Source: Elusimicrobiota bacterium (GTDB lineage Bacteria > Elusimicrobiota > Elusimicrobia > UBA1565 > UBA9628). From it: 64,000 bases of DNA. The stretch lies in assembly GCA_026388095.1 (NCBI GenBank), contig JAPLKL010000079.1, positions 1 to 64,000 on the forward strand, given 5' to 3'. The notes below the pieces were generated by a model. It worked only from the letters and a program-made list of their open reading frames with translations, was not told the origin of the DNA and did not search any database. The translations under genes and the position numbers were made by a program. Within the stretch, counting starts at the first letter, position 1, and each line of letters starts with the position of its first letter. Positions 1-64,000 of the stretch are shown in pieces.

Positions 1-636
1 ATGCTGCGCCGGCCGACACGGGTGGGCGGCTCCGGGAGCCTGAAGTGGCGGCCCGACGGCACCCGCCTGACCGTGGAGGAGCTCCTCATCCACATGATCA
101 ACGAGTCGGACAACACGGCCACCGCCATGCTCATCGACGCCCTGGGGCTGGGCTATGTCCAGCGGCAGTTCCCCCGGATGGGATTGCTCTACACCGGCAT
201 CTATCCTGAGGGCATGAGCATCAAGGGCGGCCGGGTGGCGCATGAGAACTACACGACCGCCCGCGAGATGACCATGCTCCTGGAGAAGATCTACCGCGGC
301 GAGGCGGTCGATAAATACTCGAGCTCGGTCATGCTGGACATCCTCAAGAAGCCCAAGGCCGTCCCGTCCCGCCTGGCCAAGGGCCTGCCCGCGGGCTGGG
401 AGATCGCGCACAAGACGGGACTGCTGCGCATGGCCTGCCACGACTCGGCCATCTTCTTCACCCCTCAGGGCGACTACGCGATGACGGTGCTCACGGGACA
501 GAACCGCAGCTACCAGGCGGCCAAGGATTTCATCAGCCGATTGGGCCACGTCACCTTCCGCTACTACATCGGCGCCGAGCGCCTGGCGCGCCGCAACCAC
601 CGCCTGCGCCAGCCCGCTTCAAGGTCCGCGTCATGA
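1..636 (+). CDS. Class A beta-lactamase-type serine hydrolase, 5' end cut by window
   Basis: The protein is the C-terminal part of a penicillin-recognising serine hydrolase of the class A beta-lactamase family. The second active-site motif SDN is seen at residues 36-38 (within NESDNTAT) and the third motif KTG at 138-140 (AHKTGL), followed by the usual strand ending in a TVLTG stretch. The first motif, SxxK with the catalytic serine, should lie about 60 residues before SDN and is missing because the gene begins before base 1; the ATG at base 1 is probably internal. The stop overlaps the next start as ATGA. It may be a true beta-lactamase or a cell-wall-interacting serine hydrolase; the visible part cannot separate these. 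Confidence 0.8.
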   Translation: MLRRPTRVGGSGSLKWRPDGTRLTVEELLIHMINESDNTATAMLIDALGLGYVQRQFPRMGLLYTGIYPEGMSIKGGRVAHENYTTAREMTMLLEKIYRGEAVDKYSSSVMLDILKKPKAVPSRLAKGLPAGWEIAHKTGLLRMACHDSAIFFTPQGDYAMTVLTGQNRSYQAAKDFISRLGHVTFRYYIGAERLARRNHRLRQPASRSAS

Positions 637-1157
637 TGACGGCGCGGTCGTGGGCCTTGCCCCTGCTGCTGGCCGCGGCCCCGGCCGTCTGCCAGGACGA
701 GACTCCGGCTATCCAGCGCTCTTTGGCCGATCTGCATCTGGGCGACACCATAGAGGATGTCCAGCTCATCTACCCGCCGGCCCAGGAATGGCCCGCCCAG
801 GAGGAGCGCCGGGTCCGCGTGACGCGCCTGCGCGTCGAGCGCGAGACGGCCAAGAGCTTCCCGCAGGACGCCCAGGTCCTCTGGCTGGGCTTGCGGCGCG
901 GCCGCCTGGTCGACATCCAGCTCATCTATGACGCGCGCTTCTCCCGCCGCAGGCCCGCCGAGCGCCTGGCCCAGGACCTAGCCCTGGTCTACGGGGAGCC
1001 TCACCGCAGCAACGACAAGTTCTGGTGGACCGACGGCCGCACCGTCCTGCGCGTCTTCGACGCCGAACTGCCGGCCCAGCCGGGCGCGCAGCGGTCCGTG
1101 GCACTGCGCACCAGCGTCCAGATCCTCGAACGGGCGCTCTTCCTCCGCAGCGACTGA
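633..1157 (+). CDS. Small secreted protein of unknown function
   Basis: The 174-residue product begins with a signal-peptide-like stretch (MMTARSWALPLLLAAAPAVCQ), so it is probably exported. The rest is hydrophilic and strongly charged, with a repeated LIYPP / LIYDA pattern after short acidic helices, suggesting two similar alpha/beta units, and a tryptophan-rich strand (KFWWTDGR) near residue 130. I do not recognise the family. The start overlaps the stop of the upstream serine hydrolase by four bases, so the two are translationally coupled; a role in the same envelope process is an inference from position only. Confidence 0.6.
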   Translation: MMTARSWALPLLLAAAPAVCQDETPAIQRSLADLHLGDTIEDVQLIYPPAQEWPAQEERRVRVTRLRVERETAKSFPQDAQVLWLGLRRGRLVDIQLIYDARFSRRRPAERLAQDLALVYGEPHRSNDKFWWTDGRTVLRVFDAELPAQPGAQRSVALRTSVQILERALFLRSD

Positions 1158-1166
1158 GGGCGGCGC

Positions 1167-2828
1167 GTGGACCGATTCCTGATCCATTCCTATTTCTACA
1201 TCCTGCTGTTCGAGTCGTGCTCGTTCCTGGCCATTGTTTTCCTATGTAGAGGCCTCATCGCCGAGATCTTCAAAGTCGTTTCCAGAAGGGCCTGGATACT
1301 CTTATCGGTGATCTTCCTTTCGGGCGCCTTATTGAGAAGCACGGGGCCCCATCTGTACGAGACCTATTTCGATGGCTACGAATACGCGGTCTCGACCCGG
1401 GCGATGGTCCAGGACAGGCAATTCGGCACTTGCTACCTGAGAGTCGCCGGCGTCTGTCTTCAGAGATCGCTGCCCACCCATCCGCCGTCCTCCAATTTCC
1501 TCTATGCGCTGCTGATGATGGTCTTGGGCGATACCCAGGGGGACTTCTTCAATGCCATCGTCATCGTGGGCTCGCTCTCCATCCTGCTGGTCTTCCCGGG
1601 CGCCTTCCTGCTCTTCGGCAAGGAAAGCATCGCGCTGTGGTCCGCTTTCATCCTCGCCGTGCTGCCCATCCACATCAAGCTGTCATCGGCGGGCATGCTC
1701 GAAATAGGAGAGGTCTTCTACGCCATGCTGGCGCTGTTCTCGCTCCTGCTGTGGAAAGAGGAGAGGAGCCGTCGGACCATCCTGCTGGTCGCCTTCTCCA
1801 CGCTCTTGCTGGTCCAGAGCCGGGCTGAGGCGGTCCTTTTCCTGCTCCTGGTGCCGCTCTTCGCCTACTGGCTCACATTCAAAAGGCTCCGGGACCGGAT
1901 CCAGCCGACCCGTCTGGACATCGCTTTCGCTCTGCTGTTCTGTCTCCTGCTGGTCCCGGAAGCCTATTATGTGTGCTGCGTGACCCCCAGGTTCAGCTCT
2001 TTCGGCGTGGCCAGGAGCATCAAGGGCTTCTCCATCGCCCATCTCGTCGACAACATCGGACCCAACGTCTCGTTCTATCTTGACGACCGCTACCATCCCG
2101 TCGTGCTCTCCGCGCTGGCCATGATCGGAGGTGCCTCTCTCTTCTTGACCAGGCCAGGAGCGGGCCGGGGCGCGCTGCTGCTGCTGTCATCGTGGTTCTT
2201 CTCGTTCTCCGGCCTCTTCCTTCTCTTCGGACCCCATTGGGGGGCCTACGAGAACGGCGAATCCCAGCATTACGCGCTCATCTCATATGTGCCGCTCATC
2301 CTGTGCGCCGCTGCGGGCAGCGCTGCCGTCGTCGCCGCGTCGCGCCGGTATAGGATCGCCCTGGCCGCGGGCCTGGGCATCCTGATCCTGGCGGACGTCC
2401 ACGGCGTCTATGGAAGATACGTCAAGGCCTTCAGCCAGACGACGCCGGGGCTGATCGTGGAATACTACTTCGCGAACCATCTCTCCAAGGTCCTTCCCAA
2501 GGACAGCTTCATCGTCACGATCAATCCCAGCGTCGTGTTCGCCGGTACCGATAGCGCAGGCGTCGACCTGTTCCGTTTCCTGAAGGATAGCGAGGCCGTC
2601 TACCGGGAAGCTCCTCGGGAGAGATATCACTACTATTTCTTCTGGAACAGCTGGTGCCAAGTCCTCCTGCAGAACGGCTCCGACGCCTGCAACGATTTCA
2701 GGAGGAGTCATCCCATGGCGCTGCTCCAGGCTCCCGGGCCGGAGGAATTCGTCCGGTCCGTCGAGGCTGGCGAAGACCCGTTCCGGGAGGTGCCGGCTTC
2801 CCCGCCGCAGCCCCTCAGGCCGCGTTGA
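1167..2828 (+). CDS. Polytopic membrane glycosyltransferase, GT39/ArnT-like
   Basis: This 553-residue protein has many hydrophobic segments and the layout of the GT-C fold enzymes that move sugars from polyprenyl phosphate at the membrane. An acidic motif in the first extracytoplasmic loop (YFDGYEYA, near residue 72) corresponds to the catalytic Asp/Glu region of GT39/ArnT-type proteins, and a C-terminal soluble segment follows the last membrane span near residue 425. The start is GTG at 1167, nine bases after the upstream stop. Its 3' end overlaps the opposite-strand trpF gene by 14 bases (tail to tail). The acceptor and sugar cannot be told from sequence. Confidence 0.65.
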   Translation: MDRFLIHSYFYILLFESCSFLAIVFLCRGLIAEIFKVVSRRAWILLSVIFLSGALLRSTGPHLYETYFDGYEYAVSTRAMVQDRQFGTCYLRVAGVCLQRSLPTHPPSSNFLYALLMMVLGDTQGDFFNAIVIVGSLSILLVFPGAFLLFGKESIALWSAFILAVLPIHIKLSSAGMLEIGEVFYAMLALFSLLLWKEERSRRTILLVAFSTLLLVQSRAEAVLFLLLVPLFAYWLTFKRLRDRIQPTRLDIAFALLFCLLLVPEAYYVCCVTPRFSSFGVARSIKGFSIAHLVDNIGPNVSFYLDDRYHPVVLSALAMIGGASLFLTRPGAGRGALLLLSSWFFSFSGLFLLFGPHWGAYENGESQHYALISYVPLILCAAAGSAAVVAASRRYRIALAAGLGILILADVHGVYGRYVKAFSQTTPGLIVEYYFANHLSKVLPKDSFIVTINPSVVFAGTDSAGVDLFRFLKDSEAVYREAPRERYHYYFFWNSWCQVLLQNGSDACNDFRRSHPMALLQAPGPEEFVRSVEAGEDPFREVPASPPQPLRPR

Positions 2829-3411
2829 AGAAGGCCCGCAGCAGACGGGGGTCCTTGACGCCGGGCTCGCGCTCCGCACCGGAGCAGACCTCCACCGCAT
2901 AGGGCTTGGCCGCGGCCGCGGCCTCGGCGACGTTGCCCGGGGTGAGTCCGCCGGCCAGGATGACCGAGAAGCCGCGGGCGCGAGCCGCGAACTGCCAGCA
3001 TTCCCGCAGGGACTCAGGCCCGGCTCCCTCCCCTCCCGCCGGCGCGAGGCGCAGATGCTCGACCACGTAGCTCTTGAGGTCCGCGAGCTCCATGCCCCGG
3101 CTGTGGCGGACGGCCTTGAAGACCGGCACCGGATAGCCTGCGCATCCCTCGGGGGTCTCGCCGCCGCGCAGCTCCACCGCGTCGAGACCGCAGTCCCGGA
3201 TGGTCAGGATGATGTCCCGGCGGGGGCACCCATGGAAGACCCCCACCTTGAGGACGCCGGGGGCGGCCGCCGCGCAGAGCCGGCGGGCATGGCGCAACTG
3301 CACGTGCCGGCGGCCGGGGCCGAAGACGACGCCTATGGCCCAGGCGCCCAGGCCGCAAGCCAGGCGCACGTCCTGGACGCGGGTGAGGCCGCAGACCTTG
3401 ACGCGCATCAC
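2815..3411 (-). CDS. trpF: Phosphoribosylanthranilate isomerase
   Basis: TrpF isomerises N-(5-phosphoribosyl)anthranilate to CdRP, the third step of tryptophan synthesis. The 198-residue protein has the expected (beta/alpha)8 landmarks: KVCGLTR at the N terminus with the catalytic Cys, a later Asp strand (GLDAVELRG), the phosphate-binding LAGGLTPGNV, and the closing SGAEREPGVKD motif. Length is normal. The start overlaps the trpD stop by four bases, making it the last gene of a minus-strand operon (fumC, kinase, trpD, trpF). No other trp gene is in the window. Confidence 0.93.
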   Translation of the reverse strand: MMRVKVCGLTRVQDVRLACGLGAWAIGVVFGPGRRHVQLRHARRLCAAAAPGVLKVGVFHGCPRRDIILTIRDCGLDAVELRGGETPEGCAGYPVPVFKAVRHSRGMELADLKSYVVEHLRLAPAGGEGAGPESLRECWQFAARARGFSVILAGGLTPGNVAEAAAAAKPYAVEVCSGAEREPGVKDPRLLRAFFNAA

Positions 3412-4421
3412 GGGGCGCTCAGCTTCCGGACGGCCTCCAGGGCTTGCAGCGCCCGGCAGCTGTCCACCGATTCCGCCGCCCGGGCCAGCCCCTCTTTGAA
3501 GTCCGCGGCCCGGCCCGCCACCATGAGGGCCGCGGCGGCGTTGAGAAGGGCCACGTCGAAGGCCGGGCCGCGCTCTCCCCTGAGTATGCCCAGCAGGATG
3601 CGCGCGTTGGCGGCCGCGTCGCCGCCGGCGAGGTCGGCGTTGCAGGCGGGCTTGAATCCCAAGGTCGCGGCGTCCACCTCGTATTCCTCGATGCGGCCGC
3701 CGCGCAGGCGCGCGACCACCGCGGGAGCGGCCAAAGACAGCTCGTCGAGGCCGTCGCGGGAGCTCACCACCATGGCGGATTGGCTGCCCAAGGCCTGGAG
3801 CGCCCGGGCGAGCATGGGCACCAAGGTCGCGGAATAGACGCCCAGGAGCTGCTGGGTGGCTCCGGCCGGGTTGGCCAGGGGTTCCAGGAGGTCGAAGACC
3901 GTGTGCACCGCCAGCTCCCGGCGCAGGAGCCGGACCGAGTCGAGCGCCGGGTGGAACAGGCTGGAGAGGAAGAAGCCCACGCCGGCTTCCTCGACGCAGC
4001 GCGCGGCCAGCGGCGCCGGCATATCCGCGCGCACGCCCAGAGCCTCCAGGACGTCGGCCGAACCGCAGCGCTTCCCGGCGGAACGGCTGACCTGCTTGGC
4101 CACGGCCGCGCCCGCGCCGGCCGCTATGAACGCCACGGTGGTGGAGATGTTGAAGGCTCCGGCGGCCCCGGTGCCGCAGGTCTCCAGGAGCGGCTCTCGC
4201 GAGACCGGAGCCTTCAGGCCCAGTTCGCGCACGGCCTGGCTGAAGCCTACGATCTCGTCGCAGGTCGGGCCGCGCAGCGCCAAGGCGCCGATGAAGGCGC
4301 CGGTCTGTGACGGCGTGGCGCCGCCGCCGAGCACGGCGCCCATGGCGCGGCGGGCGCGCTGCAGCGGCAAGGTCCCGCCGCCGAGCACGGCCTCCAGGGC
4401 GTCCGAGAGGGCGCCGCTCAT
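3408..4421 (-). CDS. trpD: Anthranilate phosphoribosyltransferase
   Basis: TrpD joins anthranilate to PRPP in tryptophan synthesis. The 337-residue protein carries the PRPP/Mg region as ETCGTGAAGAFNIST, the following VSRSAGKRCGSADVLEALG motif and the C-terminal NPAGATQQLLGVYS motif. The canonical GTGGDG loop reads GTGAAG here, so the aspartate usually found there is absent, a point worth noting when assigning activity; the other landmarks are intact. It overlaps the kinase gene upstream and trpF downstream by four bases each, so all three should be made from one transcript. Confidence 0.9.
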   Translation of the reverse strand: MSGALSDALEAVLGGGTLPLQRARRAMGAVLGGGATPSQTGAFIGALALRGPTCDEIVGFSQAVRELGLKAPVSREPLLETCGTGAAGAFNISTTVAFIAAGAGAAVAKQVSRSAGKRCGSADVLEALGVRADMPAPLAARCVEEAGVGFFLSSLFHPALDSVRLLRRELAVHTVFDLLEPLANPAGATQQLLGVYSATLVPMLARALQALGSQSAMVVSSRDGLDELSLAAPAVVARLRGGRIEEYEVDAATLGFKPACNADLAGGDAAANARILLGILRGERGPAFDVALLNAAAALMVAGRAADFKEGLARAAESVDSCRALQALEAVRKLSAP

Positions 4422-5086
4422 GCCTTGGGCAAGGTCACGGTCAGGGCCGCTCCGCCGCCGGGGCTGTTCTTGGCCTCGACGCGGCCGCCGTGCGCGGCCG
4501 CGATCTTCTCCGCCATGGCCAGGCCCAGGCCCAGGCCGCGCGGCTTGGTGGTGAAGAAGGGATGCAGCACCTTGGCCAGATCCTCGGGCTTGATCCCGGG
4601 GCCGGTGTCGCGGACCTCTACGAAGGCGTCGCCGCCGCGCGCCCCCCAGGAGACGGTCACGGTCCCGGCCGGGCCCGCGGCCTCAAGAGCGTTGTCCAGG
4701 ATGCGGCGCACGGCCTCGGCCAGCGCCGCGGCGTCGGCCTGGACCGTCGCCTCGGACTTGGGCTTCTCGCGCTTGACCTTGACCCCGTCCGGGACGACGC
4801 AGTCCTTGAGCGCGGCCTCCACGACCGCGGTCAGGCCGGTCGGCGCGAGCTTGACCTCCAGGGCGCGGGAGAAGCGCAGGATATCCGAGATGAGGCGGTC
4901 GGCCCGGGCGATCTCCGAGGCGATGATGCCCAGGTGCTTCTCCACCTTGGGGTCCTTCTGCCCCACGGCGCCCAGCTTGGTCTTGACGAAGTAGGCGGAG
5001 TTGTTGATGACGGCCAGGGGGTTGCGCAGTTCGTGCCCCACGACCGAGGCGATGCGGCGGATGAGCTCGTATTGTGACTGTTCCAT
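4418..5086 (-). CDS. Soluble histidine kinase without a sensor domain
   Basis: The 222-residue protein consists only of a kinase core. A HisKA dimerisation helix with the phospho-acceptor motif GHELRNPL begins near residue 18, followed by a HATPase domain with an N box (RILDNALEAA), a G1 box (DTGPGIKPED) and a G2 box (GLGLGLAMAEKI). There is no membrane segment, PAS or GAF domain, so it must sense through a partner or act in the cytoplasm. It starts three bases after fumC and overlaps trpD, an unusual metabolic setting. No response regulator is adjacent; two free receiver proteins lie about 11-15 kb away on the other strand. Confidence 0.88.
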   Translation of the reverse strand: MEQSQYELIRRIASVVGHELRNPLAVINNSAYFVKTKLGAVGQKDPKVEKHLGIIASEIARADRLISDILRFSRALEVKLAPTGLTAVVEAALKDCVVPDGVKVKREKPKSEATVQADAAALAEAVRRILDNALEAAGPAGTVTVSWGARGGDAFVEVRDTGPGIKPEDLAKVLHPFFTTKPRGLGLGLAMAEKIAAAHGGRVEAKNSPGGGAALTVTLPKA

Positions 5087-5089
5087 AGG

Positions 5090-6472
5090 TCAGGGTGTCG
5101 GTCCGATCATCTCCTCGGGCCTGACCCAGGCGTCGAACTGCTCGGCGGTCAGGAGTTTGAGCTTCAGGGCGGCTTCCTTCAGAGTGAGACGCTCGGCATG
5201 GGCCAGCCGCGCGATCCGGGCCGCGGCGTCGTAGCCGATGCGGGGGCTCAGCGCCGTGACCAGCATGAGGCTGGCGGCGGTGAGCTCCGCGATGCGCTCG
5301 CGGTCGGGCTCCAGCCCCCGGCAGCAATGCTCGTCGAAGCCGCGCAGGGCCGCGGCCAGCAGGCGCGCCGACTCCAGGAAGTCGCGGATGATGAGGGGCT
5401 TGGCCGTGTTGAGCTCGAGGCTACCGGAGGCGCCGGCGGCGGTGACCGCGGCGTCATGGCCCAGCACCTGCCAGCAGACCATGAGCAGAGCTTCGCACTG
5501 GGTCGGGTTGACCTTGCCGGGCATGATGGAGGAGCCGGGCTCGTTGGCGGGCAGGCGCAGCTCCGCCAAGCCCGCGCGCGGCCCGGAGGCCAGCCAGCGC
5601 ACGTCGTTGGCGATCTTGATGAGCGAGACGGCGGCGGACTTGAGCGCCGCGTGCGCGAAGACCAGAGCGTCGGCGCCGGCGAGGGCTTCGAACTTGTTGG
5701 GGGCGCTGACGAAGGGCCGGCCGGTGAGCTGGGCCACGCGGAAAGCGGCGAGGTCCGCGAAGCCGGGCCGGGTGTTGAGGCCGGTGCCCACGGCGGTGCC
5801 GCCGAGCGCCAGCTCATGAAGGCCGGGAAGGGCCAGCTCCACGCGCTGGATGCCGTTGTCGAGCATCGCGCACCAGCCGGAGATCTCCTGGCCGAGGGTG
5901 AGGGGCACGGCGTCCATGAGGTGGGTGCGGCCGATCTTGACCACGCCGCGGAACTGCTCGGCCTTGCCGCGCAGGGTCTCCAGCAGGCCGCGCAGGGCGG
6001 GCAGCAGGCCGTCCTGGAGCGCCGCGACGGCGGCCACGTGCATGGCCGTGGGGAACACGTCGTTGGTGCTCTGGGACATGTTGACGTGGTCGTTGGGGTG
6101 CACGGCCGCGCCCGCCAACTCTCCGGCCCGTCGGGCCACGACTTCGTTGAGGTTCATGTTGGACTGGGTGCCGGAGCCGGACTGCCAGACGGAGAGGGGG
6201 AAATGACCGTCGAACTTCCCCGCGATGACCTCGTCGCAGGCCTCCACGATGAGCTTGGCCAGGCCCGCGGGGAGCAGGCCCAGCTCCGCGTTGGCCTGGG
6301 CCGCGGCCTTCTTGACCAGGGCCATGGAGCGGACCATCTCGCCGGGCATGAGGTCCGCGCCGGCCCCGGCCTGGAAATGCGCCAGGGCGCGCTGGGTCTG
6401 GGCGCCCCAGTAGCGGTCCGCCGGGACCGCGATCTCGCCGAAGCTGTCTTTCTCGACGCGGGTCTTGCTCAT
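5090..6472 (-). CDS. fumC: Class II fumarate hydratase
   Basis: FumC interconverts fumarate and malate in the TCA cycle; class II enzymes are iron-free homotetramers. The 460-residue protein shows the family motifs in order: [13 protein letters not shown] near residue 97, the [10 protein letters not shown] region, [16 protein letters not shown] near 180, and the superfamily signature [15 protein letters not shown] near 315. It begins with [12 protein letters not shown], typical of the N terminus. It leads the compact group kinase-trpD-trpF and lies 23 bases downstream of the patatin gene. Aspartase and argininosuccinate lyase share the fold, but these motifs favour fumarase. Confidence 0.94.
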
Positions 6473-6495
6473 GCGCGGAGTCCCATCATATCAAT

Positions 6496-8550
6496 TCAGG
6501 GCTGCAAAGGGCTCGAGGGCCGGCGGGGGACCTTGCCCAGCTGGGTGAAGAAGGGCAGCAGGGCCTTGATCTGGGGGACGTACTGCTCGGCGACGCGCTC
6601 CCCGGCGCGGATGATCTCCCGGCTGCGGTGGGTCTCGGTCCAGAGGAAGGCGCTGAGGTCGGGCTGGATGGCCACGTGCGCGAACTCCATGCGCGTGCGC
6701 GCGATCTCGTACTCCATGGTGTGCAGGGTCTGGTTGAAGACCTGCAGCATGTTGGGGGCCTGCAGGGCCGCGGGCAAGGTGAGCTCGCGCAGGCGCGCGA
6801 AATCCAGCTCCAGAGACGCCTCCAGCAAGCCTTGCTGGCGGCGGCGCGGGTTGCGCGCGGCGGCGGGCAAGGTGAGGTTGACGGCCACCAGGAGGTCGGC
6901 GCCCAGCTCGGCGGCGACCCGCACGGGCACGGGGTCCACCAGGCCGCCGTCGACGAGGTAGCGGCCGCCCAGGTGCATGGGCGCGTAGATGATGGGCAGG
7001 CCGCAGGAGGCCCGGACGGCCTCGGCCACCCGGCCCTCGCGCAGGACCACCGCCTCGCCGGTCTCGATGTCCGTGGCCACGCAGGCGAAGGGGAGCTCCA
7101 ACTCGGCGAACTCCTTCTCGCCGAAGAAGGTGCGCAGGAAGCGCAGCAAAGTCTGCCCGGCGAAGAATCCGGAGCGCGGCAGAGTGATATCCCAGAAGAG
7201 GTTCTCGTAGAGCCAGGCCTTGTCCATGCGCAGGGCGGCGTGCACCATCTGCTCGGGCTCCAGGCCCGCGGCGAGCCAGCCTCCGATGAGGGCCCCGGCC
7301 GAGGTCCCAGCCACGACGTCGATGGGGATATGCTCGCGGGCGAAGACCTTGAGCATGCCGATATAGGAGTGGCCCAGAGCCGCGCCCGCTCCCAGGGCCA
7401 GTCCCAGGCGCACCCCGCCCAGGCGGCGGGCCAGGCGCTCCACGGCGCGCAGCGTGCGGGGACGGCCGTCCATGGCCTCGTAGGGGGAGCCGGTGCGCTC
7501 CAGGCGCGCGCCCAGGTCATCGGGCCAGGGCAGGACGACGCGCTCGATGCCGGGGCCGAAGCCTTCGTCGGCGCCCGGCGGGTCGCCCAGCCAGAGTCCG
7601 AGGACCTTGGCGGTCTCGGGCACGGCCGCGCGCATGGCCGCCTGGGCGCCGGCGAGCAGGCCGGGCGCGCCGCGACCGCCGGCCCAGAGCACGCGGTCGG
7701 CCTCGGCGAGGATGGAGCGCTCCACGTCGCTGGAGGGCTCGTCGCAGCAGACCAGCACGATGTCGCGGCCTTCGCGCAGGAAGTTCAGGAAGTGGTAGAG
7801 CCCGCCGTAGAGCCGGCCGGCCAGGACCGAGGCGGGGAAGCTCAGGACCTCCAGGCCCGAGGGATGCGTCTGGATGAGGCCCTCGACCCAGGCGTGCTCA
7901 TGCACGTGCCCGGGGTCGGCCGCGAGCCTCTCCGCGGGCCGGGGCTTGAGGCCCAAGGTCTGGGCCACGCCTCCGGCGTCGGAAGAGAGGTCGGCGAGGA
8001 AGACCCGCCGCCGGGTCTGGGACACGAGCTGGAGGCCCAGGTGCACGGCCAGGAGCCTGCGGTCGGGGCCGGGCAAAGAGGCGCTCAGGGCGATGAGCTG
8101 GGCCGGCGCGCCGGGGGCGGGGTTATGGGCGCGCACCAGGCGCCGGGCGAGCAGGCGGGAGAGGTGCAGGAGGATGGAGGGGTTCTTGCGCAGGAGGCTC
8201 TCGAAGTCCTTGCGCAGGAGCTTGAGGAACTCGGTGGTGGTGTCGAGCTTGGCGGCGTGGAGGTGGGGCTCGCCGGTGAGCAGGCCGCCTTCGCCGAGGG
8301 TCTCGCCGCGGCCGAGGAAGGCGTCGACGACCTCGCGTCCGCCGACCGTGCGCACGGTGCGGACTTGGCCGGAGGTGATGATGTAGAAGGCGTCGGAAGT
8401 GGAGCCTTCGGAGTAGAGGGTGGCGCCTTTGGGCAAAGAGAGGGCCTGCATGCGGCGCGCCACGCGGGCGACGTCCGCGCTGGAGAGGCCGGCGAAGAGG
8501 GGGATGGCCTTGAGGAAGGGCTCCCAGGCGGCGAGCTCTTCGGGGGTCAT
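6496..8550 (-). CDS. Cyclic-nucleotide-binding patatin-like phospholipase (NTE type)
   Basis: The 684-residue protein has three parts. Residues about 15-135 form a cNMP-binding beta-roll. Residues about 150-300 resemble a MinD/ParA-like P-loop fold, but the Walker A position reads SLPGPDRRLL, without the Gly-Lys-Thr. Residues about 380-600 form a patatin domain with the nucleophile elbow GTSAG (415-419) and the dyad aspartate in DGG (534-536). The oxyanion segment reads LGAGAALGH, without the arginine of the usual GGxxRG. This is a serine lipase/esterase acting on phospholipids, probably membrane-associated and ligand-gated. It lies between the Nudix gene and fumC on one strand. Confidence 0.85.
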   Translation of the reverse strand: MTPEELAAWEPFLKAIPLFAGLSSADVARVARRMQALSLPKGATLYSEGSTSDAFYIITSGQVRTVRTVGGREVVDAFLGRGETLGEGGLLTGEPHLHAAKLDTTTEFLKLLRKDFESLLRKNPSILLHLSRLLARRLVRAHNPAPGAPAQLIALSASLPGPDRRLLAVHLGLQLVSQTRRRVFLADLSSDAGGVAQTLGLKPRPAERLAADPGHVHEHAWVEGLIQTHPSGLEVLSFPASVLAGRLYGGLYHFLNFLREGRDIVLVCCDEPSSDVERSILAEADRVLWAGGRGAPGLLAGAQAAMRAAVPETAKVLGLWLGDPPGADEGFGPGIERVVLPWPDDLGARLERTGSPYEAMDGRPRTLRAVERLARRLGGVRLGLALGAGAALGHSYIGMLKVFAREHIPIDVVAGTSAGALIGGWLAAGLEPEQMVHAALRMDKAWLYENLFWDITLPRSGFFAGQTLLRFLRTFFGEKEFAELELPFACVATDIETGEAVVLREGRVAEAVRASCGLPIIYAPMHLGGRYLVDGGLVDPVPVRVAAELGADLLVAVNLTLPAAARNPRRRQQGLLEASLELDFARLRELTLPAALQAPNMLQVFNQTLHTMEYEIARTRMEFAHVAIQPDLSAFLWTETHRSREIIRAGERVAEQYVPQIKALLPFFTQLGKVPRRPSSPLQP

Positions 8551-8565
8551 GGCATCCTTTGCAGT

Positions 8566-9135
8566 CTAGAAGAAGCGGCGCGCGGCGATGAGGGCGATGA
8601 CGGTCTTGGAGTCCTTGATGCGGCCGTCCCAGACGAGCTTGAGGGCTTCTTTGTAGGGGATGGCGACGGCCTCGATGAACTCGTCGTGGTCGGGGGAGCC
8701 TTTGCCGGGCTTGAGGCCGTCGGCGATGTAGAGGCGCAGGAGCTCATCGGAAAAAGCGCAGGTGGGCCAGTAGTCGATGAGGTGGCGGATGCGCTTGGCC
8801 GTGTAGCCGGTCTCCTCGCGCAGCTCGCGTTTGATGCAGGTGAGCTGGCTCTCGCCGGGATCGAGCTTGCCGGCGGGCATCTCCAAGGTGACCAGGCCGA
8901 CGGGATAGCGGTACTGGCGGACGAGGACGACGGTGTCTTTGTCCAAAAATGGCAGGACGCCGACCGCGCCGTGGTGGTGGAGGTACTCGCGGGTGGCGGT
9001 CTTGCCGTCGGGCAGGCGCACCGTGTCGACGTGGAAGGCGACGGCGCGGCCTTTGTACACGGGGTTGAGGCTGATGCGTTTTTCCACGAGGCCGGGGTCG
9101 GGGAAGAAGTAGTCGGGCTTTTTGGAGGGGGGCAT
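8566..9135 (-). CDS. Nudix hydrolase, ADP-ribose pyrophosphatase-like
   Basis: This 189-residue protein has a complete Nudix box, beginning GKLDPGES and ending RELREETGY, around residues 95-117, preceded by LVRQYRYPVG and EMPAG, as in ADP-ribose pyrophosphatases. Those enzymes hydrolyse ADP-ribose to AMP and ribose-5-phosphate in NAD housekeeping. ATG at 9135 (MPPSKKPDYF) is chosen over an upstream in-frame ATG because an extended -10 box (TGGTATAAT) sits only nine bases before it, which would leave almost no 5' leader. The patatin gene follows 15 bases downstream. Confidence 0.87.
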   Translation of the reverse strand: MPPSKKPDYFFPDPGLVEKRISLNPVYKGRAVAFHVDTVRLPDGKTATREYLHHHGAVGVLPFLDKDTVVLVRQYRYPVGLVTLEMPAGKLDPGESQLTCIKRELREETGYTAKRIRHLIDYWPTCAFSDELLRLYIADGLKPGKGSPDHDEFIEAVAIPYKEALKLVWDGRIKDSKTVIALIAARRFF

Positions 9136-9144
9136 GAGATGGGG

Positions 9145-9153
9145 ATTATACCA
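9145..9153 (-). promoter_or_regulatory. Extended -10 promoter of the Nudix gene
   Basis: On the minus strand the sequence reads TGGTATAAT, a perfect -10 hexamer with the TGn extension. It ends nine bases before the ATG at 9135, so the message would be leaderless or nearly so. No convincing -35 box is seen at 16-18 bases, which is usual for extended -10 promoters. Confidence 0.55.
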
Positions 9154-9339
9154 AGATACGTTGTGGCTGGCGCTGGTTTTCTGCTTGAGTCGCGGGCAGG
9201 GGTGGGAGGGGCGGGCCCACATGCGGGGCGGCATTTTTTTGCGTGTGGATTTCGTTGATAAGTATTGGGGGATGAAGTGGAATTCGGGATGCTGCAATGC
9301 GTGACGGTAGGGATAGGCCGTTTCGGCAGAATCAGAGTT

Positions 9340-9849
9340 ATGCGAATTCTATTTCTCCTTGCTGAGATTTGCGCAGCGGTTCTACTCCCCTGCGGCTTCA
9401 TTGCGGTTTCAGGTTTTCTAAATGCAATAACGCCAGCGGAAGCGGTCAGGCAGGGTCAGCCGCCAGTGCCGATTCAATGGGAAGCGGGAGTTTGGAATCA
9501 CGGAGGATATTTGCCCTGGTTCACAATTCGCCGCCATCCGGCACTTTTCGCTCTCTCAGTCGCCGCAATGTTAATAGGTGGTTTCGGCTTAAACTGGTTC
9601 AAAAATCATGGAGAATTCCCAAGAGAACGTCATCTTCCTATGCCGGCAATCGACAAGCGTGTAATTGAGAAACGAATGCACGTACGATTATGGGCTTTTG
9701 CTTTGACTTTCCTTTTTTCATACGGTCCTCTAGAGTGGTTCTTCCCAAGTCCTTGGGGCTGGGTTGCCATGACTAGTGCCGCAGTGCTTGCCGGAGCTGC
9801 GATGTTGCTGTCGGGCGTGTTTGTTCGCAATGGAACGGACTCAAAATAA
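9340..9849 (+). CDS. Small membrane protein, probable mobile gene cassette
   Basis: The 169-residue product (from MRILFLLAEICAAVLL) has a hydrophobic N terminus, a second span near residues 67-85 (FALSVAAMLIGGFGL) and two more near the C terminus, so about four membrane segments. I do not recognise the family. Base composition is visibly more A+T-rich than all neighbours, pointing to recent transfer. An integron attC-like site begins two bases after its stop, which fits a promoterless cassette gene. In-frame starts at 9265 and 9289 also exist; 9340 is chosen because it gives a normal membrane N terminus, but no clear ribosome site decides it. Confidence 0.6.
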   Translation: MRILFLLAEICAAVLLPCGFIAVSGFLNAITPAEAVRQGQPPVPIQWEAGVWNHGGYLPWFTIRRHPALFALSVAAMLIGGFGLNWFKNHGEFPRERHLPMPAIDKRVIEKRMHVRLWAFALTFLFSYGPLEWFFPSPWGWVAMTSAAVLAGAAMLLSGVFVRNGTDSK

Positions 9850-9851
9850 TC

Positions 9852-9951
9852 GCATAACTTCGGGCTCTACGGCCGCGCGCATGCGCGGAGCCCGGTCAGG
9901 TGGGCCAACGCCGCGCACAAATAGCGCGCGCCGTAGGCCCCGGCGTTAGCC
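9852..9951 (+). other. Integron attC-like recombination site
   Basis: The 100-base segment begins GCATAAC and ends GTTAGCC, matching the outer core boxes (RYYYAAC-like and GTTRRRY-like) of attC sites. Inside are long imperfectly complementary arms at 9861-9880 and 9924-9942, sharing CTACGGC / GCCGTAG and CGCGCGC / GCGCGCG, with an extra unpaired C as expected for extrahelical bases. The terminal loop contains a second hairpin (CCGCGC gcat GCGCGG). It directly follows the stop of an A+T-rich gene. No integrase gene or second attC site was seen, so this could be a solitary cassette insertion. Confidence 0.5.
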
Positions 9952-9976
9952 TCGCGCGGCATGGCGCATCTAGCCC

Positions 9977-10005
9977 TTGACAAACAGTAGCTTATGAGCT
10001 ACTAT
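9977..10005 (+). promoter_or_regulatory. Promoter and operator of the HigBA-type module
   Basis: TTGACA (9977-9982) and TACTAT (10000-10005) are separated by 17 bases. The palindrome AGTAGCTTATGAGCTACT (9986-10003, 7-base arms, 4-base spacer) fills the spacer and runs into the -10 box, a typical place for autorepression by the antitoxin. The same half-site occurs at 11484-11501. Confidence 0.75.
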
Positions 10006-10019
10006 TGGAGATGAGCTTC

Positions 10020-10349
10020 ATGGACATCGGCCCAATAGCCGTCTACTACTACCAAACAAGCTCCGGGCGGTGCCCATTCAAGGAATGGCTCGAATCGCTA
10101 GACCAGCAGATTCAACAGATCATAGATGCCCGGCTGACACGAGTCCGACGAGGCCTTCTGGGCCAGGCTCGCGACCTCGGCGGCGGCCTATGGGAACTGA
10201 AGTTCGATGTGGGACCAGGCTACCGGATTTATTACGGTCGGGTTGGGAAGGCCATCGTTATTCTGCTTCATGCCGGGCGCAAAAAGGGGCAGACGAGCGA
10301 CATTGATACCGCCAGGGGATATTGGGCGGATTACCAGAGGAGGACCTAA
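10020..10349 (+). CDS. HigB/RelE-superfamily toxin (phage Gp49-like)
   Basis: The protein of about 109 residues belongs to the addiction-module killer family of the RelE superfamily, which cleaves mRNA, usually on the ribosome. The C-terminal half shows the family core: GLWELKFDVGPGYRIYY followed by ILLHAGRKKGQ and a terminal ARGYWADY. GGAG at 10007-10010 is nine bases before ATG 10020; an ATG at 10011 and a TTG at 10005 are in frame. The -10 box ends at 10005, so the transcript should begin near 10012 and the leader is at most a few bases. The antitoxin gene begins two bases after the stop, the toxin-first order of HigBA modules. Confidence 0.88.
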   Translation: MDIGPIAVYYYQTSSGRCPFKEWLESLDQQIQQIIDARLTRVRRGLLGQARDLGGGLWELKFDVGPGYRIYYGRVGKAIVILLHAGRKKGQTSDIDTARGYWADYQRRT

Positions 10350-10351
10350 CT

Positions 10352-10642
10352 ATGAAACCGGCTGTCAGTTATCACGATGATCTGCTCCGTCGGCTAAAGG
10401 ACCCAAAATATGCCGTCGGCTACCTGAACGCGTGTCTCGAAGAAGATGACGAAGGGGCATTCCTGCTCGCCGTCCGCGATGTCGCCCACGTCCATGGTGG
10501 GCTCCGGCAACTGGCCAAGAAAGCGGGGCTCAACAGAGAGCATCTGTTCAGAATGCTGTCAAAGAGTGGCAACCCCAGACTCCATAGCCTGAAGCCACTC
10601 ATTCAAGCCTTGGGGTTCAAGCTGGTCCTCAAGCCTGCCTGA
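10352..10642 (+). CDS. HigA-like antitoxin, HTH protein
   Basis: The 96-residue partner of the upstream toxin is of the addiction-module antidote family (HigA-like, Cro/C1-type HTH). The N terminus carries DDLLRRLKDPKYAVGYLNA and LLAVRDVAHVHGG; the helix-turn-helix lies in the second half (LAKKAGLNREHLFRMLSKSGNPRLHSL), ending in ALGFKLVLKP. The start at 10352 follows a strong AGGAGG at 10337-10343. It should neutralise the toxin and repress the promoter through the palindrome at 9986-10003. It is clearly paralogous to the orphan antitoxin at 11116-11457. Confidence 0.88.
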   Translation: MKPAVSYHDDLLRRLKDPKYAVGYLNACLEEDDEGAFLLAVRDVAHVHGGLRQLAKKAGLNREHLFRMLSKSGNPRLHSLKPLIQALGFKLVLKPA

Positions 10643-10719
10643 CCAGGTGAGGCAGATGGCGGAGATCGGGTGACAAAAGTGTCGGGGGACATGGGTCGCG
10701 GCCGATTAAGCTGACCAAA

Positions 10720-11127
10720 ATGGCGCGCAACATAGAGATCAAAGCCCGCATCGCCAGCGTCGAAGCCCTCGCACCCAAGGTCGCCGCCATCGCCGACCAA
10801 GGCCCCAAGGAATCCTTCTATATCCTATCGCCCACAAATTCCCCCGAGACCCTGCGCGAAGCCCTGTCCCTCGCCTACGGCCAAGCCGGCCGCGTCCTCA
10901 AGCGCCGCACCCTCTACCTCGTCGGCAGGACCCGCGTCCACCTCGACCGCGTCGAAGGCCTCGGCCACTTCCTGGAGCTCGAGGTCGTGCTCAAGGACGA
11001 TGAGGCAGCGGAAGCTGGCACCCAGGTGGCCCAAGGCCTCATGGCCAAGCTCGGCGTGGAGGCCGAGCAGCTCGTCCAAGGCGCGTACAACGACCTTCTA
11101 AATCGCGCCGCCCGGTCAGGCGCGTAA
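10720..11127 (+). CDS. CYTH-domain protein (class IV adenylate cyclase-like) with apparent internal deletion
   Basis: The 135-residue product begins like CyaB-type CYTH proteins (MARNIEIKAR) and ends with their conserved C-terminal half (SFYILSPT, REALSLAYGQAGRVLKRRTLYLVGRTRVHLD, GLGHFLELEVVL), but intact relatives are about 175-185 residues. The missing part is the strand pair usually containing TFF and LKLR, which shape the triphosphate tunnel. The join is at ADQGP-KESFY, where a Gln-Gly-Pro-like repeat would flank the lost segment in full-length relatives, so an in-frame deletion is likely. Activity is doubtful. The 3' end overlaps the opposite orphan antitoxin gene by 12 bases. Confidence 0.7.
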   Translation: MARNIEIKARIASVEALAPKVAAIADQGPKESFYILSPTNSPETLREALSLAYGQAGRVLKRRTLYLVGRTRVHLDRVEGLGHFLELEVVLKDDEAAEAGTQVAQGLMAKLGVEAEQLVQGAYNDLLNRAARSGA

Positions 11128-11457
11128 GGGCTTCACCGCCAGCCGGAAGCCCAGCGCATTGAGGATCGCGCCCAGCCCCAAGAAGCTCGGATTGCCGCCC
11201 AAAGAGAGCGCCCGATAGAGGTTCTCCCGGTTCAGCGACGAGCGCCGCGACAGCGACACCATCCCGCCCTGCGCCTGCGCCACATCCCGCAAGGCCAAGA
11301 GGAAGACCCTCTTGTCCTCATCTTCCATCGCTGCATCAAGATACATCAGCGCATCGCTCGGGTCCCTCAAAGACTTCAGTAGCCATTCACGATAGCTCTT
11401 GCTCAGAGAAACCCCCGAAGCCCTCTTTGCGATTCGTCCAACAGCGTTTTGCTTCAT
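11116..11457 (-). CDS. Orphan HigA-like antitoxin
   Basis: The 113-residue protein is a clear paralogue of the antitoxin at 10352-10642. It shares the LLKSLRDPSDALMYLDAA, LLALRDVAQAQGG, SSLNRENLYRALSLGGNPS and LNALGFRLAVKP blocks at the same positions. It has an N-terminal extension (MKQNAVGRIAKRASG) and no toxin gene on either side. A promoter with a nearly identical operator lies upstream, so it may cross-regulate or neutralise the neighbouring HigB. A GGAGG-type ribosome site precedes ATG 11457. Orphan antitoxins can be remnants or protective anti-addiction genes; the sequence does not decide which. Confidence 0.82.
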   Translation of the reverse strand: MKQNAVGRIAKRASGVSLSKSYREWLLKSLRDPSDALMYLDAAMEDEDKRVFLLALRDVAQAQGGMVSLSRRSSLNRENLYRALSLGGNPSFLGLGAILNALGFRLAVKPLRA

Positions 11458-11481
11458 CGCCGTCCTCCCAGAGCCTCCTGA

Positions 11482-11510
11482 AGTGTAGCTGAAAAGCTAC
11501 ATATCATCAA
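11482..11510 (-). promoter_or_regulatory. Promoter and operator of the orphan antitoxin
   Basis: On the minus strand, TTGATG (11510-11505) and TACACT (11487-11482) are 17 bases apart. The palindrome TGTAGCTTTTCAGCTACA (11484-11501) starts three bases after the -35 box, the same offset, arm length (7) and spacer (4) as in the HigBA promoter at 9977-10005. Confidence 0.7.
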
Positions 11511-11539
11511 GGCCCACCCGGGCCCATATCGCCACTACA

Positions 11540-11568
11540 TATACGAGCCCGGCCGTCGAAAGTTCCCT
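11540..11568 (-). promoter_or_regulatory. ECF-type promoter-like motif, copy 1
   Basis: Read on the minus strand, GGGAACTTT is followed after a G+C-rich stretch by GCTCGTATA, giving GGAAC and CGTATA 16 bases apart, as in promoters of extracytoplasmic-function sigma factors. A copy matching at 25 of 29 bases lies at 52374-52402; both precede antitoxin genes on the minus strand. Confidence 0.4.
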
Positions 11569-11604
11569 CCTTGCCACATTGTGTATGATAGCCCTGCAAC
11601 GACC

Positions 11605-12168
11605 ATGAGGACCCTCGCTCTGCTCCTGCTCCTGGCCGCCCCCTGCCGGCCGGCCCAGGGCCCCGTCCAGGTCGAAGCCCCCGACATCCAGCTCGAAGAC
11701 AGCGCCGACCCCCTCACCCTCAAGTGGCGCGCCGCGCACTGCGAGGCCCGCGGCCAGAGCGCCAAGCGCTTCGGCTCCGAGCGGGCCGCCTTCGAGCTGC
11801 TCCCCTGCCTCAGCCACCCCGACCCCGGCGTCCGCTGGACCACCCTCGCCGCCCTCGACAACGGCGGCTACTTCCGGCGCCCCGACTTCGAGCGGGTCAT
11901 CCTCCCCAAGCTCCGCCTCGCCGTCGCCTACTCCTCCAAGGACCAGGACCGCACCGTCCGCAGCTGGGCCGGCGAACTCTCCCGCAGCATCGAGCAATGG
12001 GAGAGCTTCGACTCGCCCCAGGCCCAGGCCCGTCGCGAGCAGTTCCGCAAGGACGAGCGCAGGCGCACCTGGCTCAGCTTCCTCCACCCCGACGCCGACC
12101 TCCTGGTGGTCTACCTCGGCACACTCCTGTTCATCGTCCTGCTCTTCTCCGGCATCCGCTTCAAGTAA
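11605..12168 (+). CDS. Membrane-anchored HEAT-like protein of unknown function
   Basis: The 187-residue product has a signal-peptide-like start (MRTLALLLLLAAPCRPAQG), a helical middle with a HEAT/armadillo-like feel (LLPCLSHPDPGVRWTTLAALDNGG) and a single membrane segment near the C terminus (LLVVYLGTLLFIVLLFSGI). It may be anchored with the helical part in the periplasm. ATG 11605 is preferred to an in-frame GTG at 11581 because it gives a clean signal sequence and lies 15 bases after a TATGAT box (11584-11589). No family is recognised. It ends 65 bases before dnaE. Confidence 0.6.
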   Translation: MRTLALLLLLAAPCRPAQGPVQVEAPDIQLEDSADPLTLKWRAAHCEARGQSAKRFGSERAAFELLPCLSHPDPGVRWTTLAALDNGGYFRRPDFERVILPKLRLAVAYSSKDQDRTVRSWAGELSRSIEQWESFDSPQAQARREQFRKDERRRTWLSFLHPDADLLVVYLGTLLFIVLLFSGIRFK

Positions 12169-12233
12169 GTCCGGCCTGTCCCTCGGTGCCGCAATATCAT
12201 AAAATGTCTCCAGAATCGCGGAACCTTCCTGAT

Positions 12234-15200
12234 ATGGGCAAGCCAGAGTTCGTCCACCTGCACAACCACTCCGAGTACTCCCTCCTCGACGGCATCATCC
12301 GCTTCACGGACAAGGACGGCAAGCCCGGCGAGCTCCTGAAGAACCTGGTCAAGGAAGGCGCCAAAGGCATGGCCCTGACCGACCACGGCAACATGTACGG
12401 CGCCGTCGAGTTCTACAACCAGTGCCGCGAGGTCGGCCTCAAAGGCATCGTCGGCATGGAGTCCTACTTCTCCAAAGGCAGCCGCACCGATCGCGGCCAC
12501 TCCCAGAAGGAGAACTGCCACCTCACCCTCTGGGCCCGCAACTACGAAGGCTACCAGAACCTCATGGAGCTCTCCAGCCTGGCCTTCCTGGAGGGCTACT
12601 ACTACGACCCCCGCATAGACCGCGAGCTCCTCGGCAAGTTCAGCAAAGGCCTGGCGGCCGGCTCCGGCTGCCTCAAAGGCGAGCTCGCCCAGAGCGTGGT
12701 GCGCGGCGACGACATCCAGAAGACCTGCGAGCTGGCTGTCGGCCTGCGCGACCTGCTCGAGCCCGGCTGCTTCTTCCTGGAGATCATGGACCACGGCCTG
12801 CCCGAGCAGAAGCAGGTCATCAAGGCCTTCCTGGAGGTCTCCCGGAAGACCGGCATACCCCTGCTCGCCACCAACGACTGCCACTTCGTCAAGAAGTCCG
12901 ACTCCGAGGCCCAGGACGCGCGCATCTGCATCGCCACCGGCCGGCGCATGGACGACGACACGCGCCTGCACCACGAGAGCCGCGAGTACTACTACAAGTC
13001 CCCCGAGGAGATGTGCGCCCTGTTCTCCTATGTCCCCGAGGCCTGCGCCAACACCCTCAAGATCGCCGGGATGTGCAGCCTCGAGCTCCCCCGGGACCAG
13101 ATGCTCCTGCCCGAGTTCCAGGTCCCGCAGGGCACCGACCAAGACTCCTACCTGGAAGAGCTCTGCCTCTTGGGCCTCAAGGAGCGCTTCAAGGGCGAGA
13201 TCCCCGGCACCCACGTCGAGCGCCTCAAATACGAGCTCGGCGTCATCAAGCGCATGGGCTTCTCCGGCTACTTCCTGATCGTGTGGGACTTCATCAAGCA
13301 CGCCCGCTCCATCGGCGTCCCCGTCGGCCCCGGCCGCGGCTCCGGCGCCGGGGCCCTGGTCGCCTACGCCCTGCGCATCACCAACCTCGATCCCATCGAG
13401 CACCGGCTCCTTTTCGAGCGCTTCCTCAACCCAGACCGCAAGTCCATGCCGGACCTGGACATCGACTTCGCGGACACCGGCCGCGAGCGCGTCATCGAGT
13501 ACGTGCGCCAGAAGTACGGCGAGAAGAACGTGGCCCAGATCATCACCTTCGGCTCCTTGGGCGCCAAGCTCGTGGTGCGCGACGTCGGCCGCGTGCTCGG
13601 CGTGCCCCTGCCCGAGGTCGACAAGCTCGCCAAGCTCATCCCCGGCGGGCCCAACGTCACGCTCTACAAGTCCATCCAGGACACCCCCGAGCTCGCCGAG
13701 GCCAGCCGGAACCCCCAGTACAAGAGGCTCCTCGACCTCTCGCTCAAGCTCGAAGGCCTCAAGCGCCACACCGGGGTCCACGCCGCCGGCACCATCATCA
13801 CCAAGGAGCCCGTGGTCCGCTACACGCCCCTGGCCCGCGGCTCGCGCGAGACCATCACCACCCAGTACGACGGCACCATCCTCCCCAGCCTCGGCCTGCT
13901 CAAGGTCGACTTCCTCGGCCTGCGCACCCTGACCATCATCGACAACGCGGTCAAGGCCATCCGCGGCCGCGGCAAGCCCGACTTCGACATCGACAAGCTC
14001 CCCATGGACGACGCCAAGAGCTTCGAGCTCCTGCGCTCGGGCAAGGCCCTGGGCATCTTCCAGCTCGACTCCCAGGGCATCCGCGACCTCATGGTGCGCG
14101 TCAAGCCCACCGAATTCTCCGACATCGTGGCCCTCATCGCCCTCTACCGGCCCGGCCCCATGGGCGCCGGCATGCTCGACATGTTCGTCAACCGCAAGCA
14201 CGGCCGGGAGAAGGTCAAGTACGACAGCAAGCTCATGGAGCCGGTGCTCAAGGACACCTACGGCTGCATGCTCTACCAAGAGCAGATCATGGAGCTCTCC
14301 AAGAGGCTGGCCAACTTCACCCCGGGCGAGGCCGACGGGCTGCGCAAGGCCATGAGCAAGAAAGTGCCTGAGACCCTGGCCAAGATGCGCGACAAGTTCG
14401 TCAAGGGCAGCGCGGCCAACGAGATCAACTCCAAGGTCGCCAATAAGATCTACGACCAGATGGAGAAGTTCGCCGGCTACGGCTTCAACAAGTCCCATTC
14501 CGCGGCCTACGGCCTAGTGGCCTACCAGACCGCCTATCTCAAGGCCAACCACCTCTTGGAGTTCATGTCAGCCCTGGCCACCTCCGAGATCGGGCATTCC
14601 GCCATCGGCGCCGAGGGCAAGGAGAACAAGCTCGTCACCTACCTCGACGACGCCAGGAACATGGGCATCACCATCCTGCCGCCCTCCATCCAGACCTCGG
14701 GCGCGGTCTTCACCATCGAGGACCCCAACTCCATCCGCTTCGGCCTGACCGCGGTCAAGAACGTGGGCGAGGGCGCGGTGGACTCCATCCTGCAGGCCCG
14801 CGCCGACGCCCCCTTCAAGAGCATCGACGATTTCTGCGCCCGCGTGGACCTGCGCGGGGTCAACAAAAAGGTCATCGAGTCGCTCATCAAGGCCGGGGCG
14901 CTGGACTCCCTGGAGCCAGGCGCGCCGGTGGGCGCGGCGCGGGGCAAGCTCCTGGCCGCCGTCTCGGACTCCGTGGAACGCCAGCAGAGGGTGCAGGCCG
15001 ATCTCTCCCGCGGCCAGGGACTGCTCTTCGGGCTCGGGGAGATGCCGGCCCCGCCCGCCGCGGCCGCGGCCTCAGCCCCGGCCCTGCCCGAGCACGACGT
15101 GCTCTCTTTCGAGAAGGAGGTGCTCGGCTTCTATTTCTCAGGGCATCCTCTGCTCGGGGTCCAGTCGCTGCTCCGCGCGGCCGCCTCCCACGAGATCTCC

Positions 15201-15749
15201 CAGCTCACCGCCGAGCTCACCACGCCGGTGCGCTTGGCCGGCATGATCAGCCAGGTCAAGCGCATGGTCACCAAGAAGGACGGCAAACAGTACGCCAAGT
15301 GCGTCTTCGAGGACCTTTCGGGCGAGATCACCCTTCTGATCTTCCCCCAGCGCTATGCCGAGGGCTTGGGCAACCAGCTCAAGGTGGGCGCCATCGTGGC
15401 CGTGGAGGGCAAGCTCTCCTTCCGGGGCGACGTCGGCGACGCGGCGGCGGCGGGCGCGCCGGAGCTCATCGTCCAGGACATCCTGCAACTGGAGACCGCG
15501 GCCAGCCGCAACGCCCGGAGGCTGCGCCTGACCTGCGATCCCGAGGCCCTGAGCGACGCCGTTCTCGAGGCACTGCGCGAGGCGCTGGAGCGCAGCCCGG
15601 GCCCCTGCCCGGTCATCCTGGAGCATGAGACCCCGGAAGGCACGGCGGTGCTGGAATTGGATGCGCGCGTCACGGTAGACAAGAATCTGTTAGAATCTGT
15701 CCACAAAATCCTGGGAGCCAAGTCATGGCGGATAGAAAGCGCATCTTAG
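12234..15749 (+). CDS. dnaE: DNA polymerase III alpha subunit
   Basis: DnaE is the replicative polymerase catalytic subunit. The roughly 1171-residue protein has an N-terminal PHP domain (FVHLHNHSEYSLLDG, then LTDHGNMYGAVEF), the polymerase domain with the catalytic aspartates in PDLDIDFAD, a helix-hairpin-helix region, and a C-terminal OB domain (VRLAGMISQVKRM ... EITLLIFPQRY). Length is typical. ATG 12234 (MGKPEFVHLHNH) is chosen over ATG 12204 because a TATCAT box at 12195-12200 would put the transcript start after 12204; neither start has a good ribosome site. The 3' end overlaps the receiver gene by 25 bases, and its last codons recur at 20047-20115. Confidence 0.95.
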   Translation: MGKPEFVHLHNHSEYSLLDGIIRFTDKDGKPGELLKNLVKEGAKGMALTDHGNMYGAVEFYNQCREVGLKGIVGMESYFSKGSRTDRGHSQKENCHLTLWARNYEGYQNLMELSSLAFLEGYYYDPRIDRELLGKFSKGLAAGSGCLKGELAQSVVRGDDIQKTCELAVGLRDLLEPGCFFLEIMDHGLPEQKQVIKAFLEVSRKTGIPLLATNDCHFVKKSDSEAQDARICIATGRRMDDDTRLHHESREYYYKSPEEMCALFSYVPEACANTLKIAGMCSLELPRDQMLLPEFQVPQGTDQDSYLEELCLLGLKERFKGEIPGTHVERLKYELGVIKRMGFSGYFLIVWDFIKHARSIGVPVGPGRGSGAGALVAYALRITNLDPIEHRLLFERFLNPDRKSMPDLDIDFADTGRERVIEYVRQKYGEKNVAQIITFGSLGAKLVVRDVGRVLGVPLPEVDKLAKLIPGGPNVTLYKSIQDTPELAEASRNPQYKRLLDLSLKLEGLKRHTGVHAAGTIITKEPVVRYTPLARGSRETITTQYDGTILPSLGLLKVDFLGLRTLTIIDNAVKAIRGRGKPDFDIDKLPMDDAKSFELLRSGKALGIFQLDSQGIRDLMVRVKPTEFSDIVALIALYRPGPMGAGMLDMFVNRKHGREKVKYDSKLMEPVLKDTYGCMLYQEQIMELSKRLANFTPGEADGLRKAMSKKVPETLAKMRDKFVKGSAANEINSKVANKIYDQMEKFAGYGFNKSHSAAYGLVAYQTAYLKANHLLEFMSALATSEIGHSAIGAEGKENKLVTYLDDARNMGITILPPSIQTSGAVFTIEDPNSIRFGLTAVKNVGEGAVDSILQARADAPFKSIDDFCARVDLRGVNKKVIESLIKAGALDSLEPGAPVGAARGKLLAAVSDSVERQQRVQADLSRGQGLLFGLGEMPAPPAAAAASAPALPEHDVLSFEKEVLGFYFSGHPLLGVQSLLRAAASHEISQLTAELTTPVRLAGMISQVKRMVTKKDGKQYAKCVFEDLSGEITLLIFPQRYAEGLGNQLKVGAIVAVEGKLSFRGDVGDAAAAGAPELIVQDILQLETAASRNARRLRLTCDPEALSDAVLEALREALERSPGPCPVILEHETPEGTAVLELDARVTVDKNLLESVHKILGAKSWRIESAS

Positions 15750-16111
15750 TCGCGGACGACGACCCCGACCTGCTCGATCTCTTGCAGTGGGACCTCTCCC
15801 ATCAGGGCTACGACATCCTGACGGCCGCCAACGGCAGGGATACCCTCCATATCGCCTTGGCCGAGAAGCTCGACCTCATCCTTCTCGACGTGATGATGCC
15901 CTACATGGACGGCTATCACGTCGCCTACGAGATCACCGAGAAGCTGGGCTCCGCGGCGCCTCGCATCATCATCATGACCAGCCGCGACACCGCCAAGGAG
16001 AAAGGCATCGCCCTGATGAGCGGGGCGCATGAGTCCATCCAGAAGCCCTTCGAGATGACCAAGCTCCACGAGCGGGTGGCTGCGGCCTTGGATCCCAAGC
16101 CGAAAAGCTGA
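15725..16111 (+). CDS. Stand-alone receiver (CheY-like) protein, copy 1
   Basis: The 128-residue protein is a single receiver domain: acidic pocket VADDDPD, phospho-acceptor Asp in LILLDVMMP near residue 52, switch Thr/Ser in IMTSRD, and invariant Lys in QKPFE. There is no output domain, so it probably signals through protein contacts. It starts inside dnaE and lies 11 bases before the PilB-type ATPase gene, suggesting control of pilus extension. It is about 80% identical by eye to the protein at 20091-20471, and the upstream bases of the two also match. Confidence 0.92.
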   Translation: MADRKRILVADDDPDLLDLLQWDLSHQGYDILTAANGRDTLHIALAEKLDLILLDVMMPYMDGYHVAYEITEKLGSAAPRIIIMTSRDTAKEKGIALMSGAHESIQKPFEMTKLHERVAAALDPKPKS

Positions 16112-16122
16112 CCGGATCGCGC

Positions 16123-18651
16123 ATGGCTGATCAACGGGCTGCCGGAGACGCGATCTCCTTGGCGTTGTCGATCCGTCTGGCCCGTCTCATGGTCCAGGAG
16201 AAGCTCCTCACCCAGGAGCAGCTCGACCAGGCGCTGGTGGCCCAGAAAAAGACCCCTGGCGGCAAGCTGGGCACGGCCCTGATCTCGGAGGGGTTCGTCA
16301 AGGAAGACGCTATCCTCGAGTTCATAGCCCGGCAATGCGGTCTCAGCCGCATCAACCTGGCCGACCTTGCCGCCATCCCGGACGAGGCTCTTTTGACGGT
16401 GCCCAAGTCCCTGGCGCGCAAGCACATGCTGATCCCGTTCGACAAGACGGCGGACCGCTTGAGCGTAGCGATCGCGGACCCCCTGAACGTCATGATCCTC
16501 GACGACCTCCAGATCATGACGGGCTGCGAGGTGAAGGCGGCGCTGGCATCCGAGCGCGACATCCTGGCGGCCCAGGAGAAGTTCTACCGCCAGCTCAAGA
16601 AGGGCGCCAAGGCCGCCCGCGCCAAGGCCCAGGAGCCGCCCGCGGAGCCGGGCGATGTGATCTCTCTGGACCTTCCGCGCCGCATGGCGGATACCCTGGT
16701 CGAGCGGGGGACCATCACCCAGGCCCAACTCGATGAGGCGCTGGAGATCCGGAAGCAATCCCAGCGCAAGCTGGGCTCGATCCTCGTCGCCAAGGGCTAC
16801 ATGGAGCCGGGCAAACTGCTCGAATTCGTGGCCCAGGAATGCGGGATCGGCTGCATCAACTTGGCCAGCGTCACGGAAATCCCGAAGGAAGTGATCGCGC
16901 TGGTCCCCAAGAAGATCGCGCGCCAGCACACGCTCATCCCATTCAACAAGACCGAGCAGTTCTTGATGGTCGCGATCTCCGACCCCCTCAATGTCTTGGT
17001 CATGGACGAACTCAAGCTCACGACGGGCTGCGATGTGAAGGCGGTCTTGGCCCCGGCAGCCGAGATCCGGGCCGCCATAGACGCGCACTATCAGAGGAAA
17101 GTCGAGGAGGCTTGGCCGGAGGCCTCCGCGGAGGAGCCCGCGGAGGAGTCCGAGGAGGAGCCGGAGGAAGAGTCCGAGGAGGACGCGCCGGACGCTGCCG
17201 CGGAGGACTGGGAGCCCCCGGCGGAGGCTTCTTGGGCGGACGATTCGGAGACCTCTTCGGATGCCCCGGAACAGGATAGGGCCGTCGATTACGATGAGGG
17301 CGAGGACAGGCTGGGCCGGATGGTGGAGCAGGCCCGGGAAATGGCCTCGGCGGTGGGCGCGGGGGACGTGGAGCTGCAGTCGAGCGAGGTCGACGTCGCG
17401 GATGTCGACCCCGGCACGCCGGAGGTGCAGAAGATCATCAATGCCGTCATCATGAACGCGCTGAGCATGAAGGCTTCGGATATCCATATCGAGCCCTTCG
17501 AGGACCCGGCCGGGAGGCACTCCCGGGTCCGGGTGCGCTATCGGGTCGACGGGGTGCTCAGGCGCGGCAAATTGTCCGTCATCCCCTGGATGTATCGCGG
17601 CGCGGTCATTACCAAGATCAAGATCCTGACGGAAACGATGAACATCACGGAGCGCCGGATCCCGCAGACCGGCCACATCCATATCATGGCCAAGAACCAC
17701 CCCGTGGAGTTCCGGGTGGAGATGATCCCGACCGTTTACGGCGAGACCTGCGTGATGCGCGTGATGGACCGCCGGGAGATGCTGGTGGACGTCAACAAGA
17801 TCGGGTTCCTGCCGGACATGCACGAGAGGTTCCTGGGGCTTTTGAAAGGGATCGGCGGGAAGAAGAACTTCGGCCTCATCCTGGTCTGCGGGCCGTCGGG
17901 CTCCGGCAAGTCCACCACTCTTTACGCCGCCTTGAACCACATCAAGCGGCCGGATATCAAGATCTGGACGGCCGAAAACCCCGTGGAGTACAACATCAGC
18001 GGGATCGTCCAGGTCTCGGTCAACCCGGACATCAAGCTGGGGGAGGGCAAGCGCTTCAATTTCGCGTCGTCTTTGCGCTCCTTCCTGCGGCTGGATCCGG
18101 ACGTCATCATGGTCGGCGAGATCCGCGACGAGGAGACGGCCGAGATCGCCATGGAGGCGGCCATGACGGGGCACTTGGTCTTCGCCACGCTCCACACCAC
18201 CGACGCCCCCTCCGCGATCAGCCGCTTGATCGGGATGGGGCTGCCGGGGTACTTGATCGCCGATACCCTCAAGGCGGTCCTCGCCCAGAGGCTCAGCTGC
18301 CGCCTCTGCCCGGAGTGCAAGGAGGCGTATGCCCCGCCGCCCGAGGAGGCGGCGGTCTTCAAAGCCAACGGCGTCGAGCTTCCCGCGGGCACGAAGCTTT
18401 ACCGGGCCAAAGGCTGCGCGCGCTGCATGCAGAGCGGCTATCGGGGACGCGTGGGCATGTATGAGCTGATGGTGGTGGGCGACAACGTCCGGACGGCATG
18501 CATCAAGGATGTCTCCGCCGCCAATGTGAGTCGAGCGGCGATCCGGGACGGCATGCGTCTCTTGCTGCAGGACTCCCTCGAGAAGGCCAAGCTGGGCCTG
18601 ACCAGCGTGCGCGAGGTCCTGGGGAGAACGGGGGAGATCGGTGGCGACTAA
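16123..18651 (+). CDS. PilB/GspE-family assembly ATPase with two MshEN domains
   Basis: This 842-residue hexameric ATPase should power type IV pilus or type II secretion assembly. It has two N-terminal MshEN (GSPII_E_N) domains, about residues 5-155 and 180-320, built on the same pattern (KLGTALISEGFV / KLGSILVAKGYM; HMLIPFDKTADRLSVAI / HTLIPFNKTEQFLMVAI). MshEN domains are known c-di-GMP receptors. A very acidic linker follows (about 327-400), then the ATPase core: Walker A GPSGSGKS (590-597), LDPDVIMVGEIRDEETAE, a His box (GHLVFATLHTTDA) and a zinc tetracysteine (CRLCPEC ... CARC). It overlaps the next ATPase gene by 11 bases. Confidence 0.92.
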   Translation: MADQRAAGDAISLALSIRLARLMVQEKLLTQEQLDQALVAQKKTPGGKLGTALISEGFVKEDAILEFIARQCGLSRINLADLAAIPDEALLTVPKSLARKHMLIPFDKTADRLSVAIADPLNVMILDDLQIMTGCEVKAALASERDILAAQEKFYRQLKKGAKAARAKAQEPPAEPGDVISLDLPRRMADTLVERGTITQAQLDEALEIRKQSQRKLGSILVAKGYMEPGKLLEFVAQECGIGCINLASVTEIPKEVIALVPKKIARQHTLIPFNKTEQFLMVAISDPLNVLVMDELKLTTGCDVKAVLAPAAEIRAAIDAHYQRKVEEAWPEASAEEPAEESEEEPEEESEEDAPDAAAEDWEPPAEASWADDSETSSDAPEQDRAVDYDEGEDRLGRMVEQAREMASAVGAGDVELQSSEVDVADVDPGTPEVQKIINAVIMNALSMKASDIHIEPFEDPAGRHSRVRVRYRVDGVLRRGKLSVIPWMYRGAVITKIKILTETMNITERRIPQTGHIHIMAKNHPVEFRVEMIPTVYGETCVMRVMDRREMLVDVNKIGFLPDMHERFLGLLKGIGGKKNFGLILVCGPSGSGKSTTLYAALNHIKRPDIKIWTAENPVEYNISGIVQVSVNPDIKLGEGKRFNFASSLRSFLRLDPDVIMVGEIRDEETAEIAMEAAMTGHLVFATLHTTDAPSAISRLIGMGLPGYLIADTLKAVLAQRLSCRLCPECKEAYAPPPEEAAVFKANGVELPAGTKLYRAKGCARCMQSGYRGRVGMYELMVVGDNVRTACIKDVSAANVSRAAIRDGMRLLLQDSLEKAKLGLTSVREVLGRTGEIGGD

Positions 18652-20026
18652 GAAAGAAGAGCCCCAGGACGATCCCAAGGCGCAGGCCAAGCCGGCGGAC
18701 GCCGCCAAGGCCCCGCCCGAGGCCGAGCTCAAGATCGGCAGGGACAAGGATAGCGTCAAGAAGGCGGAGATCACCGATGTCGACAGCTCCGCTCCGGAGG
18801 TGGAGAAATTCGCCCACGCGATGATCTTCGAAGCGATCGGCATGAAGGCCTCGGACATCCATATCGAGCCTTTCGACGATCCGAGCGGCAAGCACGCCAA
18901 GGTGCTGGTGCGCTACCGCGTGGACGGGGCGCTGCGGGAGGGCAAGATGAGGATCCCGTGGTCCTACCGCAACGCCATCATCTCCAAGATCAAGATCATG
19001 ACGGCTTCCATGAACATCTCCGAAAGGCGCATCCCGCAATCGGGCCGCATCCAGGTCCTGGTCCGCGGCAACCCCATCGAGTTCCGGGTCGAGGTCATCC
19101 CCTCGGCATTCGGGGAGGCCTGCGTGATGCGCATCCTGGACCGGGCGTCGGTACAGGTGGACATCCAGAAGATGGGGTTCTTGCCGGACACCCAGCAGAA
19201 GTTCCTGGAGCTCCTGCAGGGGATCGGAGGCAAGCGGAACTCCGGCCTCATCCTCTGCTGCGGCCCCACCGGCTCCGGCAAATCCACCACGCTTTACGCC
19301 GCGCTCAACTACATCAACAAGCCGGAGATCAAGATCCTCACGGCCGAGAACCCCGTCGAGTACAACCTCGACGGGATCATCCAGGTGCCGATCAACCCCG
19401 ATATCAAGCTCGGAGAAGACAAGACGTTCAGTTTCGCGATGGCCCTGAGGTCTTTCGTGCGCCTGGATCCCGACGTGATCATGGTCGGCGAGATCCGCGA
19501 CCAGGAGACGGCCGAGACCGCCATGGAGGCGGCCATGACGGGGCACCTGGTCTTTTCCACGATCCACACCAACGACGCCCCTTCGGCCATCAGCCGTTTG
19601 GTGGAGATGGGGATACCCTCCTACCTGGTCGCCAGCACGATCAAGGCGATCCTGGGCCAGAGGCTCAGCCGCCGCCTGTGCCCCGACTGCAAGACCACCC
19701 ATGAGCCCACAGCCGAGGAGATCGAGGTGTTCAAGACGTATGGCGTGGCTCTGCCGAAGGACGCGAAGTTGTGCGACAAGGGAGCGGGCTGCCCAAGATG
19801 CAAGGGCAACGGATTCAAGGGCCGCATGGGCCAGCATGAGCTGATGGTGATGACCGACCGGCTGCGCGCGACCTGCGTCAAGAGCGTCTCCTCGGAAGGC
19901 CTCCGCGAGGTGGCCGTGGAGGAGGGGATGCGCCTGCTGGTCCAGGACGGCCTGGAAAAGGCCAAGACGGGCATCACGACGGTGCGGGAGGTGCTCGGCG
20001 GCGGCGAGGACGAGGCCAAGAAGTGA
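18641..20026 (+). CDS. PilB/GspE-family ATPase lacking N-terminal domains
   Basis: The 461-residue paralogue of the preceding ATPase has only the core: a short charged N terminus, the SDIHIEPFDD domain, Walker A GPTGSGKS (208-215), the LDPDVIMVGEIRDQETAE box, GHLVFSTIHTNDA and zinc cysteines (LCPDCK ... CPRCKG). No MshEN domain is present, so it should not bind c-di-GMP. Start is GTG 18641, overlapping the upstream gene and preceded by GGGGGAGA. Adjacent full and core-only copies could form mixed hexamers or serve two machines. It is far closer to its neighbour than to the PilT at 43426-44514. Confidence 0.92.
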   Translation: MATKKEEPQDDPKAQAKPADAAKAPPEAELKIGRDKDSVKKAEITDVDSSAPEVEKFAHAMIFEAIGMKASDIHIEPFDDPSGKHAKVLVRYRVDGALREGKMRIPWSYRNAIISKIKIMTASMNISERRIPQSGRIQVLVRGNPIEFRVEVIPSAFGEACVMRILDRASVQVDIQKMGFLPDTQQKFLELLQGIGGKRNSGLILCCGPTGSGKSTTLYAALNYINKPEIKILTAENPVEYNLDGIIQVPINPDIKLGEDKTFSFAMALRSFVRLDPDVIMVGEIRDQETAETAMEAAMTGHLVFSTIHTNDAPSAISRLVEMGIPSYLVASTIKAILGQRLSRRLCPDCKTTHEPTAEEIEVFKTYGVALPKDAKLCDKGAGCPRCKGNGFKGRMGQHELMVMTDRLRATCVKSVSSEGLREVAVEEGMRLLVQDGLEKAKTGITTVREVLGGGEDEAKK

Positions 20027-20046
20027 TTAGCTGGCATCGCGGGGAC

Positions 20047-20115
20047 AAAAATCTGTTAGAATCTATCCACAAAACCCTAGGAGACCAGTCATGGCGGACA
20101 AAAAGCGAATCTTAG
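20047..20115 (+). pseudogene. Copied fragment of the dnaE 3' end
   Basis: The frame from 20047 reads KNLLESIHKTLGDQSWR and six more residues to a TAG stop at 20113-20115. This matches the last 22 codons of dnaE (KNLLESVHKILGAKSWR...) and overlaps the receiver start exactly as dnaE does. There is no polymerase sequence before it. This shows that the second receiver gene was copied together with the dnaE tail. Confidence 0.85.
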
Positions 20116-20471
20116 TGGCGGACGACGATCCTGACCTGCTCGATCTCCTGCAGAGGGACCTCTCCCATCATGGCTACGACACCCTGACGGCGGCCAACGG
20201 CAAGGAGACCATCCAGATCGCCCTGGCCGAGAAGGTCGATCTCATCCTCCTCGACGTGATGATGCCCTACATCGACGGCTACCATGTCGCCTACGAGATC
20301 ACCAACAAGCTGGGGGCCAAGGCTCCCTACATCATGATCATGACCAGCCGCGACACCACGCGGGAGAAAGGCATCGCCCTTATGAGCGGGGCCCATGAAG
20401 TCATCCAGAAGCCTTTCGAGATGGCCAAGCTCCACGAGCGCCTGGCTGCGGCCTTGGGTCCCAAGCCGTGA
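20091..20471 (+). CDS. Stand-alone receiver (CheY-like) protein, copy 2
   Basis: The 126-residue single receiver domain has VADDDPD, LILLDVMMP, IMTSRD and QKPFE, all residues needed for phosphorylation. It is a close duplicate of the receiver at 15725-16111 and keeps the same upstream bases, which here are a remnant of the dnaE 3' end rather than a living gene. Differences cluster in alpha-4/alpha-5 (TNKLGAKAPYIMIM, TTREKG), where receivers contact partners, so the copies may have diverged in partner choice. The beta-barrel gene starts 14 bases downstream after an AAGGAGA site. Confidence 0.92.
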   Translation: MADKKRILVADDDPDLLDLLQRDLSHHGYDTLTAANGKETIQIALAEKVDLILLDVMMPYIDGYHVAYEITNKLGAKAPYIMIMTSRDTTREKGIALMSGAHEVIQKPFEMAKLHERLAAALGPKP

Positions 20472-20484
20472 AGGAGACCCTCTC

Positions 20485-21309
20485 GTGACACGAGCGAGCG
20501 TGCTGGCGGCGTTCCTGTTGGTCTGGCCTTGGGCGCTCAGCCGGGCGGCTGAGGTCCCGGAGGCTCCGGCGGAGGTCAGGCCCGTCAAGATCCGGCCCAA
20601 GCTGCCGGCGCTCCACAAGGAGAGCTCCGAGGGGCGCGAGAGCGCCGGGCTCAACGCGCCCGAGTCCAACATCGTCGACGCGCCCACCGCTGCGATCCTG
20701 GACTACGGCGGCTATTCCTCCCAGACCCGCTTCTATTCCCACGGGGGCGTGCTGGAGTACGTCTCCTTCGGGGTCTACCCTCGGCTCAACCTGGGAGCCT
20801 CGCTCGCCATCAACGGCATCATCGGCAACGACACCACGGTCCGCGTGCGCCCGCCCACGGTCCAGGTCAAGTACCGCTTCTACGACGGCGACCGCTACCT
20901 CCCGGCTTTGGGGGTCGGCTTCGACGGGCAGGGCTATGACTACAGCCCGACCGAGAAGAAGTTCCACGACCGCCAGCGCGGCTTCTACGTGGTGGGAACC
21001 CAGGAGCTCGGCGTTCCCGGCCTGCAGGCTCATCCTTCGTTCAACATCTCGGACTTCGACTCCAACTCCATCTTCGGCTCCATCCCCCTGAGCTACAACA
21101 TACAGGACAAGGTGCTGGTGCTCTTCGAGTGGGATAATATAAGCAATTTCGGCGATAGCCGCATCAACTCCGGCCTGCGCGTGTACCTCACGCCCAAGCT
21201 GCGGGTGGATTTCGCGGTGCGGCGCATCGGGCAGGGCGGCTTCTTCGCGGACAACAGCTCGCGCGGCCCGGAGCGCATCGTGCAGCTCAAATACAGCGGC
21301 AGCTTCTAG
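20485..21309 (+). CDS. Outer-membrane beta-barrel protein
   Basis: The 274-residue protein begins with a signal peptide (GTG start; VTRASVLAAFLLVWPWALSRAA). Alternating-polarity strands fill the rest and it ends ...IVQLKYSGSF with a terminal Phe, the signature of proteins inserted by the BAM machinery. Strand-turn repeats such as GVYPRLNLGASLAIN, VQVKYRFYDGDRYLPALGVGFDG and INSGLRVYLTPKLRVDFAVRR suggest an 8-12-stranded barrel. Substrate or function is unknown. GTG 20485 is chosen because AAGGAGA lies just upstream; longer frames would overlap the receiver gene. Confidence 0.75.
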   Translation: MTRASVLAAFLLVWPWALSRAAEVPEAPAEVRPVKIRPKLPALHKESSEGRESAGLNAPESNIVDAPTAAILDYGGYSSQTRFYSHGGVLEYVSFGVYPRLNLGASLAINGIIGNDTTVRVRPPTVQVKYRFYDGDRYLPALGVGFDGQGYDYSPTEKKFHDRQRGFYVVGTQELGVPGLQAHPSFNISDFDSNSIFGSIPLSYNIQDKVLVLFEWDNISNFGDSRINSGLRVYLTPKLRVDFAVRRIGQGGFFADNSSRGPERIVQLKYSGSF

Positions 21310-21326
21310 CAAGGAGGACTTGTCCC

Positions 21327-22397
21327 GTGACCAAGAAAGGCAAGCGCGTCGGCATACTCACCGGCGGCGGCGACTGCCCGGGCCTCAACCCCGCCATCCG
21401 CGGCGCGGTCATCCAGGCCTCGGCCCTGGGCTACGAGTGCCTGGGCCTGCAGGAGGGCTGGAAGGGCATGCTCACCGGCGAGCACCAGGTCCTGACCCCC
21501 GCGGACGTCGCGGAGATCGTGGGCAAGGGGGGCACCATCCTGGGCACCTCCCGCACCAACCCCTACAAGAAGGAGAACGGCGTGCCCGCGGTCCTGGAGA
21601 CCTTCAAGAAGCTGGGCCTCGACGCCCTCATCGCCATGGGCGGCGAGGACACCTTGGGAGTCGCCTCCAAGCTCTACAAGGAGCACAAGTGCAGCGTGGT
21701 CGGCGTGCCCAAGACCATGGACAACGACCTCTCCGCCACGGACTTCACTTTCGGCTTCGACACCGCGGCCACGCTGGCCATGGAGGCCGGCGAGCGCCTC
21801 GTCGACACCGGCCGCAGCCACCGCCGCATCATGGTCCTGGAGGTCATGGGCCGCCACGCCGGCTGGGTCGCTCTTTATACCGCGATGGGCGCGGGCGCGG
21901 ACTACGTCTGCCTGCCCGAGCGCAAGGTGGACGTGGAGGATATGACCCGCAGGCTCAAAGAGGCGCACGCGCGCAAGAAGGTCGCTCTGGTGGTCGCCTC
22001 CGAGGCCTTGGAGATGGGCGAGACGGGCATGGAGGAGCTCGACGAGTTCGGGCACATGATCCTCAAGAAGCGCGGCGTCGCCGAACGCCTCGCGGAGATC
22101 ATCGAGAAGAAGACCGGCATCGAGACGCGCAGCGCGGTCATCGGCCACATGCAGCGCGGCGGCGCGCCGACCCTCTTCGACCGCATCCTGGGCACCCGCG
22201 TGGGAGTCAAGGCCGCCCAACTGGCGGCCGAGGGCAAGTTCGGCCAGATGGTGGCCCTGCGCGGCAACGAGGTCTCCGGGGTGCCCCTGGAGAAGGCCAC
22301 CGGGACCTTGAAGACCGTTCCGGCCGAGTGGCTCGCGCTGGCCGACCTCGTGTGCACCGGCTGCGCGGGCAAGGCCAAGGCCCTCGCTTCCCGATAA
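21327..22397 (+). CDS. pfp: 6-phosphofructokinase, probably PPi-dependent
   Basis: The 356-residue enzyme phosphorylates fructose-6-phosphate. It shows LTGGGDCPGLNPAIRG, KTMDNDL, the MGRHAGWVAL helix and HMQRGGAPTLFDRILGTR. Two positions report the phosphoryl donor: the loop reads GGED (105-108), placing Asp where ATP enzymes have Gly, and the next motif reads GVPKTMDND with Lys129 where ATP enzymes have Gly. Both are the established PPi-type residues, so a reversible PPi-dependent enzyme is expected. Start is GTG 21327 with AGGAGG upstream. It leads a seven-gene run ending at dapA. Confidence 0.85.
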   Translation: MTKKGKRVGILTGGGDCPGLNPAIRGAVIQASALGYECLGLQEGWKGMLTGEHQVLTPADVAEIVGKGGTILGTSRTNPYKKENGVPAVLETFKKLGLDALIAMGGEDTLGVASKLYKEHKCSVVGVPKTMDNDLSATDFTFGFDTAATLAMEAGERLVDTGRSHRRIMVLEVMGRHAGWVALYTAMGAGADYVCLPERKVDVEDMTRRLKEAHARKKVALVVASEALEMGETGMEELDEFGHMILKKRGVAERLAEIIEKKTGIETRSAVIGHMQRGGAPTLFDRILGTRVGVKAAQLAAEGKFGQMVALRGNEVSGVPLEKATGTLKTVPAEWLALADLVCTGCAGKAKALASR

Positions 22398-22400
22398 GCT

Positions 22401-22961
22401 ATGGCCGAACCCCAGAAGTTCCAGCGCCGCACCGTCCTGGTCAAGCGCCAGCTCCAGTTCAAGTACGTGGGGATGGTGTTCTTGAGCGTGCTGTGCGCCT
22501 CGCTCATCATCGGCGGCGACATCTATTACAACATGTACCGCCTCATCGTGACCGAGGCCCCGTCGCTGGCCACGGCCGCGTCGCAGTTCAACGCCATCAT
22601 CCTGGTCAAGCTCGTCCTCTATCTGGCCCTGATGCTGCTCATCTCGGTCTTCGTCTCCCATCGTTTCGCCGGGCCCATCTTCCGGTTCGAGAAATCGGCC
22701 CAGAGCGTGGCCAAGGGCGACTTGACCCACCGGGTCTCGCTGCGCACCGGCGACGAGCTCATGGAATTGCAGGACGAGTTCAACGCCATGATCGCCGGCC
22801 TGCAGGTGCTGGTCCAGAAGGACCGCAACCTGGCCGGGCATCTGGCCGCGCGCGTGGAGGAGATCGCCAAGAAGCTCCCCGAAGGGGCCACGGCCGCGCG
22901 CGAGGAACTGGTCTCACTCAAGCTGGAGCTGCAGCACCTGACGCAATCCTTCAAGGTCTAG
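22401..22961 (+). CDS. HAMP-domain membrane protein
   Basis: The 186-residue protein has two membrane spans (about residues 22-42 and 66-88) around a short periplasmic loop, then a HAMP linker (AGPIFRFEKSAQSVAKGDLTHRVSL, ELMELQDEFNAM) and a helical C terminus (about 125-186) likely to be a coiled coil. No kinase, cyclase or methyl-accepting domain follows, so it looks like a truncated transducer. It starts three bases after the phosphofructokinase and its stop overlaps the TolC-like start by one base. Confidence 0.8.
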   Translation: MAEPQKFQRRTVLVKRQLQFKYVGMVFLSVLCASLIIGGDIYYNMYRLIVTEAPSLATAASQFNAIILVKLVLYLALMLLISVFVSHRFAGPIFRFEKSAQSVAKGDLTHRVSLRTGDELMELQDEFNAMIAGLQVLVQKDRNLAGHLAARVEEIAKKLPEGATAAREELVSLKLELQHLTQSFKV

Positions 22962-24313
22962 TGACTTCGCTTCTTCTGACGGCTGCGTTGATCGTCTCGG
23001 GCCTCTGGTCTTCGCCGGCCCAAGGGGCCGTGGTCGTGCCCGCGGCCCCGGCGTTCTCGATCATCTCCGCCCCCGCCGAACCGGGCCTTCAGGAGCTCGC
23101 CTTCGATCTCGACGGGGCCTTGGCCATCGCGCTCAAGAACGACTCGCGCCTGCTCTCCGCCGAGCAGGACCGCATCATCGCCCAGCAGAGGCTCAGCGAG
23201 GCCAAGCTCGAGTTCCTGCCCGAGTTCGGCCTGCAGGCCTCGGCGGCCAAATTCGACGCCCGTTATCCCATCGCCTTCTCGCCCGCGTTGGGCAGCGTCC
23301 TGGGCTTCCCCCGGGGTTCCATCTTCAACCCCACCGGCTCCGAGAACATCTACTCGGGCCGGGGCTACATGAATTTTCCCCTCTATGAGGGCGGCCGCAG
23401 CGTCAACACCCTGCGCATGGCCCAGGCCGCGCTCAAGCAGGCCCAGAGCAACTATGAGACCGTCAAGATGGAGGTCGTCCTGGCGGTCAAGGAGGCCTTC
23501 TACCGTCTGCTCATGGCGCAGGAACGGCTGGCCGCGACCACCGAGACGGTCAGCGAGGCCCAGCGCATGGCCGCGGCCCTGAGCTTGAGCCCCTGGGAGC
23601 GCATCGAGGCCGAGGGCATCGGCGAGAAGTCCCGGCAGTGGGCCGCAGAGGCCATGCGGCAATCCTCCCTGCGGCGGCTGGATTTTCTCAAGGCCTTGAA
23701 CCTGGAGCTCGATGCGGCGTTCCGCATCGCGGGGCGCATCGAGCCGCAGTCCGTGGCGGTGGACCCCCAGAAGGCGGCCCTCTGGGCCTTGGAACTGCGC
23801 CCGGAGCTGCAGGCCGAGACCTTCAAGGCGGAGATGGACGCCCTGGCCGTGAACCTGGCCATCAGCCGGCGCTACCCGACGCTGTTCTTGGCCGGCGACT
23901 ACGATTTCACGGACCAGCATTTCCCCCTGCTCAACAACAACTGGGACGTCGGCATCGGCATCAAGCTCCCGTTCACTTACGACGTGCTCACCAAGCTGCG
24001 CCAGAAGCGGGCCGAGCAGCGCCAGGGTCAGCTCAAGCGCGCCGCGCTCCAGGACCAGGTCCGCCTCGAGGTCCGGCAGGCTTGCGAGCAGCTGGCCTAT
24101 TGGAGTCTGGAAGCGGGGTTGCGCAGCCAGCAGTTCCGAGCCGTCTCCGGCATCTACGACAAGGCGGCCCCGGCGGCCCCGGCCTCCTTGGGCAAGCTGC
24201 GGGCTCTGATGACCGTCATCGAGATGAGGCTTTCCTACCTGGAATCGGCGACCGAGTCGACCCTGGCCCGGGCGCGCCTGGAGCGCGCCGTGGGCCGGGA
24301 ACTGGCGCCGTGA
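22961..24313 (+). CDS. TolC-family outer-membrane efflux protein
   Basis: The 450-residue product has a signal peptide (VTSLLLTAALIVSGLW..., GTG start) and the long helical hairpins of outer-membrane efflux proteins: DLDGALAIALKNDSRLLSAEQD, ETVKMEVVLAVKEAFYRLLMAQERL and, in the second half, LRQKRAEQRQGQLKRAALQDQVRLEVRQA. Two related halves, each contributing barrel strands and a coiled-coil tunnel, are visible. It is the outer exit duct of type I secretion or RND efflux, but no inner-membrane pump or adaptor is nearby. Start and stop overlap both neighbours. Confidence 0.85.
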   Translation: MTSLLLTAALIVSGLWSSPAQGAVVVPAAPAFSIISAPAEPGLQELAFDLDGALAIALKNDSRLLSAEQDRIIAQQRLSEAKLEFLPEFGLQASAAKFDARYPIAFSPALGSVLGFPRGSIFNPTGSENIYSGRGYMNFPLYEGGRSVNTLRMAQAALKQAQSNYETVKMEVVLAVKEAFYRLLMAQERLAATTETVSEAQRMAAALSLSPWERIEAEGIGEKSRQWAAEAMRQSSLRRLDFLKALNLELDAAFRIAGRIEPQSVAVDPQKAALWALELRPELQAETFKAEMDALAVNLAISRRYPTLFLAGDYDFTDQHFPLLNNNWDVGIGIKLPFTYDVLTKLRQKRAEQRQGQLKRAALQDQVRLEVRQACEQLAYWSLEAGLRSQQFRAVSGIYDKAAPAAPASLGKLRALMTVIEMRLSYLESATESTLARARLERAVGRELAP

Positions 24314-25293
24314 GGCTCGCCGGGCTGGCCCTGGCCCTGGCCTTGTGGCTCCCCGTTCCGGCCGCGTGGGCGGCCCCGGACTACTCGCCCGACGGCCTGC
24401 TGCGCGCCCATCTCTGGCGGGACCTGACCTCCCGGCCTCCGTCCCGGCGCCCCAAGGTGGGGTTGGTGCTCTCCGCGGGGTCTACGCGCGGCACCGCTCA
24501 CGTGGGGGTCCTGCAGGTCCTCGACCAAGCCGGCTTTCCCATCGATGCCGTGGCCGGCACCTCCATGGGCGCGGTCATCGGATCCCTGTACGCAGCGGGC
24601 CGTCCGGTGAAGAGGATCTGGGAGATCATGTCCGGGCTCAATCTGAGCATGGCCAGCAACTTCAACAGCTTCCATCTGGTGCAGCTGATGCTCGTGGACA
24701 AGCTGCTCTCCTCGGAGAACACGGAGAAGCTCATCCGCGGCGAGATCGGCGGTCTGCGCTTCGACCAACTGCCTATCCCCTTCGCCTGCGTGGCCATGGA
24801 CATCTACACCGGTGAGAGAGTGCTCTTCCGCGAGGGCGACGTGGCCACGGCCGTGCGCGCCAGTATGAACCTGCCCGGCGTGTTCACGCCCGTGGCCTAC
24901 CGCCAGCGCTTCCTGGTCGACGGCGGGGTGGTCGACTACATCCCCATAGACGCGGCGCGCGCGCTGGGAGCGCGGTGGGTGCTGGCCAGCATCACGGAGA
25001 GCGACTACCGCAGCGCGCGGCCCCAGACCGTGCTGGAGATGTTCGAGCAGGTCATCGACATCCGCGGGGCGCTCCTGGCCCGGGGGCAGCGCGCGCTGGC
25101 GCAGTTCGTCATCGCTCCCCCCGTCGGGAACATCGGCGTCACAGAGACCTCGCGGGCACCGGAGGCCATGTCCAAGGGAGTCATCACGGCCTACAAGGCG
25201 CTCCGGCCGGCCATGGAGAACCTGCTGCTCTTTTCGCTGGAGCCCATGGCGCGGGACTGGGGTCCCGAAGCCCCGGCGCCGGAGATCCGATGA
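24310..25293 (+). CDS. Secreted patatin-like phospholipase
   Basis: The 327-residue protein has a signal peptide (GTG start; RLAGLALALALWLPVPAAWA) and a patatin domain: oxyanion segment LVLSAGSTRGTAHVG, nucleophile elbow GTSMG near residue 81, and the dyad Asp in VDGGVVD near residue 209. Unlike the patatin at 6496-8550 it keeps the Arg-Gly of the oxyanion motif and has no cNMP domain. Expected to be a periplasmic or outer-membrane serine phospholipase, resembling RssA/YlbK or the passenger part of PlpD. Four-base overlaps on both sides place it in the pfp-dapA operon. Confidence 0.87.
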   Translation: MRLAGLALALALWLPVPAAWAAPDYSPDGLLRAHLWRDLTSRPPSRRPKVGLVLSAGSTRGTAHVGVLQVLDQAGFPIDAVAGTSMGAVIGSLYAAGRPVKRIWEIMSGLNLSMASNFNSFHLVQLMLVDKLLSSENTEKLIRGEIGGLRFDQLPIPFACVAMDIYTGERVLFREGDVATAVRASMNLPGVFTPVAYRQRFLVDGGVVDYIPIDAARALGARWVLASITESDYRSARPQTVLEMFEQVIDIRGALLARGQRALAQFVIAPPVGNIGVTETSRAPEAMSKGVITAYKALRPAMENLLLFSLEPMARDWGPEAPAPEIR

Positions 25294-26240
25294 AAGGAGC
25301 GCGAGCGGCGGTTCTGGCCGGTCTCCTGACCGCGGCCGTCCCAGCCTGGGGTCTGTGGGGCTCCCGCAGCGAGACCATCAAGGCCCTGCAAAAGCAGTTC
25401 GGCGCGGGCCGCCACGAAGCGGTCATCGCCGCCCTCTACCCGGACGGGCTTCTGAAGTTGCGCGGCGACGACCTGCGGCGCGGCTACGCCCTGCTGGCCG
25501 CGAGTTACGAAGTCACCGGGCGCTTGGACAAGAGCCTGAGCGCCTACCAGGTGGCCGTGCAGCTCTTCCCGCGCGACCGGGACCTCATGGAGCGGCTGGC
25601 TATGCTCTTGCACCGCTCCGGCCTGGAGGAGCAGGCCCAGCCTATCTACGAGAAGCTCGTGCGCCTCGATCCGGCCAACGCCCAAGGCCATCTGGGTCTG
25701 GCCCAGATCGACCACGCCTTGGGCTTCCTAGACAGCAGCGCGGACCACTTCGAGAAGGCTTTGCAGGGCTTTCCGCAGAGAGGGGACCTCTGGCGGGAAT
25801 ACGGCGAGGAGCTCTACGAGGCGCGGGATTACCGTACCGCGGAGCCGGCCATGCGTCGGGCCTTGGCCCTGGACCCCGGCGACGCGGAGGCCGGGCTGGA
25901 CTTGGCCCTCATCCTGCGCGCCGTGGGCCGCATCGACGAGGCCCTGGCCGAGCTGGAGGGGCCCTCCCGAGCCGGCAAGCCCGAAGCCTTGCGGGCGCGC
26001 GCTCTGTGGCTCATGGAGGCGGGGCGCGCGGCGGATGCCGCGGCCGCAGCGCAGGCCCTCTTGCGCGTCCGCCCGGGCGACCCCTTAGGGCTCTATGTCC
26101 GCGCCCGGCTCGAGCTCAAGGTCGGCCGCCGCGTCCAAGCCCAGGCTTTGCTGAGGGAAGCCGCGACTCAGGGCGCCTCCGGCCCCTTCACCGCGAAGGT
26201 CTGCGCGGCCCTGGCGGCCTTGATCGGAGGGCCGCGTTGA
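25290..26240 (+). CDS. Secreted tetratricopeptide-repeat protein
   Basis: The 316-residue product has a hydrophobic export signal (MKGARAAVLAGLLTAAVPAWG) followed by about seven TPR units, including AYQVAVQLFPRDRDLMERLAML, PIYEKLVRLDPANAQGHLGLAQ and PAMRRALALDPGDAEAGLDLAL, each with the Trp/Leu-Gly-Tyr-Ala-Phe-Ala-Pro spacing. It probably scaffolds an envelope complex; no catalytic domain is present. It overlaps the patatin gene by four bases and its stop overlaps the TTG start of dapF. Confidence 0.82.
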   Translation: MKGARAAVLAGLLTAAVPAWGLWGSRSETIKALQKQFGAGRHEAVIAALYPDGLLKLRGDDLRRGYALLAASYEVTGRLDKSLSAYQVAVQLFPRDRDLMERLAMLLHRSGLEEQAQPIYEKLVRLDPANAQGHLGLAQIDHALGFLDSSADHFEKALQGFPQRGDLWREYGEELYEARDYRTAEPAMRRALALDPGDAEAGLDLALILRAVGRIDEALAELEGPSRAGKPEALRARALWLMEAGRAADAAAAAQALLRVRPGDPLGLYVRARLELKVGRRVQAQALLREAATQGASGPFTAKVCAALAALIGGPR

Positions 26241-27019
26241 GATTCTGGAAGCTGACCGCGGCGGGCAACGATTTCGTGCTGGTGGCCTCGGCGGTCCGCG
26301 CCCCGGGCGCCCTGGCGCGCCGGCTCTGCGACCGCCGCGGCGGCGTGGGCGCCGACGGACTGCTCTTGGTCCGCCGCGCCGCCGGCGGCGTGGACCTGCG
26401 CTATTTCAACGCGGACGGCTCCGCCGCTTTCTGCGGCAACGGGACCCGCTGCGCGGCCTGGTGGGCCTTCTCCCGGGGCTGGGCCGGCCGGCGCATGCGC
26501 CTGCGCACCCGCGCGGGCGCGGTCGCGGCGCGAGTGACCGGCCGCGGGCTGGTCGCCTTGTCCATGCCCGGGCCCAAGGGGCTGCGCTTGGGCCTGACGC
26601 TCCGGGTCAAGGGCCGCAGTCTCCGGGCCCACGCCGTGAACATGGGGGTGCCGCACGCGGTGGTGCCGGTGCGGGGCCTGGAGGGATTCCCGGTCGTCGA
26701 CTTCGGCCGGGCCATCCGCCGGCACCCGGCCTTCGGGCGCGGCGGCGCCAACGTGGATTTCATCTCGCGCCGCGGCCCGGCCCTGCGCATGCGCACCTAT
26801 GAGCGCGGCGTAGAGGGTGAGACCTGGGCCTGCGGCACGGGCGCCGCGGCCGCGGCCGTGGTCGCTTGGCGGCTGGGCTGGGTGCGCCCGCCAGTCAAGG
26901 TGCTCGTGCGCGGCGGGCAGGCCTTGGCCGTGTCTTTCCGTACCCAGGACGGCGCGGTCCGGGATGTCCGGCTCTCGGGCCCGGTCCGGATCGTTTTCGA
27001 GGGGGAGGTAAGACCATGA
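26237..27019 (+). CDS. dapF: Diaminopimelate epimerase
   Basis: DapF converts LL- to meso-diaminopimelate for lysine and peptidoglycan. The 260-residue protein has the two half-site motifs with catalytic cysteines, FNADGSAAFCGNGTRC near residue 60 and TWACGTGAAA near 200, and the N-terminal FWKLTAAGNDFV. The start is TTG 26237, inside the TTGA overlap with the preceding stop. It is slightly shorter than usual (about 275). It overlaps dapA by four bases, a functional pairing. Confidence 0.93.
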   Translation: MRFWKLTAAGNDFVLVASAVRAPGALARRLCDRRGGVGADGLLLVRRAAGGVDLRYFNADGSAAFCGNGTRCAAWWAFSRGWAGRRMRLRTRAGAVAARVTGRGLVALSMPGPKGLRLGLTLRVKGRSLRAHAVNMGVPHAVVPVRGLEGFPVVDFGRAIRRHPAFGRGGANVDFISRRGPALRMRTYERGVEGETWACGTGAAAAAVVAWRLGWVRPPVKVLVRGGQALAVSFRTQDGAVRDVRLSGPVRIVFEGEVRP

Positions 27020-27897
27020 GGTTCGCGGGTTCTTATGTGGCGCTGGCCACGCCGTTCACGAAGGGGGGCGGACTCGACGAGGCCGCGTTGCGGCGCTTGG
27101 TGCGCGGCCACCTTCGCGCCGGGACCGCGGGCCTGGTGCCCTGCGGCTCGACCGGCGAGGCCGCGACCTTGACCCATGAGGAGTACCGCCGCGTCCTGAC
27201 GCTGACGTTGGAGGAATCCCGTGGGCTGCTGCCGGTCATCGCCGGGGTGGGCACCAACGCCACGGCCAGAGCGGTGGAGCTGGCGCGCGAGGCCGAGAGC
27301 CTGGGAGCCGACGCCCTTCTGGTCCTGTCGCCCTACTACAACAAGCCCACCCAAGAGGGGCTCTACCAGCACTTCCGCGCCGTGGCCCGCAACACGCGGC
27401 TGCCCGTCGTCGTCTACAACATCCCGGGGCGCACCGCGGTCAACATCAGCCCCAAGACCCTGCTGCGCATCGCGGCGGACTGCCCGAACGTGTCCGCGGT
27501 CAAGGAGGCCTCCGGGAACATCGACCAGGCCAGCGAGATCGTGGCCGGAGCGGCCAAGGGCTTCGCGGTCCTTTCCGGCGATGACAGCCTGACCGTGCCC
27601 ATGATGGCCGTGGGCGCGGCCGGAGTCATCTCGGTCGTGGCCAACGTGGCGCCCAAGCAGACCGCGGCGTTGTGCGCGGCCGCTCTGGCCGGGGACTTCA
27701 GGAAGGCGCGCGGCCTGCACCTCAAGCTCTTCGGCTTGATCAAGGCCCTTTTCGTGGAGACCAACCCCATCCCGGTCAAGGCGGCCTTGGAGATGATGGG
27801 GCTCTGCGGCGGGACTCCCCGCCTGCCCTTGACCGCTCTTACCGCGGCGAACCGGGTCCTGCTGCGGCGGGAACTGGCCGCCTGCGGCCTGATCTAG
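27016..27897 (+). CDS. dapA: 4-hydroxy-tetrahydrodipicolinate synthase
   Basis: DapA condenses pyruvate with aspartate semialdehyde, the entry step to diaminopimelate. The 293-residue TIM-barrel protein has the threonine pair in CGSTGEAATL, the tyrosine in VVVYNIPGRT and the Schiff-base lysine in VSAVKEASGNI. The sequence PYYNKPTQEGLYQHF is characteristic of the family. GGGGGAGGT precedes ATG 27016. It is the last gene of the pfp operon; the opposite-strand FkbM gene ends 13 bases later. Confidence 0.94.
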   Translation: MRFAGSYVALATPFTKGGGLDEAALRRLVRGHLRAGTAGLVPCGSTGEAATLTHEEYRRVLTLTLEESRGLLPVIAGVGTNATARAVELAREAESLGADALLVLSPYYNKPTQEGLYQHFRAVARNTRLPVVVYNIPGRTAVNISPKTLLRIAADCPNVSAVKEASGNIDQASEIVAGAAKGFAVLSGDDSLTVPMMAVGAAGVISVVANVAPKQTAALCAAALAGDFRKARGLHLKLFGLIKALFVETNPIPVKAALEMMGLCGGTPRLPLTALTAANRVLLRRELAACGLI

Positions 27898-27910
27898 CTC
27901 TCCGGCCGCG

Positions 27911-28873
27911 CTAAGGCTTTTTGAAGATCAGATTGTCGAAGTCGTTAGGCACGTCGTGCACGACTTGATACCGCCGCCCAAGCTCCTGGAAATAGTCATC
28001 CAGATCCTCAAAACCTAGGGCGTCGAGACGTCCTTCCGCATTGATCGCGGAAGGCCTATAGCCGAGATCCCGCAGGAGCCGGAATGAATTCCTGTAGACA
28101 TCCTGAATGGGATTGAAGAGGACCTCCAGGGCTATCCGAGGCGAGCTTCGCTTCAGGAGCTCGGCTCCTCCGCTGATGACCTTGTCCTCCAGCCCCTCCA
28201 CGTCGATCTTCAGGAACGAAGGAGAGACATCCCGGGAACGGCAATACTCGTCCAGGGATATGGTCTCGACCTCGGTGGGCGTGGTCCGTCGCTGCCAATC
28301 CGGCCTCAGGGAAGAGGTTCCGATAAAAGGGAGAGGGGCGATGAAGAAGCGGGTGACTTCCGTCTTGTCGCTGAGGGCTTTGTCGACGGCCTGCGCATTC
28401 GGTTTGCGTTTCAGATTGGCGCGCAGCAGGGGCAGTAGGAACGGCGAGGGCTCGAACGCATGGACGCAGCCCGTGGCCCCCACCAGCTTCGCGGCCAGGA
28501 GACTATAGTAGCCTAGATTCGCCCCCAGGTCGAAGAAGACCTCTCCTTCCCTCAAGTCTCGGATCAGGAACTTGGTCAAGCGAGCTTCCGCGTCGATGTC
28601 GATGTCGGCTCCGTATAGCCAGATGTCGCCAAGCGGCGGAACGACGAGGGTCATACGCTCACCGAAGAACGTGTCCACCGTCGGGGTCATGTGTCCCCCG
28701 AACCACGAGGCATAGAGGGAGACCAAACGCATCTTCAAAGAGTTGCGCGCAGTCGCGAGCGGAAAGTTCCGCAGCCGGCCCAGTTTGGACAGCCTTCGGA
28801 CTTTCAGCAGCCGGTCGAGACCATCAAGCAGGTCTGACCGTCCGGGAGGCAGCTGTTCGGCGTTGTCGGTCAT
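27911..28873 (-). CDS. FkbM-family methyltransferase
   Basis: The 320-residue SAM-dependent methyltransferase has motif I FFDLGANLGYYSLLAAKLVG near residue 120, the acidic strand end HAFEPSPF, and the FkbM hallmark FLKIDVEGLEDKVISGG near 222. FkbM enzymes O-methylate sugars or polyketides. The ATG at 28873 (MTDNAEQL) has AGGAGAG just upstream. A strong hairpin stands ten bases further up. The gene is less G+C-rich than its neighbours and lies between amino-acid and protease operons, so acquisition is possible. The acceptor is unknown; surface glycan is the usual one. Confidence 0.88.
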   Translation of the reverse strand: MTDNAEQLPPGRSDLLDGLDRLLKVRRLSKLGRLRNFPLATARNSLKMRLVSLYASWFGGHMTPTVDTFFGERMTLVVPPLGDIWLYGADIDIDAEARLTKFLIRDLREGEVFFDLGANLGYYSLLAAKLVGATGCVHAFEPSPFLLPLLRANLKRKPNAQAVDKALSDKTEVTRFFIAPLPFIGTSSLRPDWQRRTTPTEVETISLDEYCRSRDVSPSFLKIDVEGLEDKVISGGAELLKRSSPRIALEVLFNPIQDVYRNSFRLLRDLGYRPSAINAEGRLDALGFEDLDDYFQELGRRYQVVHDVPNDFDNLIFKKP

Positions 28874-28883
28874 GCTCTCTCCT

Positions 28884-28904
28884 GGGCCCTGCGCCGCAGG
28901 GCCC
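28884..28904. repeat. Perfect hairpin upstream of the FkbM gene
   Basis: GGGCCCTGC and GCAGGGCCC are perfectly complementary around a three-base loop. In the fkbM direction it lies just before the ribosome site. No T run follows on either strand, so it is not a standard terminator. Confidence 0.6.
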
Positions 28905-28967
28905 GCAACAACGCGGGGCGGGATGTCCCCGCCAGGATGCTGCCCCGGCCCAGGTTCTCCCGGAGCA

Positions 28968-30563
28968 TCACTTCCGGACGGGCCCGGGTTCGGTGGAGGC
29001 GAGTATGGTGTGGGCGGCCTCCAGGTCGCCGGTCGCGATCTTGGCGAAGACGTCCGCGAGGGTCGCGCGCTGGCGGGACCGCTCGCGCAGGCGCCGGCCC
29101 CAGCTGGTGCCGGGCAGGTAGCGCTCCAGGGCGCCTTCGAGGAGCCCCCGCCAGCGGGGCTGCGGCGCATAGAGGGAGCGCAGTTGGAATGGGGTCTTGA
29201 CGAAGTCCCGGATGTTGCGGCTGAGGTCCTTGCGCAGGACCGCGTTCTCCGCCAGGGCGGCTTCGACCGCGGCGACCGTCGCCTGCCAGTCATCGGCCTC
29301 GAGCCTGCGGATGGAGTCCTCGGCATTGGCCTTCATCTTGAGCAGGGCCTGCTCGAATCCCTCGCCCCGGCGCTGGTAGGCGCCGCGGCTCGCCTCCGCG
29401 ACCGGACAGCCGGCGATTAGCGCCTTGAGCTCGGGCGAGAGGAAGCCCGCCTCGCTCTCGATGCGCTGGAGCTCCTCCTCCAAAGACGCCACCGTGATCC
29501 AGCGCGCCGCTTCCTTCTGCTTGGAGCCGAGGTCCGCGAGCAGGCCGCGGGTGATGCCGTTGGGGTCCCGGGCGCGCAGGGCCGCGGCCTCGAAGTCGCG
29601 CAGCGCCGCGGCCGCGCGTTCCAGGGCGATCCGGCGGGCGGCGAAGCGGGGGGAGGTCTTGAGGGCCGAGGTCTTCTGTTTGAGCAGGGCCTCCACCTGG
29701 GGGTCGAGGAGCTGCTCCGGCCGGTACCGGCCCTCCAGGCCGGCCAGCCGGGCCAGCTCGAGGTTCTCTTGGAGGCGCAGGCGGGTCTCGAGGTTGCGCA
29801 GGTCATAGCGCATGCCGTAGGCGGGGTAGCTCAGGGTCTCGTAGTCGAGTTTCCCGGTCTCCAATAGCTTGGGCGCGCCGGGAGCGCGCCGCTGGTTCAG
29901 GGCGCTCTGGATGGCCATGAGCTGGGGCGAGTAGCCCCGCAGGTTGAGGCGGCTCAAGCGGTCGTAGTAGCCGGCCGCCAGGCCCGCGGCGCCGGGGGCT
30001 CCGGCCGCGCCGCCGGGGCGCTTGTCGTCCTTGGCCTCGGTGATGATCTGGTTCGACATGCCGCCCTGGCCTTCGAACATGGTCTTGAGGATCTCGCGCT
30101 TCTCCTCCTCGCTCATCGCGCCGTCGGCGCGCATGAGCTTGGAATCGAGGCTGCTCTTCTTGAGCTGGCCGTAGGTGCTGTCGCGCACGCGCGCGGCGTC
30201 GATCTGGAAGCTGCGGTCGGTGTTGCGCAGGACGGTCTGCTCGAAGCGGTGGGCGCCTTCCTGGTCGTCCTGGGCCAGGCCGACGGCCAGATGGGCGGCC
30301 GCGTCGGGATTGGCGTCGACCCATTTGCGGATCTCCCCGAGGCGCTGCGCGGGGTCGGCCGAGGTCGAGATGCGGTCGGCGATGCTGGAGCGCAGGATGC
30401 GCGCGGCCAAAGAGGCCGCCACGGCCGGGTCCCGGCGCAGGGTCTCCTGCATGGCGCGGGAGACGTCGGATTGCGTCGCGGAGTCCGACGCGGTTCCCGC
30501 GACCTCGTCATCGGCCCGGGCCAGGCCCAGGACGGCGACGAGGAGCCAAGGCAGGACGGTCAT
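28968..30563 (-). CDS. Secreted helical protein of unknown function
   Basis: The 531-residue product has a signal peptide (MTVLPWLLVAVLGLARAD) and is otherwise predicted largely alpha-helical and charged, rich in Ala, Arg and Leu, with a low-complexity Gly/Ala segment near residue 180 (PGGAAGAPGAAGLAAG). I recognise no domain. ATG 30563 is chosen over longer frames because it gives the signal sequence and the four-base overlap with the upstream gene. It is the fourth gene of the tldD-led operon, so a role in export or envelope protein processing is a guess from context. Confidence 0.6.
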   Translation of the reverse strand: MTVLPWLLVAVLGLARADDEVAGTASDSATQSDVSRAMQETLRRDPAVAASLAARILRSSIADRISTSADPAQRLGEIRKWVDANPDAAAHLAVGLAQDDQEGAHRFEQTVLRNTDRSFQIDAARVRDSTYGQLKKSSLDSKLMRADGAMSEEEKREILKTMFEGQGGMSNQIITEAKDDKRPGGAAGAPGAAGLAAGYYDRLSRLNLRGYSPQLMAIQSALNQRRAPGAPKLLETGKLDYETLSYPAYGMRYDLRNLETRLRLQENLELARLAGLEGRYRPEQLLDPQVEALLKQKTSALKTSPRFAARRIALERAAAALRDFEAAALRARDPNGITRGLLADLGSKQKEAARWITVASLEEELQRIESEAGFLSPELKALIAGCPVAEASRGAYQRRGEGFEQALLKMKANAEDSIRRLEADDWQATVAAVEAALAENAVLRKDLSRNIRDFVKTPFQLRSLYAPQPRWRGLLEGALERYLPGTSWGRRLRERSRQRATLADVFAKIATGDLEAAHTILASTEPGPVRK

Positions 30564-31330
30564 GGCGATGACCTCCCCTGGCCGGCGACGGGGGCTGTGG
30601 ACGCAGCGGAGAAGGAGAATACCTGCCTGGACCCGGAAAAGGCCCGGCCCTGGTCGTCCACAGCGGTCTTGCCGAGCAGGAAGAGGTCCGAGGCCACGTC
30701 CTGGCGGACCTTCCCCTGCAGGTCGAGGAAGCTGCGCGAGGCGGTCTTGTCCGGGTCGTTCCAACTGACCATGCCGTAGCGGCCGTTGGGGGAGATCTGC
30801 AGGGCCTCGAGCTTGGGGAAGGGGCCGAGCTCCCACAGGGTGTTGCCCAGGTAGGTCTTCACCAGCGCGTACCAGCCCGCGCCACGCCGCAGCGCGAGCA
30901 GGCAGGTCTTGCCGTCGTCCGAGAAGACCAGGGGGGCGCTGCCCGGAAGGGAGTCGGCCCCCTCCTCGCTCCAGAGCTCCTTGCCGCCGGGATCGAAGAA
31001 GCGCAGGCTGTGCTGGGATTCCAGGACCTTGGTCTTGAGGCTGTTCCAGGTCGTGCGCTTGTCGAGCGTCCAGGCGAAGCTTCCGTCCGACGACGTCCCG
31101 CCGTCGATGACCTTGACCTTGACCCGGGCCAAGGAAGCGTCCTCCCAGCGGCCGAGACCGATCTCATTGGAGAGGTTGCCTTCGGCGTCGTAATAGAGGA
31201 GGGACTTGGACATGCGCTGCCACCCCGGCTTGGGACCCGCCGTCCCGGCGCCCAGCGACTCGGCGGCGCGGGCCGGCCCGCAGGCCGCGGTCATCAATAA
31301 TAGGACACCGCCCCAGGCCGCCGCGTTCAA
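30560..31330 (-). CDS. Putative lipoprotein with beta-propeller-like repeats
   Basis: The 256-residue protein begins MNAAAWGGVLLLMTAACG, where TAAC is an acceptable lipobox, so Cys17 may be lipidated. The body shows repeated strand-turn units with Asp-Gly and Trp (LLYYDAEGNL, FFDPGGKELWSE, LVFSDDGKTCLL, LQISPNGRYGMVSW), typical of WD40/PQQ-like propeller blades. It overlaps the genes on either side by four bases in the tldD group. Function unknown; it may be a scaffold or ligand-binding surface in the envelope. Confidence 0.65.
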   Translation of the reverse strand: MNAAAWGGVLLLMTAACGPARAAESLGAGTAGPKPGWQRMSKSLLYYDAEGNLSNEIGLGRWEDASLARVKVKVIDGGTSSDGSFAWTLDKRTTWNSLKTKVLESQHSLRFFDPGGKELWSEEGADSLPGSAPLVFSDDGKTCLLALRRGAGWYALVKTYLGNTLWELGPFPKLEALQISPNGRYGMVSWNDPDKTASRSFLDLQGKVRQDVASDLFLLGKTAVDDQGRAFSGSRQVFSFSAASTAPVAGQGRSSP

Positions 31331-31755
31331 TCCGCAGCCGCCTCCACCCGGATGTCGGCCTTCTCCCGCAGGAAGACCTTGACCGCGTAGGGCTGGGTCA
31401 GGGCCTGCAGCGCCATGCCGTCTGGCTTCATCTCCCTATATCGTACCACGGTGGCGGCGCCCGAGGAGTCGGGCTCCAGCCACTGCACGCGGTAGCCGCC
31501 GGTGCTGCGCTGCCCCAAGAGTACGGCGACCGCGAAGTGGGTCTTGAAGTCCGGGGCGGGCGGAGCCGTCTGGCCGATCTCGGCCCAGGCCTCCCGCCAC
31601 TGCGTCTCGGACTGCAGGGCACGCCGGGCGCCTTGGACCGCGCCGGAGAACTGCCCTTTCCACTCTGTCATGGCCGCCTCCTTCACCTGGGCCTGCGGGG
31701 CCCCGCGGCAGGCGCCCAGAGCCAGGGCCAAAGCCAGCGCCGCGCTCGTCCTCAA
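31327..31755 (-). CDS. PrcB-like lipoprotein
   Basis: The 142-residue product starts at TTG 31755 (RTSAALALALALGACRG) and has a good lipobox (LGAC). The C-terminal half, HFAVAVLLGQRSTGGYRVQWLE and following strands, matches the PrcB C-terminal fold with its conserved TGGY, named after a subunit of the Treponema PrtP protease complex. The TTG lies in a TTGA overlap with the tldD stop, and its own stop overlaps the next start. Next to a protease gene, it may stabilise or present a substrate. Confidence 0.65.
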   Translation of the reverse strand: MRTSAALALALALGACRGAPQAQVKEAAMTEWKGQFSGAVQGARRALQSETQWREAWAEIGQTAPPAPDFKTHFAVAVLLGQRSTGGYRVQWLEPDSSGAATVVRYREMKPDGMALQALTQPYAVKVFLREKADIRVEAAAD

Positions 31756-33158
31756 TTCTGGCCTCCGATGAGCATGGTCGGGATGCGGATGGTGGGCATC
31801 CCATCCGAGACCGGAACTCCCTGTCCGTCCTTGCCGCAGGTGCCGATGCCCCAGCCGATGTCCCAGCCCACGCGGTCGATGGCGGCCAGGGCCTCGGAGC
31901 CCACGCCCATGAGGTTGGCGTCGCGCACGAGGTGGCGTATGACCCCGTCTTCCACCCAGTAGCCTTCGTCCACCTCGAAGACGAACTCGCCCGTGGCCGT
32001 GTTGACCTGGCCGCCGCCCATGCGGGTCACGAAGATGCCGGCCTTGAGGCTGCGCAGGATATCCTTGGGGTCGTCTTGACCCGGGGCGATGTAGAGGTTG
32101 GACATGCGGGGGATGGGACGGCATTGGAAGGACTCGCGCCGGCCGTGGCCGTTGGAGGGGCGCCCCTCCTTCAAGGCGCTGACGCGGTCGTAAAGGTAGT
32201 CGACCAGGACGCCGTCGCGGACCAGGACGGTGGGCCGGGCCGGCACGCCCTCGTCGTCGAAGCCGAAGCTGCCCCGGCAGCAGGGGATGGTCGGGTCATC
32301 GATGATCGTGATGTTCGCGGGCGCCACGCGCGAGCCGATCTTGCCCTGGTAGGCGGGAGAGGTGCCTTCCTGGACCAGGTCCGCCTCGAGGGAATGGCCG
32401 ACGGCCTCGTGGATGAGGGTGCCGCCGGCCCGGGCGGAGATGACGACCGGCATCTCGCCGGCCTTGGCCTTGGGGGCGGCGAGCTTGGCCAGGGCCCGCT
32501 CCGCGGCGGCCTTGGCCGCGGCCAGCGGCCGGAAATCCGCGAGCAGCTCGTAGCCTTTGAGTCCGCCCACCACGGCCTGCCCGGTCTGCAGGTTGCCATC
32601 CTTCTCGGCCACGACGTTGACGGAGAGCAGGACCGCTGCGCGCGAGGCGCGGCAATGGGCGCCTTCGCTGTTGACCAGGAGCACCTCTTTACGGCCTTCC
32701 CCGTAGGCGAGGGTCACCTGGCGGATGTGGGGGAAGCCCGAGCGCACGGCTTGGTCCACGCTCTTGAGCAGGGCGATCTTGTCGTCGAGGGGGACGGTGC
32801 GCGGATCGGTGCGCACGGGGACGCGCCAGGACAGCGCCGGGCCCAGGGGGACCGGCGCTGGGGCGGGGCCGGGGCCGAGCAGGGCCGCGCGCAGGCGCAG
32901 GGCCTCTCCGCGGGCCAAGGAGTTGGCGCTGCCCTGCAAGGTCTCGACCTGGGGCGTCTTGGAGGAGGGGTCATGCCGGCGCAGGAAGCGCAAGCCCGCG
33001 CCGCGCTCGGTGCCGGCGGCGAGGTCCTCGACGCGGGAGTCCTCGAATCTCACGGACGCGCTCTCGGATTGCTCCAGGAAGACTTCTCCGTAGTCGGCGC
33101 CGCGCACGCAGCGCGCCAGTTCGTCCAAGGAGACCGTGTCCAGGCCGTCGCCGAGCAT
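31752..33158 (-). CDS. tldD: TldD-family metalloprotease
   Basis: The 468-residue protein is a TldD-type peptidase. It carries the zinc motif HEAVGH near residue 283, preceded by VVISARAGGTL, and the C-terminal GTCGKDGQGVPVSDGMPTIRI. In known systems TldD works with TldE/PmbA as a heterodimer that degrades unfolded peptides and trims modified peptide precursors; no tldE is in the window. ATG 33158 (MLGDGLDTVSLDELA) gives the normal family length; a longer frame to 33242 would include part of a repeat element. It leads a four-gene minus-strand operon. Confidence 0.9.
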   Translation of the reverse strand: MLGDGLDTVSLDELARCVRGADYGEVFLEQSESASVRFEDSRVEDLAAGTERGAGLRFLRRHDPSSKTPQVETLQGSANSLARGEALRLRAALLGPGPAPAPVPLGPALSWRVPVRTDPRTVPLDDKIALLKSVDQAVRSGFPHIRQVTLAYGEGRKEVLLVNSEGAHCRASRAAVLLSVNVVAEKDGNLQTGQAVVGGLKGYELLADFRPLAAAKAAAERALAKLAAPKAKAGEMPVVISARAGGTLIHEAVGHSLEADLVQEGTSPAYQGKIGSRVAPANITIIDDPTIPCCRGSFGFDDEGVPARPTVLVRDGVLVDYLYDRVSALKEGRPSNGHGRRESFQCRPIPRMSNLYIAPGQDDPKDILRSLKAGIFVTRMGGGQVNTATGEFVFEVDEGYWVEDGVIRHLVRDANLMGVGSEALAAIDRVGWDIGWGIGTCGKDGQGVPVSDGMPTIRIPTMLIGGQN

Positions 33159-33227
33159 CAGGTCAAAGGTATCATTTCTGCTCTTCGGGAGGAAGGGCGC
33201 CGGCCAGAGCGCTGGCCGTGAGGACAT

Positions 33228-33271
33228 CCGTCCGGCCGGCACCGGCGGAACTTCCGATACCGCCGGCGCCC
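33228..33271. repeat. REP-like hairpin element, copy 1
   Basis: A 44-base element with internal stem CCGGCGG / CCGCCGG around AACTTCCGATA. It differs at four positions from the copy at 47924-47967, and two of those changes (G to T and C to A) keep the stem paired. It sits about 70 bases upstream of the tldD start. Confidence 0.7.
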
Positions 33272-33454
33272 TAGCGGGAGGGCCGCGGCGCGCGGCATAT
33301 ATGATCCAAGCGCCTCGAATAGCGCGAGTCCGTCCCGTCGAGCAGAGGAATGGGCCGTTGCCGTTCGGCCCTCTTTTCGGTTTCGGATTTTTCTTCTCTG
33401 TGGAATCTTATGGGCAGGTGTAGGCAGTGTAGGACGCCGCTGCTGTTCCCTCGA

Positions 33455-33491
33455 ATTCCGTCCCGACCAGCTTTATCGGTCGGGACGGAAT
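33455..33491. repeat. Perfect inverted repeat, 14-base arms
   Basis: ATTCCGTCCCGACC at 33455-33468 is exactly complementary to GGTCGGGACGGAAT at 33478-33491, with a nine-base loop. Its first 11 bases (ATTCCGTCCCG) also begin the repeat inside the kinase gene at 47921. Confidence 0.85.
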
Positions 33492-33511
33492 CGCGCAGAG
33501 CCGAAGGCGCT

Positions 33512-33556
33512 GCGCCCGGAAGAGATAGCGGGCCGGGAGCGGCGCCTTCCGGGCGC
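33512..33556. repeat. Perfect inverted repeat, 11-base arms
   Basis: GCGCCCGGAAG at 33512-33522 pairs exactly with CTTCCGGGCGC at 33546-33556 around a 23-base loop. It lies 20 bases from the previous inverted repeat. Confidence 0.8.
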
Positions 33557-33660
33557 CGAACCCGTAGAACGACGACGGGCAAGCCGATCCATGGCCATTT
33601 CTTTTCGGCAGATCACGGCAAGAGGTTTCATCGAGCTTCATTCCTGGCCGGATCTCCCTA

Positions 33661-33759
33661 CGTTTTTGAAAAAATTACGCTGGAAATATCGATGCTATTC
33701 ATATCGCGCGCGCGATGTGAATAGCACTGCGAAAATAAGGACAATTTTTTCCAAAACGG
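33661..33759. repeat. 99-base foldback element, copy A
   Basis: The element begins CGTTTTTGAAAAAATTA and ends with the near-complement CAATTTTTTCCAAAACGG. Its centre is the perfect palindrome ATCGCGCGCGCGAT flanked by GCTATTCA / TGAATAGC. A second copy of identical length lies at 56049-56147. No coding capacity; it resembles a miniature palindromic repeat (MITE or REP type). Confidence 0.8.
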
Positions 33760-34139
33760 AGGAAAACGGAAGTCCGCCGCAGAGCGCGGACGGTGCAGAA
33801 AAAGACGGACGGCCGTCGAGTAAATCGAAAGGCCCCATGGCCGGCGCATCATCGGGAACAATCAAGAAGAGAAGCCTTGTCCGATGGGCAAGCGCTCTAT
33901 CCCCGCAGCATCCGTGAGACCCGAGCCCTCCCTGGCGATGGGCATGCCGCCCTGATTATGCTGGCGCGTACATTCACCGGCCATAGCCTCATCGGGGCTC
34001 ATCTCGGATCGGGCCGGCCAGTGTTTTCTGGCTCGTCTTGTGTCGGACGAGACTCGAGTTTCCCACATTCCGTCGATTTTAGGTACAATCCCACCCGATG
34101 CCAAGGCGACGGAACATCGGTCGTGGGTTGAGGACCGGA

Positions 34140-35651
34140 ATGAAGGCAACGGCGTGTCTCATCTTGCTGGCGGCGGCGCTGCCGGCCCGAGCCGGCAACG
34201 TCCACATCACCGTCCTGCACACCAACGACATCCACGGCTGGATCATGCCCAGGCCGGCCGAGTCCTACGGGACCGACCCCCAACGCCCCCTCGGCGGCGC
34301 GGCGGCTCTTGCCGCCTACGCCAAGACAGTCAAGGGCCCCAAGCTCCTGCTCGACGCCGGCGACTGGTTCCAAGGCACCCCCGAAGGGACGCTCCGCGGC
34401 GGCAAGTCCATGGCCGAAGTCTTCAACGCCGTGGGCTACGACGCCCTCACCGTGGGCAACCACGACTTCGACAATGGCTGGCGCAATCTGGAAGGCATCA
34501 TCAAGGCCGTCCAGGCTCCGGTGCTCTGCGCCAACATCTACCGTTCCGACGGCGGGCACGTCCCTCAGTGCAAGCCCTGGCTGGTCAAGGAGGTCGGCGG
34601 GGTCAGGGTCGGGATCTTCGCCCTGCTGACCACCAACATGAAGGACCTCGCCTTCCCGGAGAGCATCGCGGGCCTGTCCTTCCGCCGCGGCGTGGACGAG
34701 GCCAAGGACGCGGTCGCGGCCCTGCGCAAGAAGGGCGCCACGGTCATCATCGCGCTCTCGCACCAGGGCCTGGAGCCGCCCGGCGTCACCACCTTCGAAG
34801 CCGACCGGTTCCTGGCCCGGCAGGTCGAGGGCATCGACCTCATCGTAGGCGGGCACACCCATGCGGTGCTCAGCGAAGGCGAGCGCGATCCCGTCCACGG
34901 GACCCTCATCGTGCAGGCGGGCTCGGAGCTCATCCGGGTGGGCGAGGTCGGCCTGGATGTCGATTCCCGCACCGGCAAGGTCGTCCAGTCCTCCGCCCGG
35001 CTCGTGGAGCTCTGGCCCGATGAGACCGGGACCGACCCGGCCGTGGCCAAGCTCGTGGGCAAGCTCGGCCGCGAGGTCTCCGCCATATACGACGTGGTCG
35101 TGGCCACGGCCGGCGCGCCCCTGCTGCGCAATAAGAGCGGGGAATCGGCCTTGGGCGACTGGATGACGGACTGCGAGCGCGACTGGGCCGGGGCCGACCT
35201 GTCCCTGCAGAACGGCGGCGGCATCCGCGCGGACATCCCGGCCGGCCCCGTGACTTTGCGCCGCCTCTTCGAGGTCATGCCCTTCGACAACCGGGTGGTC
35301 AAGCTGGTCATGAAGGGCAAGGACGTCAAGAGCATGCTCGATCACGGCGTCGGCCTGCCCCGCATCGCCCAGATATCCGGGGCTACGGTCTCTTTCCATC
35401 GCCGGGCTCCCGAAGGCCGGCGCCTGGCCGAGGTCAAAGTCGGGGGCCGGGAGCTGGTGGACGAGTCCACCTACACGGTCGCGACCATCGATTTCCTGGT
35501 CAAGGGCGGCGACGACTACTCCGCCTTCGCCGCCGCCGAGGCCACAGACTTCACCAAGACGACGTTGCGGGACGTGATGCAGGCCTGCGCGTTGCAGAAG
35601 CCCCGCATACTGCCTCCGCCCGCCGACCGCCTGGTCCCTCTGGGAGACTGA
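34140..35651 (+). CDS. Secreted 5'-nucleotidase (UshA/NadN family)
   Basis: The 503-residue protein has a signal peptide (MKATACLILLAAALPARAG) and both domains of UshA-like enzymes. The N-terminal calcineurin-like metallophosphatase shows HTNDIHG, DAGDWFQG, VGNHDFDNG and VGGHTHAV; the C-terminal substrate domain shows LQNGGGIRADIPAG, LFEVMPFDNRVV and DFLVKGGDDYSAF. It should hydrolyse nucleotides outside the inner membrane. ATG 34140 follows GAGGA; the ATG at 34098 would hide the signal peptide. It lies two bases before the HAD gene and just upstream of the microcompartment operon, suggesting supply of nucleosides. Confidence 0.92.
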   Translation: MKATACLILLAAALPARAGNVHITVLHTNDIHGWIMPRPAESYGTDPQRPLGGAAALAAYAKTVKGPKLLLDAGDWFQGTPEGTLRGGKSMAEVFNAVGYDALTVGNHDFDNGWRNLEGIIKAVQAPVLCANIYRSDGGHVPQCKPWLVKEVGGVRVGIFALLTTNMKDLAFPESIAGLSFRRGVDEAKDAVAALRKKGATVIIALSHQGLEPPGVTTFEADRFLARQVEGIDLIVGGHTHAVLSEGERDPVHGTLIVQAGSELIRVGEVGLDVDSRTGKVVQSSARLVELWPDETGTDPAVAKLVGKLGREVSAIYDVVVATAGAPLLRNKSGESALGDWMTDCERDWAGADLSLQNGGGIRADIPAGPVTLRRLFEVMPFDNRVVKLVMKGKDVKSMLDHGVGLPRIAQISGATVSFHRRAPEGRRLAEVKVGGRELVDESTYTVATIDFLVKGGDDYSAFAAAEATDFTKTTLRDVMQACALQKPRILPPPADRLVPLGD

Positions 35652-35652
35652 C

Positions 35653-36249
35653 ATGGTCCTGAAAACCGTCCGCGCCAAAACCGAAGCCGCCTGGACCACC
35701 ACCAAGAAGATCCTGGCCCTGATGAGCTGCTGGGGCCTGGTCTTCAGCCTGGCGACCATCACCAAGCTCGCCGTGGCCTTCGAATACGACGACGGCTTGG
35801 TCTTCTCGACGCCCGCCTACCAGAAGGCCTTTGCGAACGTCCAGCAGCCCTTCACGCCCCAATTCTGGTCCGTGGTCAACCTCAGCTACGACATCGAGCA
35901 GCCCAAGCTCATACCCCAGGGTCTGGCCTGGGCGTTCCGGTTGTTCGGCTTCAAGGTCGCCATCATCGCCGACCGGCCCTCCACGGATGGGGAGGCCTTG
36001 CGTAAGGAGTGGCGGCGGCTCACGCCCAAGACGCTGTTCTTCTTCGCCGCGGACCGCGGGGACAAGAAGGGTTTCCTGGAGAAGAGCAACTTCATCCTTT
36101 TCTTGGCGGACAGCGACTCCGGCATAATGGATGCGCGGAAAGCGGGCGTTTATGCCGTCCGCATCCGGAGAAGCCCCAAGTCCTACCAGAAGGAGGACTA
36201 TCACCCGGGCACGCTGGGGGAGTTGGTCCTTCCGCTCTCCCAGTATTGA
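35653..36249 (+). CDS. HAD phosphatase-like protein related to class B acid phosphatases
   Basis: The 198-residue protein resembles AphA-type acid phosphatases of the HAD superfamily. Its motif I region reads VAFEYDDGLVFSTP, aligning with the family DxDDTxxFSSP; motif IV reads ADSDSGIMDARKAGVYAVRIRR, and the protein ends LVLPLSQY in the same style. The first aspartate of motif I, the nucleophile, is Glu44 here, so normal phosphatase chemistry may be lost. A hydrophobic segment at about 20-43 could be a signal or anchor. It begins two bases after the 5'-nucleotidase stop; the -35 box of the next operon overlaps its stop codon. Confidence 0.75.
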   Translation: MVLKTVRAKTEAAWTTTKKILALMSCWGLVFSLATITKLAVAFEYDDGLVFSTPAYQKAFANVQQPFTPQFWSVVNLSYDIEQPKLIPQGLAWAFRLFGFKVAIIADRPSTDGEALRKEWRRLTPKTLFFFAADRGDKKGFLEKSNFILFLADSDSGIMDARKAGVYAVRIRRSPKSYQKEDYHPGTLGELVLPLSQY

Positions 36250-36277
36250 CTTACGAGATTGATTCTAATAGAATCAA
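36246..36277 (+). promoter_or_regulatory. Promoter and operator of the microcompartment operon
   Basis: TTGACT (36246-36251) and TAGAAT (36269-36274) are 17 bases apart, a good sigma-70 promoter. The perfect palindrome TTGATTCTAATAGAATCAA (36259-36277, 9-base arms around one base) covers the -10 box, where a repressor would block initiation. No regulator gene is adjacent. Confidence 0.8.
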
Positions 36278-36289
36278 CTAAGTCGTGGT

Positions 36290-36310
36290 GTGTGGCCAAA
36301 ATGGCCACAC
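36290..36310 (+). repeat. 5' leader hairpin of the microcompartment operon
   Basis: GTGTGGCCA and TGGCCACAC pair perfectly around AAA, about ten bases after the expected transcript start and 17 before tpiA. There is no T run, so a message-stabilising or regulatory hairpin is likelier than a terminator. Confidence 0.7.
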
Positions 36311-36326
36311 AAAGGGGATTCTTCTT

Positions 36327-37103
<777 letters not shown>

Positions 37104-37109
37104 ATCCTG

Positions 37110-37745
37110 ATGGAGAACGCCGAGCTGGTGCGGGGGCTGGCCGCGGAGATCGAGAAGCGTCTGCGGCGCTCGCAGACCCCCGTTCCCATCGGCGTTTCCA
37201 ACCGGCACGCCCACATCACGCAGTCGCATTTCGCGGCCCTTTTCGGGAACGGCGCTGGCCTGACCAAGTTCCGCGACCTCTCCCAGCCCGGCCAGTTCGC
37301 GTCCAACGAGAAGATGGACATCGTGGGAGCCAAGGGGAGCATCAAGGGCGTGCGCCTGCTCGGTCCTTTCCGGCCCAAGACCCAGATCGAGGTGTCCTGG
37401 ACCGAGGCCATCACTTTGGGCGTCAAGCCGCCGGTGCGCGAGTCCGGGGACCTGGGGGGCTCGGCGCCCTTGAAGTTGGTCGGGCCGCAGGGGTCGGTCG
37501 AAGTCCGGGAAGGGCTCATCTTGGCCCGCCGGCACCTGCACTGCACCCCGGCTGACGCGGCCGCCATCGGCCTGGCCAACGGCGAGACCGTGCGGGTCCG
37601 GGCGGGGCGGGGCGGTCAGCGGGAGACGGTTTTTGAAGGTACGGTCGTGCGGGTGTCGGACAAGTTCAGCCTGGAGCTGCATCTGGACACGGACGAGGCC
37701 AACGCCGCCGGCGTCAAGAACGGGGATCTGGCCTATATCGTATAG
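37110..37745 (+). CDS. pduL: Phosphate acyltransferase of the PduL family
   Basis: PduL moves the acyl group between CoA and phosphate inside microcompartments, regenerating CoA. The 211-residue protein contains the two metal-binding histidine motifs, [10 protein letters not shown] near residue 30 and [14 protein letters not shown] near 137, and [12 protein letters not shown] between them. The N terminus before residue 25 ([19 protein letters not shown]) is an amphipathic helix of the kind that targets cargo to the shell. It is flanked by tpiA and a shell gene. Acetyl-phosphate is the likely product here. Confidence 0.93.
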
Positions 37746-37756
37746 GGGGATACACA

Positions 37757-38053
37757 ATGAACGCACTGGGAATGATCGAGACTCGGGGGCTGGTCGCCTG
37801 CATCGAGGCCGCGGACGCCGCGGTCAAGGCCGCTGACGTCAGGCTCGTCGGCTACGAGAAGGTCGGGACCGGCCTGGTCACCGTCCTGTTCCGGGGCGAG
37901 GTCGCGGCCTGCAAGGCGGCCTGCGACTCGGGCGCCGCTGCGGCCCAGAAGGTCGGGGAGCTCCTGGCCTGCCACGTCATCCCGCAGCCGCATCCGGACC
38001 TCGAGGGCAAGATGCCGATCTCTTTGCCTGAGAACCTCGCCCGCCGCAAGTAA
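37757..38053 (+). CDS. BMC-H hexameric shell protein 1
   Basis: The 98-residue protein is a single BMC domain (PF00936 type): [26 protein letters not shown], the [14 protein letters not shown] strand pair and [15 protein letters not shown] hexamers tile the shell facets and their pores pass metabolites. The pore-facing loop after the GYEKVGTG strand reads [16 protein letters not shown]. Spacing from pduL is 11 bases. A second BMC-H lies at 42807-43106, with the closest similarity in the N-terminal half. Confidence 0.96.
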
Positions 38054-38067
38054 GCGAGGATCCCAGC

Positions 38068-38376
38068 TTGATCTTCGCGCGCGTGACGGGAAACGTCGTC
38101 TGCACCCAGAAAGACGAGAAGCTCGTCGGGTGCAAGCTCCTGCTGGTGCAGCCCGTGGACCTCGCCGGCGCCCCCAAGGGCAACCCCATCGTGGCCGTGG
38201 ACTCGGTGGGGTCCGGCGAGGGCGAGCTGGTCCTGCTGGTGCAGGGCTCCAGCGCCCGCCAGACCTCGCGCACCCAGGGCAATCCCGTGGACGCGGTCAT
38301 CTTCGCGATCGTGGACACGGTGGAGCAGGGCGGCAAGGCGGTGTTCAAGAAGTCCGAGGATGGGAATGCAGGCTGA
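38068..38376 (+). CDS. BMC-P pentameric vertex protein 1
   Basis: The 102-residue protein is of the EutN/CcmL family (PF03319), whose pentamers cap shell vertices. It shows the family start IFARVTGNVVCTQKDEKLVGCKLLLVQPVD, then VAVDSVGSGEGELVLLVQGSSAR and AVIFAIVDTVE. The start is TTG 38068 in the position equivalent to the N terminus of the other two BMC-P proteins. Its 3' end overlaps the aldehyde dehydrogenase gene. Confidence 0.95.
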   Translation: MIFARVTGNVVCTQKDEKLVGCKLLLVQPVDLAGAPKGNPIVAVDSVGSGEGELVLLVQGSSARQTSRTQGNPVDAVIFAIVDTVEQGGKAVFKKSEDGNAG

Positions 38377-39802
38377 AGAGATAGCCAAGATAGTCGGCGA
38401 GGTCTTGAAGCGCCTGGAGTCTCAGGAAGGGCTCGACCTGTCGAGCCCCGCGCCCGGGCCAGCGGGGGGCGATGAGGTCGTCTTTGCGACGGTGGACGCG
38501 GCTGTGTCCGCGGCGTCCCGGGCCCAGAAGACGTTCCAGGAGCAGGGGCTCGAAGTGCGCCGGGCCGTCATCAAGGCCATGCGCAAGACCTCCATCGCCA
38601 ACGCCGAGCGCTGGGGCCGGATGGCCCAGGAAGAGACGAAGATGGGCCGCGCCGAGGACAAGACGCAGAAGAACCTCCTATGCGCGACTCGGACTCCCGG
38701 GGTGGAGGACCTGCAGTCCCGGGCTTACACCGGCGACAAAGGCCTGACCCTGGTGGAGTACGCCCCTTTCGGCGTCGTGGCCGCCATCACGCCCTCGACC
38801 AATCCGGCCGCGACCGTCATCTCCAACGCCATCGGCATAATCGCGGCGGGCAATTCCGTGGTGTTCGCCCCGCATCCGGCCTCGGCCAAGGTCTGCGCCG
38901 AAGCCATGCGGGCCCTGGCCGCCGCGGCGGTCTCGGTCGGCGCGCCGCGGGGGCTCATCAGCACGGTCGCGCCCGCCTCGCAAGAGACCACCAAGGCCCT
39001 CCTGGCCCATCCCGGAGTCCATCTCAACATGGTCACCGGGGGGCCGGCCATCGTGAAGGTGGCCATGACCACGGGCAAGACCTGCAAGACCATCGCGGCC
39101 GGCCCGGGCAACCCGCCGGTGGTGGTCGATGAGACGGCGCTGTTCCCGAAGTGCGCCGAGGACATCATCTTCGGCGCGAGTTTCGACAACAACGTGCTGT
39201 GCATCGCGGAGAAGGAAGTCATCGTGGTCGAGGCGGCCAAGGCCAGGTTCCTGGAGTGCATGCGGCGCGACCCGCGGGCCTTCGAGCTCGATTCCTCCCA
39301 GATGGACGCCGTCACCAAGCTCGTCATCAAAGAAGGGGGCAGGGGCTGCAAGGACCCGGTCCTGAACCGCGACTATGTGGGCCGCGACGCGGCGGTCATC
39401 GCCAAGGGCATCGGGCTGGACGTGCCGCCGGCCACGCGCCTCTTGTGGGCGGACGTGCCCAACGACCATCCTTTCGTTTGGACCGAGCAGCTCATGCCGG
39501 TCCTGCCCGTGACCTCGGCGCCGGATGTGGACTCGGCCATCGAGTTGGCGTATCAGGCCGAAGGAAGAAATCACCATTCCGCGGCCATGTACTCGACCCA
39601 CATCGGGAACCTGACCCGCATGGCTCGGCGCATGCAGTGCTCCATCTACGTCAAGAACGCCCCGACCCTCTACGGCCTGGGCCTGGGCGAGGGCTACGCC
39701 TCCATGTCCATCGGCACGCCCACCGGGGACGGGATCACCAAACCGTCGCATTTCGTCAGGCCGCTGCACTGCTGTGTCGTGGGTTATTTTAGGATCGCGT
39801 GA
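38366..39802 (+). CDS. CoA-acylating aldehyde dehydrogenase (EutE/PduP family)
   Basis: This NAD-dependent enzyme converts an aldehyde and CoA to acyl-CoA inside the shell. The 478-residue protein begins with an encapsulation-type amphipathic helix (MQAEEIAKIVGEVLKRLES) and a short linker, followed by the dehydrogenase domain: EYAPFGVVAAITPSTNP, the GPGNPPVVVDE motif, and the catalytic Cys279 in FDNNVLCIAEKE. ATG 38366 is preferred to 38360 because GAGG at 38356-38359 is correctly spaced. In this operon acetaldehyde from DeoC is the most likely substrate. Confidence 0.94.
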   Translation: MQAEEIAKIVGEVLKRLESQEGLDLSSPAPGPAGGDEVVFATVDAAVSAASRAQKTFQEQGLEVRRAVIKAMRKTSIANAERWGRMAQEETKMGRAEDKTQKNLLCATRTPGVEDLQSRAYTGDKGLTLVEYAPFGVVAAITPSTNPAATVISNAIGIIAAGNSVVFAPHPASAKVCAEAMRALAAAAVSVGAPRGLISTVAPASQETTKALLAHPGVHLNMVTGGPAIVKVAMTTGKTCKTIAAGPGNPPVVVDETALFPKCAEDIIFGASFDNNVLCIAEKEVIVVEAAKARFLECMRRDPRAFELDSSQMDAVTKLVIKEGGRGCKDPVLNRDYVGRDAAVIAKGIGLDVPPATRLLWADVPNDHPFVWTEQLMPVLPVTSAPDVDSAIELAYQAEGRNHHSAAMYSTHIGNLTRMARRMQCSIYVKNAPTLYGLGLGEGYASMSIGTPTGDGITKPSHFVRPLHCCVVGYFRIA

Positions 39803-39809
39803 GGTGACC

Positions 39810-40361
39810 ATGCTGGCCAACATCGCCGTAGGACTCCTGGAGTCGTCCTCCATCGCCAAGGGCATCGAGGCGTCGGATGCCATGTGCAAGATGGCCTCGG
39901 TGAAGCTCGCGCGCGCCGGGGTCATCGCCCGGGGCAAGTACATGATCATCATCACCGGCCCGGTGGGAGAGGTGGAGAGTTCCCTGCGCGCCGGCCGCCA
40001 GATGCTGGGCCCGTCGCTCATCGACGAGGTCCTCATCCGCAACATCCACTCCCAGGTCCTGGCGACCTTGGACAAGCGCGTCCCGGTCAAGGAATTGGGC
40101 GCCCTGGGCATCATCGAGACCAAGGACGCCATCGCCACCGTGCGCGCGGCCGACGCGGCGGCCAAGGCGGCGTCCGTGACCCTCATCGAGACCAAGACCT
40201 CGGTCGGGGGCGGCAAGGGCTACGTGACCATGGTCGGCGAGGTCGGGGCCGTCCGCTCCGCCGTGGCGGCCGGCATCGGCGTGGTGCCCGAGGCGGGCGT
40301 CGTCTCGCACGTGGTCATCGCCCAGGCCGATGGGCAGCTCTTGGAATCGGTGGGGAAATAA
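39810..40361 (+). CDS. BMC-T tandem-domain shell protein
   Basis: The 183-residue protein holds two BMC domains: residues about 1-90 (NIAVGLLESSSIAKGIEASDAM ... GKYMIIITGPVGEV) and 95-180 (ALGIIETKDAIATVRAADAAAKAA ... GKGYVTMVGEVGAVRSAV). Trimers of such proteins act as pseudohexamers, often with a larger gated pore or metal site for big molecules such as cofactors. GAGGTG precedes ATG 39810. It lies one base before rpiB. Confidence 0.93.
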   Translation: MLANIAVGLLESSSIAKGIEASDAMCKMASVKLARAGVIARGKYMIIITGPVGEVESSLRAGRQMLGPSLIDEVLIRNIHSQVLATLDKRVPVKELGALGIIETKDAIATVRAADAAAKAASVTLIETKTSVGGGKGYVTMVGEVGAVRSAVAAGIGVVPEAGVVSHVVIAQADGQLLESVGK

Positions 40362-40362
40362 G

Positions 40363-40812
40363 ATGAAGATCGTCATCGGGTCGGATCACGGGGGATTTGC
40401 CGCCAAGGAGTTCGTCAAGAAGACCATCCAGAAGCTCGGCCACGAGGTGTCCGACTTCGGCTGCCACTCGCCCGAGAGCGTGGACTACCCGGACGTGGCC
40501 CAGCTCGTGGCCGAGGCGGTGACGCGCGGGGACTTCCAGAAGGGCGTGCTCATCGACGGCTTCGGCGGGGCCGTGGCCTTGGCCGCCAACAAGGTCCCGG
40601 GAGTGCGCGCGGTCGCGGCCTACGACACGGTCTCGGCCCGTTTCGCCGCGGCGCACGACGACGCCAACGTGCTCTGCCTGGGCGGCAAGACGCACGGCGA
40701 GCTCGTCCTGGCGGAGATCCTCAACGTTTTTTTCACCACCAAGTTCGAGGGCGGCCGGCACGAGGGACGCCTGGCCAAGATCGCGGGCATAGAGAAGAAA
40801 TACTCCAAGTGA
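40363..40812 (+). CDS. rpiB: RpiB/LacAB-family sugar-phosphate isomerase, atypical active site
   Basis: The 149-residue protein has the RpiB fold landmarks: IGSDHGGFAAKE at the N terminus, DYPDVAQLVAEAV, ALAANKVPGVRAV, and the C-terminal FEGGRHEGRLAKI. In standard RpiB the catalytic cysteine opens CGTG; here the loop is IDGFGGAVALAANK, with Asp65 in place of Cys and Phe67 in place of Thr. RpiB-like genes are part of the described SPU microcompartment loci, where they are proposed to act on pentose phosphates. The altered loop suggests a different base or substrate. It overlaps the next shell gene by four bases. Confidence 0.88.
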   Translation: MKIVIGSDHGGFAAKEFVKKTIQKLGHEVSDFGCHSPESVDYPDVAQLVAEAVTRGDFQKGVLIDGFGGAVALAANKVPGVRAVAAYDTVSARFAAAHDDANVLCLGGKTHGELVLAEILNVFFTTKFEGGRHEGRLAKIAGIEKKYSK

Positions 40813-41099
40813 AGCTGGCACGAGTGGTCGGGCGGGTCTTCTGCGCGCGGCAGGACCCGGGCATCGACAACAAGACGCTCCTGCTCATCCAGCCCCTGCG
40901 CTGGGAGGACGAGTCTCCGGTCGGCGACCCGCTGGTGGCGGCCGACGCGGTCGGCGCCGGCGCCTCCGAGAAGGTATACTGGGTCGCCTCCCGCGAGGCC
41001 GCGGTCGCGTTCAAGGACGTGCCACCCGTGGACGCCGCGGTCGTGGCCATCGTGGACGGCCACCAGGTCAAGGATTTCAGACAAAAGGAAGGTTCGTGA
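40809..41099 (+). CDS. BMC-P pentameric vertex protein 2
   Basis: The 96-residue EutN/CcmL-family protein starts at GTG 40809 (KLARVVGRVFCARQDPGIDNKTLLLIQPL) and continues VAADAVGAGASEKVYWVASREAAVAF and AVVAIVDGHQV. It is more diverged than the other two, with a Trp in the GxxEKVYWV strand. Three different BMC-P genes in one operon may give vertices with distinct properties. The start overlaps the rpiB stop. Confidence 0.93.
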   Translation: MKLARVVGRVFCARQDPGIDNKTLLLIQPLRWEDESPVGDPLVAADAVGAGASEKVYWVASREAAVAFKDVPPVDAAVVAIVDGHQVKDFRQKEGS

Positions 41100-41108
41100 A
41101 CTTTGTGA

Positions 41109-41119
41109 GGGTCTGACCC
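41109..41119. repeat. Short palindrome between shell genes
   Basis: GGGTCTGACCC, a perfect 5-base-arm palindrome, in the only gap (24 bases) between the second and third BMC-P genes. GGGTC/GACCC is also the outer end of the long inverted repeat at 42727-42793, so it may be a remnant of the same element family. Confidence 0.4.
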
Positions 41120-41123
41120 CATC

Positions 41124-41420
41124 ATGTTTATTGGAGAAGTCGTGGGCAATGTCTGGGGGACGAGGAAGCATCCGTCCCTCAAGGACCGCCGTCTGCTGCT
41201 GGTCAGGCCCATCGACCCCATGACGGGCGAGCGCATCGGAGACGCGGTCATGGCCGTAGACGGCGGCGTGCAGTCGGGCCCCGGAAACATCGTGCTGGTG
41301 GTCGACGAGGGCGGGTCCGCGCGCAGCATCATAAAGGACGAGGCCGCTCCCGTGCGCACGGTGGTGTGCGCGGTCGTGGACAGCGTCTCGTCCGGCGGCA
41401 AGGCCAAGAAGTACACCTGA
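41124..41420 (+). CDS. BMC-P pentameric vertex protein 3
   Basis: The 98-residue EutN/CcmL-family protein reads [30 protein letters not shown], then [25 protein letters not shown] and [15 protein letters not shown], the closest of the three to the classic consensus. It caps shell vertices. It lies ten bases before deoC. Confidence 0.95.
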
Positions 41421-41430
41421 GGACACTATC

Positions 41431-42432
41431 ATGAACGAACAGGACCTGCGCAAGATCGTCGAGGAGGTCGTCAGGACTCTGGCGGCCAAGGGCTACCTCA
41501 AGGCCGGCGGCTCTTCCGCCTGCGAGCCCGCTCCCAAGAGGCCCGAGAGCCCCGCCCTCACCACGGTCGGCTCGGCCGGGAAGGTCTTCTCGTCTTCGGA
41601 ATGGACGCCCCAGCGGCCGGGCGGCGCGCCCAAGATGGGCGAGGCTTGCGCGGAATGCGAGGGCAACGCCTGCGGCCGCTGCGCCTCCTTCGCCGGCGCG
41701 ACCGCCAGCACCTTGAAGGCCTTGGGCGCCGACCGCATCGCGGTCTGCCAGCCCACGGCCCACGCCTCGTCCGTGGCGCGCATGGTCGACCATACCTTGC
41801 TCAAGCCCAACGCCACCCAGGCCGAGATCGCCAAGCTCTGCGAGGAAGCCCGCAAGTTCTGCTTCGCCTCGGTCTGCGTCAATCCTTCCTACGTGGCTTA
41901 CAGCGCGCAGCTCCTGCAGGGCTCGGGCGTGAAGGTCTGCACCGTGATCGGCTTCCCCCTGGGCTCGACGACCTCCACGGTCAAGGCCATCGAGGCCCGC
42001 GATGCCATCGCCAACGGCGCCGATGAGATCGACATGGTCATCAACATCGGGGCCCTCAAGTCCGGCAACGATGCCCTGGTCTACGAGGACATCAAGGCCG
42101 TGCGCGAGGCGACCCGCGGCAAGTGCCTGAAGGTCATCTTCGAGACCTCGCTCCTCTCCGACGAGGAGAAGGTGCGCGCCTGCATCATGTCCAAGAAGGC
42201 GGGCGCGGATTTCGTCAAGACCTCCACGGGCTTCGGCGGCGGCGGGGCCACGGTGGAGGACGTCAAGCTCATGCGCCAGACCGTGGGGCCGCTGATGGGC
42301 GTCAAGGCCTCGGGCGGCATCCGCGACGCCAAGATTGCCGAGGCCATGATCCAGGCCGGCGCTACGCGCTTGGGCACCTCGGCTTCGGTCGCCATCGTGT
42401 CGGGGCAGGCCTCCGAGGGCAAGGGGTACTGA
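41431..42432 (+). CDS. deoC: Deoxyribose-phosphate aldolase with N-terminal extension
   Basis: DeoC splits 2-deoxyribose-5-phosphate into acetaldehyde and glyceraldehyde-3-phosphate. The aldolase domain (about residues 115-330) has [17 protein letters not shown], the proton-relay Lys234 in KVIFETSLL and the Schiff-base Lys263 in FVKTSTGFG. The first 110 residues are extra compared with ordinary DeoC: an amphipathic helix ([22 protein letters not shown]) likely to target the shell, a flexible linker, and a four-cysteine motif at 73, 76, 81 and 84 ([12 protein letters not shown]) that could bind zinc or an iron-sulfur cluster. It is the signature enzyme of SPU-type microcompartments. Confidence 0.94.
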
Positions 42433-42434
42433 GG

Positions 42435-42722
42435 ATGGCCAAGAACAAGCCGGTCAAGTATCAGCTCAAGATCGACGTGCAATGCGGCTCCTGCGGGACG
42501 CTTTCGCACCTGCAGGGAGATCTCTTTCCTAAGTTCTGTCCCTGCTGCGGGGCGGGCATGGAGCGCTACTGCCTGCACTGCCGGAAGAAGGCTGATATGT
42601 TCTTCGAGGAGTGGTGGCCGGAGAAAGACGAGTGCGTGCGCACCTACGGGCCGGCCAAGCGCTGCAGCCGATGCAACGCGATGCTGGAGCAGCCGCCGGA
42701 GATGCCGGGCGACGTCCAATGA
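42435..42722 (+). CDS. Cysteine-rich zinc-ribbon-like protein of the microcompartment operon
   Basis: The 95-residue protein contains four close cysteine pairs: CGSC near residue 17, FCPCC near 36, YCLHC near 47 and RCSRC near 77, enough for two zinc ribbons or a rubredoxin-like metal site. The N terminus is basic (MAKNKPVKYQLKID). GAGG precedes ATG 42435, two bases after deoC, so it is co-translated with the aldolase, which itself has a four-cysteine motif. I do not recognise a named family. Possibilities are a cargo assembly factor, a metal-binding shell partner or a redox protein. Confidence 0.7.
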   Translation: MAKNKPVKYQLKIDVQCGSCGTLSHLQGDLFPKFCPCCGAGMERYCLHCRKKADMFFEEWWPEKDECVRTYGPAKRCSRCNAMLEQPPEMPGDVQ

Positions 42723-42726
42723 TAGA

Positions 42727-42793
42727 GGGTCAGGTCTTGACATTTGACATTCAGGTCTAATCCCTGGATTTGTCAAATGTCAAGACCTGACCC
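42727..42793. repeat. Inverted repeat with 23-base perfect arms inside the operon
   Basis: The left arm (42727-42749) begins GGGTCAGGTCTTGACATTTG and the right arm (42771-42793) is its exact complement, ending AATGTCAAGACCTGACCC, around a 21-base loop. It ends just before the ribosome site of the second BMC-H gene. From general knowledge, similar GGTCAGGTCTTGACA repeats often accompany REP-associated transposases; none is encoded here. Confidence 0.9.
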
Positions 42794-42806
42794 CAAAGGA
42801 GGAGCA

Positions 42807-43106
42807 ATGGCGGAGATGAAGGAAGCTCTTGGGATGGTGGAGACGAAGGGTTTCGTGGGCATGATCGAGGCCTCCGACGCCATGGCCAAGGCGGCCAAGG
42901 TGCACATGCTCGGCTACGAGAAGATCGGCTCGGGCCTGGTCACGACCCTGTGCCGCGGCGAGGTCGGGGCGGTGCGCGCGGCCGTGGACGCCGGCGCGGC
43001 GGCGGCTCAGAAAGTGGGCGAGATGGTCGCCATCCACGTCATCCCGCGGCCGCATGACGACATCGAGAAGTATCTCGAGCAGATCTCGATCAAGATCCAC
43101 AAATAG
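42807..43106 (+). CDS. BMC-H hexameric shell protein 2
   Basis: The 99-residue single BMC-domain protein reads [60 protein letters not shown] and [14 protein letters not shown]. It resembles the first BMC-H closely, but with a longer C-terminal tail (EQISIKIHK). ATG 42807 follows a very strong AAAGGAGGAG, placed right after the long inverted repeat; this could allow high shell-protein output from an internal message. Confidence 0.96.
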
Positions 43107-43138
43107 CGGCGCGGCCGCTTGGCGGGCCTTGTGAGTCC

Positions 43139-43414
43139 ATGCTGACGCGAGACGACCTCATCGATATCATCCTGGAGCGGCTGGGGACGGACGTCGGACC
43201 CCGGGCGCCCAAGGTCGCGGCGGCTCCTGTCTGTCCGCCGGCTCGGAGCAGACTGGATGATGAGATGCGGGGACGAAAGTTCCTTTCCGAATACGAAATA
43301 AAGAAACAATTGACTGGAAACTCGCAAGAGCTTAGAATACCTAGGGATTCGATCCTCAGCCCCCTGGCTGTCGATTGGCTTGCGCTGGGGCGCATCAAGA
43401 TCATCCGGGAGTGA
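43139..43414 (+). CDS. Small protein with encapsulation-like helix, unassigned
   Basis: The 91-residue protein begins with an amphipathic helix (LTRDDLIDIILERLG) like the cargo-targeting peptides of the dehydrogenase and aldolase here. A proline/alanine linker follows (VAAAPVCPPARS), then a compact domain: KFLSEYEIKKQLTG, ELRIPRDSILSPLAVDWLALGRIKII. The pattern of a charged helix followed by a Ser-Pro-Leu-Ala turn resembles short N-terminal modules of some ethanolamine/propanediol accessory proteins, but I cannot name the family. It lies 32 bases after the last shell gene and 11 before pilT. Confidence 0.55.
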   Translation: MLTRDDLIDIILERLGTDVGPRAPKVAAAPVCPPARSRLDDEMRGRKFLSEYEIKKQLTGNSQELRIPRDSILSPLAVDWLALGRIKIIRE

Positions 43415-43425
43415 ACTGACCGATA

Positions 43426-44514
43426 ATGGCGATCGAGATCAAGGGACTTTTGAAATTGATGGTCCAGAAGGACATCTCCGACATCCATTTCAAGGCGGAT
43501 TCCTTCCCGGCCTTCCGGCTGCACGGCGCCATGGTCATGGCGGCCAACCTCCAGAAGACCGCTCCCCAGGACATCCAGACCATGGCGGACCAGCTCATGA
43601 ACGAGGAGCAGAGGAAGGTCTTCAAGGCCGAGCAGGAGCTCGACCTCGCCTACAGCCTCGAGGGGGTCTCGCGCTTCCGGGTCAACGTCTGCATGCAGCG
43701 CGGCTCCGTCTGCCTGACCCTGCGCGTCATCCCCATGAAGCTGCGCTCCTTCGAGGATCTCAACCTCCCGGCCGAGACCATGAAGAAGCTGGCTGAACAG
43801 GGCCGCGGGCTCATCCTCTTCGCCGGCATCACGGGCGCGGGGAAGACCACGACCATGAACTGCTTCCTCAACTACATCAACGAGACCTGCCCCTACCGCG
43901 TCATCACCATCGAGGACCCCATCGAGTTCTACCATCCGGACATCAAGAGCTCCGTCGTCCAGCGCGAGGTCGGGCGCGACACCAAGTCCTTCGCCAGCGC
44001 CCTGAGGCACGTCCTGCGCCAGGACCCGGACGTGGTCGTCGTGGGGGAGATGCGCGACCTGGAGACCATGCAGGCCGCCCTCAACGCGGCGGAGACCGGG
44101 CACCTCGTGCTCTCCACGGTCCACACCATGGACGCGGTCCAGACCATGGACCGCATCGTCGACACCTACCCCGCGCACCAGCACAACCAGGTCCGCCAGC
44201 AGCTGGCCAACACCCTCAGGGGAATCGTGGCCCAGCGCCTGGTCCCATCCAAGGATGGCAAGGCCCGCTTCCCGGCCACGGAGATCCTCATCGGGAGCAA
44301 TATGGTCCGCGGCCAGATCACGGAGGGCAAGTCTTCCGAGATCTACAAGGTCATGGAGGGCGGCGCCTACTACGGCATGCACTCCTTCGACCAGGACCTC
44401 GTCCGCCTCTACCAAGAAGGCAAGATCGACCAGAAGTCGGTCGTTGATAATTCGACCAGCCCTCAAGACGTGACGATCCGGCTCCAAGGCCTGTCCGGCG
44501 GCGCGGAGGGCTGA
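43426..44514 (+). CDS. pilT: PilT-type twitching motility ATPase
   Basis: PilT hexamers retract type IV pili. The 362-residue protein has ISDIHFKADSFPAFRLHG at the N terminus, Walker A GITGAGKT (134-141), the Asp box RVITIEDPIEFYH, Walker B QDPDVVVVGEMRDLETMQ, the His box GHLVLSTVHTMDA and a region LIGSNMVRGQITEGKSSEI at the site of the retraction motif AIRNLI. It lacks the MshEN and zinc segments of the PilB-type proteins at 16-20 kb. It lies immediately after the microcompartment genes and starts a four-gene run ending at 49508. Confidence 0.94.
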   Translation: MAIEIKGLLKLMVQKDISDIHFKADSFPAFRLHGAMVMAANLQKTAPQDIQTMADQLMNEEQRKVFKAEQELDLAYSLEGVSRFRVNVCMQRGSVCLTLRVIPMKLRSFEDLNLPAETMKKLAEQGRGLILFAGITGAGKTTTMNCFLNYINETCPYRVITIEDPIEFYHPDIKSSVVQREVGRDTKSFASALRHVLRQDPDVVVVGEMRDLETMQAALNAAETGHLVLSTVHTMDAVQTMDRIVDTYPAHQHNQVRQQLANTLRGIVAQRLVPSKDGKARFPATEILIGSNMVRGQITEGKSSEIYKVMEGGAYYGMHSFDQDLVRLYQEGKIDQKSVVDNSTSPQDVTIRLQGLSGGAEG

Positions 44515-44530
44515 GCACAGGACCAGGCTT

Positions 44531-45694
44531 ATGGCTGACGAGAAACGGGAGGGCCCGCCCGACCAAGAGGTCAAGAACATCCTCAGCGATCTCGAGGCCA
44601 TCCTCTCCGATCTGGGCGGTGCGCCGCCGCCCTCCGCTCCCGCAGAGCCGCCGTCCCTGACGCCCAAAGCACTTCCTGATGTGCGTCGGGTCCCGGAAGG
44701 GACGCCTCCTCCCCCCAAGCCTCCTGCGCCGGCGCCCAAGCCCGTCGTCGAGGCGCCTCCGGCCCAGGCCGCGCCCAAACCGCCTGCGCCGCCGCCGCCC
44801 CCCGCGCTTCGGGACCAGCCGGTCGAGCTGGGAGCACGGTCGCTCCCGCCGGCGAAGGCGCCGATGTCGCCGCCCAAACCTGCGGCCCCGCCCGCCTTCT
44901 CCGACAAGCCGCCTTTGGAGTTCGGTCTTGGAGGCGGAGCGCAGACAGGCGCCGCTCAGCCTGCGTCCCGTGCTTCCACGCCTTCGGCCGTCCCGGCGCC
45001 TGCGGCCAAGCCTGCGCCGGTGAGTCCCCCTGCGCCAGCGGCCGTCCCGCCGCCTGCGGCCAAGCCTGCATTGGTGATTCCCCCTGCCCCGGTGGCCGTC
45101 CCGGCGCCTGCGGCCAAGCCGGCACCGGCGATTCCCCCTGCCCCGGTGGCCATCCCGGCGCCCGCGGCCAAGCCCGCGCCGGTGATCCCCCCTGCGCCAG
45201 CGGCCGTCCCGGCGCCTGCGGCCAAACCTGCGCAGACGGCGGCGCCGGCGTTCCCGCCCCTGCGCGGCTTGCCGCCGGCGGATGCGCTGCCCGATATCCC
45301 GGCTCCGGGGAATATCGGCAAGGACCAGACACGGCGCGTGGCGTTCCTCTACCTGAGCCAGTTCGAAGCCGAGCGCGAATCTTTGGCCAAGTTGCTCGAC
45401 CAGACCGCCCAGACCGTGCCCAAGAAGCCGCTTTTCTTGCGGCGGGCCCTCTATCAGCCGATCATGGAAGGCTGCGACGGCAAGAGCATCCTGACGCGGC
45501 TCCGCCAGGCCAAGGCCGTTGCCGCTTTGGGCATCGTCCAAGGGATCTCCGAGGCGAAGCTGCGCGAATGGAGCGAGGCTATCGCGGGCGGGGGCGTCAT
45601 GTTCCGGCCGGTGGCGCCGAGCGACGTCGGGAAAAGGTCGGTGGCCATCGACATCGTGGTGGACGTCATGCTGCTGCCCTGCGAGGGTTCATGA
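44531..45694 (+). CDS. Pro/Ala-rich protein with C-terminal domain, unknown function
   Basis: The 387-residue protein has three parts. An acidic N-terminal helix (DQEVKNILSDLEAILSDLG) is followed by about 210 residues of proline/alanine/lysine-rich linker, then a C-terminal domain of about 125 residues (RRVAFLYLSQFEAERESLAKLLDQ ... SVAIDIVVDVMLLP). The linker includes four and a half tandem 54-base units. The C-terminal domain looks alpha/beta but is not recognised. It lies 16 bases after pilT and overlaps the DnaA-like gene by four, so it may tether pilus components. Confidence 0.6.
   Translation: MADEKREGPPDQEVKNILSDLEAILSDLGGAPPPSAPAEPPSLTPKALPDVRRVPEGTPPPPKPPAPAPKPVVEAPPAQAAPKPPAPPPPPALRDQPVELGARSLPPAKAPMSPPKPAAPPAFSDKPPLEFGLGGGAQTGAAQPASRASTPSAVPAPAAKPAPVSPPAPAAVPPPAAKPALVIPPAPVAVPAPAAKPAPAIPPAPVAIPAPAAKPAPVIPPAPAAVPAPAAKPAQTAAPAFPPLRGLPPADALPDIPAPGNIGKDQTRRVAFLYLSQFEAERESLAKLLDQTAQTVPKKPLFLRRALYQPIMEGCDGKSILTRLRQAKAVAALGIVQGISEAKLREWSEAIAGGGVMFRPVAPSDVGKRSVAIDIVVDVMLLPCEGS
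44990..45235 (+). repeat. Tandem 54-base coding repeats
   Basis: About 4.5 copies of a 54-base unit, each encoding VPAPAAKPAPVxPPAPxA, begin at 44990, 45044, 45098 and 45152. Copies differ by a few bases. They form part of a flexible Pro/Ala linker and are prone to slippage. Confidence 0.8.
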
Positions 45695-47493
45695 CTAAGT
45701 GGTCCCTGCGTCCCGATCCCAGCCCCCATGACGCGGCCCGCTATGTCCTGCTGATCCAGGGCAATATGACGCACGTCAGCCAGCTCGTCAAGAGGTTCGG
45801 GGCGATGTGCGGCCGGCCGATGAGTATCGAGCATGACGAGGGTTTCAATTTCACCATCTATCTGCATGCGATCACCAAGGACGGGTTGGACAAGGTCGCC
45901 CAATATCTCAAGGAGATCGCTCCCAACGCGCTAGGTCACATGGAGGCATCCTCTCCGGCCCCAGCGCTGCCGGATATCCCGCCCCTGGTGCGGGAGGCCC
46001 CTGGTGTCCCGGGCGTGGCGGACCTCAGCGGGGCGCAGGCGGCGTCCGCCGCCGGACCCACGGACGCCGGGCCCGTGCTCACCCCGCCTACGCTGTCCGC
46101 TCCGATCCTCCCGGAGCCGTCGCCAGCGACGGGCCCTTCTGCGGCGGAGACGGCGGTGACGCCTCCCCAGCCGACACCTGCACCGGAACCGACACCGGCA
46201 CCCGAACCGACACCGGCACCGGAGCCGGCACCGGTACCGTCGGTCCTGTCCCCCGGCACCGCGGCCGCTGGCGCAGCCAGGCCGCTGTGGGGCCTGAAGT
46301 CCAGCCCTCAGCCCAAGCTCACTTTCGACAGCCTGCTGGTCGGCGCCTACAACCGCTTCGCGCACGCGGCCGCCACTTCCGTGGTCGGCTCGCCCGGGAC
46401 CATGTACAATCCCTTGTTCGTCTACGGCGCGCCCGGAGTGGGCAAGACGCATATGCTGCATGCCATCGCCTCGGCCCTCAAGAAGAACTGGGACGAGCAG
46501 TCGGTCCTCGTCACCACGGGCGCGGCCCTGGCCAACGCGGTGAGCTGCGCTCTGGCCGAGAACCGCCTCCCCGAGATCGCCAAGCTCGTCGAGGGGGCCA
46601 AGGCCCTGCTGGTCGACGACGTGCATCTTCTGGCCATCACGGACAAGAACCAGGCGACGCTGGCCCGGCTGTTCGGGGAGTTCTTCTCGCGCAACCTCCA
46701 GGTGGTCCTCACTTCCGTCTACCCGCCCCGGACCTTGGGGGCGGTGGAGGAGGCGCTCAAGATCTCCTTGGCCAAGGGCTGGGCCGTGGATATGAAACCG
46801 GCCAGTCTGACCGTCCAAGAGGACATGATCACCGCCTTCGTGGACCGCACGGGTGCCCAGCTGGCGGGCGCCGAGATCAAGAAGCTCCATGAGCGGCTGG
46901 GCTCCACCTACAGCGAGTTCCCGCGTTATGTGATGCGCTGGAAGGCGCTCGGCGAGCTTTACCGCGGCAAGGGCTCCACGCCCGCCAACGACGACATGCT
47001 GGGAGACCTCTTCAGCGCGGGCGCCAGGGGCAGCCAGGCGGACTTGCCCAACTCGACCGAGCTGGAGGCCAGCCGGCACTTCGCGCCGCCGGCTCCCGCG
47101 GCGGACGCGGTCAACCTGGCCCTGTTCTGCCCCCGTGGCCAGGACGCCATGGTGACCTGGCTGGTGGCCCGCTTCTACAAGATCGGCGCGGAGTTCGGCG
47201 CGACGCAGACCTATAATCATGTGCTCTGCGAATCCTACGACGCGGAGCAGCCTTTGGGGGTGCCTTTCCAGATTGGCGAGTCCTGCCAGAGGTCCAACGC
47301 CCAGGCCGCCTTGGTCCTCGGTCCGCCGCGCGAAGCCCGGCTGGCCGCGCGGGAGGGCGAGTTCGCGCACGCCGTGCGGCATATCCTCGACAGTTTCGGC
47401 CTGGCCGCGGGCTGGATCCCGTTCACCGAGACCACCACCACCAGGCCCTTCCTGGCCGCGCATCTGGACTTCAAGGTGTTCCTCAAGAGATGA
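45691..47493 (+). CDS. DnaA-like AAA+ ATPase without the DNA-binding domain
   Basis: The 600-residue protein has an N-terminal domain of about 85 residues (YVLLIQGNMTHVSQLVKRFG), a Pro/Thr/Glu linker with TPAPEP repeats (about 150-190), and an AAA+ domain of DnaA type: LTFDSLLVGAYNRFAHAAA, Walker A GAPGVGKT (246-253) and Walker B KALLVDDVHLL. The DnaA domain IV signature (DHRTVxHA-like) that reads oriC is absent; instead there is a further domain of about 150 residues ending LDFKVFLKR. It is therefore not an initiator. Overlap with both neighbours and closeness to pilT suggest a role in pilus or polarity control. Confidence 0.8.
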   Translation: MTKWSLRPDPSPHDAARYVLLIQGNMTHVSQLVKRFGAMCGRPMSIEHDEGFNFTIYLHAITKDGLDKVAQYLKEIAPNALGHMEASSPAPALPDIPPLVREAPGVPGVADLSGAQAASAAGPTDAGPVLTPPTLSAPILPEPSPATGPSAAETAVTPPQPTPAPEPTPAPEPTPAPEPAPVPSVLSPGTAAAGAARPLWGLKSSPQPKLTFDSLLVGAYNRFAHAAATSVVGSPGTMYNPLFVYGAPGVGKTHMLHAIASALKKNWDEQSVLVTTGAALANAVSCALAENRLPEIAKLVEGAKALLVDDVHLLAITDKNQATLARLFGEFFSRNLQVVLTSVYPPRTLGAVEEALKISLAKGWAVDMKPASLTVQEDMITAFVDRTGAQLAGAEIKKLHERLGSTYSEFPRYVMRWKALGELYRGKGSTPANDDMLGDLFSAGARGSQADLPNSTELEASRHFAPPAPAADAVNLALFCPRGQDAMVTWLVARFYKIGAEFGATQTYNHVLCESYDAEQPLGVPFQIGESCQRSNAQAALVLGPPREARLAAREGEFAHAVRHILDSFGLAAGWIPFTETTTTRPFLAAHLDFKVFLKR

Positions 47494-49508
47494 ACCCCGG
47501 CCTGACGCTGGCCCTCGCCGCGTTGGTGGCCGGCTTCGCGACGTACTGGTTCTTCGTGTTCCGGCGGCTGCTGCCTCTGGACCGGGAACTGCGCGCGGTC
47601 CGGGAGCGGGCCGGGGACCTGCGGCGCTTCGCCCTGGAGGTGCTGGAGCTGCATCTTTCCACCGGTACCGCGCCGCATGCGCTCAACGAGATGGGGCAGC
47701 GCTGCGTGGTCTGCCTGCATCAGCGCCTGCCGGAGCTCGCCTTGTGCTGGGTCCGCCGCGCCGGCGGCACCGACGAAGGGATCATGGTCGCGGCGCGGGG
47801 CCGGGTCTGGTCCGAACTGGGCCAGGACGCTTGGGACTTCGGCTCCGCCCTCTTGCGCCAAGCTTCGGAGGAGGGGGGGCTGACCAAGCCCATCACCGGC
47901 GCCGGCGCCGGCGGTAAGGAATTCCGTCCCGCCGGCACCTGCGGAACCTCCGATACCGCAGGCGCCCGGGGCTCCGAGACCGACCCCCTGCTGCGCCTGC
48001 TGGCGGACCACGGCTTCTGCGTCCTGCGCCTGATCCCCTGGGGGCGGTCGGGGAGCTCCGAAGGCCTGCTGGTCGCCGCGGACCGCGACCCCCGGGGCGC
48101 GGGGCTGCAGGCGGCCGAGCCGTTCCTCGACATCGTGCGGCGCCTGGCCACGTCCTTGGCCGAGATCGTCGACGGCCTGGTGCGGCTCTCCCAGGCCAGC
48201 GAGCGCCTCCAGGGCGGACTGACCTCGGCCATCGAGGAGCTCACTCATACCCACACCAGGCTCATCGAGAAGGCCCGCGAGGTGCGCACCCTCCATGACG
48301 TGGCCGAGGCTTTGATCTCGCGGGGGGCCAAGACGGAGTCCCTCGGCGCCATCGTCTCCATCGTGGCCAAGTACCTGCAGGCGGACCTGGTGGCCTTCCT
48401 GCTCTTCGACGAGGAGACCCAGGAGCTGGTCACCCAGGCGGGGGCCTACGGCCTGGAGGGGGAAGAGCAGTTCTACCGCATGCCGCTGTCCCGCGACGAC
48501 GCCTCCTCGGTGCGGGTCTACCGGACCCGCCGGCCCTTCCTGACCGGCGACGCGCAGAGCGACCCCAACGTCATCGCCCACTACGCCAAGCTCTGGAAGG
48601 TGCATTCCCTGATGGTCATCCCCCTGCTGGTGGAGGAGCGCTGCATCGGGGTCATGCGCGTGGGCAGCTTCCAGAAGGACTATTTCAGCGGCGAGCAGGT
48701 CGAGATGATGACCATCATCGCCGAAGAGGCCGCGGTCATCGTGGAAACGGCCATCCTGAACCGCAAGCTCTCCCAGGTGGCGGAGCAATTGGCCAATCTC
48801 AACCGCATGAAGAGCGATTTCGTCTCCACGGTCAGCCATGAGTTCAAGACGCCGCTGACCTCGCTGTCGGGCTTCCTGGACGTGCTGCTCAGCGGGGAGG
48901 CCGGGCCCCTGAGCGCGCAGCAGCAGGAGTTCCTGAGGATCTCCGAGGCGCAGGTCAAGCGCCTGGCCAGCCTCGTCTCGGACCTGCTGGACTGCTCGCG
49001 CCTGGAAGCCAACATGGAGATGGCGAAGGCCGCGGTGGCCTTGGAGGCCGTGGTCCGCGCCAGCGTCGCCAACCACAGCCTCCGGGCGGGGGAAGCGGGC
49101 AAGACCATCACGGTGGAGGCCTCCGCGCCGGTCCCCGAGGTCGTGGGCGACGCCAAATGGCTGGGCCTGGCCGTGGACAACCTGATCTCCAACGCGGTCA
49201 AATTCACCCGGCCGGGGGGGCGCGTGGCCGTGAGCCTCTCGCGCCAGGGCGAGACCGTGGAGGTCTGCGTGGCCGACGACGGCATCGGCATCCACCCGGA
49301 CGACCAAAGCCGGATCTTCGAGAAGTTCTTCCGGGCCCGCAACCGCTCCGAGATATCGACTCCCGGCACGGGGCTGGGGCTGACCATCGCCAAGGAGGTG
49401 GTCTCCCGGCACGGCGGGCGCATCTGGTTCCAGTCGGAGCCGGGCAAGGGGACGCGCTTCTGCTTCGCCTTGCCGCTGCAGCCGGCGGCCGCAGGGGCCG
49501 GGGATTGA
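47490..49508 (+). CDS. GAF-domain hybrid sensor histidine kinase
   Basis: The 672-residue protein has one N-terminal membrane span (LTLALAALVAGFATYWFFVF), a poorly conserved region, a coiled coil near 230, a GAF domain (about 265-420, VHSLMVIPLLVEERCIGVMRVG), HisKA with the phospho-acceptor His450 in VSHEFKTPLTSL, and a HATPase domain (DNLISNAVKFT, ADDGIGIHPDD, GTGLGLTIAKEVV). Residues about 145-160 (KEFRPAGTCGTSDTAGARG) are encoded by a hairpin repeat also present outside genes at 33228. It overlaps the DnaA-like gene by four bases. No response regulator is adjacent. Confidence 0.92.
   Translation: MNPGLTLALAALVAGFATYWFFVFRRLLPLDRELRAVRERAGDLRRFALEVLELHLSTGTAPHALNEMGQRCVVCLHQRLPELALCWVRRAGGTDEGIMVAARGRVWSELGQDAWDFGSALLRQASEEGGLTKPITGAGAGGKEFRPAGTCGTSDTAGARGSETDPLLRLLADHGFCVLRLIPWGRSGSSEGLLVAADRDPRGAGLQAAEPFLDIVRRLATSLAEIVDGLVRLSQASERLQGGLTSAIEELTHTHTRLIEKAREVRTLHDVAEALISRGAKTESLGAIVSIVAKYLQADLVAFLLFDEETQELVTQAGAYGLEGEEQFYRMPLSRDDASSVRVYRTRRPFLTGDAQSDPNVIAHYAKLWKVHSLMVIPLLVEERCIGVMRVGSFQKDYFSGEQVEMMTIIAEEAAVIVETAILNRKLSQVAEQLANLNRMKSDFVSTVSHEFKTPLTSLSGFLDVLLSGEAGPLSAQQQEFLRISEAQVKRLASLVSDLLDCSRLEANMEMAKAAVALEAVVRASVANHSLRAGEAGKTITVEASAPVPEVVGDAKWLGLAVDNLISNAVKFTRPGGRVAVSLSRQGETVEVCVADDGIGIHPDDQSRIFEKFFRARNRSEISTPGTGLGLTIAKEVVSRHGGRIWFQSEPGKGTRFCFALPLQPAAAGAGD
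47924..47967. repeat. REP-like hairpin element, copy 2, inside a kinase gene
   Basis: The stem is CCTGCGG / CCGCAGG around AACCTCCGATA. It matches the copy at 33228-33271 at 40 of 44 positions, with a compensatory stem change. It is read in frame and adds a non-conserved loop to the kinase. Confidence 0.75.
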
Positions 49509-49608
49509 GGCGCCCCTGAGGCGCCCGCCGTCCCGCTGAGAGCCTGCCCGGAACCTCACTTTCTCCCCTCCGCCGCGCCGACTGCATTGGTCTTGAGCAG
49601 CCGCCGAG

Positions 49609-49653
49609 TGTAACAAAAATCACATTGACAGATTTGATAAAGGGGGTTACCCT
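49609..49653 (+). promoter_or_regulatory. CRP-like site and promoter upstream of the PorV-like gene
   Basis: TGTAACAAAAATCACA (49609-49624) matches the CRP half-sites TGTGA-N6-TCACA at nine of ten positions. It abuts TTGACA (49625-49630), with TACCCT (49648-49653) after 17 bases. The site would be centred near -43, the place used by class II activators. The same unit recurs at 63394-63438. Confidence 0.6.
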
Positions 49654-49659
49654 AACCCC

Positions 49660-49791
49660 TATATTAGTCTTATGGACTCCTAATTGGTCAGATAGGAGAG
49701 TCTCGAAATTCGGGAAGAAGGAACCGGAATTCCGAAGCTCAGGGATTCCGGTAAGGGGACCTGCCTTGGCCGTAACTGGACGGCCTGAGCA
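49660..49791 (+). ncRNA. Structured 5' leader of unknown type
   Basis: About 130 bases between the promoter and the PorV-like gene contain CCGGAAT / ATTCCGG and GGCCGT / ACGGCC hairpins and end near a run of seven T at 49815-49821. It could be a regulatory leader. It does not match any riboswitch consensus I know well. Confidence 0.3.
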
Positions 49792-50820
49792 ATGCCCAGC
49801 CATACGCCGAGAAATTTTTTTCGAGAGTTACACTCGATACTTATTGTCGTCTTCCTAACGCTGCTGCCCTGCTCTGCCGCAGCCGCGGGCGCGGGCACCA
49901 GCGCGGCGACCTTCCTGGAGCTGGGCTACGGGGCCAGGCCCTTCGGCCTGGGCGAGGCCTTCGCGGCCGTGGCCGACGACGTGGCCGCCCTGCACTAAAA
50001 CCCGGCGGGCCTGGCCTTGCCCGCCTCGGCCGCCTTGTCCACCGGCGGCAAGAACGAGCTGCTCTTCTCCCAGGCCATGCAGGTCCAGGGCGTGTCCTTG
50101 AGCCAGGTCGGCTTCGTCAGGCGGCCCTTCGGCTTGAGCGTGACCAGCCTCAACGTGGGCGGCATGGAGCGGCGCACCTCCGAGACCGACAACCCGGAGG
50201 GAACCTATAGCGCCTCGGACCTGGCCTTGGCCGCGAGCTACGGCCGGGTGGTCGGCGGGGTGGCTCTGGGGGCGACGGGGCGCTTGATCCGCTCCGAGAT
50301 CGGCGGCACCTCGGCTATGGCTTTCGCCGCGGACCTGGGGGCGCTCAAGCGCTTCGAGGCCTACCCGGTGTCCGTGGGCGCGAGCCTGGCCAACGCGGGC
50401 ACGAAGCTGCGCTACTTGAGCGAGTCCTACCCGCTGCCTCTGATCTTCAGGCTGGGCGCGGCCTTGGGCATGACGAAGCGCTTCCCGCACGCGGTGAGCC
50501 TGCAGCTCGCCTTCGCCCGGGACTCGGAGCCGGTGCTGCGCCTGGGGGGGGAGTACCTGGGCTTCGGGCCGTTCGCCCTGCGCGCGGGTTTGCGCACGAC
50601 GACGCATGAGCAGAGGCAGGCGGTGATGGGCAAGGATCTGGGGAGCACGTCGTCGGGCTTGAGCGAGCTCTACGGGTTCTTCATTGGTCTGGGGGTGCGC
50701 TCGCGCTTCGGCAACCTGGACTACGCCTTGGTGCCCTACGGCGAGCTGGGGGAGGCGCACCGGATCTCCTTCTGCCTGGCGTTCGGGGGAACCAAGGCGG
50801 CGCAGGGGGCGGCGCGATGA
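49792..50820 (+). pseudogene. PorV/UPF0164-like outer-membrane protein broken by an in-frame stop
   Basis: One frame from 49792 to 50820 encodes a signal peptide (LIVVFLTLLPCSAAAAG), the family start FLELGYGARPFGLGEAFAAVADDVAALH, then TAA at 49996-49998, then NPAGLALPASAALSTGG and about 270 more residues of beta-barrel. In relatives the segment reads ADDVxAxxxNPAGLA without a break, so a single sense codon, for example TAC, has become TAA. Everything downstream keeps the family pattern, so the mutation is recent, or the codon is read through, or the base is wrong. PorV-like proteins form FadL-type barrels that help secretion. Confidence 0.75.
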
Positions 50821-50831
50821 GCGGCGGGGCT

Positions 50832-51251
50832 CTACCGCAGGATGGGCAGGCCGAGCATCTGGAAATGCTTGTCGAAGGTCGCCGTGGAGGTATGGGCCAA
50901 CCGGGTGGTCAGCACGACGAAGGAGATGCAGTCGCACAGCGAGAGCTCCTTGTCCTGGGCGAAACGCAGGAAGACCTCGAGGGACTCCTGCCGGGCGGAG
51001 CCGTCAAGCTCCGCCGTGTGCAGGGCCGGCACCACCTGCCGGATGAATTCCTGGGCCCGGTCGTAGCCCGATCTCCGGCGCAGCAAGGTGACGGTCTCGC
51101 CAATGACCTCCCAGGTGGTCCAGAAAGCGGTCTGCCGGCGCTCGGATTGCTCCAGCCACGCCACGGCCTGCGCGTGGTGGGCGTCACGGGCTTCGAGGCA
51201 GGCGAAGAAGAAGGAGGTGTCGCAGAAGACGCGGCGGGGCCACGAGTTCAT
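50832..51251 (-). CDS. PIN-domain toxin (VapC-like) 1
   Basis: The 139-residue PIN nuclease has the acidic residues expected for Mg binding: VFCDTSFFFA (Asp11), WEVIGETV (Glu near 48), LSLCDCISFV (Asp near 107) and TATFDKHF (Asp near 125). VapC toxins cleave tRNA or rRNA. It begins three bases after the presumed antitoxin gene, in the antitoxin-first order. It ends convergently 11 bases from the PorV-like gene. Confidence 0.87.
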   Translation of the reverse strand: MNSWPRRVFCDTSFFFACLEARDAHHAQAVAWLEQSERRQTAFWTTWEVIGETVTLLRRRSGYDRAQEFIRQVVPALHTAELDGSARQESLEVFLRFAQDKELSLCDCISFVVLTTRLAHTSTATFDKHFQMLGLPILR

Positions 51252-51254
51252 GCT

Positions 51255-51524
51255 TCAGTAGACGTGCCGGTCGGTGTCCTCGGAGACGCGGCCGGAGGCC
51301 GGGCCTCTGCGGGGGGCGGCCTGGGCGAGCTTGAGCAGGCGCTGCGCGGCCAGGCCTTTGCGGGCCACCTGGGGCGGGGCCTGGAGCTCCGCGACGGGGC
51401 GGTCGCGCCGGAAGATGTGGAACACGCGGTCGGGGTGGAGCTCCAGCTCGTGGATGAGTCCGGGCAGGAGGCGCCGGGCCTGGGTGAGGCTCAGGCGGGA
51501 GTGGGGCGGGGTGGATTCGTTCAT
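51255..51524 (-). CDS. Putative antitoxin of PIN toxin 1
   Basis: The 89-residue protein (from MNESTPPHSRL) is short, charged and directly upstream of a PIN toxin. The middle reads LLPGLIHELELHPDRVFHIFRRDRPVAEL, and the C-terminal tail is disordered and basic, as in antitoxins that fold on the toxin. The DNA-binding fold is not clear. ATG 51524 is chosen because the promoter and operator at 51527-51562 would otherwise lie inside the gene; an in-frame ATG at 51551 exists. The message would be leaderless. Confidence 0.65.
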   Translation of the reverse strand: MNESTPPHSRLSLTQARRLLPGLIHELELHPDRVFHIFRRDRPVAELQAPPQVARKGLAAQRLLKLAQAAPRRGPASGRVSEDTDRHVY

Positions 51525-51526
51525 TC

Positions 51527-51562
51527 TGTACATATTGTACAAGATGTTCATCGTCTCCTCAA
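51527..51562 (-). promoter_or_regulatory. Promoter and operator of PIN module 1
   Basis: On the minus strand TTGAGG (51562-51557) and TACAAT (51539-51534) are 17 bases apart. The palindrome TGTACATATTGTACA (51527-51541) covers the -10 box. The expected transcript start is about three bases before ATG 51524. Confidence 0.65.
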
Positions 51563-51629
51563 GGGCGGGTCTTGCCAGCCATGGCGGGCCCTCGCTCTGG
51601 ACCGGCGTTGCGTGGCCGGCGCGCCGCGG

Positions 51630-52025
51630 CTAATGGACGCGGCCGGGCATGTCATGGAATCGGATGTCCTGCATCGGATAGTGTCGGCGGTTCAGCGTAA
51701 AAAGGACCGCGCGATGTACGCGCGCCGCCGCCGCCACCAGCGCGTCGCCGAGCTCGATGCCGTGGCTGCGGTGATACGCCGCCAGATAGCGGCCGGCCTG
51801 TTCCGCGACCTCGTCGTTGATGGGAAGGCCGAGGCACGCGGCGAAGAAGCCCTCCGCCGCCTTCTCCTCGCCGGGCCTCAGGCCGTGATAGATCTCGGCC
51901 TTGGCCACGGGGGTGTAGGCCAGCAGCCGGCCCGCCCCGCGCTGGGCGCGGAGCTGCTCGACCAGGACGGCATTGCCGCGCAGGACCTCGATGATGACGT
52001 CGGAGTCGAGCAGGAGCTCAGGCAT
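51630..52025 (-). CDS. PIN-domain toxin (VapC-like) 2
   Basis: The 131-residue PIN nuclease has LLLDSDVIIEVLRG (Asp near residue 7), VAKAEIYHGL (Glu near 43), GIELGDALVAAAA (Asp near 94) and a terminal TLNRRHYPMQDI. It is a standard VapC layout. ATG 52025 (MPELLLDSD) is chosen over an upstream frame start because it gives the canonical N terminus. Its start overlaps the antitoxin gene by eight bases. Confidence 0.88.
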   Translation of the reverse strand: MPELLLDSDVIIEVLRGNAVLVEQLRAQRGAGRLLAYTPVAKAEIYHGLRPGEEKAAEGFFAACLGLPINDEVAEQAGRYLAAYHRSHGIELGDALVAAAARVHRAVLFTLNRRHYPMQDIRFHDMPGRVH

Positions 52026-52284
52026 GTCCGCGGTAGAGCCTGGAAATCCGGCCGCCGCGGCGCAAGCCGCGGACATAGGCTTGCGCGGGGGGGAGGTCCT
52101 CGCGGTCCTTCCAGAGGCCGGCGGCTTGGCGCAGAGCCTTCTCGAAATCCGCCTCTTGGCCTTTGTAGATCCGGGCGATGGCCCGGCGGATCAGCTCGGA
52201 GACGGACAGGCGCTCCTGGCGGCTCAAGGCGCCCAGCAGGCGCCACTGCTCCATGGGGAGATAGATCTGGGAGCGCTTCATCAT
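52018..52284 (-). CDS. Ribbon-helix-helix antitoxin (VapB-like) 2
   Basis: The 88-residue protein has an N-terminal ribbon-helix-helix pattern: KRSQIYLPMEQWRLLGALSRQERLSVSELIRRAIARIY, with the beta strand (SQIYLP) that enters DNA and two helices. A toxin-binding tail follows (FEKALRQAAGLWKDRE). Starts at 52284 and 52281 are adjacent (ATGATG). The promoter immediately upstream predicts a transcript start at about 52285, making the message leaderless. It pairs with PIN toxin 2. Confidence 0.85.
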   Translation of the reverse strand: MMKRSQIYLPMEQWRLLGALSRQERLSVSELIRRAIARIYKGQEADFEKALRQAAGLWKDREDLPPAQAYVRGLRRGGRISRLYRGHA

Positions 52285-52285
52285 G

Positions 52286-52320
52286 ATGTATAGCATACAT
52301 CGCCTCCTTGGTTTTGGCAA
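52286..52320 (-). promoter_or_regulatory. Promoter and operator of PIN module 2
   Basis: On the minus strand TTGCCA (52320-52315) and TATGCT (52297-52292) are 17 bases apart. The palindrome ATGTATAGCATACAT (52286-52300) covers the -10 box and ends two bases from ATG 52284. Confidence 0.65.
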
Positions 52321-52373
52321 GGGCGACTGCGGCGGCGGAATCGGAGCCCGAGCCATGACCAGTCCATGCAATC

Positions 52374-52402
52374 TATACGAGCCGGGCCGGAAAAAGTTCC
52401 CT
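52374..52402 (-). promoter_or_regulatory. ECF-type promoter-like motif, copy 2
   Basis: On the minus strand GGGAACTTT is followed by GCTCGTATA at the same spacing as in the copy at 11540-11568 (25 of 29 bases identical). It lies about 90 bases upstream of the VapB-like gene, behind its sigma-70-type promoter. Confidence 0.4.
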
Positions 52403-52455
52403 AGAGGATCGAGGCGGGGGGCGGGGGCGGGGCGATGAACGGGTTCGGAGATCTT

Positions 52456-52860
52456 TTACTCGACCATGGAGACGCGCAGCAAAGACTCCGTCTTCTTATG
52501 AATCGCGCGATCGGCCGTGATAAGGTAGGCGCCCAGTTGCTCGGCCAGGGCGACATAAAGGCAATCGTAGAACGAGAGACCGGTGCGGAAGGTGAGCTGG
52601 ATGGTTCTGTGGAGCGACTCCTCGGTCGGCGTGAAAATCTCCACTCCCGTGTCCAGCAAGGAACGGACGGCTTCTTGGACGGCGGCCTCCCCGAATTCCC
52701 TCTTGAATCTCAGGGCATTGGCCACTTCATAGAGCAGCAGGTCCGGGGCCGCCAGCACGATCTTGCCGGCCAGGAATTCGTCGCTCAGGGCGACAGCCTG
52801 CGCGGTTCCGCTTTCCTCGACGAACCACTTGAGCGCGACGGATGCGTCGAGGACGTGGAT
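52456..52860 (-). pseudogene. PIN-domain toxin remnant without a start codon
   Basis: From 52860 the frame reads IHVLDASVALKWFVEES and continues without interruption through LLYEVANALRF, LSFYDCLYVALAE and LITADRAIHKK to the stop at 52456: 134 codons with all four PIN acidic positions. No ATG, GTG or TTG precedes the first catalytic Asp in this frame; the first is GTG 52758, after about a quarter of the domain. No antitoxin gene is adjacent, and the promoter side is occupied by the divergent STT3-like gene. This fits a toxin silenced by loss of its start. Confidence 0.7.
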
Positions 52861-52899
52861 ACCTTCTGCCTGGCGTTCGGAAAGAGGTAAGATTCTCCC

Positions 52900-55800
52900 A
52901 TGACCGGCGGCGATGCCCGGGGGCGATGGCTACTGGCCGCGGGCTTGTTCTTGGCCGCCCTCGCGGTCCGGGCCCTGCCTTATTCCCGGGTCTTCCACGA
53001 CGGGCGCGTCTTCCTCTTCGCCAACGACTCCTGGTGCGAGCTGCGGCGCACCGAGTTCGCCATGCGCAACGGCTTGGCCCTGCCGGAGCCTGATCCCTAT
53101 CTGGCTTTCCCGGAGGGCGGCCGCGGCCACTGGGGGCCGCTGTTGGCCAAGGGCGCGGCCCTCTCCGCGATGGTCCTGGGCGTGGACGCCCGGGACCGGG
53201 CCTCTTTGGAGCGGTACTGCGCCTGGCTGGCGGCGGTGCTGGGCGCGCTCTGCGTCCTGGCGGCCCTGGGCCTGGGCTGGTCCCTGCTGGGCGCCGAGGG
53301 GGCGGTCTGGTGCGCGGCCATCCTGGCCGTCCTGCCCGGGCACGTCAACTACACGATGCTGGGCAATTTCGACCAGCACGTGCTGGAGTCCTTGCTCTTC
53401 GGTCTGGCCAGCCTGCTCGTGCTGGCCCTTCTGCGAGCCGGCGACGGGTCCTGTCGGCCCGGTATCCCGCCGGCGGCATCGCCCCGCTCCGCGGGGCTGC
53501 TGGCGCCGGCGGGAAGCCCTCCGGGCCGCCACCCGTCGCTGCTCCTCGCCGCCGGAGCCGCGCTGTGGCTTCTGACCTTGGTCACGCCCGGCCTGACCCC
53601 CGTCTATGCCGGCATCCTCTGGCTGGTGTGCGCGGTCCATGTCGTCCTCGGCGGAGCCGCCCTCTGGCCGGTCTTCGCTCTGCCCGCGGTCCTGCTTCTG
53701 GCCAGCGCCGGCTCCAGCCTGGGGGCTGAGGGAGAGGTCCAGCGCATGGCCGCGGTCCCGCGCTGGCTCATGTTCGAGCAGTACTCCTTCTTCCAGCCGC
53801 TCCTGATGGCTTTCTTCGCCGCGGCCCTGAAGCTCGCCGAGCAAATGCGCGCAGCCAAGTCCGGCGGGGCCGGCGCCGCTGAAGGCGCCTCCATGGGACT
53901 GCCGTCCGCGGCCAAGCTCTGCGCTCTGGCCTTGGTATCCGGGGCTCTGGCCGCGCTCCTGGCTTGGCCCGTCTGCGCCGGAGCCGCGCGGGTGCTGTTC
54001 AAGGGCCAGCCCTGGCTCAAGTACATCTCCGAGTACCAGCCCCTCTTCTTCCCCGGGCTGGAGGGCGGTTTCCGTCCCAAGTACGCGTTCCAGAGTTGCA
54101 CCTACCTGCTGGCCGTCTTCCCCGTGCTGTGGGCCTGGGTCTGCTGGCGCAAAAAGGACGCCTTTCTCTGGGTCTGGCCGTCCGTCCTCTACCTATTGGC
54201 CATGGTGCAGCTGCGCTACATCTATGTCTTCTCATATGCAATGGCCTTGGTCCTGGCCGCGGCCTGGCTCAAGGCCAAGGCCGAGTTCCCCAAGTTCCGG
54301 GCCGCCGCGCTCTTGGTCCTGGCCTTGGCCTTCATCCCGTCCGGCCGCTGGCTGTGGTCTCTGTCCCAAGCCAGTCCGTACCGCTACCTCTCGTTGACGG
54401 ACGATGAGTACACCGCGATGGAGGCCCTGGGCCGCGAGACCCCGCCCACCTCCGGCTACCTGGAGGCGGGCCAGAAGCCCGAGTACGGGGTGCTGGCGCC
54501 CTGGAGCCTGGGCCATGCCTTGGTCTATCTCGCCCGCCGGCCGGTCGTGGCCGACCCCTTCGGCCACGGCGTGGAGCAAGAGGCGGCGTTCTACTCGGCC
54601 CGGACCGCGGACGAGGCTCTGGCCGTCCTGCGCAAGAACCGCGTACGCTACGTGCTGGGCCAGGACGTGAGCGGAGAGGGCATCCGGCAGGTCTACTCCG
54701 ACTATCTCGGGCTGCCCCCGGATCATCCCCTCAGGCAGGGCCGCATGGAGGAGCTCTTCCAGATGCGGCGCTTGGCCGGCCTGCCTGGGCCGGGGCTGAA
54801 AGGCAAGCCGGACTGGAGGTTCACGCCGGTCTACCGGTCCCCGGAAGGCCAGAGCGTCTGGTTCGAGTTCACGGACGCAAGGTCCGCCCCGCTAGGCAAG
54901 GCGGCTGCGGCGGCCGAGCCCTCGGTCCCGCTGCCCGCGGCTTCGAAGCCCGCGTCCCTTCCCGCAGCGAAGCCCGCGCACCCCGCTCCCCCTCCGGCGA
55001 GAGGAGAACGGCCTGCGCCTTCGGGGACGGCGCTTCCCAGCGCGCCGTCGCCTCCGCCCGTCGCAGCCGCGAAGCCCGCGTTCGCTCCGCCGGCCAAGGA
55101 ACCGGCCAAGCCCGCTGCTCCTGTCGCGGCAGCAAAGCCAGCCCCCCCTGCTCCACCGCCTGCCCCGCCGACGGAAGCCGGCGTCATCGCCCGGATCGGC
55201 GAGAAGGGCCTCATCACCGAGCAGGACCTGACGGACTTCACCGCGACGGAGAACTGCTACGGCCCGGACGCCTTGAGCAGCCGCAAGGCGGGCCTCATGC
55301 GCAGCCTCGAGTCCGACATCATGGAGGATGTGCTGCGGCGGGAGGCGCGCGTCGAGCTCTCGGCCGAGGACTATTCCCGGGAGGTCCAGCGCGTTGACGA
55401 AGGCACCCGCGCGCCGGACATCCTCGCCTGCATCAAGAAGCACTTCGGTTGGGATCCGGGCTCCGGCTGGCCGGGGGACGCGGGCCGCCGGCGCTACGAG
55501 CGGATATTCCTGCGCAAGAGCCTGGTGCCCCCGCCCTTCCATAAGTTCGTGACCTTCGACCGCAAGGTGCAGGGCGAGGCCTACCGCAAGCGCGACGCCA
55601 TCCTCGCGCGAGCCCGGCAGGGCGCGGCGTTCGCGGACCTGGCCAAGGAATTCCAGGTCGAGTACGCGACCCGGACCTACAGCCTGACCGAGCCCAAGGA
55701 GGCCTCGTCCTCCGGGTCTCCCGGGGGGCCGCCCGGCTCGCGCTGGTCGCCTTTCGAGGCGCAGTTCATCACGGACAACCTCAAGGGCCTCGCTCCAGGC

Positions 55801-56028
55801 GCGATGAAGCCCGAGCCCATGGACGTGGGCGAGATCACCTTCGTCAAGCTCCTCGAGGTCGCCGGGGACAAGTACCGCTTCGAGACCCTGCGCATCTCCA
55901 AGAAGACCATCCCCGACTATCTCAACGGCATCCCCAAGCTGCGCTGCGTCGTCTACGACCCAGGGCTCAAGTCCTGGCTGCAATCCATCCACGGCAACCC
56001 CATGCTCGGGGCCTGCTCCGTGGAGTAG
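52900..56028 (+). CDS. STT3-like membrane oligosaccharyltransferase fused to a foldase-like domain
   Basis: The 1042-residue protein has about 13 membrane segments in its first 520 residues, with GT-C motifs DSWCELRRTEFAMRNG near residue 47 and NFDQHVLESLLF near 162, equivalent to the Asp-containing loops of STT3/PglB/AglB. A periplasmic region follows, then a long Pro/Ala linker (about 668-760), then about 280 residues resembling SurA/parvulin-type foldases (RDAILARARQGAAFADLAKEFQVEY near 900). STT3 enzymes move lipid-linked glycans to protein. The sequon-binding WWDYG motif is not seen. Residues about 186-210 are encoded by a palindromic insert. It heads the glycan region. Confidence 0.7.
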   Translation: MTGGDARGRWLLAAGLFLAALAVRALPYSRVFHDGRVFLFANDSWCELRRTEFAMRNGLALPEPDPYLAFPEGGRGHWGPLLAKGAALSAMVLGVDARDRASLERYCAWLAAVLGALCVLAALGLGWSLLGAEGAVWCAAILAVLPGHVNYTMLGNFDQHVLESLLFGLASLLVLALLRAGDGSCRPGIPPAASPRSAGLLAPAGSPPGRHPSLLLAAGAALWLLTLVTPGLTPVYAGILWLVCAVHVVLGGAALWPVFALPAVLLLASAGSSLGAEGEVQRMAAVPRWLMFEQYSFFQPLLMAFFAAALKLAEQMRAAKSGGAGAAEGASMGLPSAAKLCALALVSGALAALLAWPVCAGAARVLFKGQPWLKYISEYQPLFFPGLEGGFRPKYAFQSCTYLLAVFPVLWAWVCWRKKDAFLWVWPSVLYLLAMVQLRYIYVFSYAMALVLAAAWLKAKAEFPKFRAAALLVLALAFIPSGRWLWSLSQASPYRYLSLTDDEYTAMEALGRETPPTSGYLEAGQKPEYGVLAPWSLGHALVYLARRPVVADPFGHGVEQEAAFYSARTADEALAVLRKNRVRYVLGQDVSGEGIRQVYSDYLGLPPDHPLRQGRMEELFQMRRLAGLPGPGLKGKPDWRFTPVYRSPEGQSVWFEFTDARSAPLGKAAAAAEPSVPLPAASKPASLPAAKPAHPAPPPARGERPAPSGTALPSAPSPPPVAAAKPAFAPPAKEPAKPAAPVAAAKPAPPAPPPAPPTEAGVIARIGEKGLITEQDLTDFTATENCYGPDALSSRKAGLMRSLESDIMEDVLRREARVELSAEDYSREVQRVDEGTRAPDILACIKKHFGWDPGSGWPGDAGRRRYERIFLRKSLVPPPFHKFVTFDRKVQGEAYRKRDAILARARQGAAFADLAKEFQVEYATRTYSLTEPKEASSSGSPGGPPGSRWSPFEAQFITDNLKGLAPGAMKPEPMDVGEITFVKLLEVAGDKYRFETLRISKKTIPDYLNGIPKLRCVVYDPGLKSWLQSIHGNPMLGACSVE
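53455..53528. repeat. Nested palindrome inside the STT3-like gene
   Basis: Outer arms CGGCCCGG / CCGGGCCG, middle arms TCCCGCCGGCG / CGCCGGCGGGA and inner arms GCCCCG / CGGGGC form one 74-base foldback. It encodes a Pro/Gly-rich hydrophilic loop between membrane segments and is probably an inserted REP-like element. Confidence 0.65.
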
Positions 56029-56048
56029 CGCCGCTCGGCAAAATCCTG

Positions 56049-56147
56049 CGTTTTTGAAAAAATAACGCTGAAAAAATAAGCGTTATCAACATCGCGCGCG
56101 CGATGCGAATAGCGCTTATAGATACAGGATAATTTTTTCAAAAACGG
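56049..56147. repeat. 99-base foldback element, copy B
   Basis: Begins CGTTTTTGAAAAAATAA and ends TAATTTTTTCAAAAACGG, a nearly perfect inverted pair, with the central ATCGCGCGCGCGAT shared with copy A at 33661-33759. It lies 21 bases after the STT3-like stop. The rest of this gap (to 56294) shows nothing further. Confidence 0.8.
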
Positions 56148-56294
56148 AGGGAGACCGACTCATTATTGACCGCTCGATTCCTCTTATCCCACCCTTCGCG
56201 GAAAACTGTCGGGATATGAACGAGCGCCTAGCGGTCGTCAGCCGGGCGCCACCGGCCGGAGCGCAGCGCAGGCCGCGGTCTTCCCCCCGAGCGG

Positions 56295-57098
56295 TCACGG
56301 CCGGCGGCAGAAGAAGAGCGTCTCCTCCTCGTTGAGACCGTAGCGGGAGCACGCCTGCGGCCCGCAGAGCTCCAGCGCGGTACGGGCCGAGACCGAGAAG
56401 CCCGCCGCCCCCAGGCGCTGCGCGTAGTCCGAGGCGTAGATGCGCGCGTGGTCGTCCTGACCGAAGAGCCTTTCCCGCTCCCGCGGGGAGGAGATCGCGG
56501 GGTCTTCCCGAGTCTCCTTCAAGACCTTGGAGACGGGGACCTGGAGGATGGCCCAGCCGCCGGGCTTGAGCACGCGCAGGAGTTCGGCCATGGCCTTGCG
56601 GTCGTCGGGCACGTGCTCCAGGACGTGGTCGCAGATGAGCGCGTCGAAATCCGCGTCGGGGAAAGGCAGGCGCGCCACGTCTGCGGCCAGGTCGCCTGGG
56701 GCCGGGTCCAGGTCCGCGCCCACATAATCGAGGTTGGGCCGGGCCCGCAATATCTTGCGGAGCATCCTCTCCGGGGCCAGGTGCAGCAGGCGCAGGCGCT
56801 GCGAGAAGGCGCCGGTCTTCTCGCGCAGGAACCAGAACACGAGCCGCTCGCGGTCCTCGCAGGCGCAATAAGGGCAGCCGGCCTCGTCGCGACGCATGCC
56901 GCCGACCACGTGCAGCTCGCGCAAGACCGGCAAGTCGCGGCGCGCCGGCCGGAAACGGCGCGCCTGCCTGCCGCACAGCAGGCACTCGCGGCCGGCGCCG
57001 CGATAGAGCGGCCAGGTCAGCTTGGTCCAGGCCAGGCCCAGGACGAAGACGGCCCTCTTGGGGAGGAGCCGCTTAAGGGCTTCTCTGAGCGCTCTCAC
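56295..57098 (-). CDS. SAM-dependent methyltransferase (type 11) with N-terminal zinc motif
   Basis: The 267-residue protein has an N-terminal CLLCGRQARRF ... CPYCACEDRER, four cysteines likely to bind zinc, then a class I methyltransferase core: LDYVGADLDPAPGDLAADVARLPFPDADFDALICDHVLEHVPDD, the Methyltransf_11 pattern, and LRVLKPGGWAILQVP. GTG 57098 is chosen over a frame start at 57143 to limit overlap with the upstream glycosyltransferase to 26 bases. In a glycan cluster it may modify a sugar or lipid carrier. Confidence 0.82.
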   Translation of the reverse strand: MRALREALKRLLPKRAVFVLGLAWTKLTWPLYRGAGRECLLCGRQARRFRPARRDLPVLRELHVVGGMRRDEAGCPYCACEDRERLVFWFLREKTGAFSQRLRLLHLAPERMLRKILRARPNLDYVGADLDPAPGDLAADVARLPFPDADFDALICDHVLEHVPDDRKAMAELLRVLKPGGWAILQVPVSKVLKETREDPAISSPRERERLFGQDDHARIYASDYAQRLGAAGFSVSARTALELCGPQACSRYGLNEEETLFFCRRP

Positions 57099-58026
57099 GG
57101 GCGGCGGCCAAGCCTTTGCAGAAGTAGCGGGCGTAGACCGCAAGGAAGAGATAGTGGAAAGCCAGCCGCTTCTCGAAGAACTTGGCGGCCCGCAGCCAGA
57201 ACGGCATGGCGGCGTCGTTGAAAAGGACGCGAAGCGCCAGGCCCTGCAGCCGGCGCAGCCAGGACCTGTCCTCCAGTTCCGGGTGCAGGCGGTAGTAGGT
57301 CGCGGCCGAGGCGCCGGTCAGCTCGGCGCGCCGGCAGTAGCCGTCCAGCGTCACCGGGTGAAGGTGCAGCGCCCGGGCCCGCGGGTTGAAGGCGATGCGC
57401 AGGCCGCGCCGCTCGAGGCGATAGCCGAACTCGAGGTCCTCCAGGACCGGATAGGGGAAGCGCTCGTCGAACCTGTCGTCGCGGAGGAACGCCTTCTTGA
57501 CGGAGATGTTGCTGGTGTAGAAGCGCTTGTGGCCGGCCATATCCCCCTGCCGTAAGCCGCGATAATCGAATTGGATGCCGCTGTCCTCCAGCCAGCGCAT
57601 GAAAGGCGTGATCTCCAACTCCGTAGACCAGGCGGTGCGGCCCAGCACCGCGGTTTCCGGCTCGGGGAAGCGCTCGTCGTGCCAGCGCAGATGCTCCTGC
57701 AGGAAGTCCCGGGAAGCGGGGATGATGTCGTCTCCCAGCATGAGTATGATCCGGCCCGTTGCCTCGCCCAGCCCCCAGTTCCGCGCCGCGGCCGGGCCGC
57801 GGTTGGGCTGGGCGTGGTACCTCAGCGGCCAGGGGTAGCCGGGCCGCAGGCCCGCGATGAGCTCCGCGGTCCCGTCGCTGGAGCCGTCGTCGCTGACCAG
57901 GACCTCGCAGCCGCCGAAGGCGCCGGAGGCGGCCGGGACCCTCTGCTCGGCCAAGGCCGACAGGCAGCGCGCCAGGAGCTCCTTGCGGTCGCGGGTGGCG
58001 ATGAGGACGGAGAGTGCCGGGTTCAT
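57073..58026 (-). CDS. GT2-family glycosyltransferase
   Basis: The 317-residue enzyme has a GT-A fold: LSVLIATRDRKELLARCLSAL, VLVSDDGSSDGTAELI, the nucleotide-sugar Asp pair in ILMLGDDIIPA, and the acidic YPVLEDLEFGYRLERRGL, the usual catalytic-base position (ED). The C-terminal part (about 265-300) is hydrophobic and may attach to the membrane. It uses an NDP-sugar to extend a surface glycan. It overlaps the TPR-membrane protein gene by four bases upstream. Confidence 0.9.
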   Translation of the reverse strand: MNPALSVLIATRDRKELLARCLSALAEQRVPAASGAFGGCEVLVSDDGSSDGTAELIAGLRPGYPWPLRYHAQPNRGPAAARNWGLGEATGRIILMLGDDIIPASRDFLQEHLRWHDERFPEPETAVLGRTAWSTELEITPFMRWLEDSGIQFDYRGLRQGDMAGHKRFYTSNISVKKAFLRDDRFDERFPYPVLEDLEFGYRLERRGLRIAFNPRARALHLHPVTLDGYCRRAELTGASAATYYRLHPELEDRSWLRRLQGLALRVLFNDAAMPFWLRAAKFFEKRLAFHYLFLAVYARYFCKGLAAARESAQRSP

Positions 58027-59774
58027 CTCTGCAGCCGCAGGCGCAGAGCCTGGAGGCCGGCCCGGGCTTCCGCGTAGTCGCCCTTGAGCTCCAGGGCCTT
58101 CTCGTAGTTGGCCGAAGACTGGCGGAACAAGGCCAGCGCCCCGGCCCGGTCGCCTTCCGCGTAGATGAACTCGCCTTTCTGCTTCATGGCCAAGGCCAGG
58201 TTGTAATAGAGCTTGTAGAGGTGGGGCTCCGCCGCCGGCTCCGGCGCGAGGGCCAGAGCCTTCTCGAAGGCGTTTATGGCGCCGTCGAGGCGCCTCTGCT
58301 TGGCGAACACGATGCCGAGGTTGACCCAGGCGTCGAGGCTCTGCGGGTCGCGCTTGAGCGCCTCCTGCAGCGCCGCCTCGGCCGCGGGCAGGTCGCCCAG
58401 GCGCATGTAGGCTATGCCCAGGTTGCTGTAAGGCAGGGGCGCCCGGACCGCGGGGTTCTCGCCGCCGAGGAGGGGCTTGAGGCTCAAGGCCGCGAGGTTG
58501 AGGTCTCGCGCCTCAGCGAAGCGCCCCTGCTCCAGCCTGACCTGGCCCGCGTTGACCATGCCGCGCACCGAGCGCGGGGAGGTCTCCAGGATGCTCACGA
58601 ACAAGGTCTCGTCGCTCCGCCAAGCCCGGTTGCGGCGGATGCAGAGGCCCGCCCATACGGCCAACAGGAGGACGAGCAGGACCGTTCCGGCGCGGCGGCC
58701 GAGGTTCTGGAGCGCGAGGGCGGCCAGCAGGCAGAAGCCGACCGAGGGCAGGTAGGCGAAGCGCTCGGCCATGATCGCGCCGATGGGGATGGGGATGTTG
58801 GAGACCAGCAGGAATGCGGCCAGGAAGAAGCCGGCCGCGAAGCCCGCCTGCGGCTGGCGCCGGGACCAGCGCCACAGCCCCCAGCCGGCCGCGGCCAGGA
58901 GCAGGATGGCGGCCAGGTTGCGCGGGGCCAGGGGCCCGAGCACCGGGATGCTGTCGAAGGCGTAGTCCGCGGAGAGCGGCCAGGGCACGACGAGCAGAAG
59001 GACGTAGCGCCACGTCACGTAGAGGGCGTTGGACACGCGCGTGAACAAGGGGGAGTTGCCCAAGGGGTTGTCCAGGGGATTGACGCCCCCGGCGCCGGGC
59101 AGCCATTTGCCGATGAGCTGGTCGCGCAGGAGCATGTAGCCGGCCAGGACCGCGGCGAATAGCAAGGCGTCGCGCACCAGGCGCCGCCAGTCGATCTTCC
59201 GCCAGCCCTGGCGCAGAGCATAGACCGGGAGCAAGAACAGGAAGGAGACCGCGCTCTCCTTGGCCAGCAGGCCCAGGCCGAAGCAGGCCAGCGCCCAGGG
59301 CAGAGCGCCCGCGCCGTAGGCCCAGCAGCACAGCAGCATGAAGAGCGCGGCCAGCAGGTCCGCGCGGCCCACGATGGGGTTGAGGACCTCGGTGTGTATG
59401 GGGTGCAAGGCGAAGAGCAGTCCCGCGGCCAGAGGCGCGCCTGCGGTCCAACCCGCCGCGGCCGCGACGCGCACGACCAAGGCGGAGTTTGCCGCGTGCA
59501 GAAGCAGGTCGTTGACCCGGAAGGGCGCGGCGCGGGGGCCGTGCCAGCGCCAATCCAAGGCGAAGCTGGCCGCGGTCAGCGGCCGCCAGCCGCGGTCGTC
59601 CTTGTCCGGGAACCAGCACGGGCCGGTCCAGATGGCGGCCCACTGCTGGGCGGTCACCTTGGGGTTCTCCACAATCACGCGGCGGTCGTCGAAGGAGAAG
59701 CCGTTGGGCAAGGAGTTGGCGAAGCCCGCCGCCACCGCGGCCGCGAGCAAGGCGGGCTCAAGCCAGCGGCGCAT
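58023..59774 (-). CDS. TMTC-like membrane protein with TPR domain
   Basis: The 583-residue protein has about ten membrane segments, then five or so TPR units (from about residue 405: VRGMVNAGQVRLEQGRFAEARD, LPYSNLGIAYMRLGDLPAAEAALQEALKRDP, AWVNLGIVFAKQRRLDGAINAFEKAL). The first loop holds FDDRRVIVENPKV and the second HPIHTEVLNPIVGRADLLAA, both typical of TMTC/GT39-like O-mannosyltransferase-type proteins. It probably transfers a sugar from a polyprenyl carrier to a protein or glycan. It overlaps the flippase gene by 17 bases. Confidence 0.85.
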   Translation of the reverse strand: MRRWLEPALLAAAVAAGFANSLPNGFSFDDRRVIVENPKVTAQQWAAIWTGPCWFPDKDDRGWRPLTAASFALDWRWHGPRAAPFRVNDLLLHAANSALVVRVAAAAGWTAGAPLAAGLLFALHPIHTEVLNPIVGRADLLAALFMLLCCWAYGAGALPWALACFGLGLLAKESAVSFLFLLPVYALRQGWRKIDWRRLVRDALLFAAVLAGYMLLRDQLIGKWLPGAGGVNPLDNPLGNSPLFTRVSNALYVTWRYVLLLVVPWPLSADYAFDSIPVLGPLAPRNLAAILLLAAAGWGLWRWSRRQPQAGFAAGFFLAAFLLVSNIPIPIGAIMAERFAYLPSVGFCLLAALALQNLGRRAGTVLLVLLLAVWAGLCIRRNRAWRSDETLFVSILETSPRSVRGMVNAGQVRLEQGRFAEARDLNLAALSLKPLLGGENPAVRAPLPYSNLGIAYMRLGDLPAAEAALQEALKRDPQSLDAWVNLGIVFAKQRRLDGAINAFEKALALAPEPAAEPHLYKLYYNLALAMKQKGEFIYAEGDRAGALALFRQSSANYEKALELKGDYAEARAGLQALRLRLQR

Positions 59775-61059
59775 GCCCGCTCCAGAGGCCGAGGCGGGCT
59801 ATGCCGCGGCCGTAATAGAGGACGCCGCAGAGCAGGCCGGCGCCCAAGGCCGCGCCCGCTCCGGCCAGCCCCCAGCGCGGGATGGCCAGCAGCCCAACGA
59901 CGAGCTGGACCGCGGCGGTCAGGAAGCCGCCTTGCATCGCGATCCGGACTCCGTCCGAATCCCGGGCGGCCAGGACCTGCCCGAGGAGCTCCTTGGCCGC
60001 GAACAGCGCGGCGCCGGCCGAAAACAGCGCCAGCCAGTCCCAGCGCACGGGATAGGCGGGCCCGAAGAGCGCGAGGAACAGCGCGCCCGAGGCCAGGAAA
60101 GCGGGCAGGCAGAGCGCCAAGGCCCACGGCGCGGCGCGGCGCAGCATGGCCCAGGCCCAAGCCTGCGCCTCGTCTCCGCAGGCCGCCGGGAACAGCACCG
60201 TGGACAGTATCCCGCAGAGGGCCATGGCCACCATGACCGTGCCGGTGTAATAGGCGCCGAAGAGGCCTACCTCATCGCCGGTGTGGAAGTAGTTGAGGAG
60301 CAGTCTTCCGGTCGCGAGTATGAGGACCGAGGAGACCGTCCACAATGTGGCCAACTGGCCGTACTCGAGCAGAGGCCGACAGGAGGCGGCGGAGGGCGGC
60401 GCCAGCGCGAGGCGCGGCCAAGCCCGGATGCAGAACAGGGCGCCCAGGATGAAGGCCAGGCTCAGAGCCAGCATGACCGAGCCGTAGCTCGGCCGGGCCG
60501 CCAGAAAGGCCAGGGCCAAAGCCAAAGCCGCGACCTGGTAGAGGGCTTCGGCCAAGCCCCGGTTCTTGAAGTCCGAGTGCCCCACGAGCACGCTGCCGCA
60601 CAGGATGAAGAGCCCCAGAGTCGAGCTGCGGAGCATGGCCCAGAAGACGAGGCCGGCAGGCATGCGCAGGCCGGCGGCCGCGAAATGGCCCAGCAGGCAG
60701 ACCAGCAGCCAGAGCGCGGCCGAGAGCAAGCCGAAGAGGGTGAACGCGGCGGACACGGCCTCGCCTTGCTTCTCCGGCTCCGGGGAGTCGGCCAGGCGCT
60801 TGACCAAAGTGGCGGGGATGCCCAATGTGGCGATGAGGGCCAGGATGTCCGAGACCGCTATGGCCAGGTGCACATTGCCGTACTGGGCGGGGCCCAGCCC
60901 GCGGCCCGCCGCCACATGCAGGGCCAGGCTGGCCAGGCGCGCCGCGGAGAAGCCGGCCGCGGTCCAGGCCAGGCCGCCGAGGAGCAGCCCATGCCGCGAA
61001 GGAGGCTGTTCTATGGAATCAACAAATATGTTATTCAAATATGTTATTGATGTTACCAA
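59758..61059 (-). CDS. Wzx/MATE-like polysaccharide flippase
   Basis: The 433-residue protein has about 12-14 membrane segments and begins its conserved part with GGLAWTAAGFSAARLASLALHVAAGRGLGPAQYGNVHLAIA, characteristic of O-antigen/teichoic-acid flippases that move lipid-linked sugars across the inner membrane. The start is uncertain: TTG 61059 and TTG 61038 are the only candidates before the first helix, and either overlaps the divergent GT4 start at 61013. TATATA sits four bases before TTG 61059, which would make the message leaderless. Confidence 0.82.
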   Translation of the reverse strand: MVTSITYLNNIFVDSIEQPPSRHGLLLGGLAWTAAGFSAARLASLALHVAAGRGLGPAQYGNVHLAIAVSDILALIATLGIPATLVKRLADSPEPEKQGEAVSAAFTLFGLLSAALWLLVCLLGHFAAAGLRMPAGLVFWAMLRSSTLGLFILCGSVLVGHSDFKNRGLAEALYQVAALALALAFLAARPSYGSVMLALSLAFILGALFCIRAWPRLALAPPSAASCRPLLEYGQLATLWTVSSVLILATGRLLLNYFHTGDEVGLFGAYYTGTVMVAMALCGILSTVLFPAACGDEAQAWAWAMLRRAAPWALALCLPAFLASGALFLALFGPAYPVRWDWLALFSAGAALFAAKELLGQVLAARDSDGVRIAMQGGFLTAAVQLVVGLLAIPRWGLAGAGAALGAGLLCGVLYYGRGIARLGLWSGHAPLA

Positions 61060-62233
61060 GTTCTATATAGACGGGAGAATAGTGCAGAGAGCGTGCAGAC
61101 GGATCCTCTTCGTGATCCCGACCTTGGGCGGCGGGGGGGCCGAGCAGATCTTGATCCGCTGGCTGGACCATTGGAAGGCCCATCCGCTCCGGAAGGGCAT
61201 GGAGCCCGTGGTGGTCTTCTCCATCGGCAAGGCGGGCCCCTATGTGGAGGACCTGGACCCGGCCATACCGACTTATGAGCTGGGCCAGAACCCGGAGTCC
61301 GCCCTGCCCGCGGACATCCTGGCCGCGGCTTGGTCCCTGTCCCGCATCTACCACCGCCTCAAGCCCGACCTGGTGGTCAGCCTCATCGCGCACGCCAACA
61401 TCATGGCTTTGCTGGCCGCCCGGCTTTTCCGGCCTTCCACCCCGGTCGTGATCTGCGAGCACACGCATCTGAGCACCAACATCCGGGATTTCTTCCCGTG
61501 GGCCCATCCTTTGCTGAGGGCGCTGATCCGGCGGCTCTATCCCTCGGCGCGCCGCGTGGTGGCCGTGTCCCAGGGCGTCAAGTCGGACCTGGTCGAGAGC
61601 TTCGGCCTGGACCCGGCACGGGTCAGCGTGGTCTACAATCCCGTGGACACCGAGGAGGTGCGGCGCCACGCCCGGCCCGACCTCGCGCCGGGCCGCGCCC
61701 CGACGATACTGGGCCTGGGCCGGATGTTCAAGCAGAAGGGGTTCCGCCACCTCATCGCGGCTTTGGCTTTGGTGCGCCGCGAGGTCGACGCCCGGCTCAC
61801 CTTGGTCGGAGACGGCCCCTTGCGCGCGGAGCTCGAGGCGCAGGCCGCGCGCATGGGCCTGGGCGGCGTGGTGCGCTTCACCGGCTACCAGAAGAACCCT
61901 CTGCCCTTTCTGGCCGAGGCCTCGGTCTTCGCCTTGCCCTCGATCTACGAGGGCTTCGGCATCGTCCTGCTCGAGGCCATGGCCGCCGGGGTCCCGGTGG
62001 TGGCCACGCGCTGCCCGTCGGGGCCGGATGAGATCATCGAAGACGGCAGCAGCGGGCTGCTGGTGCCGGTGCGCGACGAGCGGGCCATGGCCGACGCCAT
62101 CCTGCGCGTGCTGCGCGAGCCGGACCTGCGCCAACGACTATCCGAGGGGGGGATGCGCCGGGCCGAGGATTTCAGCATGTCCGCGCACATGGCCGGCTAC
62201 GAGCGCGTCTTTTCCGAGGTCATGGCCCCGTGA
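61013..62233 (+). CDS. GT4-family glycosyltransferase
   Basis: The 406-residue retaining enzyme has a GT-B fold with the N-terminal RRILFVIPTLGGGGAEQILIRWL and the C-terminal GT4 signatures LGLGRMFKQKGFRHLIAAL and ALPSIYEGFGIVLLEAMAAGVPVVAT (EGFGIVLLE). The likely donor is an NDP-hexose. ATG 61013 is chosen because GAAGGAGG lies eight bases upstream; a shorter start at 61028 also exists. The first 25 residues, A+T-rich and encoded by a 13-base tandem repeat, are not conserved. It overlaps the next gene by four bases. Confidence 0.9.
   Translation: MESTNMLFKYVIDVTKFYIDGRIVQRACRRILFVIPTLGGGGAEQILIRWLDHWKAHPLRKGMEPVVVFSIGKAGPYVEDLDPAIPTYELGQNPESALPADILAAAWSLSRIYHRLKPDLVVSLIAHANIMALLAARLFRPSTPVVICEHTHLSTNIRDFFPWAHPLLRALIRRLYPSARRVVAVSQGVKSDLVESFGLDPARVSVVYNPVDTEEVRRHARPDLAPGRAPTILGLGRMFKQKGFRHLIAALALVRREVDARLTLVGDGPLRAELEAQAARMGLGGVVRFTGYQKNPLPFLAEASVFALPSIYEGFGIVLLEAMAAGVPVVATRCPSGPDEIIEDGSSGLLVPVRDERAMADAILRVLREPDLRQRLSEGGMRRAEDFSMSAHMAGYERVFSEVMAP
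61023..61048. repeat. Tandem 13-base direct repeat at a divergent gene start
   Basis: CAAATATGTTATT occurs twice in a row, at 61023-61035 and 61036-61048, in the only A+T-rich patch between the divergent flippase and GT4 genes. It could be a regulator site or a slippage product. Confidence 0.6.
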
Positions 62234-63318
62234 GCCGGGTCTGCGCCAGCGTGCTGGTCCGCAACGGGCGCGACGTGGTGGAGCCGTGCCTGGAGAGCCT
62301 CCTCCGGCAGAAGCTTCCGGGCGGCAGCGTCGAGATCGTGGCGCTGGACAACGGCTCAGAGGACGGCTCCGGGGCGTTTCTGCGCAAGCTGCAGAAGCGC
62401 TGGCCCCGGCTCATCGTGAAGTCGAGCCCGGCCAACATGGGCTTTGCTCCCGGGCACAACGCGGTGCTCAAAGAGAACGCCCAACGCTATGACTATTTCC
62501 TGCTCGTCAACCAGGACGCGCGCCTTGAGGGCGAGGACTGCCTGGCCCGCCTCGTTGAAGCGGCGCGGAAACTGGGCGATGAGGCCTTGATCCAGCCCTT
62601 GGTGCTCGACCTCTCGGGCCGGCCGGTCTCGGCCGGCCTGGAGCTGGCCTACACCGGGGCCGCGGCCCCGACTTTGGAGCCGGTGCAAAGCGGCGGCAGC
62701 GCGCCCGTGGAGATCGCGGCCGTTCACGCGGTGGTCCTGCTCATCAGCCGCAGGGCGCTGGACAAAGTCGGATTTTTGGAGGACTCGTATTTCGCCTACC
62801 ATGAGGACGTGGAATATTCTCTGCGCGCCAGACTGCACGGGGTGAGGTCGTGGTGCGTGCCGTCTGCGCGGGCCTTCCACGACCAGCTTCCCGAGCGGTT
62901 CCGGAAGAATTTTTTCGCGCAGTATCTGATGGAGCGCAACCGCTACCGCTACCTGCTGAGCTACTTCAGCTGGCCGCTTTTGCTGGCGCTCTTGCCCGCT
63001 TTGCTCGTTCAGGAAGCGGCCATGCTGGCCTGGTTCGGGCTGTGCGGGAATCTGGCCGGAAAATCGCGCGGCTGGAAAGAGACGGCCTTGGACTGGGACC
63101 GGATCATGGCCCTGCGCCGGGCGGGCCGGGAGCTTCTGCGAGTCTCCGCGTTCCGACGGGATTTCTACCTCGCCCACGGCTCCGGCGTGGGCGCGCGCCG
63201 CATCCTTGCCGACCCGGGTTATCCGCTCTGGGCCAAGGCCGGGACCCTGTTGGTCTCAGGCTTCCTGCGCCTCTACGGCGGCGTGTACAAGCTGCTGGTT
63301 TTGGCCGCCTGCCGTTAG
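62230..63318 (+). CDS. GT2-family glycosyltransferase (rhamnosyltransferase-like)
   Basis: The 362-residue enzyme reads VCASVLVRNGRDVVEPCLESLLRQ, EIVALDNGSEDGSGAF, ANMGFAPGHN, the DxD-like LVNQDARL and YFAYHEDVEYSLRARLHG, the pattern of WcaE/RfbF-type transferases. A hydrophobic C-terminal region (about 240-280) suggests membrane contact. The start is GTG 62230, overlapping the GT4 stop. A strong hairpin 19 bases after its stop may end the transcript. Confidence 0.9.
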   Translation: MSRVCASVLVRNGRDVVEPCLESLLRQKLPGGSVEIVALDNGSEDGSGAFLRKLQKRWPRLIVKSSPANMGFAPGHNAVLKENAQRYDYFLLVNQDARLEGEDCLARLVEAARKLGDEALIQPLVLDLSGRPVSAGLELAYTGAAAPTLEPVQSGGSAPVEIAAVHAVVLLISRRALDKVGFLEDSYFAYHEDVEYSLRARLHGVRSWCVPSARAFHDQLPERFRKNFFAQYLMERNRYRYLLSYFSWPLLLALLPALLVQEAAMLAWFGLCGNLAGKSRGWKETALDWDRIMALRRAGRELLRVSAFRRDFYLAHGSGVGARRILADPGYPLWAKAGTLLVSGFLRLYGGVYKLLVLAACR

Positions 63319-63336
63319 CTCCCTACCCGTCACTGT

Positions 63337-63356
63337 CGCGAGCGTCAACGCTCGCG
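63337..63356 (+). terminator. Hairpin after the last glycosyltransferase gene
   Basis: CGCGAGCGT and ACGCTCGCG pair around CA, a very stable stem 19 bases after the stop. The following bases (AAACTATTTATAG) are A+T-rich but lack a T run, so termination may be partial or the role may be message protection. Confidence 0.5.
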
Positions 63357-63393
63357 AAACTATTTATAGTCCTATCTATAAAATACTCGCGAA

Positions 63394-63438
63394 TGTGACA
63401 AAAATGTCATTGACAAACATAGCAGCCGGGGCTAACCT
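63394..63438 (+). promoter_or_regulatory. CRP-like site and promoter, second copy
   Basis: TGTGACAAAAATGTCA (63394-63409) abuts TTGACA (63410-63415) with TAACCT (63433-63438) after 17 bases, the same layout as at 49609-49653; 18 of 22 bases match across the site and -35 box. The next plus-strand bases run antisense to the gene at 63531-63887, so its target is unclear. Confidence 0.5.
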
Positions 63439-63530
63439 TCCGTATTGGTGTTTGTTATACCGGAATAGCCATTTTCATGCTTTGCAGACCAGCCGCGCTG
63501 CTATCGGTTATCTCCGTCGAAGCGGGGCGT

Positions 63531-63887
63531 CTATTTCTTGCGTTCAAACAACCCCCTGGACAAGCGCCGGTTGTTGCGGACGCTGAACCGGTTCAAGGCC
63601 CGGTCCTCGGTCGCCTCGGCGATCTTGTTGAAATCCGCGTTGCGCCTGACGAGGTCGGTCACGAAGCGCCTGTCGATCGCCGCCCATTTGGGGTCCATGG
63701 CCTCGATCTCCTCGTCGAGGCGCGCGACGGCCGCGTCGATCCTGCGGTCCAGACGCTCGACGGCCTGATGCAGTTTGTAGTCCAACTTCTGGTTCATATC
63801 GTCGATCCTGCGGTGGAGGTCCGAGACGGCGACGGTAAGCTCGCGCACTCCGATCTTGAATGTGGGGGCAGCGCTGATTTTTTTCAT
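63531..63887 (-). CDS. Small coiled-coil protein of unknown function
   Basis: The 118-residue protein is almost entirely helical, with heptad patterns through VSDLHRRIDDMNQKLDYKLHQAVERLDRRIDAAVARLDEEIEAM, so a coiled-coil dimer or trimer is likely. The N terminus (MKKISAAPTFKIGV) and basic C terminus (NNRRLSRGLFERKK) are less structured. ATG 63887 is followed by a run of A bases. No family is recognised. A palindrome lies six bases upstream. Codon pattern is less G+C-rich than the core genes. Confidence 0.6.
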   Translation of the reverse strand: MKKISAAPTFKIGVRELTVAVSDLHRRIDDMNQKLDYKLHQAVERLDRRIDAAVARLDEEIEAMDPKWAAIDRRFVTDLVRRNADFNKIAEATEDRALNRFSVRNNRRLSRGLFERKK

Positions 63888-63892
63888 GGCGC

Positions 63893-63906
63893 AATGTTAC
63901 AACATT
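63893..63906. promoter_or_regulatory. Palindrome upstream of the coiled-coil gene
   Basis: AATGTTACAACATT has perfect 6-base arms around two bases and ends six bases before the start codon, a place suited to an operator. No clear promoter boxes were found around it, and nothing else is seen to the window end. Confidence 0.35.
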
Positions 63907-64000
63907 TCGAAAGTCCGAGTGGAAGTCCGCCTCCTCTGAGGGCGGCGACTCTTGAGCTTGAAAATGTAATTCCCATAACCTCTTTTTAATGTTCTACCTC

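Follow-up and report, generated by a model that had tools for sequence, protein, structure and literature searches.

The Rickettsia palindromic elements (RPEs; Ogata 2000, 2002, via PMC10969869, PMC3733652) are short palindromic sequences that occur in frame within unrelated functional genes. In the cited passages they are described as ~150 bp long, no mobility enzyme is assigned to them, and RPE-4 and RPE-6 appear as CGTC-tagged REPs (PMC3733652). REP, BIME and REPIN sequences (PMC3116915, PMC3733652) have paired hairpins as the mobile unit, with lone halves, arrays, RAYT genes and a fixed tetranucleotide. GTAG-REPs carry this GTAG at the foot of the hairpin; like REPINs, they are predominantly extragenic and flank RAYT genes. 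CGTC-REPs have 8–9 bp stems, 4–5 nt loops, a terminal CGTC and a CCA-like tail, and include intragenic copies and dimers without a dedicated transposase (PMC3733652). Transposons of the IS200/IS605 type insert strand-specifically and without duplicating their target. They use a short hairpin-adjacent sequence complementary to the cleavage or target site, and a change of this guide retargets the transposon. Such complementarity is established for IS608 (PMC8266576, PMC5934647) and has been reported for the GTAG of a Marinomonas REP and its TnpA_REP (PMC8266576). Finally, mitochondrial double-hairpin and repetitive hairpin elements (PMC2800124) form tandem double hairpins with complementary stem substitutions and are presumed mobile.

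The window analysed here, a 64,000-nucleotide stretch from an Elusimicrobiota bacterium (GCA_026388095.1, contig JAPLKL010000079.1), contains two copies of an element that resembles each of these systems in part. Compared by description, it shares with RPEs the in-frame insertion into functional genes, the absence from orthologues and the lack of an assigned mobility enzyme. Unlike RPEs, it is 57 bp long (63 bp in a related family), consists of two hairpins, occurs in another phylum and displays a hinge–target match, a feature that the cited RPE passages do not report. Paired hairpins, lone halves, arrays and RAYT genes are in common with REPINs, but the guide-like dinucleotide of this element is variable, many copies lie within genes, and no RAYT gene is flanked by it. 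A conserved GTAAGG (sometimes GTAGGG) is found at the apex side of the first stem instead of GTAG at the hairpin foot. With CGTC-REPs the element shares intragenic copies, dimers and the absence of a dedicated transposase, but its stems are 7 bp, its loops 11–14 nt, and a terminal CGTC is missing. Subfamilies with differing hinges parallel the retargeting of IS200/IS605; in contrast to these transposons, a single hinge is shared by both ends, the target dinucleotide is repeated at both, and the guide is deduced from covariation only. The mitochondrial elements, again compared by description, differ in being mostly intergenic or in rRNA genes. In its workings the element resembles a REP/REPIN or an RPE. 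A search of the open-access literature turned up no earlier description of this kind of element from Elusimicrobia.

A family of double hairpins

The original prediction drew attention to a 44-base repeat (33228–33271 and 47924–47967) with four mismatches, two of which form one stem pair. Both the repeat and the compensated pair, G-C at 33244/33264 and T-A at 47940/47960, were confirmed; a chance origin is not to be expected, as 100 shuffles produced no such match. The proposed extent was too narrow, however: the 44 bases make up two thirds, on the 3' side, of a ~57-bp element of two adjacent hairpins (Table 1), and the 5' hairpin, H1, lay outside the interval. A third mismatch, G to C (33234/47930), is offset by a C to G change in H1 (33217/47913), and the window copies are distinguished by two compensated pairs, not one. 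Copy 1 is intergenic and lies immediately upstream of a TldD-type protease gene, the likely start of which is the ATG at 33158; the mechanical open reading frame begins inside the element at 33242. Two further palindromes are found in this region, a perfect inverted repeat of 14 bp, ATTCCGTCCCGACC, whose loop measures 9 nt (33455–33491, ~185 bp from copy 1), and a 17-bp near-perfect one (33693–33726). Directly upstream of the kinase gene that harbors copy 2, positions 45568–47493 encode a protein with a DnaA-type ATPase domain and a proline/alanine-rich linker.

Table 1. Features of the two element copies and adjoining genes (positions in the window)
Feature	Position	Strand	Evidence
Double-hairpin element copy 1, intergenic, upstream of tldD-type gene	33207..33271	+	Covariance model R1, 86.4 bits, E 1.1e-11
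H1 of copy 1	33212..33239	+	Alignment stem columns 6-12/27-33
H2 of copy 1, G-C variant	33242..33266	+	Stem columns 36-42/54-60
Double-hairpin element copy 2, within kinase gene	47903..47967	+	R1, 91.3 bits, E 1.6e-12; G003 orthologue without element
H1 of copy 2, G-C at columns 11/28 (C-G in copy 1)	47908..47935	+	Sequence
H2 of copy 2, T-A variant	47938..47962	+	Sequence, stem columns
Hinge dinucleotide CA, proposed guide	47936..47937	+	Covaries with columns 4-5 and 61-62, 94 copies
Left target dinucleotide CG	47906..47907	+	Direct repeat 57 bp from 47963-47964
Right target dinucleotide CG, second copy	47963..47964	+	Direct repeat of 47906-47907
Host gene, GAF / HisKA / HATPase_c sensor histidine kinase, 672 aa	47490..49508	+	Pfam; orthologue alignment
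TldD/PmbA-type protease gene adjoining copy 1	31752..33158	-	Pfam, ORF list

Alignment of the copies with their flanks gave H1 as GCCGGCC-GTAAGGAAATCCGTCC-GGCCGGC and H2 as ACCTGCGG-AACTTCCGATA-CCGCAGGCGCC. The hairpin loops, TAAGGAAATCCGTC in H1 and AACTTCCGATA in H2, are nearly invariant, and the reverse complement of H1 resembles H2 only loosely. Across 94 distinct copies, Watson-Crick pairing holds at 96% of the stem positions, compared with 10–46% when the partners are slid by 1 to 3 bases. Mutual information, calculated over all 2,080 column pairs without an assumed structure, was highest for 38-58, 5-62, 11-28, 4-61, 34-62, 9-30, 4-35 and 35-61. These include the stem pairs 38-58, 11-28 and 9-30, and the stem pair 10-29 is likewise among the top pairs.

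Additional copies had been anticipated, and a covariance model built from 25 of them (R1; cut-off E<1e-4) detected 31 in the host genome, with stem covariation throughout the family. The same model found 79, 42, 21 and 7 copies in four genomes of the same genus and none in two others. A simple pattern search of the host genome returned 26 matches versus 0 for the reversed control pattern. Lone half elements and tandem arrays occur in addition to the full double hairpins. In a scan of 84,980 genomes, one per species, 57 of 60 stretches with the core came from Elusimicrobia MAGs. Matches in Azospirillum, Poribacteria and Desulfovibrio were dismissed as chance, as the full-length profile did not recover any of the three. 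After this check, the element is confined to Elusimicrobia within the scanned genomes. Phage-borne spread was also considered and rejected: the single viral-contig match covers the H2 core without H1 and was judged to be chance.

One genome from another family (G044) gave five matches, all on small contigs, which look like bin contamination from an organism similar to G006 in the same groundwater sample. One of these contigs starts inside the kinase element where a G006 contig stops. The loci of this contamination-like group are L146/L075 (C105), L062, L080 (C108) and L067 (C162). A second double-hairpin family, with about 16 copies, some of them in frame, was found in another genus (G012). 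Its unit measures 63 bp, and both H1 and H2 are three bases longer than their counterparts in the 57-bp family. In members of this family (L064, L070, L076, L082, L273) the peptide AGRKEAFRSAGAGGPLLDASGA parallels AGRKEIRPAGTCGTSDTAGA.

Insertion into protein-coding genes

As the original prediction stated, copy 2 is in frame within a kinase; the protein is a GAF-histidine kinase, and the insert lies at residues ~139–160. The expectation that relatives of this kinase would lack 15–20 residues was borne out by the orthologue from the sister genome G003, which is 87% identical and free of the insert (...IAGARDSE...). The kinase of a third lineage, G006, and a matching contig from the G044 bin read ...IAGRKEIRPAGTDGASDTAGAGARGSE..., with exactly 19 extra residues in the same loop; the window kinase contains 21 because of an additional GGCGCC in this copy. 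Since a distance of ~6 bp separates the G006 and window copies within this GGCGC-rich loop, and since they belong to different subfamilies, they may represent independent insertions.

At 12 sites besides the kinase the orthologue is shorter by exactly 57 bp. Deviating differences occur at one site with 54 bp and at one intergenic duplicate with 58. Among the products of genes that carry an insert are glutamine synthetase III, a Mur ligase, an acyltransferase, a class I tRNA synthetase, an isochorismatase and an M18 aminopeptidase. For glutamine synthetase, a stretch of 354 nt in element-free genomes corresponds to 411 nt in G006. The clean junctions disfavor the notion that the empty orthologues are scarred deletions. 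Longer intergenic duplications with or without the element (L003, L011/L041, L015/L018) form filled and empty pairs within one genome. A biotin-carboxyl-carrier-like gene contains the element at its N-terminus in both G006 (L124) and G003 (L299), and a G001 copy (L311), placed by coordinates, adjoins a homologue of this gene.

By conservative gene calls, based on rough codon-usage scoring of the flanking stretches, about 42 of the 94 copies are in genes, where the two flanks share one reading frame and no stop intervenes. The others are intergenic, located at gene ends, or unclassified by this scoring. The 57-bp unit adds 19 amino acids and leaves the reading frame intact. Its length of 19 codons, together with the absence of stops from five of the six frames, allows many gene insertions to survive. 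The in-gene copies use frames +1 (13), -1 (12), -0 (9) and +2 (8). None of the 42 uses the frame with the TAA stop, and the frame that is open yet strongly basic (RRLRYRKFRRCRPDGFPYGRR) is likewise unused. If all five open frames were equally tolerated, absence of the basic frame by chance would have a probability of about 0.8^42 = 9e-5. This bias argues for translation of the insert and removal of harmful peptides. That the ribosome instead bypasses the insert, or that the insert is excised from RNA or protein, seems highly improbable: bypassed mobile hairpins are known in yeast mitochondria, but skipping would permit both of the frames that are avoided here.

Within the in-gene copies we detected no codon-position constraint, with substitutions distributed 61/45/73 compared to 56/47/77 in shuffled frames, and no sign of protein-level selection. 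The inserts are probably tolerated as neutral surface peptides. The stem compensation thus results from selection in favor of elements that pair, or from their amplification, and not from selection within the host gene. The compensated change between the window copies had been ascribed to structural selection or a family of mobile hairpins. This view stands for the family, but as evidence for selection within the kinase gene it does not hold, since the change separates members of different subfamilies.

Hinge, target and movement of the element

The dinucleotide between the two hairpins (columns 34-35, the hinge) and those at the left (columns 4-5) and right ends (columns 61-62) vary together. 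The two ends are equal in 80 of 94 copies (expected 42.6). If one of the two positions may form a G-T or A-C pair, the hinge matches the complement of the left end in 85 copies (expected 55.4) and that of the right end in 88 (expected 56.9). For the 36 copies without CG at both ends, the respective counts are 22 versus 4.8, 29 versus 9.8 and 32 versus 11.1. None of 5,000 shuffles attained any of the three match counts, with or without the copies that have CG at both ends; the permutation treats the copies as independent, and the concern that shared ancestry raises is limited by the recurrence of classes in several genomes and with different stems. Complementarity between a hairpin-adjacent sequence and the target, as in IS200/IS605 transposons, is hence seen here as covariation among 94 copies. 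That a hinge is complementary to a target dinucleotide repeated at both ends is a new observation.

The element ends carry a 2–3 nt direct repeat, and the usual target is CG within GGCGC. The matching dinucleotide pre-exists in empty orthologues of the CG class (CGC, several sites), the GA class (GGGAC, L116/L226) and the CC class (GGCC, L111/L287 and L292). At the non-CG sites L098, L103 and L130 the orthologue is too diverged for the old target to be read. Most hinges are one transition off the perfect complement, with CG flanks accompanied by CA in 42 copies, TG in 12 and CG in 2. A simple guide model does not predict this departure, which resembles a C-to-T change in a palindrome. The most economical reading of the covariation is that the hinge guides target choice, as guides do in IS608.

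We surmise, with slight preference over all other readings taken together, that the element is a non-autonomous 57-bp two-hairpin family moved by an HUH/Y1 enzyme and guided by the hinge at both ends. This proposal builds on the dispersed copies, the empty orthologous sites, the 57-bp insert, the covarying stems, the conserved loops and the three-way dinucleotide match. The folded single strand of the element would serve as substrate for a transposase of IS200/IS605 or RAYT type, which may read the loops. The hinge would pair with the target or cleavage dinucleotide at both ends, and each subfamily would insert where the target matches its own hinge.

The enzyme itself was sought among the Y1 loci. 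The host genome contains two RAYT-like Y1 transposase genes, and Y1 genes are also present in element-free sister genomes, while G004 has element copies but no Y1 gene. None of 30 Y1 loci in the host and related genomes is flanked by full copies of the element; a lone H1 lies 1.2 kb from one of the two host genes. An assignment by orthology was rejected as well, since Y1 proteins of element-bearing genomes form no single group missing from element-free genomes. Among these loci no transposase could thus be tied to the element by flanking or orthology, and a non-exhaustive look at covariance-model and profile matches revealed no element with the two hairpins flanking a transposase, as a full-length IS parent of a classical MITE would have. 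The lagging-strand bias expected of single-strand transposition did not emerge (12 of 29 copies; the GC skew is weak).

Several other explanations must be weighed against hinge-guided movement. The paired hairpins, lone halves, tandem arrays and RAYT genes resemble REPINs (PMC3116915), so that a host RAYT could move a REP/REPIN-type element in the ordinary way; the three-way match would then belong only to the stem architecture, and the hinge would guide nothing. We consider this unlikely: the end dinucleotide already exists in several empty orthologues and cannot be purely a feature of the element, none of the scanned RAYT genes has the element on its flanks, and the distribution of RAYT orthologues does not follow that of the element. 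Somewhat less likely still is that the match arose after insertion, by template switching in an imperfect palindrome or by gene conversion that copied the flank into the hinge. Quasi-palindrome correction is a known mutational process, and L103 (G001) and L278 (G003), two copies that may be orthologous, show joint differences in the triad and in a stem pair. Yet such correction should yield the perfect complement, which CG-flanked copies contain in only the two cases mentioned above, and identical non-canonical hinges recur at unrelated loci with matching flanks.

Retention for an RNA fold, as a terminator, attenuator or riboregulator, would agree with the predicted fold, which is stable (z about -2 to -3). 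We assign very little weight to this option, because copies occur in both orientations, inside open reading frames in four frames and at positions where close relatives have no insert, and the window gave no Rfam match. Integron attC sites are of similar length, but the element contains neither the GTTRRRY core nor the bulged single hairpin of these sites, and this candidate was discarded.

A more specific version of hinge-guided movement, which we put forward tentatively and hold as possible rather than probable, is a mini-element in which a single hinge programs both ends, with retargeted subfamilies (CG, CC, GG, GA, CA, AA) and lengths that are multiples of three. The lengths of the two related families, 57 and 63 bp, would on this novel reading enable the element to live inside protein genes. 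These observations extend in-frame, protein-coding mobile palindromes beyond Rickettsia to housekeeping enzymes of an uncultured phylum that was sampled from groundwater. The copies, about a hundred in number, form a natural data set in which the target and a guide-like dinucleotide have shifted in step, and this makes it directly testable whether REP-like elements insert under the direction of a guide.
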